NCBI RefSeq assembly: GCF_020144665.1
Contig: NZ_JAAHBQ010000060.1
Location: 1 to 37,011 of the forward strand
Reading direction: 5' to 3'
Source: Oscillatoria salina IIICB1
Lineage (GTDB): Bacteria > Cyanobacteriota > Cyanobacteriia > Cyanobacteriales > SIO1D9
Length of the DNA: 37,011 nt
The notes under the pieces are model-generated. The model did not search any database. It was given only the letters and a program-made list of their open reading frames with translations, and was not told the DNA's origin. The translations under genes and the position numbers were made by a program. Shown here in pieces: positions 1 through 37,011 of the stretch (positions within the stretch are counted from its first letter, which is position 1; each line of letters starts with the position of its first letter).

Positions 1-50
1 TGGAGAAATTTTACCACAAATATTTCCTTGGTACTGCACTTTTAAAAAGT

Positions 51-74
51 CGCCCTCCGCTCCGCTAAAGGGCG
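51..74. repeat. Short inverted repeat with CTCCGCTCCGCT core
   Basis: The arms CGCCC (51-55) and GGGCG (70-74) flank a CTCCGCTCCGCTAAA loop. I recall similar elements scattered between cyanobacterial genes. It lies downstream of the terminator of the leftmost minus-strand gene, so no function is assigned. Confidence 0.35.
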
Positions 75-99
75 AGGCTTTAAACCCAGTTTTTCTGGT

Positions 100-128
100 A
101 AAAAAGTGGCGATCGCTCCTAGATCGCC
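100..128 (-). terminator. Rho-independent terminator of the first Uma2 gene
   Basis: Read on the minus strand, a perfect 7-bp stem (GGCGATC / GATCGCC, 122-128 and 108-114) with a 7-nt loop is followed two bases later by six T residues (100-105). It sits 20 bases past the end of the Uma2 gene at 148-843. One arm includes most of a HIP1 octamer. Confidence 0.7.
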
Positions 129-147
129 GCTTTCAACTCTACCCCAT

Positions 148-843
148 CTAGATTGTATCTGGATCTATGCCCATTTCTCGCAATTTTTCCTCTAATCGTC
201 GAGATTTCGCTTCAAGCTGCTGTCGTTGCATTTGTTCTTCCCGAAGCAAATTTTCGACAATTGGTGGCGCAAGTAGCGTATCAACTGATAAAATTAGATC
301 GGGAAATTGCTCAGAAGGGAAATTTTGTCCGCGAGTATAGGATTGGCGATCGTAACCTTCTTCACCTTCAGGATGGCTTAATACCCAAATTTGCTCTTTT
401 TTGGGGTCTACAATCCAGTATTCAGGAATATAAATTAAAGCATATTCTGCACGTTTACGAATATAATCTTCCCGCCAATTTTCGCTTGTTACTTCTACTA
501 CCAAATTCGGTATTTCTTCAAAATCAAAAATACCGCTACCGGGTCGATTGAGAATTCCTGACCACAGTGATGAACTACATACTACCACATCGGGGATGCG
601 AGATGTATCAACTTCGGTTCTCACACCAATATCTGTTTTTGCTACTAAGTCAAGATTAGTAGTAGCAAAGTAATGTTGGAATTTGTAAACTAAATATTGG
701 CAGATGCTAGAATGCAAAGCTGTTGGTATTGCCATTGGTAGTAAATGACCCCGAAATAGTTCATACTTTACATCAGATTCGGGCTGATAAAAGCGATATT
801 CTTCAAAGGTAATTCTTTCTTTAGTTGTAACAGATTGAGACAT
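148..843 (-). CDS. Uma2/DUF820 family endonuclease-like protein
   Basis: This 231-residue protein has the PD-(D/E)XK fold pattern of the Uma2 (DUF820) family, which is greatly expanded in cyanobacteria and has no firmly known substrate. The candidate active site is D85 in IPDVVV, E117 in VVEVTS and K130 in YIRKRAEY, followed by the usual YWIVDP strand. After about residue 200 a charged helical tail ends in LREMGIDPD, a tail also present on the Uma2 protein at 1123-1905. A CAGGAA Shine-Dalgarno lies upstream of the ATG and a terminator follows the stop. It is divergent from the second Uma2 gene across 279 bp. The family call is firm; the role in the cell is unknown. Confidence 0.85.
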   Translation of the reverse strand: MSQSVTTKERITFEEYRFYQPESDVKYELFRGHLLPMAIPTALHSSICQYLVYKFQHYFATTNLDLVAKTDIGVRTEVDTSRIPDVVVCSSSLWSGILNRPGSGIFDFEEIPNLVVEVTSENWREDYIRKRAEYALIYIPEYWIVDPKKEQIWVLSHPEGEEGYDRQSYTRGQNFPSEQFPDLILSVDTLLAPPIVENLLREEQMQRQQLEAKSRRLEEKLREMGIDPDTI

Positions 844-921
844 TTTCGGCTTTCCTGGGCTTTATTTTATTATGACCGATATTTTATACCAATTTGATTT
901 GGCTACGCTAGATGAAATTGT

Positions 922-949
922 GTAGAGACGTTGCATGCAACCTCTCTAC
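922..949. repeat. 28-bp near-perfect palindrome (GTAGAGACGTTGCA type)
   Basis: Two 14-base arms, GTAGAGACGTTGCA and TGCAACCTCTCTAC, meet with no spacer and differ at one position. From general knowledge, elements of the type GTAGAGACGTTNCATNNAACGTCTCTAC recur in intergenic DNA of many cyanobacteria. It lies between the two divergent Uma2 genes. Confidence 0.6.
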
Positions 950-1085
950 TGTGTCAATGACGAATTATTATTTTTTGTCTTCTAACTGTCTTTCGACACC
1001 CAATTTGGACTTCAAATATTGTTTTTTTAATTTATTTACTGGAAAATTTAACTATGATTTTGAATTATTATTTGGTTTTTTAAAT

Positions 1086-1091
1086 TATAAT
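1086..1091 (+). promoter_or_regulatory. Candidate -10 hexamer TATAAT for the second Uma2 gene
   Basis: A perfect TATAAT lies 31 bases before the ATG at 1123. The region is very AT-rich, so chance occurrence is likely. The only -35-like sequence (TTGAAT, 1060-1065) has a 20-bp spacing, which is poor. Confidence 0.3.
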
Positions 1092-1122
1092 AGAATAAAG
1101 CGCTCAAATACAGGATTTAATT

Positions 1123-1905
1123 ATGGTTGAGCAAACTTATATGTCGAAAGTTTCCGAAGTTTCTGAAGCTTCGGAAGAATCGGAAGAATTTTATATACCA
1201 GATGCAGAAAAGCTAGTTACTGAGGACGATACACCAGTAGACTATTTAATAGTAAAACAACAACGTTTGTTAGTAAGTTCTCTATATAGTTCTTGGCGAG
1301 ATCGAACTTTTATAGCCGCCGCAAATGTAGGTATTTATTATACAGACAGACAACCGCCAATAGTACCTGATGTATTTCTCAGTCTTAATGCTCAAATTCC
1401 CGAAAATTGGTGGGAAAAGCAAAACCGAGTTTATATGGTTTGGCGCTTTGGTAAACCACCCGAAGTTGCCGTAGAAATAGTTTCTAATAAAGAAGGGAAG
1501 GAACTCGAAGATAAACTGCGAATTTACGAGTTAATGCGGGTAAGTTATTATCTTGTTTATGACCCAATTCAGCAGTTAGGAGACAAAAGATTACGGATTT
1601 TTGAGTTGCGAGGAATGCGTTACTTTGAAACCACAGAAACCTGGTTAGAACAAGTACAATTAGGTGTAACTCTCTGGGAAGGTGAATTTGAAGGAAGACA
1701 AGATAGTTGGTTGCGTTGGTGCGATCGCGATGGTATTCTTCTTCCTACAGGTGATGAACGTGCAGAAACTGCCGAACAACGTGCCGAAACTGCCGAACAA
1801 CGTGCCGAAACAGCCGAACAACGCGCGGAAACAGCCGAACAACGCGCGGAACTTTTAGCGCGACGACTGCGAGAAATGGGGGTAGATCCAGATAATCTCA
1901 GTTAA
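1123..1905 (+). CDS. Uma2/DUF820 family protein with AETAEQR repeats
   Basis: This 260-residue Uma2-type protein has candidate catalytic residues D83 (VPDVFLSL), E118 (VAVEIVS) and K131 (LEDKLRIYEL), followed by YYLVYDP. The N-terminus is unusually rich in Ser and Glu (residues 8-23). From residue 213 a seven-residue unit, RAETAEQ, occurs four times in a row, then a partial fifth unit runs into LARRLREMGVDPDN. The repeats are encoded by 21-bp units that diverge gradually at synonymous positions. The start is supported by an AGGA seven bases upstream; an internal ATG at 1141 is a less likely alternative. The repeat tail probably forms a charged helix or coiled coil. The biological role is unknown. 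Confidence 0.85.
   Translation: MVEQTYMSKVSEVSEASEESEEFYIPDAEKLVTEDDTPVDYLIVKQQRLLVSSLYSSWRDRTFIAAANVGIYYTDRQPPIVPDVFLSLNAQIPENWWEKQNRVYMVWRFGKPPEVAVEIVSNKEGKELEDKLRIYELMRVSYYLVYDPIQQLGDKRLRIFELRGMRYFETTETWLEQVQLGVTLWEGEFEGRQDSWLRWCDRDGILLPTGDERAETAEQRAETAEQRAETAEQRAETAEQRAELLARRLREMGVDPDNLS
1762..1848 (+). repeat. 21-bp in-frame tandem repeats (about four copies)
   Basis: Four consecutive 21-bp units encode RAETAEQ inside the Uma2 gene. They drift from CGTGCAGAA to CGCGCGGAA at their starts while keeping the reading frame. This is a coding repeat and not a separate element. Copy number is likely to vary between strains. Confidence 0.8.
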
Positions 1906-1919
1906 ACTAAACTAAGCTG

Positions 1920-1954
1920 AAAACCACAAAATTCTTGTCTAGTTTTGTGGTTTT
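1920..1954. terminator. Bidirectional terminator between Uma2 and miaA
   Basis: A perfect 12-bp stem (AAAACCACAAAA at 1920-1931, TTTTGTGGTTTT at 1943-1954) with an 11-nt loop separates two convergent genes and gives T-rich 3' ends on both strands. The right arm overlaps the miaA stop codon (1953-1955 on the minus strand). Confidence 0.65.
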
Positions 1955-2849
1955 AGCTACAAAATTCTTGTACTCGCTGCCAAACTTTTGCTAACAAGTC
2001 GGGGCTATCTGCATCAAACCATTGAATTTCGGGATAAGCGCGAAACCAAGTACGCTGACGTTTAGCAAATTGGCGAGTATGTAAAACAGTTAAACTCTTA
2101 GCTTCAGTAAGGGAAATTTCCCCTTGGAGATAGCGTTTTATTTCTGCATAACCCAACGTATTTAGTAAAGGTAAATCCTGACCGTATTTATGAGATAATT
2201 TTTCTACTTCCTCAACCAAACCTGCGGCGATCATTTTTTCAGTACGTTGGGCAATGCGTCGCTCTAATGCTTCTGGATCGCAATCCAAACCAAGTTGTAA
2301 AATAGGATAATCAGGAGGATTTTCGCCTTGCTGTTGAGAAATGGGAATTCCCGTGACATAATAAACTTCTAAAGCCCTTAAAGTGCGTACTTGGTCATGA
2401 GGATGAATTTTTTCGGCGGCAGTGGGATCGACTTGGGCTAAAAAAGCGTATAGTTGAGATTGACCCAGAGAAGTGAGGATCTCGCGTAACTCTGGTTGAG
2501 GTGATACCCTCGGAATTTTCAATCCTTTCGCGATCGCCTTAATATATAACCCAGTACCTCCCACTAAAAGCGGTGGAGAATTAGCTACAAGTGGAGAAGC
2601 AATCAAAGCTTGCGCCCGTTCCTGATATTGTGCCAAAGTTAAAGTTTCAGTAGGGTCGCAGATATCTATTAAATAATGTGGTACTAACTTTTGTTCGCTT
2701 AAAGAAGGTTTTGCCGTCCCAAGATCGAACTCGCGGTAAACTTGACGAGAATCTGCACTAATAATAACCGAATTGAGACGTTGCGCCAGAGCCAAAGCTA
2801 ATCCTGATTTACCTGTCGCCGTCGCCCCACAAATTATAATTAACATCAT
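1953..2849 (-). CDS. miaA: tRNA dimethylallyltransferase MiaA
   Basis: MiaA transfers a dimethylallyl group to N6 of adenosine 37 in tRNAs that read UNN codons. The 298-residue length is normal. The P-loop GATATGKS is at residues 8-15, followed by the family motifs ISADSRQVYREFDLGTAKP and GGTGLYIKAI, and by the C-terminal RQFAKRQRTWFR block. Two ATG codons are adjacent at the start; the AGGAA upstream is three bases from the first and six from the second, so the second may be used. The gene is divergent from gyrB and convergent with the second Uma2 gene. Its last codons lie in a 13-bp direct repeat with the adjacent terminator. Confidence 0.97.
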   Translation of the reverse strand: MMLIIICGATATGKSGLALALAQRLNSVIISADSRQVYREFDLGTAKPSLSEQKLVPHYLIDICDPTETLTLAQYQERAQALIASPLVANSPPLLVGGTGLYIKAIAKGLKIPRVSPQPELREILTSLGQSQLYAFLAQVDPTAAEKIHPHDQVRTLRALEVYYVTGIPISQQQGENPPDYPILQLGLDCDPEALERRIAQRTEKMIAAGLVEEVEKLSHKYGQDLPLLNTLGYAEIKRYLQGEISLTEAKSLTVLHTRQFAKRQRTWFRAYPEIQWFDADSPDLLAKVWQRVQEFCS

Positions 2850-2984
2850 TAATTCCTACTTGACAATAAGCGCGATCGCACAAGAACTGCTAACCAGGTA
2901 TATCCCGCCCCAAACTCCACTTCCAGTTGGGCTAATGTCGCCTTTAACCCTTTTGTGCTAAAATTTTTAAAGATTTTGGCATGA

Positions 2985-4952
<1,968 letters not shown>

Positions 4953-4999
4953 TGACTCGAAAGTGAAAACAGCGATCCCTCAAAATTGAGCAGAAAGTT

Positions 5000-5027
5000 T
5001 AGGGGCGCATCGAATCGGGCGCCCCTA
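5000..5027. repeat. GC-rich palindrome (AGGGGCGC type)
   Basis: TAGGGGCGC (5000-5008) and GCGCCCCTA (5019-5027) form a 9-bp stem with a 10-nt loop, 48 bases after the gyrB stop. The following bases are A-rich on the + strand, so it is a poor terminator for gyrB. It looks like another dispersed cyanobacterial palindrome. The rest of the 294-bp gap holds only AT-rich sequence and the next gene's ribosome binding site. Confidence 0.5.
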
Positions 5028-5231
5028 CTGCGATCGTCAAGAAAAAAAAAATACTGCTAAGCGATCGGCGATCTCAGCGTTTACGAGAGCTATAGTAGGA
5101 TTAACTCTAGCTGAACCTCATCCCTAACTAAATAGTTTTTCCCAAAAATAACGGTAAAAGTTTCTCGTCTCTGGAAAAGTAGGAACCCAGTTTCAACCTT
5201 GAGTAGTAATTTCCAGAGGATCTAGGTAGAC

Positions 5232-5239
5232 AAAGGAGG
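5232..5239 (+). promoter_or_regulatory. Strong Shine-Dalgarno AAAGGAGG deciding a TTG start
   Basis: A near-perfect anti-16S match lies seven bases before TTG at 5247. It supports TTG as the true start of the giant kinase gene, in a window where most genes have weak or no Shine-Dalgarno. Confidence 0.75.
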
Positions 5240-5246
5240 CAAGAAT

Positions 5247-8200
5247 TTGAAAATTGCGAACCTGGAAATTGCTGGCTACCATGCGATCGCCTTAATTTAC
5301 GAAAGTGCTAATTCCTTAGTTTATCGTGCTATCCGCGATCGAAAACAACAACCTGTTATCCTGAAAGTTCTCAAACAAGACTATCCTACCCCCCAAGAGT
5401 TGACTCGATATAAGCAAGAATATCAAATTACCAGTCAACTCAATCTCGATGGCGTAATTAAAACTTATGGTTTAGAAACTTATCGCCACACGCTAGCGAT
5501 CGTCCTTGAAGACTTCGGAGCAATGTCTTTAAAACAATTGCTCGACTTAAAATTATTGACAAATTTATCTTTAAATAAATTTCTCGATCTGGCGATTAAA
5601 ATAACACAAATTTTGGGTCAGATTCACAGCAATAATGTAATTCACAAAGATATCAACCCTAGTAATATTCTCTTAAATCCAGACACCGAACAACTCAAAA
5701 TTATTGATTTCGGGATTGCCACTCAATTAACTCGCGAAAATCCTACACTAAAAAATCCTAGCATCTTAGAAGGAACCTTAGCTTATTTATCCCCAGAACA
5801 AACCGGACGGATGAACCGTTCCTTAGACTATCGTAGCGATTTTTATTCATTAGGAATTACTTTTTACGAACTCTTAACCCAAAAATTACCTTTCGAGACT
5901 AAAGATCCCTTAGAATTAATCCACTGTCATCTTGCCAAAATTCCCCCTTCACCCCAAGAAATCAACCCAGAAATCCCCTCAGCAATTTCCGCGATCGTTA
6001 CGAAATTAATCGCCAAAACTGCCGAAGACAGATATCAAAGCGCTTGGGGAATTATCGCCGATTTACAAGAATGCACCCATCAATTAAAAACAACCGGAAA
6101 AATTTCACAATTTCCTTTAGCTGCTCGTGATTTTGCCGAAAGATTTCAAATTCCCCAAAAACTATATGGTAGGGAAAAAGAACTTGCTACCTTACTAGCC
6201 GCATTTGAGCGAGTTGCAGAATCTCACCTGGTAAATAAAAGCCCATCTAACTACAACCAAAAACAAGTCGAAATCATGTTAGTCGCAGGCTATTCCGGAA
6301 TCGGCAAATCATCTCTCGTCGCGGAAATTCACAAACCTGTCACCGAAAAACGAGGCTATTACATCGAAGGTAAATTTGACCAGTTTCAGCGCAATATTCC
6401 CTACTCAGCAATCGTAATTGCTTTCCAAGAATTAATTCGCCAACTATTAACTGAAAGCGAAGCCCAACTGAGTCAATGGCGCCAAAAATTGTTAGCCGCT
6501 TTAGGACAAAATGGTCGAGTGATTACTGATGTAATTCGGGAAGTAGAACTAATTATTGGTAAACAACCGCCAGTCCCAGAATTGGGAGCAATGGAATCGC
6601 AAAATCGCTTTAACCTTGTCTTCCAAAACTTCATTCGAGCATTTTGTTCTCCTCAGCATCCTTTAGTGATTTTTCTCGATGATTTACAATGGGCAGATTT
6701 GGCAACATTGAAGTTGCTTCAATTAATCATTCTTGATGAGCAAACCCGACATTTATTTTTCATCGGAGCTTATCGCGATAACGAAGTTAGTCCGAGTCAT
6801 CCGTTAATGATGACTTTAAGAGCGATGCAAAAACAACAAGTAATCATCAATCAAATTAACTTAACACCTTTAGCTGAAGACAACCTTAGTCAACTAATTG
6901 TTGATACCTTACATCAAGACATTGCCAAAATACAACCATTAGCCAAATTGATTTGGCAAAAAACTGAAGGAAATCCTTTTTTTGTAAATCAATTTCTTAA
7001 TACTCTCCACTTAGAAAATTTAATAACTTTTGATTTTCAAAATCATCAGTGGCAGTGGAATATTGCAGAAATTAAAGCCAGGGAAATTACTGATAATGTA
7101 GTCGAGCTGATGATTGTTAGAATTAAAAAGCTGCCAGAATTAACCCAAAAAATCTTGGGATTAGCAGCTTGTATCGGAGCATTTTTTAGCTTAAATACTC
7201 TCGCCATTATTAGTGAGAAATCTCTAAATACTGTTTTTTCAGCCTTAATTCCTGCACTTCAGTCGGGGTTAATTTTGCCTCAATCAAAGCTAGACCAAGA
7301 GTTGTTAATTCAAGATTATAAATTTCTGCACGATCGCCTGCAACAAGCAGCTTATGCTTTAATTAACGAGTCACAAAAACAAGCTGTTCACTTACAAATT
7401 GGTCGTTTATTGTGGGAGAATACTAATCCGAAATCTTTGTCTGATGAAATATTTAAGATCGTCGATCAACTTAATTTAGGTATTGAATTAATTAGCGATC
7501 TTAGAGAACGCCACGAAATTGCTAAACTGAATTTACTTGCAGGTAAAAAAGCGAAAACAGCTACCGCTTATCAAGCAGCATTTACCTATTTCGCCCAGGG
7601 AAGAAAATTTCTTTGTGCAGATAATTGGCAAAATGAATATGAATTAAGTTTTACTCTCTATTTAGAAGCCGCAGAAGCCGCTTATTTATTAAGAGATTTT
7701 GCTCGGATGGAGCAGTTAATGACAGTGTTGCTTCAGCAAGGGAAAACTTTGGTAGAAAAGGTGCAAGTGTATGAAGTTAAAATCCAAGCTTTAAAGACAC
7801 AAAATCAATTACAACAAGTATTGGATTTGGGTTTAGAAATCCTCAAATTATTAGGAGTAGATTTACCCCCTAAACCTAGTCAAACTGAGATTCAAGCTAG
7901 TTTAGCACAGACACAATCAGCTTTGGCAGAAAGAAGCATTGAAGACTTAATTAATTTACCATTAATGACCGATCCGGGCAAATTGGCAGCTACTCGAATT
8001 CTCTTAAATCTTTGTCCCGTTGTTTACATGATGAGGGCGGAAATCTTACCTTTAATTTCCATTCAACAAGTGAATTTAGCCCTTAAATATGGTAATGCTG
8101 CCGCTCATACTCATGCTTATGCTAATTATGGCTTAATTCTTTGTGGAATTGTTGGCGATCTTGAATCGGGTTATCAATTCAGCGAACTCGCTTTAAATTT

Positions 8201-11200
8201 ATTAAATAAATTGAATGCTCAACCACTAAAAGCGATGACTGTATTTGTAACTAATTATTTTATCAAACATTTAAAAATTCCCGTTCGAGAAACTTTAAAA
8301 TCTATGTTAGAAGCTTATACTATCGGGCTGGAAACTGGAGATTTAGAACACGCTGCTTATTCAGTTTGTCGCTACTGTTACCTTGGCTATTTTACCGGAA
8401 CTATTCCCCTTGCTGACTTAGAAAAACAGATGCGTAGCTACCAGGAGTTTTTAGCTCAAATTAAGCAAGAAAATGTTTTAGAATTACACGAACTTCATCA
8501 TCAAGTAGTATTAAATTTGTTGAATTCAGTTGACGAGCCTTGGCGTTTAACGGGAGAATTATTTGATGAAGTAAAAATGCTGAAAGCTTATCAGGACAAC
8601 AATTATTTGGTAGCAATTTGTCATTTATATTTACATAAAATTATTCTTTATTATCTGTTTAATCAAGAGCAAAAAGCTTACCAAAATTTAGCTTTAACTG
8701 AAGAATATATTCAGGGAGAGTTAAGTTCATTTTTGGTTCCTCTTTTTTATTTTTATGATTCTCTTTCTCGGCTGGCAATTTACGAACATCAAACTAATCT
8801 TGAACGAGAAAAAATCTTAGCTAAAGTAGAAATTAATCAGCGCAAGATGGAAAAATGGGCGCATTCTGCTCCGATGAATTATTTGCATAAATTCGATTTA
8901 GTCGCAGCAGAATGTTATCGGGTGCTGGGTTGTTATCTGGAAGCAATGGAATATTACGATCGCGCGATTTTCGGAGCTAAAAATAATCAATATCTTCAGG
9001 AAGAAGCTCTTGCAAATGAACTGGCTGCTAAGTTCTATTTAAACTTAGGTAGAGAGATAATTGCCCAAACTTATCTAACTGAAGCACATTATGCTTATAG
9101 TTGTTGGGGTGCGACTGCTAAAGTTAGAGATTTAGAAGCAAAATATCCTCAATTACTGGCTAATTGTTTACCTTCACATAGGGAAACAACTGAGTTGAAA
9201 GAAGTTCGTGTTAGCAGTGCTACTTTGTCGGGGAAAAACTTCGATTTGGTGGCGGTAATGAAAGCTTCTCAAGCTATTGGTAGTGAGATTTTACTTGATA
9301 AATTATTGAGTAAATTAATGAAAATTTTGCTTCAGAATGCTGGTGCGGAAACAGGTTTGCTGTTGTTGTCGAAATCGGGCGAATGGGTAATTGAAGCATC
9401 TCAGCAAACTGCGTCGTCAAAAATTCCAGTTTTCAAGTCAATTTCTCTAGAAAATCGCTTACCTCTCTCAGCGATTAACTATGTGATGCGAACTCAAGAA
9501 ACTGTAGTCGAACATGATGCTTTCCACGAAGGCAAATTTAGTCAAGATGCTTATATTAAAAAATATCAAACTAAATCATTTTTGTGTGCGCCGCTATTGC
9601 ATCAAGGACAACTTAGTGGTATTATTTATCTAGAAAATAATTTAACAACTGGTGCTTTTACTCCCGCTCGTTTAGAAATAATTCAACTATTATCTAGTCA
9701 AGCCGCGATCGCGATTACTAATGCTCGACTTTATGCCGAGGTACGAGAAAACGAACGACGCTTGAGTCAATATTTGGAAGCTATACCAATTGGGATCTCA
9801 GTTCACGATCGCCACGGACAAGCAAACTATGCTAATCAAACTGCCAAGCAGTTATTCGGTATGGAAGTGCTACCACAAGCGACAATCGAGCAGTTTTCCT
9901 CACTTTATCAAATTTATCGCGCGGGCACTAGCGAATTGTATCCTGTCGCAGAACTACCGATCGCGCGATCGCTTCAAGGTGAAACTGTCAAAATGGACGA
10001 TCTCGAACTTCACCAAGGAGAACAAATTATTTCTCTGGAAGTTTCCGCGACACCAATTTTTAATGAGACAGGTGAGATCGAATACGCGATCGCCACTTTT
10101 CAAGATATTAGCGATCGCAAGCGCGTCGAACAATTAAAAGATGAGTTTTTAGCTAATACTTCTCACGAATTACGTACACCTTTACAGGGAATTATGGGAC
10201 TTGCTGAATCTTTAATTGAAGGTGCAACTGGTTCCCTACCTCCAGAAACAATTTCTAATCTGGCTACGATTGTTTCTACAGGGCGGCGTTTATCCAGTTT
10301 AATTAACGATATTCTTGACTTTTCTCAACTAAAATATGACAGTCTTGAACTCGCTCTCAAACCAGTAGGAATACGAGAAATTACTGATGTAGTTTTGACT
10401 TTAAGCAAACCTCTGATTGGACAAAAATCCCTTCAGTTAATTAATCATCTCGAAGTCGATCTACCCCTAGTAAATGCCGATGAAAATCGCCTCCAACAAA
10501 TTATGTACAATTTGGTTGGGAATGGAATTAAATTTACTGATTCGGGTACAGTATCAGTCTCTGCTACTCGCCAAGAAAATTATCTCAAAATTACTGTTGC
10601 CGATACGGGAATCGGGATTTCTGACGAGCAATTAACGAAAATTTTTGCTTCTTTTACTCAAGGAGATGGTTCTACTGCTAGAATCTATGGAGGAACGGGT
10701 TTAGGTTTGGCGATCGCAAAGCAATTAGTTGAATTACACGGCGGACAAATTGAAGTTGAGTCTACTCTCGGTGTAGGTTCTCGTTTTAGTTTTACTCTTC
10801 CTTTAGCTCCTTTTTCTGAAGCTAAAACTGTTTCAGGTATAGCAGAAAAAATTCAAAAAGTCAAGGAAATTGAGCCAGTTTTAAAACTAGCAAATACTCT
10901 GACTACTCAGCAACTAAACTCAACGAAATCTTCGGAACACAAACTAACAATTTTAATTGTCGATGACGAACCAATAAATTTACAAGTATTAACCAATTAT
11001 TTATCGGGGGAAAACTACGATCTCGTTCCCCTCAGCAATGGGATCGAAGCTCTCGCAGCGATCGCCGCAGGACTCAAACCCGATCTCATCTTACTTGATG
11101 TGATGATGCCTCGTCTAACAGGTTACGAAGTTTGTCGGATGATCCGTCAACAATATTCCCTTGACGAATTACCAATTTTGTTGTTATCCGCCAAAGATTT

Positions 11201-12212
11201 AGTTACTGATTTTCTCACAGGTATTAATTGCGGCGCTAATGATTATTTAATTAAACCAATTAGCAAAAAAGAACTACTAGCAAGAATTCAACTACACGTC
11301 AAATTAACTAACTTAGAAGCCGTCCGCAAAGCCGAAGCCAAAGAACGAGAAAAAGCCGCTCAACTGCAACAAACTTTAGCTGAATTACAACGCACTCAAG
11401 CCCGACTAATTCAAACCGAAAAAATGTCTAGTTTAGGGCAAATGGTCGCAGGTGTAGCTCACGAAATTAATAATCCTTTAACCTTTATTCAAGGCAATAT
11501 TAATCATACCAGAAATTACACCCAAGAATTGTTAAATTTATTAGCTTTATATCAAAAATATTATCCCGAACCAGTCGCCAATATTCAAGCAGAAATTGAA
11601 GCTATCGAGCTCGAATTCATCCAAGAAGATTTGCCCCAAATCATCGATTCAATGCAAACAGGAGTCGATCGCATCAATGAAATTGTCACCTCACTGAAAA
11701 ACTTTTCCCGACTAGACCAAGCAGCCCGAAAAATTGTCGATATTCACGAAGGTATAGATAGTACCTTGGTCTTGTTACAAAATAAATTGAAATCAAGCGG
11801 AAATTTCCCCCAAATTACGATCGTCAAAAACTACCAAAAATTACCGAAAATCGCTTGCTACCCAGGTCAACTAAACCAAGTTTTTATGAATATTGTCGCT
11901 AACAGTATTGATGCTCTTCAAGAAGCTCATCGCAGTCAGCCAACTATTACCATTCATACCCAAATTGCCGAGAATAACACAATTGAAATTCGCATTGCTG
12001 ACAATGGTTTAGGGATGAGCGAAGAAATACGGGAAAAAATTTTCGATCCTTTCTTTACCACCAAACCAGTAGGTCAAGGAACTGGTTTAGGTTTGAGTGT
12101 TAGCTATTCAATTATCGTCGAACGTCACGGTGGTGAGTTGAGTTGTGCTTCTGTACCGGGAGAGGGTAGCGAATTCGCGATCGCGCTTCCTTTAGAAGTT
12201 AATCAAATTTGA
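5247..12212 (+). CDS. Giant Ser/Thr kinase-AAA-GAF-PAS-HK-REC-HK signalling protein
   Basis: This 2321-residue protein resembles the HstK-type fused kinases of cyanobacteria. A protein-kinase-like domain (about 1-275) has K40, HKDINPSN (D135, N140) and DFG (D154), but no glycine-rich GxGxxG loop, and the catalytic-loop lysine of HRDLKPxN is N137. An AAA ATPase follows, with Walker A GYSGIGKS (348-355) and Walker B IFLDD (478-479). A long helical, TPR-like region runs to about 1330. Then come GAF (about 1335-1495), PAS (about 1510-1625), histidine kinase 1 (H1640 in TSHELRTP, ATPase G box GGTGLGLA), a receiver (D1951 in LLDVMMP, K in YLIKP), a short coiled coil, and histidine kinase 2 (H2072 in VAHEINNP, ATPase box GTGLGLSV). 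No membrane segment or DNA-binding domain is visible. Ligand and output are unknown. Confidence 0.93.
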
Positions 12213-12215
12213 AAA

Positions 12216-12241
12216 AGAGACGCATAAAACACCACGTCTCT
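12216..12241. repeat. Degenerate GAGACG...CGTCTC inverted repeat
   Basis: AGAGACG (12216-12222) and CGTCTCT (12235-12241) with a 12-nt loop start four bases after the giant kinase stop. The ends resemble the palindrome at 922-949 with a changed centre. It could act as a weak terminator between convergent genes. Confidence 0.4.
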
Positions 12242-12286
12242 ACACTCCAAAATTGCTTTTTCTTCCTGAAAATTTAATGAGTTTAA

Positions 12287-12703
12287 CTAGCGCATTAAAT
12301 TTACAGACACATTCGGAGTTACTCCTAATTTCACATCAACAGTTACCCCTTTCAGAACTGATAATTTCAATCGCTCTTGTAAATTTTTAGCGAGTAGCAA
12401 AGCATTAAAAATAACTCCTAGTAATTTATTAGCTTTATTGGCTGCGGTTATTTCTTTAACTGTTTCTTCGTTAATGCGATCGAGAGAACCAACCAGAGTG
12501 GTTCTGATTTCCGGAATTACACCCATTTCCAGTTTAAAACTACCGACACTTAAACCCAAATCCTCAGCAATTGGTAGCACTTTTTGATATTCTTCTAAAA
12601 CCACATTAAATTGTTCTTGCGCCATTTCGGACATTTCACCAGCTTGTTCCTGCAATTTGCCCGAAACTTCTTGTGCTTGATTAGTTATTTTGTTAAAAAC
12701 CAC
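12287..12703 (-). CDS. Conserved-looking hypothetical protein, helical
   Basis: I do not recognise a named family. From GTG at 12703 the protein is 138 residues. An upstream TTG at 12718 would add five residues, but its GAGG directly abuts the TTG, whereas AGG lies seven bases before the GTG. The first half is polar and helical (repeated QEQ, QEQF, EEY patterns suggest a coiled coil). The second half has an amphipathic stretch (LLGVIFNALLLAKNLQERL) and ends in alternating hydrophobic strands, VTVDVKLGVTPNVSVNLMR. No signal peptide is seen. It is convergent with the giant kinase gene and has no obvious partner. Confidence 0.6.
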   Translation of the reverse strand: MVFNKITNQAQEVSGKLQEQAGEMSEMAQEQFNVVLEEYQKVLPIAEDLGLSVGSFKLEMGVIPEIRTTLVGSLDRINEETVKEITAANKANKLLGVIFNALLLAKNLQERLKLSVLKGVTVDVKLGVTPNVSVNLMR

Positions 12704-12718
12704 AATTATACCTAACAA

Positions 12719-13177
12719 CCTCGATCGAATTGATTATACCAACTTCTTGCGAGCAAGGAAAATTTGATAAATTATTTAACAATATTTAGGTATTATTGGC
12801 AGCCGCAAAAAGTCAAAAAAAATGAGTTTGAAAAAGTAGGTGGAAATCAGTTAATTCCCTTTTCGATCGAGGGGGAGACAGAAGTTGCTTGAGAATCTCA
12901 ACATAGTCCTAGCGATCATAGGTAGGGGAATCCACACAGTTTCACTATCTGACCCCAGGTTATACTCTCGAGAGAGTGGCGATCGCGCGACATCCTCGTC
13001 TACAATCGCTGAAGAGTCGTCGGTTACAACACTTACAATCTCAGGGAAATTACTTTTCTGTAAAAATTCTTAATGATAATTCTCATTAAATCCGTTTAAG
13101 CTAGCAAGTTAGGCGGTTTGAAAGCAAATTTTGTAAAGATTAATACAGCAAGCTGATTATAGAACAGGAAATTGGAC
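12719..13177. other. 459-bp gene-free region upstream of ho1
   Basis: This stretch separates the small minus-strand gene from ho1. It contains a HIP1 site near 12979, a 10-bp palindrome CTCTCGAGAG (12965-12974), and the Fur-like dyad at 13070-13089. A 62-codon reading frame from TTG at 12885 has a purine-rich GGGGGAG upstream but low-complexity content, so I do not call it a gene. A long ho1 leader or a small RNA could lie here. Confidence 0.5.
13070..13089. promoter_or_regulatory. Candidate Fur box (iron operator) upstream of ho1
   Basis: TTAATGA (13070-13076) and TCATTAA (13083-13089) form a perfect 7-bp dyad around TAATTC. Read in reverse it gives AATGAGAATTATCATT, close to classical Fur boxes. 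A -10-like hexamer GATAAT (13075-13080) lies inside the dyad, so binding would block a promoter there. The dyad ends 88 bases before the ho1 ATG. This is a sequence-based inference. Confidence 0.55.
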
Positions 13178-13894
13178 ATGAGTGTTAATTTAGCTACAAT
13201 GTTACGCGAAGGGACGAAAAAGTCCCACACAATGGCAGAAAATGTTGGTTTTGTCAAGTGCTTTCTGAAAGGAGTTGTCGAAAAAACTTCTTATCGGAAA
13301 TTAGTTACCAACCTCTATTTTGTCTATTCCGCAATGGAAGAAGAGATGGAACGGCTGCAACACCATCCCATTGTCTCGAAAATTTACTTTCCTGAATTAA
13401 ACCGCAAGCAAAGCTTAGAGCAAGACTTGTACTATTATTACGGTGCAAACTGGCGCGAACAGATTGCACCCTCAGAAGCAGGAAAAGCTTATGTAGAGCG
13501 CATTCACGAAGTAGCAGCCAATCAACCCGAACTCTTAGCCGCACATTCCTACACCCGTTACTTAGGAGATTTGTCTGGAGGACAAATTCTTAAGAAAATT
13601 GCCCAAAAAGCAATGAATCTCAACGAAGGAGAAGGTACAGCTTTTTACGAATTTCAAGAGATTTCTGACGAAAAAGCCTTTAAGCAAAAATATCGTCAAA
13701 CGCTCGATGAATTGCCTGTAGACCAACAAACAGCAGAACAAATCGTTGATGAAGCGAATGATGCCTTTGGTATGAACATGAAACTGTTTAACGAACTAGA
13801 AGGTAATCTGATTTTAGCGATCGGTCAGATGTTATTCAACAGCTTAACCCGCCGCCGCAGTCGTGGCAGCACCGAGTTAGCCACCGCCGAATAA
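13178..13894 (+). CDS. ho1: Heme oxygenase (biliverdin-forming)
   Basis: Heme oxygenase opens heme to biliverdin IX-alpha, CO and iron, using ferredoxin in cyanobacteria. Biliverdin is the precursor of the phycobilins and also of phytochrome chromophores. The protein begins MSVNLATMLREGTKKSH, with H17 as proximal heme ligand, and carries the distal-helix motif YLGDLSGGQILKK. From this ATG it is 238 residues, the usual length. An in-frame TTG six bases upstream is rejected because AGGAA is better placed for the ATG. A Fur-like dyad upstream suggests iron control and a strong hairpin follows the stop. No bilin reductase gene is adjacent. Confidence 0.97.
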   Translation: MSVNLATMLREGTKKSHTMAENVGFVKCFLKGVVEKTSYRKLVTNLYFVYSAMEEEMERLQHHPIVSKIYFPELNRKQSLEQDLYYYYGANWREQIAPSEAGKAYVERIHEVAANQPELLAAHSYTRYLGDLSGGQILKKIAQKAMNLNEGEGTAFYEFQEISDEKAFKQKYRQTLDELPVDQQTAEQIVDEANDAFGMNMKLFNELEGNLILAIGQMLFNSLTRRRSRGSTELATAE

Positions 13895-13924
13895 ACTAAA
13901 ATTTCCGAGATTAAACTTTTGCAA

Positions 13925-13991
13925 AACAATCTGTGGAAACTTGGTGAGGGTGAAGAATCTTTATCGAGTTTCCGCAGATTGTTAGCTTTTT
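13925..13991 (+). terminator. Terminator after ho1 with 17-bp stem
   Basis: Arms at 13925-13941 (AACAATCTGTGGAAACT) and 13967-13983 pair over 17 bp with a single G-U wobble around a 25-nt loop. Five T residues follow at 13987-13991. It isolates ho1 from the Rieske gene. The loop is larger than in typical terminators. Confidence 0.65.
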
Positions 13992-14060
13992 AAGGATTAA
14001 TACTGAATTTATGAAACTGAAACGCTAGGTTATACAAACTCTTCATTAAAGATAATTAAA

Positions 14061-15164
14061 ATGATACAGACTCAACAAAAGACTTTTTCGACACCAGATT
14101 TTCAATCAAGCTTTTTAGATGCTAAGTTTTATACTGACCCAAACCTGCTTGCTCGAGAAAAGCAAAAGATTTTTCGACGGAGTTGGCTTTATGTCGGCGA
14201 TGCAGCTAACTTATCAAGAGCAGAAACAGTCTGGGTGACAGAAGTAGCTGGGTATAGTATTCTCATTATTCGAGATAGTAATCATACTTGGCAAGCTTTT
14301 CACAATGTTTGTCCTCATCGTGCTTCTGTGTTAGTGCCTGAAATAGGAATTCATTCCCTCAAAAGGTTAGTTTGTCCTTATCATGCTTGGGTTTATAACT
14401 TGAATGGTCAGTTAAAGGGAATACCTGCAAAAAATCGCTTTCCCTCTCATTTTTGCGATGAAGATTTTCCTTTAAAAAAAGTTCGCTGCGAACAATGGTT
14501 AGGATTTATCTTTGTTTGCTTCAGTGAAGATACACCTCCTTTGGAAGAGTATTTAGGAGAAATTATTGGTAGTGTGAAAGAGCATCATACTGAAGCTACT
14601 AAGTTATTAGTTAAAAAACAGTATTCAGTCGCTTGTAACTGGAAAAATTATCATGATAATACTCTTTGTGATTATCATGTTCCGATAGTGCATCCTCATA
14701 CCCTCAACCCTATTCAAGGGTCAGTTTGCTATTACGAGCATTTTTTCGATCGCTATGTCAACCTATTATATACACCAACTACTAAAGAGTGGCGATCGCG
14801 CTATCCTAGCTTATCCCATTTAAGCGATCGCGCTCGTTTCGGTTTCTTTACCTATGGAATTTTTCCTAATTTACATTTGTTAGCCTTACCTAATGGGGTA
14901 TTAGCTTGGCTGCGTATCGATCCAGTAACAGTTGAAAGTTGTCTGGTGAATCTAGAGATTTATGGTATCCCTGATTTTAGTCCTCCGGCGGCTGAATTAG
15001 CAAGTGATTTTGAAGCTTTTATGAGCGAAGATATGAAAATTACCGAAGGGGTACAAAAAGGATATGCTAGTGGTGTTTATCAAGCTGGTTTAGCAAACGA
15101 ACTTGAAGCACGTATTTTGCACCAGCAGCAGTTAATTCGTTCTTGTTTACAAGCAGATAATTAA
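14061..15164 (+). CDS. Rieske non-heme iron oxygenase, alpha subunit type
   Basis: This 367-residue protein belongs to the ring-hydroxylating oxygenase alpha-subunit superfamily. The Rieske [2Fe-2S] ligands are C84, H86, C105 and H108 (CPHRA and CPYHAW). The mononuclear iron site is NWKNYHDNTLCDYHVPIVH, with H206 and H211 as ligands and D204 as the likely bridging acid. The third ligand is probably D324 in a SEDMKITEGVQKG segment. No membrane segment is visible, unlike pheophorbide a oxygenase or Tic55. No reductase gene is nearby, so the electron donor is probably a cellular ferredoxin. The substrate cannot be inferred. A terminator separates it from ho1, so co-function with heme breakdown is not supported. 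Confidence 0.88.
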   Translation: MIQTQQKTFSTPDFQSSFLDAKFYTDPNLLAREKQKIFRRSWLYVGDAANLSRAETVWVTEVAGYSILIIRDSNHTWQAFHNVCPHRASVLVPEIGIHSLKRLVCPYHAWVYNLNGQLKGIPAKNRFPSHFCDEDFPLKKVRCEQWLGFIFVCFSEDTPPLEEYLGEIIGSVKEHHTEATKLLVKKQYSVACNWKNYHDNTLCDYHVPIVHPHTLNPIQGSVCYYEHFFDRYVNLLYTPTTKEWRSRYPSLSHLSDRARFGFFTYGIFPNLHLLALPNGVLAWLRIDPVTVESCLVNLEIYGIPDFSPPAAELASDFEAFMSEDMKITEGVQKGYASGVYQAGLANELEARILHQQQLIRSCLQADN

Positions 15165-15192
15165 AATCCTCAACTCAATAGGATACATTCAG

Positions 15193-15212
15193 GGGATAAT
15201 TCCCATTATCCC
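15193..15212. terminator. Inverted repeat between convergent Rieske gene and mfd
   Basis: GGGATAAT and ATTATCCC form an 8-bp stem with a TCCC loop, extended further out by CATTC...GAATG. It lies in the 67-bp gap between two convergent genes. There is no T-run on either side, so termination is plausible but not certain. Confidence 0.4.
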
Positions 15213-15231
15213 GACCGAATGCACCAGAAAA

Positions 15232-18200
15232 TTAAACTAAAGCTGGTTCGGGTAAAGCCCCCTGCATTTTACCTAACCACTCCACTAAACTTTCTAATTG
15301 TTTGCTAGTTTTGAGAACGCCTAAACCGCGCACTGTAACTTTTTTCGGAGTATAAACAAAACGAGATTGTAAGTGTTGCGGTAAGTTTTCTTTCAACAAA
15401 TTCCAAGCTGGTTCTTCCATTGGTGTTTCTAAAACTATATTTTGCTTACCTTCTGGTTTAATGCGCGAAAATCCGAGGGATTTGGCTAGTTGTTTGAGTT
15501 CCATAATTCGCAGCAATTGTTCTACTGGGGAAGGAAGAGAACCGTAGCGATCGCTCCAGTCGGCTGCTATTTGAGCTAGTTCTTTTTTCGATGTAGCAGA
15601 AGCAACTATTCGATATGCGTCCATTTTTTGTTCGATGTTGGGAATATAATCTGTAGGAATAAACGCTACGATCTTGAGATCGATTTGCGTTTCTTCGACT
15701 TGGGGAATTTCTTGTCCTTGAATTTCTTTGATTGCTGATTGCAGCATTTCCATATAAAGATCGAAACCAATTACATCCATTTGTCCGGATTGTTCTGCAC
15801 CTAAAAGATTACCAACTCCGCGAATTTCCATGTCTCTTACTGCTAGTTGATAACCCGATCCCAATTGAGTAAATTCTTGCAATGCACGCAATCTTTGTCT
15901 CGCGGCATCAGATAAACTACTTTGTTTCGGATATAGTAACCAAGCGTGTGCTTGAATACCAGCGCGACCTACTCGACCGCGCAATTGATACAGTTGAGAT
16001 AAGCCGAATTTCTGTGAGTCTTCGATGATAATTGTATTCACTCTGGGAATGTCTAAACCTGACTCAATAATCGTCGTACAAACGAGGATATCCGCTTCTC
16101 CGTCGTTAAAGGTGAGCATGGTTGATTCTAACTCACCTTCACCCATTTGACCGTGCGCGATCGCAATTCTCGCACTGGGTAACATTTGCCGCAATTTCCC
16201 GGCAACTTCTTCGATTCCGGCGATTCGGGGAACGACATAAAAGATTTGTCCGCCTCTGTCTAATTCGTTACGAATTGCGGTTCTGATTACTTCTAAATTG
16301 TACGGTGAAAGATGGGTTTTAATCGGACGACGGGATGGCGGCGGTGTCGTAATTAAACTCATTTCTCGTACTCCGGAAAGTGACATATATAAAGTTCTTG
16401 GAATCGGAGTAGCGGTTAAAGTCAGTACGTCTACTTGAGTTTTTAGTTCTTTAATTTTTTCTTTTTGATTCACACCGAAACGTTGTTCTTCATCTACTAC
16501 TAGCATTCCTAAATTGCGGAATTTTACGCCTTTACTTAATAGTTGATGCGTTCCTACTACTATATCTAATTCTCCGGTTGACAGACGTTGTAAAATTTCT
16601 TTGCGTTCTGAGGCGGTACGAAAGCGATTTAATAAACCAATGTTAATTGGATAGGGGGCAAAACGTTCTTTGAGAGTATGATAATGTTGTTGGGTGAGAA
16701 TCGTTGTCGGAGCCAAAAAAGCCACTTGTTTATTCGCAGTAGTAACTGCTTTGAAAATAGCGCGAATTGCTACTTCTGTTTTGCCAAAACCTACGTCGCC
16801 ACAAATCAAACGATCCATTGGACGATCGCTTTCTAAATCACGCTTTACGTCTTGAATTGCTTTTAGTTGATCTGGCGTGGGTTGATAAGGAAAAGAATCT
16901 TCTAATTCCTGTTGCCAAGGCATATCTGGAGGATAAGCAAAGCCGGAAAGTTGAGAGCGTTTGGCGTACAAATTAAGCAAGTCTACGGCTAATTTTTTTA
17001 CCGATTTGCGGACGCGATTTTTGGTTTTTTCCCAGGCTTTGCCGGACATTTTATTTAGTTCGGGCGGACGCTTGCCAATCTGTCGAAAACGCGATAAACT
17101 CTCGGAAGCATCCGCAGGAACGCGGAGTAAACCATCGGCGTATTGAATTACTAAATATTCGCGAGTTTCTAAACTTTCTAAACGCAGAAATTTGCCAATT
17201 CCATGACTTTTGTGAACTACATAATCTCCTGGATGTAATTTGTTAATATCTACTTGTTTGGAAGCGGCGCGGCGACGCTTGCGAATATATCCGGGAGTAG
17301 CGAGGGCGTGTTGTCCAAAAAATTCTTTGTCGGTGACAACTACAATTCGATAAGTTGGGAGAATAAATCCTTCTAATTCGGCTAAACCGGAATATTTAAC
17401 AGCAACAGAAACCTGCTGGTTTTGTAATCGCTCAATGGCGGGATAGTCGCGCGGATTGGGAATAAATTGGGCGGGACAATCGTGTTCTTGAAGTAAGGCA
17501 ACCGAACGAGAAGGTTGAGCCGAAATTAACCAACTGGAAAATTTATTTAGTTGGATGTTGCTATAGATTTCTCGTTTGCCGCGCAGGATTTCTGCTAATT
17601 TGGCAAATTGATGAGGTGTGACGGGAAGAGGACGAGAAGAAAGATTAATTCCGGCGGCATTTTCTTCTACTAATTCAGCTAAATATAAGCGGAGAAATTC
17701 GGCGGCTGCGGCTAAAGATTCGTCAAATTTTCGATGAATTTTTGGTAAAGAATTGCGGTCTAATTCCTGCCATTGTTCCTCAGCGTGTTCCACCCAGCGA
17801 TCGCTGTGGGCGCGACATTGTTCGAGTTCGTCGAATGCACATAAAGTGTTTTTTGGCAAGTAGTCGAGTAAAGAAGCAGGTTGGTCGAAAGCTAGTCCGA
17901 GGAAGCGGCGCATACCTTCAGGAAAATTCTCTGACTGCCAAGATTCCTGTTCTTCGGGGGAAAGATAAGCTTGGACTTGTTCGAGGTTATCCTGGCTCAA
18001 ATTAGCGGCAATAATCGGCGCATAATTAGTTGGGGTGAGGATTAACTTTTCGATGCGATCGAGCGATCGCTGCGTCACCGGATCGAACTCGCGCAACTTT
18101 TCCAACTCATCCCCAAACCACTCCAGCCGCACAGGTAACTCAGCCGAAACCGGGAAAATATCGACAATATCGCCGCGCCGACTCCATTGTCCTTCAGTTT

Positions 18201-18717
18201 CCACCTGGGGAACTCGTTCGTAACCGAGTTGAGCTAATTCCTTGTCTAGAGATTTAAATTCCCAAGTCATCCCCACAGTTAAAGTCAGACAATAAGGGCG
18301 AAAAACTGCGGGTGGAGGAAGATGAGGTTGCAGCGATCGCTCCGTCGCAATAATCGCTAATTGCCGAGAATCAACTTCCTCCCCGACTAAATCCGCCAAA
18401 ACCTGCATTTGTCCCCAAATCATCTCCGATTCCGGGTCAAAAGGCTCATAGGGAGACGCTTCCGAAGTCGGGTAAAAATGCACAGTTTGCCAACCCATCG
18501 CCTCCATCAGCGTCGCCATGCGTCCCGCTTCTTCCAGAGTCGCACAAACCAGAAAAAGATTGCGTTCCGCCGCTTTCGCCAAAGCCGAAGCAACCAAAGC
18601 CTTTGGTAAGCGAGGAACACCATTAACGTGTAAAAATTGCTCTCGATTAAGTTTAGTAAGTAATTCGCCCGTCAGTGGCGATCGCTCAATAGTACGAATA
18701 ACTGAAGTAAATGCCAT
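15232..18717 (-). CDS. mfd: Transcription-repair coupling factor Mfd
   Basis: Mfd removes RNA polymerase stalled at DNA damage and recruits UvrA. The 1161-residue length is typical. The N-terminal UvrB-homology region is followed by the RNA-polymerase-interacting domain ([13 protein letters not shown] block). The helicase motor has Walker A GDVGFGKT (640-647), DEEQ box 742-745, [13 protein letters not shown], and the late motifs [15 protein letters not shown] and [20 protein letters not shown]. The C-terminal TRCF domain is present. The start is ATG at 18717. Just upstream, the C-rich complement of a G4-capable heptamer array would lie in the leader or promoter. The gene is convergent with the Rieske gene and divergent from the CNNM/CorC gene. 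Confidence 0.98.
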
Positions 18718-18728
18718 ATTAGTCTAGT

Positions 18729-18779
18729 GATTGGGGATTGGGGATTGGGGATTGGGGATTGGGGATTGGTGATTGGGGG
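18729..18779. repeat. STRR1-type heptamer array (GGGGATT)n, G-quadruplex-capable
   Basis: Five GGGG runs begin at 18733, 18740, 18747, 18754 and 18761, each separated by ATT, followed by a degenerate copy and GGGGG at 18775. The complement, CCCCAAT, matches the STRR1 class (CCCCART) of short tandem repeats described in cyanobacteria. G4-N3-G4-N3-G4-N3-G4 is a textbook G-quadruplex pattern. The array starts 12 bases from the mfd start codon. Confidence 0.85.
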
Positions 18780-18804
18780 TACGTGGTCAATGATAACTGC
18801 TCAT

Positions 18805-18930
18805 TGACAACTGATAACTGATAACTGGTAACTGACAACTGATAACTGATAACTGGTAACTGATAACTGATAACTGGTAACTGACAACTGATAACTGATA
18901 ACTGGTAACTGACAACTGATAACTGGTAAA
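18805..18930. repeat. Array of 18 heptamers TG(A/G)(T/C)AA(C)
   Basis: Eighteen units of seven bases run without interruption from 18805 to 18930. Only three full variants occur: TGACAAC, TGATAAC and TGGTAAC. They follow a higher-order order (ACAAC, ATAAC, ATAAC, GTAAC), a 28-bp super-unit seen complete three times and with one variant lost in two more. It belongs to the STRR type of cyanobacterial heptamer repeats. It lies between mfd and the CNNM/CorC gene. Confidence 0.88.
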
Positions 18931-19007
18931 TGCGGCTACTTGCTCGCTCTCTCTCATACTAGATATAGAACCAGATTTTAACCCTTGCCAGCAGCCCAAA
19001 GAAATCC

Positions 19008-20342
19008 ATGCTCGACTTTACTAGGGAACTTATCATCATTTTTGTCCTAATTCTCGCCAATGGCATCTTCGCCATGTCAGAAATCGCACTTGTATCCGCC
19101 CGGAAAATTCGTTTAGAACAACTTAGCGAAGCAGGAGACACTAAGGCAAGGGCTGCCTTAAAGTTAGCTAATAATCCGAATCAGATCCTCTCCACCGTCC
19201 AAATCGGCATTTCCCTAGTGGGCATTTTTGCTGGTGCATTTGGTGGTGCGACGATCGCCGAAAAATTAGCTTTAGTATTTGAGCGAGTACCACTTCTTGC
19301 GGCTCAAAGTGAAGGATTCGCCCTGGCGATCGTCGTCTTAACTATTACCTATCTCTCATTGGTAATCGGCGAACTCGTTCCCAAACGCCTCGCTCTGAGT
19401 AACCCAGAGAAAATTGCTACCCAAGTAGCTAAACCTCTTCGTAACTTGGCTACTTTAGTCTCGCCAGTAGTGCATTTGTTAAGCGTTTCTACAGATCTAA
19501 TTTTACACCTGTTCGGTACCGACTTAGCCGCAACCGAACCCTTGGTGACAGAAGAAGAAATTAAAGTGATGCTCAAACAAGGTACTGAAGCGGGAATGTT
19601 TGAAGTTGCCGAACAAGATATGATCGAGCGAGTTTTGCAGCTTGATGACCGTAAACTTAGCACTTTGATGACTTCTAGACCAGAAATTGTCTGGCTTAAC
19701 CTAGAAGATTCTGCCGAAGCTAACCGCCAAAAAATTATTAGCAGCAACCACACTCGCTTCCCTGTTTGTCAAGGTAGTTTAGATGAAGTCTTGGGAGTCG
19801 TCCCAATTACAGATATTCTCGCTGCTTGTCTATCTGGGAAACCGTTTGAACTTACGACTTATTTGCAGCAACCTTTATTCGTTCCAGAAAGTACCAAAGC
19901 TTTAAAAGTGTTGGAATTATTCAAACAAACAGGTACTCATATCGCTCTCGTCGTCGATGAATACGGCGTAATTCAAGGAATTGTCACGCTTAACGACGTG
20001 ATGGAAGCGATCGTCGGCGATATTCCCAAAATAGATGAATCAGAAATGCCCCAAGCAGTGCAGCGAGAAGATGGATCTTGGTTATTGGATGGAGTATTAG
20101 CGATCGCCGAATTTCGGAAACTCTTTAACATTGACGAATTACCCGGAGAACAACGGGGTAATTATCATACATTAGGCGGTTTTGTAATTACCCATCTGGG
20201 TAAAATACCCTCAGCAGCCGATCATTTTGAATGGCAGGGTTTGCGCTTTGAAGTCATGGATATGGACGGCAACCGCGTTGATAAAATTTTAGTCATGCCC
20301 ATCGAAAGAAACTTACGCGATCGCACCAATGATGTTTATTGA
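19008..20342 (+). CDS. CNNM/CorC-type (hemolysin-family) membrane protein with CBS pair
   Basis: This 444-residue protein has the full architecture of the HlyC/CorC/CNNM family, often annotated as hemolysin and now linked to divalent-cation (mainly Mg2+) transport. The DUF21 membrane domain has hydrophobic segments at about 8-30, 59-80, 103-125 and 148-168, with the family motif GELVPKRLAL. Two CBS domains follow (about 205-330), then a CorC_HlyC domain (about 345-440) including DGSWLLDGVLAI and GNYHTLGGFV. No strong Shine-Dalgarno precedes the ATG. The gene is divergent from mfd across the heptamer arrays. The ion transported cannot be read from sequence. Confidence 0.93.
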   Translation: MLDFTRELIIIFVLILANGIFAMSEIALVSARKIRLEQLSEAGDTKARAALKLANNPNQILSTVQIGISLVGIFAGAFGGATIAEKLALVFERVPLLAAQSEGFALAIVVLTITYLSLVIGELVPKRLALSNPEKIATQVAKPLRNLATLVSPVVHLLSVSTDLILHLFGTDLAATEPLVTEEEIKVMLKQGTEAGMFEVAEQDMIERVLQLDDRKLSTLMTSRPEIVWLNLEDSAEANRQKIISSNHTRFPVCQGSLDEVLGVVPITDILAACLSGKPFELTTYLQQPLFVPESTKALKVLELFKQTGTHIALVVDEYGVIQGIVTLNDVMEAIVGDIPKIDESEMPQAVQREDGSWLLDGVLAIAEFRKLFNIDELPGEQRGNYHTLGGFVITHLGKIPSAADHFEWQGLRFEVMDMDGNRVDKILVMPIERNLRDRTNDVY

Positions 20343-20400
20343 GTTGTCACTCAGTAGCGATCGCCCTTTCTCAACCCCTAGGAAAATGTAGCTTATCTTA

Positions 20401-20450
20401 GAAAAGAGTCTTATTCTGCTCAGAAAATTGCCATCAGGGTGACTCTTTTC
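20401..20450. repeat. Inverted repeat between CNNM/CorC and cyclase genes
   Basis: GAAAAGAGTC (20401-20410) and GACTCTTTTC (20441-20450) are perfectly complementary over 10 bp with a 30-nt loop. A T-rich stretch follows near 20457-20477. It may terminate the upstream gene or form a leader hairpin for the cyclase, whose GTG lies 28 bases on. Confidence 0.5.
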
Positions 20451-20478
20451 CCATTGTTATTTTATCTTTACTTTTCCC

Positions 20479-21729
20479 GTGCTAAAATCTGCTTCCAATC
20501 ACCAGCCAAACGACCTCGATCTTAAATTAAATGGTAGTCGCTGGAGCGCCTTTATCAGCGAGTTATTAACCAATAGCGGTCATTTTCTCGTTCTCAATTC
20601 CTTGGCAGAAATTGCCATCATGAATTGGCAAATATATCTCACCGATCCAGCTCACTATATCATCTTTTTCGCCCTCCTGTTTCAAGCTTGGTATTTATCC
20701 CGCCCCCAAGCCAATCGCTTTTGGGGTAATTTAATTGGTGCAGCGATTTATACAATTGTCGATTTACCCATCGATGGGAGCGCATTTTTTTACGAAGCTA
20801 ATCATTGGATTCTGTGGTTATTTGCTTTATTCATTGCCATCTTGCAAGGTTTGCGGTTTCACTGGGCAACTTGGCTGACTAACTGGCTGATTCCTTTTGA
20901 GAGTCTCGCGAGAATGGGAATGTTAATTTCTCTCTATCTAGCTGTCAGATTTAAATTATCTTTAAATACTTTCATCGAAGGAAATTCCCTTGATTTTCTC
21001 GCTACTCCCGAACAACAGTTTTTAGTTGAAAGTTTGATTTTTGTTGGCTTACTCTTGGGTTTACAAACTTTGCAAGTAACGCGACAGCAACAACAACTGC
21101 AAGAAACTGCCCAATTATTACGCAATTTAGCCGAGTGGGGTATGGGCAGTTATGCTGTCAGTAAAGCCGTCACCAATCCCCAAGCCTTAAATTTTCAGCG
21201 TTGCGATCGCGCGATCGTGTTTATGGATATTCGCGGTTTTACCCATTGGTGCGAGGAAACTGCTCCCGATCTTGTCGCCAAAGTTCTCAACTCCTATTAT
21301 CATAGTGTGGAACCAACCGCAACCGCCTATCAACCGCTACGAATTACTTTAACTGCGGACGAAATTATGGCAATTTACGCTACACCAGAATTAGCAGTTA
21401 ATGCCGCGATCGCCATGCAGCAAACCGCCACACCCCTACTCGCCACCCATGCTTTAGGAGCAGGTTGTGCCGTACACTGCGGTACAGTAATTGAAGGTTT
21501 CTTTGGTAGTGAAGATGTGCGAACTTATACCGCCATTGGCGATGCCGTCAACACTGCTAAACGTCTGGAAAGTGCCACCAAAGCCGGAGAAATTACCATC
21601 TCCGATGCCGTTTATCAACTGCTTCGCGAACAATTAACAGTAGAATCTCGCCCAGCAATTATCGCTAAGGGAAAAACAGACGCGATCGAAGCTTGGCGCT
21701 TACTCGGAAAAACCCTCCGTCAAAAATGA
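20479..21729 (+). CDS. Membrane-anchored class III adenylate/guanylate cyclase-like protein
   Basis: The N-terminal 215 residues carry four or five hydrophobic segments, followed by a short Gln-rich helix and a class III nucleotidyl cyclase domain (about 245-416). Metal-binding D250 (FMDIRGFT) and D294 (TADEIMAIY) are present, as are GDAVN and the downstream arginine in NTAKRLE. The lysine that normally specifies adenine (KxxGD) is replaced: the segment reads RITLTAD. Activity or base preference may therefore differ from standard adenylate cyclases. The start is GTG without a clear Shine-Dalgarno; the next in-frame ATG, at about residue 48, would remove little of the membrane part. There is no HAMP or sensor domain. 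Confidence 0.88.
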   Translation: MLKSASNHQPNDLDLKLNGSRWSAFISELLTNSGHFLVLNSLAEIAIMNWQIYLTDPAHYIIFFALLFQAWYLSRPQANRFWGNLIGAAIYTIVDLPIDGSAFFYEANHWILWLFALFIAILQGLRFHWATWLTNWLIPFESLARMGMLISLYLAVRFKLSLNTFIEGNSLDFLATPEQQFLVESLIFVGLLLGLQTLQVTRQQQQLQETAQLLRNLAEWGMGSYAVSKAVTNPQALNFQRCDRAIVFMDIRGFTHWCEETAPDLVAKVLNSYYHSVEPTATAYQPLRITLTADEIMAIYATPELAVNAAIAMQQTATPLLATHALGAGCAVHCGTVIEGFFGSEDVRTYTAIGDAVNTAKRLESATKAGEITISDAVYQLLREQLTVESRPAIIAKGKTDAIEAWRLLGKTLRQK

Positions 21730-21825
21730 AACAGTCCCGTCTCCCACCTCAACATAATGCCATTTCCCAAAAGATAGACTAACATCGGAAACAACCCATC
21801 TCACTCTCCTCTAACTACACCCAAA

Positions 21826-23322
21826 ATGCTCTTTAACAGTCTTACCTTTGTCATCTTCTTTCTCCTCACCTTCGTTATCTACTACCTACCTCAATCCCGC
21901 CAAATACAAGTACCCATTTTAATCATCGCCAGTTTCATTTTTTACGCCTGGGCAAACCCCAAACTACTTTTTCTCTTACTCATCTCAATTTTAATTAATG
22001 CGATCACCAGCTACCAAGTAGATCGCACAGCCAACCCCAAACCAAGGTTAATTTGGGCGATCGCTGGCGTTACTGCCAACTTACTAATTCTCGGCTTATT
22101 TAAATACGGCAAACTCTTCACCGAACTTTTTCTCAATCTCGCCAATGTCTCCGCTCTTTCTAATCAAGGCATCATCCCATTATTACTACAAATACCTCTC
22201 CCAATCGGTATTTCCTTTTACACTTTTCAAGGAATTAGTTTAGTAATTGATGTCCTCCGAGAACAAAAAGCCGGAGAACAAAAAGAAGTTTCTGTCGAAG
22301 AAACTGACTTCCTCAACTACTTATTCAAAACTTCATTTTTTATCTCTTTTTTTCCCCAGTTAATTGCCGGACCAATTGTTAAAGCCCACGACTTTTATCC
22401 CCAAATCAAAACCAAATACTTTGCTGACATCAATTGGGAAATCGTCTTTCGTTCCCTAGTAATCGGCTACTTCCTCAAAATGGTCATCGCCGACAATTTG
22501 AAAGACTACACCTACTGGATTAACTATCCTTATTTCCAAGGTTTAGCCTCCCTCACCATGCTGATTTTACTCTTTGGTTACTCAATGCAAATCTTTGCCG
22601 ACTTTGCAGGTTATTCCCTAATTGCCATCGGTTTAGGTGCAGCCTTGGGTTACAATTTACCCGATAACTTTCACTTTCCTTATATCGCTCGTTCGTTATC
22701 AGAATTTTGGCGACGCTGGCACATTTCTTTATCAACTTGGTTAGGCACTTATCTCTACATTCCTCTCGGCGGCAATAAAAAAGGAAAAGTCCGAACTTAT
22801 ATTAATTTAATGATTGTTATGACTCTGGGCGGACTTTGGCACGGAGCATCTTGGAGTTACGCTGTTTGGGGCATTTATCACGGCATTGGATTAGCTATAG
22901 AAAGATTCCTTGGTTTCAATAAATCTGCACCACCAAATGCCGAATTAAAGCCAAATTTACGACAATTTTTCCTCGACTCAATCCGAGTCTTAACCGTCTT
23001 TTCCTTCGTCACTTTTGGTTGGTTACTGTTTCAACTACCTCGTTTTGAACACGCCGTCTTTTTCCTCGTAACCATGTTCAAAAACACTGATGTCCAACTC
23101 CAGCTTATTTACATTATCCCCACCTTGATTTATGCTTTACCTGTAATCATTTATCATCTACCTTATTTTCCTACCTTTAACAAATATATTGGCGAAACAA
23201 TGCCCACAGGAAAAAAAGCTCGTCGTGGTGGAATCTGGCAAGATTTAGCTCTCGGTATAATGCTAGTGGGAATCTTACTTAACAGTGGTCAATCAAATGC
23301 CTTCATCTACTTCCAGTTTTAG
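21826..23322 (+). CDS. MBOAT family O-acyltransferase (AlgI-like)
   Basis: This 498-residue polytopic membrane protein belongs to the membrane-bound O-acyltransferase family, close to AlgI, PatA and DltB types that move acyl groups across the membrane to an extracytoplasmic polymer. It has about ten hydrophobic segments, the family block FWRRWHISLSTWLGTYLYIP, and the two conserved histidines H339 (GLWHGASW) and H352 (GIYHGIGL). The 3' end overlaps the following SGNH gene by 26 bases, which indicates translational coupling. Together they resemble polysaccharide O-acetylation pairs such as AlgI with AlgJ/AlgX. No polysaccharide synthase is in the window, so the polymer modified is unknown. Confidence 0.93.
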   Translation: MLFNSLTFVIFFLLTFVIYYLPQSRQIQVPILIIASFIFYAWANPKLLFLLLISILINAITSYQVDRTANPKPRLIWAIAGVTANLLILGLFKYGKLFTELFLNLANVSALSNQGIIPLLLQIPLPIGISFYTFQGISLVIDVLREQKAGEQKEVSVEETDFLNYLFKTSFFISFFPQLIAGPIVKAHDFYPQIKTKYFADINWEIVFRSLVIGYFLKMVIADNLKDYTYWINYPYFQGLASLTMLILLFGYSMQIFADFAGYSLIAIGLGAALGYNLPDNFHFPYIARSLSEFWRRWHISLSTWLGTYLYIPLGGNKKGKVRTYINLMIVMTLGGLWHGASWSYAVWGIYHGIGLAIERFLGFNKSAPPNAELKPNLRQFFLDSIRVLTVFSFVTFGWLLFQLPRFEHAVFFLVTMFKNTDVQLQLIYIIPTLIYALPVIIYHLPYFPTFNKYIGETMPTGKKARRGGIWQDLALGIMLVGILLNSGQSNAFIYFQF

Positions 23323-24211
23323 TTTTCCTCTGAAAATTAAATGGGGACAAAGAATTATTCGCCCCCTTGCCATTTGTCTGTTTTTCATCACTTTATATCA
23401 AGTCTTAATTTGGGGAGGATTAATACCACCTAGTTCGGGAATTAATCAGCAACAAGAGAATATTATTAAAGCCGAAAACTACGTCTACGATCGCCAGCTT
23501 AACCCAGAATTGGTCTTAGTCGGTAGTTCAATGGCTGCTCGTCTCGATGCAGCAGCTATTACCCAAAATGCTTTTAATCTTGCAATGGCGGGTATTTCCA
23601 GCCAAACTGGTTTAGAAATCGTCGCTGAAAAGCCCCAAAAACCCGATTTAGTTTTGGTGGAAATTAACGATACTATCGAACGAGGCGCTAATCAAGATTT
23701 ACTCAGCAGTCTATATAACCCTTTTTTATATTCTCTGCGTTTGTTGCTACCCATGTTTCGCCAAGAATATCAGCCAGTCAGTGTTTTTGTTGATTGGTTG
23801 CGAGGAGAAAATAATCCACAAGGTACTACTAAAGAACAAGTTAATCCAGAAATCCGTGCTCAATTAGTAGAAAATTATCAAACAGAATGGAACCACGGTT
23901 TACCAGAAGATTTAGAGCAAAGAATTAGAATTGAAGCTGAGGAAATTAAAAACACAGTTTCTCAACTTAAAGAATTGGGAGTCGAGGTTATCCTTTTTGA
24001 GATGCCGATTGAAGAAACTTTAGCAAATACTGTACGCCAAAAGCAAGTACAAAAACTGGTGCGCGATTTATTTCCGAATAATAATTATCGCTGGTTACAA
24101 CCACCTCCGGAAAAAGATTGGATAACTACTGATGGCATTCATTTAGTTGTTTCTGAGGCTCAAAAATATGCTGATTTTCTCAAACAACAGTTACCGGAGG
24201 TGAGTATTTAA
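23297..24211 (+). CDS. Membrane-anchored SGNH/GDSL-like acyltransferase partner
   Basis: From ATG at 23297 the protein is 304 residues; GTG at 23285 would add four. A single hydrophobic segment near the N-terminus (about 20-38) suggests an anchor with an extracytoplasmic domain. That domain shows an SGNH pattern: GSS with S78 as likely nucleophile, AMAG (Gly), EIND (Asn), and D279/H282 in TDGIHL. The gene overlaps the MBOAT gene by 26 bases. By analogy with AlgJ/AlgX and PatB-like proteins, it probably transfers the acyl group delivered by the MBOAT protein onto a polymer. The catalytic set is visible; the substrate is inferred only in broad terms. Confidence 0.82.
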   Translation: MPSSTSSFSFPLKIKWGQRIIRPLAICLFFITLYQVLIWGGLIPPSSGINQQQENIIKAENYVYDRQLNPELVLVGSSMAARLDAAAITQNAFNLAMAGISSQTGLEIVAEKPQKPDLVLVEINDTIERGANQDLLSSLYNPFLYSLRLLLPMFRQEYQPVSVFVDWLRGENNPQGTTKEQVNPEIRAQLVENYQTEWNHGLPEDLEQRIRIEAEEIKNTVSQLKELGVEVILFEMPIEETLANTVRQKQVQKLVRDLFPNNNYRWLQPPPEKDWITTDGIHLVVSEAQKYADFLKQQLPEVSI

Positions 24212-24305
24212 ATGTTGTTCAGTAGAGAAAATATTTCCCAAAAACTTCTACGTAAAATTACTTAAGGCGATCTACTACCGAGGTGAAAATAGGCTTTTTC
24301 CAAAG

Positions 24306-24335
24306 ATCGGTATGGGGAATTTTCCCTATCCCGAT
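24306..24335. repeat. 30-bp imperfect palindrome downstream of the MBOAT/SGNH pair
   Basis: ATCGGTATGGGGAA and TTCCCTATCCCGAT pair except for one mismatch and one G-U wobble. It lies in the 205-bp gap before the first S9 peptidase. No T-run follows. It may be a terminator variant or an operator. Confidence 0.45.
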
Positions 24336-24416
24336 GGGTAAATTCCCTCACCCCCTTCGATTAAGAAATTAGCTAGAGTGCATCACAACAGAGAAAAATT
24401 ATCTGGAAAGTAAGCT

Positions 24417-26339
24417 ATGACAACGACAAGCGAAACTCACACCTATACCCAATTACCTCCTTTAATTCCCCGCCAAATTTTGTTTGGTAATCCCGAACGA
24501 GTTAGTCCAAAATTGTCGCCGGATGGTAAATATTTAGCTTATATTGCTCCCGACGAAAAAAATGTTTTGCAAGTTTGGTTAAAAACTATTGGTGAAGAAA
24601 AAGAAACTCAATTAACTAATGATAAAAAACGCGGAATTCGGATGTATTTCTGGACTTATAATCCAGAACAATTGATTTATCTACAAGATTCTGATGGCGA
24701 TGAAAACTTTCACCTTTATTCGGTGAATATTAACACTAATATTGTCCGGGATTTAACTCCATTTCAAGGTGTAAAAGCTCAACCAATTGAATTCGATCGC
24801 GAATATCCTGACGAAGCTTTAATTGCTTTAAACTTAAATAGTCCGGAAAAATTTGATGTTTATCGTCTCAATTTGAAAAATGGCGCAGTAGAATTTGAGA
24901 CAGAAAATCCAGGTAATATTGTTAGTTGGACAGCAGATCCTCAGTTTAAAATTCGCGTGGCGGTTGCGGCAACACCTGATGGTGGTTCAGACTTACTTTA
25001 TCGTGAAAATGTAGACCAAGATTGGCAAGTTTTGCGTCATTGGGGTCCTGATGATGGCGGTGGTGCAATTGACTTTGATGATGAAGGTAAGACACTCTAT
25101 ATTATTGGTTCTCATGATGCTAATGCGGAACGTTTGTTAGCTTTAGATTTAGCTACGAAAGAAGAAACGGTAATTGCTGCTGATGAAAAGTATGATGTTG
25201 GTGGTGTGGTTATGCACCCGACAAAACGAGTAATTCAAGCAGTTTCGTTTTACAAAGATAAACTAGAATGGCAAATTTTAGATGAAAATATTGCTGAAGA
25301 TTTTGCTAATTTAGGGAAAGTTCGTTCGGGTGAATATAGTATTACCAGTCGCGACTTAGCTGACAAAAATTGGATTGTTGCTTACTTGACTGACAATGGT
25401 CCTGTTTACTACTATTTTTATAACCGCGAGACGAAAGAAAGTAAGTTGCTGTTTAGCAGTCAACCGAAGTTAGAAGATTTACCTCTTGTCCCGATGCGAT
25501 CTGTAGCATATCAGTCGCGGGATGGGATGACAATTCACGGCTATCTTACTTTACCAATGGGTGGCGAAACTCCGGTTCCGACGGTGTTATTGGTTCATGG
25601 GGGACCTTGGGCGCGAGATACTTGGGGTTACAGTTCTACGGTACAATGGTTGGCGAACCGAGGTTATGCGGTGATGCAAATTAATTATCGAGGTTCGACT
25701 GGTTACGGGAAGGATTTCGTCAATGCAGCTAATCGTGAATGGGCTGGGACGATGCACGATGATTTGATTGATGGGGTAAACTGGTTAATTGACCAAGGTA
25801 TTTCTGACCCGAATAAGATTGCAATTATGGGTGGTTCTTACGGTGGTTATGCGACTTTGGTGGGGTTAACTTTTACACCAGATGTGTTTACTTGCGGTGT
25901 GGATATTGTCGGACCGAGTAATTTAATTACGTTGATGAAGAGTATTCCTCCTTATTGGAAACCGATGATGGCGATGTTTCAGCATCGGGTGGGAAATTTG
26001 GAGACGGAAGAAGAATTTTTGAAATCGCGATCGCCACTTTTCCAGGTTGATAAAATAGAGAAGCCTTTGTTAATTGGACAAGGTGCGAACGACCCTCGCG
26101 TGAAACAAGCAGAAAGCGAGCAAATTGTCGAGGCAATGAAACAAAATGATAAGCCTGTGGAATATGTTCTTTATACTGACGAAGGACATGGTTTTGCGCG
26201 TCCGGAGAATCGCTTGCATTTTTACGCGATCGCAGAAGAATTTCTGGCAAAATATTTAGGCGGTCAATTTGAATCTGTGGATAAGGTTGAAGGACATTCT
26301 GGTATTGTCCAGCGCTATCCAGATAACGATAATAACTAA
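24417..26339 (+). CDS. S9 family serine peptidase (acylaminoacyl-peptidase type)
   Basis: This 640-residue protein has an N-terminal beta-propeller with TolB/WD-like repeats (for example VSPKLSPDGKYLAYIAPDE) and a C-terminal alpha/beta hydrolase domain. The catalytic triad is S474 (GGSYGGY), D559 (GANDPRV) and H591 (EGHGFARPENR). This is the S9C prolyl-oligopeptidase-like arrangement, cutting short peptides from the N-terminus or removing acylated residues. No signal peptide is visible, so it is probably cytoplasmic. A second S9 gene of nearly equal length lies at 29728-31656 on the other strand. A hairpin with a T-run follows the stop. Confidence 0.95.
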   Translation: MTTTSETHTYTQLPPLIPRQILFGNPERVSPKLSPDGKYLAYIAPDEKNVLQVWLKTIGEEKETQLTNDKKRGIRMYFWTYNPEQLIYLQDSDGDENFHLYSVNINTNIVRDLTPFQGVKAQPIEFDREYPDEALIALNLNSPEKFDVYRLNLKNGAVEFETENPGNIVSWTADPQFKIRVAVAATPDGGSDLLYRENVDQDWQVLRHWGPDDGGGAIDFDDEGKTLYIIGSHDANAERLLALDLATKEETVIAADEKYDVGGVVMHPTKRVIQAVSFYKDKLEWQILDENIAEDFANLGKVRSGEYSITSRDLADKNWIVAYLTDNGPVYYYFYNRETKESKLLFSSQPKLEDLPLVPMRSVAYQSRDGMTIHGYLTLPMGGETPVPTVLLVHGGPWARDTWGYSSTVQWLANRGYAVMQINYRGSTGYGKDFVNAANREWAGTMHDDLIDGVNWLIDQGISDPNKIAIMGGSYGGYATLVGLTFTPDVFTCGVDIVGPSNLITLMKSIPPYWKPMMAMFQHRVGNLETEEEFLKSRSPLFQVDKIEKPLLIGQGANDPRVKQAESEQIVEAMKQNDKPVEYVLYTDEGHGFARPENRLHFYAIAEEFLAKYLGGQFESVDKVEGHSGIVQRYPDNDNN

Positions 26340-26345
26340 TTAGTT

Positions 26346-26376
26346 AGGGTGGGCTTTGCTCACCCTGCAAATTTTT
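26346..26376 (+). terminator. Terminator after the first S9 peptidase gene
   Basis: AGGGTGGGC (26346-26354) and GCTCACCCT (26358-26366) form a 9-bp stem with one G-U pair and a TTT loop, followed by five T residues (26372-26376). The stem type also recurs as a dispersed repeat in cyanobacterial genomes. Confidence 0.65.
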
Positions 26377-26475
26377 AGGGTATTGTCATCAATATTTCAG
26401 AAAAATAACAGAGAAAAATAAATTCAAACTAATATCAAAAAGTTAGAATTATTCCTTAAGTAATTAGTTGAAAAA

Positions 26476-26754
26476 ATGAGACAATATTTTAATATGGCAA
26501 TTGTAGAAACATTTCATCTTCAATTAGGTTATACAGTCTTTGTCGGTTCAATACAAAGTAGTAACCGAATAGTAAAAAATACTAAAGCAAAAATTTTTAT
26601 TGACGGAAATTTCTTTCAAACAATAGAAATTAGTGGCGAATTTCTAACGAATATTAAACATCCTCAAGGCTATAGGGCTATTTCAACAACCGATAAAGTA
26701 GATATTGATTCAGTTTTTGTTAAGCAATACTTTTGCGAGTTAAAAGAAATATAA
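26476..26754 (+). CDS. Small hypothetical protein
   Basis: This reading frame encodes 92 residues from ATG at 26476, or 86 from ATG at 26494. Neither start has a clear Shine-Dalgarno. The sequence alternates hydrophobic and polar residues as in beta strands (TAKIFIDGNFFQTIEISGEF), followed by NIKHPQGYRAISTTDKVDID. There is no signal peptide or membrane segment. I do not recognise a named family. Codon use resembles its neighbours, and the composition looks like a folded protein and not a chance frame. It is convergent with the metallophosphoesterase gene. Confidence 0.6.
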   Translation: MRQYFNMAIVETFHLQLGYTVFVGSIQSSNRIVKNTKAKIFIDGNFFQTIEISGEFLTNIKHPQGYRAISTTDKVDIDSVFVKQYFCELKEI

Positions 26755-26804
26755 CATTAGTTTTTTCGATGATTTTCTAATTTAAGTAAATTCAAATTGT
26801 CTCT

Positions 26805-27638
26805 CTAAATCTTTTCTTCCCAGATTTGCCCATCAGCAGTTAAACGAAAAATAGCGATCGCATCTTGATTTGACCAAGCAACTTTATTTAAACAGCAAAT
26901 TTCGGTGAATTTTCCTGGTGCAACTTGAATTTGATTGCGGTAACTGAGGTGCATATGTCCGCATAAAACTAACTGTGGTTGTAGCAAATCAATCAGTATT
27001 TTGGCATACTCATTACCGATACCATCAGAACGAGAAGGAGGTAGCGATCGCGCGATCGTTTCTTCGTCTTCTGGGGCGATTATACCTTGCGCCCACTCGT
27101 GTAGCAAGAGAATGTCTGCTGACTGCATCTCCATTGCTTGAGAGATTTCCGCTTCGGTAAAGCTAATTAATTTTTTGCGCGATCGGGAACTAATTTTTGC
27201 AATTGATGGTCTACACTGAGTAAATAAATCTTCCTGGTAAATACCAGAAACACCAACAATTTTTAATCCTGCTAGTTCCACCGAACCAACTCGACCCAAA
27301 TAATAACAATTATCCGCAATTTTACCACCTTCAGGAGTTAAATCCAAAAAACCATAAGGTTCGTGATTGCCTCCAATAAAATATACTTGCCAAGGAAACA
27401 CAGTTTTGCCAGAATAAAAATCAGGAAAATCACCTAATTTGCGATAGCGAGAAGGTGCAGCCATCGTTGCTAAATCAGCCTCATTTCGGTGGGGTTCAAA
27501 ATCTCCCACTTGCAGTACAAAAGCTAACTGCTGTTGAGTGCGACTTTCCCAAGCCTGCAGCAACCTTAGCATAGCATACATTTCACCATGAACGTCGCCT
27601 ACAGCCGCAAAAAAGATATCTGAAGATGAATTAAACAT
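26805..27638 (-). CDS. Calcineurin-like metallophosphoesterase
   Basis: This 277-residue protein has all metal-binding motifs of the calcineurin-like phosphoesterase superfamily in order: GDVHG (D15, H17), VGDFEP, GGNHEPYG, LLHEW and CGHMH. The motifs predict a two-metal phosphoesterase, but the substrate (nucleotide, phosphoprotein or phosphodiester) cannot be told. No signal peptide or membrane segment is visible, so it is probably cytoplasmic. It is divergent from the pentapeptide-repeat gene across about 257 bp, and convergent with the small hypothetical gene. Confidence 0.9.
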   Translation of the reverse strand: MFNSSSDIFFAAVGDVHGEMYAMLRLLQAWESRTQQQLAFVLQVGDFEPHRNEADLATMAAPSRYRKLGDFPDFYSGKTVFPWQVYFIGGNHEPYGFLDLTPEGGKIADNCYYLGRVGSVELAGLKIVGVSGIYQEDLFTQCRPSIAKISSRSRKKLISFTEAEISQAMEMQSADILLLHEWAQGIIAPEDEETIARSLPPSRSDGIGNEYAKILIDLLQPQLVLCGHMHLSYRNQIQVAPGKFTEICCLNKVAWSNQDAIAIFRLTADGQIWEEKI

Positions 27639-27895
27639 AAAAGCCTTTTATCCTTTTATCGGAGAGAGATTGTTGAGTATTACACCTGTATAACTCACTC
27701 TCAGCAAAAATCTGGTTTTTTGGGTTTACGCGAGTAAAATTTGTTTTAAGATAGAGAAAGTAAGTTATCGGCTGAGTGACAAAACCGCAAATCGATTGAG
27801 GATTTTGTCTCGACGATCGATCCCTAAGCTTGGGTGTGCGAGCGTCAGGGTGGAATCTTGGTAAAAATAACTGTACCAAAATCCACAATATCTTT

Positions 27896-28618
27896 ATGCA
27901 CTATCAAGAATTTTTAGCGCTTTATGCTACCGGAAAAAGAGATTTTTGTCGCACCAACCTGACTGGTGCAAATTTAATTGGAGCCGACTTAAACAATATT
28001 AACTTAAATGATGCTATCCTGTCTGGCGCTGATTTATCTGGTGTTAATCTAACTAATGCTAGCTTATTCGGGGTTAATCTGCGCGGTGCTAATCTTAGTA
28101 ATGCTAATCTTAGTAATGCTGATTTGCGCGGTGCAAACCTTTTTTTTGCTAAATTGAATAACGCCAATCTGCAAAATGTTAATTTATTTCGTGCAGATTT
28201 GTGTCGGGCAAATTTATCTGCTAGCGATCTAACTCGTGCTAATCTCAGTAATGCTGACCTGAGTAGTGTTGATTTAAGTTATTCTTGTTTAGAATCTGCT
28301 ATTTTTTGCGATGCAAATTTGCGTAGTGCTAACCTCAGTAGCGCTAATTTAAGTTATGCTAACCTGTCTGGTGCAACGTTAATACAAGCGATTATTTGTC
28401 AAGCAAATTTACAAAAAGCTAATTTAAATTTATGTAATTTAGCTTATGCAAAACTTACTAAAGCCGATTTACGCCAGGCTGATTTAAGTGACTCTAATTT
28501 AGCGGGAATTGATATAGATGAAGTTGATTTAGCAGGTGCAAAATTAAGCGGGACAGTTCTCGATACCAATCTTTTATTGCAAAAAAATTCTCGTCAAGTA
28601 ATTGCTAATCTAACTTAA
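27896..28618 (+). CDS. Pentapeptide-repeat protein
   Basis: From ATG at 27896 this is a 240-residue protein made almost entirely of A(D/N)LXX repeats, more than 30 of them, which fold as a right-handed quadrilateral beta-helix. The segment before the repeats is MHYQEFLALYATGKRDF. An upstream in-frame TTG at 27830 would add 22 non-repeat residues and is rejected. No other domain or signal peptide is present, so it is probably cytoplasmic. Such proteins are abundant in cyanobacteria, mostly of unknown role. Some (the Qnr/MfpA type) mimic DNA and protect gyrase, but nothing here supports that beyond the shared fold. Confidence 0.9.
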   Translation: MHYQEFLALYATGKRDFCRTNLTGANLIGADLNNINLNDAILSGADLSGVNLTNASLFGVNLRGANLSNANLSNADLRGANLFFAKLNNANLQNVNLFRADLCRANLSASDLTRANLSNADLSSVDLSYSCLESAIFCDANLRSANLSSANLSYANLSGATLIQAIICQANLQKANLNLCNLAYAKLTKADLRQADLSDSNLAGIDIDEVDLAGAKLSGTVLDTNLLLQKNSRQVIANLT

Positions 28619-28844
28619 ATTAACTGAAAAAAATAAGCTGTATATTTTTATTTTGCTACTTGGAATTTACCAGTTATCTTTTCGAGGTTGTGCTTCAGTT
28701 TTTACTAGATACCTGTAATCCTAGCTAGAGCAGCTTTTGAGAATTTGTTGCGCTTGCTCGCACTCACATTTGCTCTACTCTTTATGGTAGAATTTAATTA
28801 TATATATCTTTAGCGTCTAGGGATTAAGCCTAGCTAGATTAATT

Positions 28845-29170
28845 ATGACTTTAACAATAGAACAAATAATTAAAAATACCAATATTGAACAAATTAAGAG
28901 TTTAGATACAGAATTTAAAAAAATCCGAGAATCTTTAGAGAAGAGTTTTTCTTCTCAGGATGCTGCTCTTCCAAAAGAGTATCTCAAGGATTTTCAACAA
29001 ATTGAAAAATATATGTTGAACTTAAGAAGACCAACGATTATCGTCAAGAGTTTGAATACTTTAAAAAACTCAAAAAGCTTTGGAAAAAATTTAAAACTCA
29101 GTATAAAGAGTTCATTTCACAAGAGATTATTATCCTAATCGAAAAACTTGAGCTTTCGATCAAAAGTTAG
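28845..29170 (+). pseudogene. Frameshifted helical protein, likely partner of the downstream PIN gene
   Basis: The intact frame reads MTLTIEQIIKNTNIEQIK and stays highly charged and helical to about 29012, then turns abnormal and stops at 29138. Removing two bases of the AT duplication at 29010-29015 restores a continuous Lys/Glu-rich helical protein (KKTNDYRQEFEYFKKLKKLW, then KKFKTQYKEFISQEIIIL) that ends at TAG 29168-29170, about 107 residues in total. That stop coincides with the beginning of the PIN coding frame, as in toxin-antitoxin style overlaps. I do not recognise the family. A sequencing error would also explain the shift. Confidence 0.6.
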
Positions 29171-29689
29171 TTATCTTAGATGCAGGGGGAGTTGGGATAC
29201 TCGTAAATCCACTTGCTAAAAAAAAGAAGAACAAAAATAAAAAATCGATTTCAGAATCAATCGCCTGTAGTGAATGGCTAGAAAAGTTAATAACTAAAAA
29301 ATATATTATCGCTATATCTGAAATTACAACCTATGAGACAAAGCGCGAGCATTTTCGACGTATTCAAGATCCAAAATGCTGTCGAGAAGCAAAACGCTGA
29401 AAAAGCTATAGAAGAGTTAAATGAACTTATTAACATGAAGAGAGTTATCCAATATCCAGTTACGCCTAAAAAAGGTGATGTAATGGAAGAAGCGGCTAAA
29501 CTCTGGGCTTTTGCACGAAATAATTCTCGGGTAGCCTACGATGCAGATTTAATTATAGCCGCTCAAGCTGTGGTGATTAAAAGGATAGGAATAGACGTAA
29601 TTATCGCAACAACTGATAGCGAAGATTTCAACAGATTACTAAAACAGCATCATATTGATGCTAGACGTTGGAAGGATATTCAACCTTAG
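29167..29689 (+). pseudogene. PIN-domain (VapC-like) nuclease, frameshifted and start-less
   Basis: The first frame (29167-29400) encodes LVILDAGGVGILVNP, CSEWLEKLITKKYIIAISE and ITTYETKREHFRRIQ, the N-terminal half of a PIN domain. The second frame (29333-29689) encodes the rest, including YDADLIIAAQAV and VIIATTDSEDFNRLL. All four acidic positions (Asp, Glu, Asp, Asp) can be assigned if the halves are joined near 29355-29400. The N-terminal frame also has no usable start: a stop lies at 29149-29151 and no ATG, GTG or TTG follows it before the conserved part. Two or three lesions including the partner suggest a decayed toxin locus. The C-terminal half alone (118 residues) could still be translated from ATG 29333. 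Confidence 0.75.
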
Positions 29690-29727
29690 AAATCACCTAA
29701 TTAGGCAAAATTAAGCAATTATTTTGA

Positions 29728-31656
29728 CTATAAATTCATAATTTCTACTGGTTCAATTTCATCAGCAGGTTGAAAACCAAAAATGCGGGAATAAAAGTAA
29801 AATTCCCCATCCAAAGCCCGTTTAATATTTTCGGCGCTACGGAAACCATGTTGTTCGTCAGCAAAAGCAAGATAAGCCACAGGTAAACCTTTATTTTGTA
29901 AAGCTGTTACCATTTTTTCCGCTTGGTTGGGAGTAACGACTCGATCTTGTAACCCTTGAAAAAAGATTACCGGACAAGACAATTTTTCGGTAAAATTAAT
30001 TGGCGATCGCGCAATATACACTTCCTTCTCTTCGGGATATCTCCCAATCAAACGGTCTAAATACCTCGACTCAAATTTATGGGTATCTGTAGCGAAAGTT
30101 TCTAAATCACTCACACCATAGTAAGAAGCCCCAGCTTGAAAAACATCCCGAAAAGTCAATGCTGCCAGAGTCGTATAACCACCCGCACTTCCGCCCGTAA
30201 TCGCTAACCTTTTCTCATCCACTCTACCTTGTTCGGCTAAATATTTGGCTGCATTCGCACAATCATTAACATCAACAATTCCCCACATTTTTTCTAATCG
30301 CTGACGATACTTGCGTCCGTAACCCGTACTACCGCCATAATTGACATCCAGATAAGCAAAACCGCGACTCGTCCAATATTGAATCTTCAAACTAAAAGTT
30401 ACTGAAGCTGCGGCGGTTGGACCACTGTGACTTTTCACTAATAACGGTGGTAACTCGCCAGTGGGTGCAGTATAATCCTTATTTTTGGGTGGATAAAACC
30501 AAGCATAAGCTAGATTATCATTATCTGTAGGAAAGGCGATCGCTTCGGGAACAGATAAATATCCAGGGTCAATTGCTAACTTACTCGACTCTTTGAGAAC
30601 GTGAAAAATTCCCTTCTCAATTTCCATCTGCACCAATACCGTCGGTTGGGTTGGCGAACCGCCAATAAAGACAATCTTACCTGGAGAAATCACTTCTAGG
30701 GAACTAATACTCGTATAGCGAGTTTCAATTGGTTGTAACTGTTTGTTCGTAACGTCAAAACGAGCCAAAAACCAACTACCCTCACGAGTATAAGTGCAAA
30801 TTATGCTCTCAGCCGACTCAAAAACATAAGTCGTCACCCCAAACACCCAATGAGGATAACCAAACTCAGCCTCTAGCGGACACAAACACTCAACATCACC
30901 TTGCCAACGATAAAGATTCCACCAATTAGAGCGATCGCTTACAAAATACAATATCCCATCCGGCGACCACTCAGGCTGACAAATTGACTCTTCATCTCCC
31001 CCAGCAACACACTCCGCTTCAGCTAGCGAACCATCAGCCTCAATTTTCGCCACATACAACCGAGTGCTATCCCAAGGCATATTTGGATGATTCCATTCTA
31101 ACCAAGCCAAGCGCGTACCATCCGGACTCAAGCGAGGTGATGAATAAAAATCGCTTCCTCTCAGTAAATTTGTCACTTTCCCAGAAGTCAAATCTACAGC
31201 GACAATAGTATTTTCCGGCTCCTTTGCTCCCTCTTGATGTTCCTCACCAACACAAATCAAGCGATTTCTCGGCTTATCCAAAATTGCATTCGCATAACGC
31301 CTCTTTCCCTCCGGAGTTAACGCTTGGGGTTCTTGATTAAGATTTTGTTTATAGATGCGTTGGTCGGCAAAATTAGTAAAATAAATTGTTCCCTCCGCCA
31401 CCAAAAATGCGCCACCACCATACTCATGAACGCGAGTCCGCACATTAAAAGGTGCAGGAGTCACATCTGCTACTTTACCATCAGCCCCCTGTCGTACCAA
31501 CACCTTACGCCCCTTTTCCGACGGACGCGACTCCAACCAGTAAATATCCTCACCATCCACAGCAACTCCCCCTAATCCGACCGTTTGTGAGACAATGAGA
31601 TCGGAGGCGATCGGAGATTTCCAAGAACCAAAACCCTTAACTTGTACTTGTGTCAT
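29728..31656 (-). CDS. S9 family serine peptidase (dipeptidyl/acylaminoacyl-peptidase type)
   Basis: This 642-residue protein has an N-terminal seven-bladed-propeller-like region (repeated SPDGTRLAWLEW and WSPDGILYFVSD strands) and a C-terminal alpha/beta hydrolase. The triad is S490 (GGSAGGY), D571 (GLQDRVV) and H603 (DEQHGFR). It belongs to the same broad family as the protein at 24417-26339, but the two differ throughout the propeller, so this is not a recent duplication. No signal peptide is apparent. The gene is convergent with the PIN pseudogene (38-bp gap) and divergent from the methionine-salvage operon. Confidence 0.95.
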   Translation of the reverse strand: MTQVQVKGFGSWKSPIASDLIVSQTVGLGGVAVDGEDIYWLESRPSEKGRKVLVRQGADGKVADVTPAPFNVRTRVHEYGGGAFLVAEGTIYFTNFADQRIYKQNLNQEPQALTPEGKRRYANAILDKPRNRLICVGEEHQEGAKEPENTIVAVDLTSGKVTNLLRGSDFYSSPRLSPDGTRLAWLEWNHPNMPWDSTRLYVAKIEADGSLAEAECVAGGDEESICQPEWSPDGILYFVSDRSNWWNLYRWQGDVECLCPLEAEFGYPHWVFGVTTYVFESAESIICTYTREGSWFLARFDVTNKQLQPIETRYTSISSLEVISPGKIVFIGGSPTQPTVLVQMEIEKGIFHVLKESSKLAIDPGYLSVPEAIAFPTDNDNLAYAWFYPPKNKDYTAPTGELPPLLVKSHSGPTAAASVTFSLKIQYWTSRGFAYLDVNYGGSTGYGRKYRQRLEKMWGIVDVNDCANAAKYLAEQGRVDEKRLAITGGSAGGYTTLAALTFRDVFQAGASYYGVSDLETFATDTHKFESRYLDRLIGRYPEEKEVYIARSPINFTEKLSCPVIFFQGLQDRVVTPNQAEKMVTALQNKGLPVAYLAFADEQHGFRSAENIKRALDGEFYFYSRIFGFQPADEIEPVEIMNL

Positions 31657-31784
31657 CGTTTAATACTCACTTATCTGCACGCTTTCCCCCAGAATACAAA
31701 ACTTTCTCGTTCTCGTTTCGAGGTTCCGCCTCTCCCCAACCAATTCTCTCCAATAACTAACAAGTAGGGCTATAACCGATAACC

Positions 31785-32951
31785 ATGACTATTGAAATTG
31801 ATTACCGTTTTCCACCGGGAATAGATGCAGCTAAACAAGCTAAAATAATCGCGATCGGGCAAACTGCGGGAACGTGGGATGCGCGTTTTGCTCATCGAGA
31901 AAAATCTTTGCGATCGCATTTAGCGGAGGTTGTTAAGCTGGAAACTGACAATCAAGGTTATAGTATCGCTACAATTCGCTTTCCAGAGATCAACGTCGAG
32001 AACGATATCCCTAGTTTATTAACAGCTATATTCGGCAAATATTCAATGGCAGGGGCAGGAAAAGTCATTTCAGTTCGTTTGCCTCAAAATTACGGTACGC
32101 GTCCCAAATTCGGTATTAGCGGCGTTAGAGAGCAATTGTCAGTGGAATCTCGCCCTTTGGTAATGGCAATTTTTAAGCCAGCTTTGGGGCTTTCGGCTGA
32201 AGATCATGGCGAGATTTTTGCTCAAGTTGCTCGTGCGGGTTTAGATATTATTAAAGATGATGAAATTTTAGGTGATTTAGAAGTAGCACCAACACGCCAA
32301 CGTTTAGCAGCTTGTCGGCGAGTTATCGAGGAAGTAAAAGACAAAACTGGGCGAACTGTTCTCTATGCGGTTAATGTTACTGGAAAAGCAGATCGGTTAA
32401 TTGAAAAAGCGCGTTTATTAGTTAAAGAAGGCGCAAATGCACTATTACTAAATGTCCTAACTTATGGCTTTTCTGTATTAGAAGCATTAGCTACAGATCC
32501 AGAAATTAATGTACCTATTTTCGCACATCCTGCCTTTGCTGGGGCGATGTGTGCGGCTGGAGATACAGGATTAAGTTATTCTGTGGTTTTAGGGACATTA
32601 ATGGCGTATGCTGGGGCTGATGCAGTGTTGTATCCCGCCCACTATGGTAGTTTACCATTCGATCCCGGGGAAGAAGCAAAAATTAGAGACGAATTGCGAT
32701 CGCGCAACGTTTTTCCTGTCCCCAGTGCGGGAATACATCCTGGGATTGTCCCCCAAGCTTTAACTGATTACGGCACGGATGTTATCCTCAATGCAGGAAC
32801 CGGAATTATGGATCATCCCGACAGCCCCGCTAGTGGTGTTAAAGCCTTTTTTGCAGCTTGGGAAAGAGTTAAGAATAAGCAATCTTTTGAGTTAGAAAGT
32901 TTACCTGAAGGAGCTTTAAAACAAGCTATTGCTAAATGGGGTAAGAAATAA
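31785..32951 (+). CDS. mtnW: RuBisCO-like protein, probable DK-MTP-1-P enolase (MtnW)
   Basis: This 388-residue form IV RuBisCO-like protein probably converts 2,3-diketo-5-methylthiopentyl-1-phosphate to its enol in methionine salvage. The metal-binding KDDE motif is intact: K157 (the carbamylated lysine in RuBisCO), D159 and E160 in GLDIIKDDEI. K131 in FKPALGLS corresponds to RuBisCO K175, while the K of the following KPKLG position is Ala. The HPAFAGAM segment matches enolase-type RLPs. The following genes, mtnX and mtnB, act in the same pathway, which settles the assignment better than sequence alone. Microcystis RLP has been shown to work in this pathway. mtnA, mtnK and mtnD are not in the window. 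Confidence 0.92.
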   Translation: MTIEIDYRFPPGIDAAKQAKIIAIGQTAGTWDARFAHREKSLRSHLAEVVKLETDNQGYSIATIRFPEINVENDIPSLLTAIFGKYSMAGAGKVISVRLPQNYGTRPKFGISGVREQLSVESRPLVMAIFKPALGLSAEDHGEIFAQVARAGLDIIKDDEILGDLEVAPTRQRLAACRRVIEEVKDKTGRTVLYAVNVTGKADRLIEKARLLVKEGANALLLNVLTYGFSVLEALATDPEINVPIFAHPAFAGAMCAAGDTGLSYSVVLGTLMAYAGADAVLYPAHYGSLPFDPGEEAKIRDELRSRNVFPVPSAGIHPGIVPQALTDYGTDVILNAGTGIMDHPDSPASGVKAFFAAWERVKNKQSFELESLPEGALKQAIAKWGKK

Positions 32952-33044
32952 AAAGTAATTTTTGTATTCTCGCTCAAAATTGTAGTTTAATTATTTAGTG
33001 AATCTTGTAAAATTAGAGTTTCATTGATAAATTGAGGTTGAAAA

Positions 33045-33722
33045 TTGCAGTTACCAGTCGAACAAAATTTACCTAAAAAAGCAGTTTACTGCGACTTTGA
33101 CGGGACAATTACAGCCGTGGAAACATTTGCGGGAATGTTAAAAGAATTTGCACCGGAAATGTCAGCAAAAATCATGCCCCAATTGTATGAAAGAAAGCTA
33201 ACATTAAGAGTAGGCGTGCGACAAATGTTAGAATCGATTCCAGCAAGACAATATCAAGCAGTAATTGACTATGCTAACGATAAACCAATTCGTCCTGGTT
33301 TAACTGAATTAGTCGATTTTCTTGACAGTAAAAACATTCCTTTTTATGTGGTTTCTGGTGGTTTACGCGATATGGTAATTCGCGTTTTAAGTAGGGAAAA
33401 TGAAGCGAGAAAACCATTAATTAGTCGAGTTGCAGGTATAGCTGCGGTAGATGTGGATAACAACGGAGAATACTTGCAAGTAGCTTCAGAATTTGAAGCA
33501 GACACAGAATTAGTTGCAAAAGTGCGCGTAATGGAGAAATACCCGGCAAAAGAGAAAATCGCGATCGGCGATTCGATTACCGATTTTAACATGGCATTAA
33601 AAGCAGATCTAGTCTTTGCGCGCGATCGCCTGATAGAATATCTCGAATCTGAAGGTAAACCTTACCTACCCTGGAATAACTTTTTCGATATCCGCGACAC
33701 TCTCGCACAAAAATGGCAATAA
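33045..33722 (+). CDS. mtnX: HK-MTPenyl-1-P phosphatase MtnX (HAD family)
   Basis: This 225-residue HAD-superfamily phosphatase has the nucleophile motif DFDGT (D17, D19), SGG as motif II, and GDSITDFNMA as motif IV. Conserved spots matching Bacillus MtnX include FAP, RPGLTELVDFL, FYVVSGGLRDM and LVFARD. It would remove the 1-phosphate from the enol product of MtnW. The start is TTG, supported by GAGG seven bases upstream. It follows mtnW by 93 bp and overlaps mtnB by 10 bp (33713-33722), so the last two at least are translationally coupled. Confidence 0.9.
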   Translation: MQLPVEQNLPKKAVYCDFDGTITAVETFAGMLKEFAPEMSAKIMPQLYERKLTLRVGVRQMLESIPARQYQAVIDYANDKPIRPGLTELVDFLDSKNIPFYVVSGGLRDMVIRVLSRENEARKPLISRVAGIAAVDVDNNGEYLQVASEFEADTELVAKVRVMEKYPAKEKIAIGDSITDFNMALKADLVFARDRLIEYLESEGKPYLPWNNFFDIRDTLAQKWQ

Positions 33723-34324
33723 ATACAGATCCACGCAATACCATAATTAATGCCGCCAGTCAATTCTATCAACTAGGTTGGATGGTAGGAACGGCAGGCA
33801 ATCTTTCCGCAAAAATGCCCGATAATAGTTTTTGGATTACCGCATCTGGAAAAAATAAAGGACAATTAAGCGAACAAGATTTCGTGCGAATTGCTGCTCA
33901 TGGCGAGATGATAGAATCAGCTCATCCAGAAAATCGTCCTTCTGCTGAAACCAGCATCCATCAAGCAATTTACTCCTTATTTCCTGATGCAAAAGCTTGC
34001 TATCACGTTCACTCAATTGAAGCAAATCTAGTTTCTAATTTTACCCAAGCAGAGAGTTTAGATTTGCCACCGTTAGAAATGTTAAAAGGATTGGGAATTT
34101 GGGTAGAAAATCCTCAAGTTAGTATCTCTTTATTCGAGAATCATTTATCAGTCCCAAAAATTGCCGCAGAAATCGAAACTCGCTTGCAAAATGCACCTCC
34201 AGAGATACCCGCGCTTCTCATCCGCAACCACGGTGTTACGGTTTGGGGCAATTCACCCACAGCCGCACAAAATCACTTAGAAATTGTAGAATATATCTTT
34301 CGCTATCTCGTCGCAGCGCGTTGA
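33713..34324 (+). CDS. mtnB: Methylthioribulose-1-phosphate dehydratase MtnB
   Basis: This 203-residue class II aldolase-like protein would dehydrate methylthioribulose-1-phosphate to 2,3-diketo-5-methylthiopentyl-1-phosphate, the substrate of MtnW. The zinc ligands are H98 and H100 (CYHVHSIEANL) and H173 (RNHGVTVWG). The N-terminal GTAGNLSAKMPDNSFWITASG block is typical. The start codon lies inside the mtnX coding region. The heptamer-rich region before pyrG begins a few bases after the stop. An L-fuculose-phosphate aldolase is an alternative family member, but operon context favours MtnB. Confidence 0.92.
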   Translation: MAINTDPRNTIINAASQFYQLGWMVGTAGNLSAKMPDNSFWITASGKNKGQLSEQDFVRIAAHGEMIESAHPENRPSAETSIHQAIYSLFPDAKACYHVHSIEANLVSNFTQAESLDLPPLEMLKGLGIWVENPQVSISLFENHLSVPKIAAEIETRLQNAPPEIPALLIRNHGVTVWGNSPTAAQNHLEIVEYIFRYLVAAR

Positions 34325-34331
34325 CAGTGAG

Positions 34332-34359
34332 CAGTTAACAGTTACCAGTTACCAGTTAC
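34332..34359. repeat. Heptamer array (CAGTTAM), four units
   Basis: CAGTTAA followed by three CAGTTAC units. This is the reverse-complement orientation of the TGGTAAC family at 18805-18930. It lies just after mtnB. Confidence 0.7.
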
Positions 34360-34493
34360 CAATTGGGATAAGAGATAATTAGAAGATGAGAAATAACCAG
34401 GAATTGGAAGACTGAGGAGAATTGTAGAGTAAACTGCTAACTTTTTACTGTTCACGGAGAAATACAGTTACGTGGTAGCTGTGGGTACTTGCT

Positions 34494-34517
34494 AACTGAT
34501 AACTGATAACTGATAAC
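34494..34517. repeat. Heptamer array (AACTGAT), three units plus partial
   Basis: Three AACTGAT units and a partial one, oriented opposite to the array at 34332-34359. The two arrays can pair with about six of seven bases matched per unit, looping out about 135 nt in front of pyrG. Confidence 0.7.
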
Positions 34518-34543
34518 AGCTTGTGGCACAATGAACAGGGTGA

Positions 34544-36256
<1,713 letters not shown>

Positions 36257-36580
36257 TGACTGAGAGAGAAGACTCGAATAGCTGTAACCTTGATTGTCAG
36301 TAAAGTTAAGAGCAAGATCGAGTATTTCCAGGGGGGAAAGTTTATACTGAGATCTTGGAGTAATCATCATCCCCTAGGGATTAAAACTGAGTAGTAGTTT
36401 CCTCTTCGGTAGCGATCGCCGATGTAACCTCTAACTTATACCCCCTGGGATTTCGGAACGCGGTAAATTAACTTGACAATGAGCGAGAAATTCTTTAAAC
36501 CCATTTCAAGCAAAATGATACAGTCAAAAGAAGCAAAAGCGCTCTCTTGCGCGTCAACTCACCTGATGTGAGGAGGTTTT
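36257..36580 (+). other. 324-bp gene-free leader region with possible RNA structure
   Basis: CCAGGGGG (36328-36335) and CCCCCTGG (36441-36448) are exact complements 105 nt apart. Between them AAACT...AGTTT makes a smaller hairpin and a HIP1 site sits near 36412. A perfect TTGACA (36473-36478) has only a poor -10 (TTTAAA, 15-bp spacing). GCGCTCTCTTGCGC and CTCAC...GTGAG form two short hairpins just before the next gene, the latter touching its AGGAGG. I see no gene in it; a structured leader or small RNA is possible. Confidence 0.4.
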
Positions 36581-36997
36581 GTGGCGTACTGGGTTAAAGT
36601 TAAATACGAGCGAAATGAGTATGTAGTCGATCTTGACCGCATTAGTGTCTTTGTCGTCGCACCGAACGGCAGAGTTACTTTTTGGTTGCCAGATAGCTCA
36701 ATTCCAATTATTATAAATCGACAAGCTAATGCGGATGACTATCAGCAAGTTCTCCAGTATGTTAACCAAATATCCTCTCACTCGCTTATGGGAGCTTGGG
36801 TAAAAATTTTTTACGATCGCAGTGAGTATGTTATCGACCTCAACCGGATTAGTAGTTTTTGCTATTCCCCCAATGACAAAGTTACTTTTTGGCTACCTGA
36901 TAGTAGTATGCCAATCATTATCACTAAACAGGGCGATCCTGATAGCTACACCAAAGTTATCAATTTTATCTTTAGAAAAACTGGTCATTCACTGTAG
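36581..36997 (+). CDS. Hypothetical protein made of two fused 69-residue copies
   Basis: The 138-residue protein is exactly two 69-residue units, each starting with Met and ending in SHSL or GHSL. Shared blocks include EYV(V/I)DL(D/N)RIS, VTFWLPDSS and PIII. The unit is rich in beta-strand pattern with an alternating W/Y/F content and a helical end. The GTG start has AGGAGG four bases upstream; unit 2 begins with an ATG at 36788 that could in principle act as an internal start. There is no signal peptide or membrane segment. I do not recognise a named family. The gene follows a 324-bp leader, and nothing follows it within the window. Confidence 0.8.
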   Translation: MAYWVKVKYERNEYVVDLDRISVFVVAPNGRVTFWLPDSSIPIIINRQANADDYQQVLQYVNQISSHSLMGAWVKIFYDRSEYVIDLNRISSFCYSPNDKVTFWLPDSSMPIIITKQGDPDSYTKVINFIFRKTGHSL

Positions 36998-37011
36998 GTG
37001 GTTGTTGGTTG

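Follow-up and report, generated by a model that had tools for sequence, protein, structure and literature searches.

The window, by which is meant the whole stretch of 37,011 nucleotides analyzed here, comes from Oscillatoria salina IIICB1, a cyanobacterium whose genome is available as 5.96 Mb in 163 contigs. On its forward strand at 13178–13894 is ho1, with its ATG at 13178, encoding a heme oxygenase of 238 amino acids; the gene had been named as such in the initial annotation, and its product matches PF01126 with an E of 2e-90. Heme oxygenase performs the committed step from heme to the phycobilins and releases iron. After ho1 there is a gene for a Rieske/ring-hydroxylating oxygenase (14061–15161). 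Elsewhere in the window, 5247–12209 encodes a 2321-residue protein with Ser/Thr kinase, AAA, GAF, PAS and histidine-kinase parts plus a receiver, and at 31785–34321 genes for RuBisCO-large-like, HAD hydrolase and class II aldolase proteins stand in a row that looks like a methionine salvage cluster.

In the 459-base intergenic region before ho1 there is a dyad, TTAATGATAATTCTCATTAA at 13070–13089, without strand of its own, whose arms, TTAATGA (13070–13076) and TCATTAA (13083–13089), are perfect complements across the spacer TAATTC, just as the initial annotation had it, and the letters GATAAT are present inside it at 13075–13080. A bare dyad of this type is neither beyond chance nor rare by itself: the window has 51 inverted repeats with arms of 7 and spacers of 0–10, against a mean of 37.4 in five Markov shuffles, and the intergenic region has one, with at least one occurring in 33% of 300 shuffles. 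The site is far above chance because it is conserved upstream of ho1 in other cyanobacteria. Is it then the dyad that has been conserved? Judged from the alignment of orthologous blocks, the conserved unit is not the perfect dyad, which is kept in only 4 of 62, its arms being completed here by G13075 and T13087 (22 and 18 of the 62 blocks, respectively). The dyad is the middle of a putative switch region of some 60 bases, where it overlaps the predicted FurA binding spot.

That region, the conserved ho1 promoter block, is of approximately 62 bases (13059–13120, forward strand) and was delimited by pairwise identity and by R1, a sequence-only model. The 110 ho1 loci collected, 30 from whole genomes and 80 from genome contigs, gave 89 non-redundant upstream regions after loss of one that was too short and 20 near-duplicates (90% identity). 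An anchor, TCTCATYAAAT with at least 9 of the 11 letters, was passed by 63 of the 89; one of these (L112) was left out because of its short flank, R1 was built from the blocks of the other 62, and L112 together with the 26 regions failing the anchor test made up a held-out set of 27. Across the 62 sequences mean pairwise identity is 0.67 in the block versus 0.26 and 0.31 in the flanks, and ho1 third codon positions, for codons compared without gaps, reach 0.45. The block spans 22 bases before to 40 after the anchor, and sequence outside it is random-like. R1 detects it in all 27 held-out regions (E 7e-16 to 8e-6), so that it is present before ho1 in 89 of 89 regions, a set biased to close ho1 relatives for which a 291-genome sample of the class provides the fairer count. 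A13063, T13071, A13072, T13097, A13098 and T13102 are invariant in all 89, and TTAA at 13070–13073 is broken in two. The held-out blocks sit some 20 to 580 bases before ho1, distances to the gene being approximate for L086, L090 and L093, where a start codon is absent at the assumed offset. In two Microcoleus loci (L043, 2423–2486; L050, 170–233) the block lies approximately 515–580 bases before ho1, not the approximately 100 otherwise seen, and these appear to have either a long leader or an insertion. No long (62-base) conserved ho1 promoter was found in the open-licence papers searched.

The attachment of the block to one gene is close. A 44-base pattern allowing up to three mismatches matches 26 of 40 relatives, once each (control 0), and 76 of the 291 class genomes, again with one match each and none for the reversed control. 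All 76 matches precede ho1: coordinates place 67 of them no more than 500 bases ahead of a listed ho1, and tblastn found a ho1 stretch after each of the other 9, of which one is truncated at a contig end and one lies in two frames. With R1 at E of 0.01 or less there is a match in 145 of the 291 genomes, the other 146 being without one at that filter setting. At E of 1e-3 or less, where the matches carry 26 family labels by hand count, 133 of 133 are upstream of ho1 (113 by coordinates, 9 and 11 otherwise). Between 0.001 and 0.01, among the matches listed, five are before a listed ho1 (genomes G048, G058, G074, G289 and G290), six are elsewhere in genomes having their own ho1 at another place (G117, G162, G169 twice, G232 and G239) and are taken as chance, and six are without placement (G050, G069, G208, G254 and G256 twice). 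In the O. salina genome R1 scores 61.6 bits (E 3.3e-16) at 13059–13120 and the next best match has an E of 0.1, making the block single copy. A looser pattern matched viral contigs 18 times, never one that also encodes a heme oxygenase, and R1 gave one weak score there (E 0.013). A block so strict and so tied to one gene means that control of ho1 is under strong selection, and it offers a small, testable DNA target for how iron and light join in pigment synthesis.

The GATAAT inside the dyad had been put forward as a −10 hexamer, implying that transcription begins about 90 bases ahead of the ATG, with a leader of that length. T13077, the letter that makes GATAAT, is in just 2 of 62 blocks, and this candidate was rejected as unconserved; what is invariant instead is TAnnnT at 13097–13102, where T13097, A13098 and T13102, the first, second and sixth letters by which a −10 element is recognized, are kept in 62 of 62 and in 27 of 27 held-out blocks, 89 of 89 in all. 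On the forward strand here it reads TAAGCT, the probable −10 hexamer, and from its position we infer a start near 13109 (± 2 bases) and a leader of approximately 69 bases. These values fit the conservation better than those first proposed, and the conserved block thus shifts the likely start of the ho1 transcript. No TTGACA-like −35 is seen by eye at 16–18 bases from TAAGCT. A promoter consensus scan listed no promoter at the block; it returned three sites, no more than shuffles give (3.8), and its only nearby forward candidate, 13173–13200, lies where ho1 begins.

That Fur controls cyanobacterial ho1 is already known, and the present site is a new example. The FurA-type box ATGATAATTCTCATTAAAT (13073–13091, forward strand) begins 105 bases ahead of the ATG. 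Its orthologue is the box ATATAAATTCTCATCAAAT predicted for FurA at ho1 (all1897) of Anabaena sp. PCC 7120, located at 107 bases and scoring 14.34 out of a possible 17.2 (PMC4005646 Table 1): the gene is the same, the distance nearly so and 15 of the 19 letters agree. The Anabaena 19-mer is identical in the Nostoc loci L105, L106, L108 and L111 and in L022; four of these loci (L022, L105, L106 and L108) also figure in the block alignment. The difference is that a 19-mer was predicted for Anabaena, and the sections of PMC4005646 that deal with it do not describe the 62-base frame, TAnnnT or a second unit. A table in a 2026 review, citing a 2012 paper, places ho1 under FurA together with hemB, hemC and further genes (PMC13421787); a tetrapyrrole review (PMC4500134) mentions neither Fur nor FurA.

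A FurA matrix made from four furA/isiB boxes (PMC4005646 Table 1), with ho1 left out, finds its top-scoring upstream site exactly where the box lies in 36 of the 62 sequences and inside the block in 43, counts that are not independent as the sequences are related. The fixed offset that ranks second for this matrix is 13 bases further upstream, at the repeat of the unit AATTCTYAWT. In the window the box at 13073–13091 ranks 6th of 73,986 positions. Against shuffles of the 450 bases upstream of ho1, the Anabaena FurA consensus matches at 14 of 19 letters (P 0.15, not significant alone), AATGATAATNATTCTCATT at 15 of 19 with N counted, which is 14 of 18 (P 0.015), and the E. coli Fur consensus at 13 of 19 (P 0.105). 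It is by the 14 of 19 consensus letters, the matrix offset and orthology with the listed ho1 box that the site counts as a FurA box. For 54 of the 62, a 7-1-7 Fur/Zur model likewise starts best inside the block, at any of three offsets. The idea of a Fur-family site before ho1 is thus supported by the Anabaena orthology, the review table and the FurA matrix, with the perfect dyad no longer taken as its unit. Also in its favor, the genome has three FUR-family genes, one of which may encode FurA, and upstream of isiA in O. salina (L186, contig C9), where the FurA consensus has a P of 0.055, TTCTCAATAAGC on the reverse strand is identical to 12 bases of an Anabaena furA box.

The sequences themselves provide a conserved block that occurs once in the genome and is linked to ho1, an invariant TAnnnT and a match to the Anabaena FurA box. 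They point to the dyad being part of the operator of a promoter dedicated to ho1 and kept in many families of cyanobacteria, with FurA competing at its box, and to this we accord slightly more belief than disbelief. RNA polymerase would recognize TAAGCT as a −10 without a good −35 and start near 13109. The FurA box, along with a weaker FurA-like unit 13 bases upstream, would cover the −35 region and the spacer, and FurA with its metal would bind there in O. salina in competition with either polymerase or an activator bound to the upstream repeat, which would link the transcription of ho1 to iron and to redox state. On this model iron could act in either direction, and Anabaena FurA is described in PMC4005646 and PMC4788461 as both repressor and activator. 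Simple iron-dependent repression of ho1, as first envisaged, is not borne out: PMC4092027 has Synechocystis ho1 and ho2 mRNA declining under iron limitation.

Other points count against the FurA model. In the 27 held-out blocks its part of the sequence drifts, to 0.79 from 1.43 bits per column, which is partly selection as 26 of the 27 were set apart by their weak core; the upstream repeat and TAnnnT, unlike the FurA part, do not drift. A search of the genome for the 19-mer at up to three mismatches found 54 matches, the control also giving 54, and since R1 likewise has its next match only at the E given above, no regulon is visible with this form of the site. Two further regulators were considered and rejected: NtcA has its best site in the block in only 13 of 62 sequences, and PfsR reportedly did not bind the Synechocystis ho1 promoter.

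The most invariant part of the block is not the FurA core but a direct repeat, KTAA-N6-KTAA, at its upstream end. The sub-element concerned, TGTAAAAATTCTTAAT (13059–13074, forward strand), has a period of 10 and on the reverse strand is like HLR1, the site of RpaB, while its right part is also the second, weaker FurA-like unit. Written as TGTAARAATTCTTAAY, it has a mean information of 1.15 bits per column in the 62 blocks and 1.17 in the 27 held-out ones. As this resembles an RpaB site, Fur may not act alone. It is possible, though rather unlikely, that the invariant part is mainly an activator site for light-harvesting genes, read for instance by RpaB (OmpR-type) on the HLR1-like repeat at 13057–13074, reverse strand, and that Fur is minor or lineage-specific. 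The repeat shares with HLR1 its reverse strand, direct form and period of 10, and the best fixed offset of an HLR1 matrix is exactly at it, the repeat holding the top site of 14 of the 62 sequences and the block that of 29; the repeat is also kept where the FurA core has drifted. Measured against the HLR1 description (two KTTACAWW, period 10, at approximately −45 to −66 for activation), the best offset is in the block and the second repeat is degenerate in most, reading TTAA here and in most blocks, not GTAA. In none of the 62 training blocks, and in just one of the other 27, does it carry the HLR1 letter. However, its first letter varies in one direction only, T 71 and G 5 in the 76 class pattern matches with no other letter, T 26 and G 1 in the 27 held-out blocks, and the GTAA forms are close to the HLR1 consensus.

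Position and fit are less favorable to RpaB. From the inferred start the repeat is at approximately −52 to −35, between the activating and the repressing range, and the FurA matrix scores higher at its own best offset (7.9 versus 2.8, from matrices not strictly comparable). Speaking for RpaB, it is reported to activate phycobilisome-type genes from approximately −45 to −66 (PMC13421787), and Synechocystis ho1 is strongly correlated with phycobilisome genes (median 0.72; PMC4770689); no paper of the open-licence literature searched brings RpaB, HLR1 and heme oxygenase together. Because the variable letter changes only to the HLR1 letter, weight was moved towards RpaB and towards a composite reading, and away from FurA and from the unnamed regulator considered below. 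In the composite, RpaB or another OmpR-type activator may read the repeat with FurA as a modulator. Stated in full, an old single-copy ho1 promoter, 62 bases found under at least 26 family labels and stricter than third codon positions, would be bound at overlapping sites by FurA, responding to iron, and by an OmpR-type factor responding to light/redox, which could be RpaB, beside a −10 without a −35; we offer this tentatively, with doubt outweighing conviction. If true, heme breakdown for pigment would be set by iron and light/redox at one site.

An unnamed ho1-specific regulator, such as a heme, bilin or oxygen sensor, might instead recognize the block, its FurA likeness being secondary. The attachment of all 133 stronger R1 matches to one gene and the one good match in the O. 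salina genome, unlike what is expected of a global regulator's box, are in keeping with that, as is the length of the block, which exceeds that of a FurA box; the boxes that FurA has at other genes nevertheless pick out the same offset, FurA is reported to act on ho1 in a table entry of PMC13421787, and such a regulator seems improbable. A role for the block as an element of the 5′ leader RNA is very improbable despite conservation past the inferred start, where 13110–13121 on the forward strand, seemingly the beginning of the transcribed region, has TTAGG and then a T-run in many species, since there is no conserved fold and no Rfam match, and TAnnnT is promoter-like.

The canonical palindromic Fur/Zur box, with two TGATAAT half-sites in 7-1-7 arrangement, is TGATAATNATTATCA; the window contains its left half, TGATAAT, its right half fits at 4 of 7, and the 13 of 19 letters at the ho1 site compare with 16–18 of 19 elsewhere in the genome. 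At up to three mismatches the E. coli 19-mer has 17 matches at 13 places in the genome (control 7). Neighbors were assigned for seven of the 13, and at five of these seven Pfam names them: hemB; CobW_C; CobW and thrS; a TonB receptor; and radical SAM plus formamidase (L210). For the boxes L209 and L211 the neighbors are without a Pfam match. The hemB, CobW-type and thrS neighbors are presumably zinc-linked and so point to Zur, the regulator to which the E. coli-like 7-1-7 form may belong, and on that account reading the ho1 dyad as an E. coli-like box lends Fur little support. In consensus tests against shuffles there was nothing notable upstream of a second TonB receptor, zur or perR; the E. 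coli consensus gave P 0 of 200 upstream of a first TonB receptor and 0.005 upstream of furA, and AATGATAATNATTCTCATT gave 0.04 upstream of ho2. Near-perfect palindromes around AATGATAATCATT or AATGATAATCGTT occur before hemB, CobW-type genes, thrS and a TonB receptor (L212, at 9055–9073 of contig C111, and L219, L220 and L221); these may be Zur sites, and if they are, HemB would be under zinc control.
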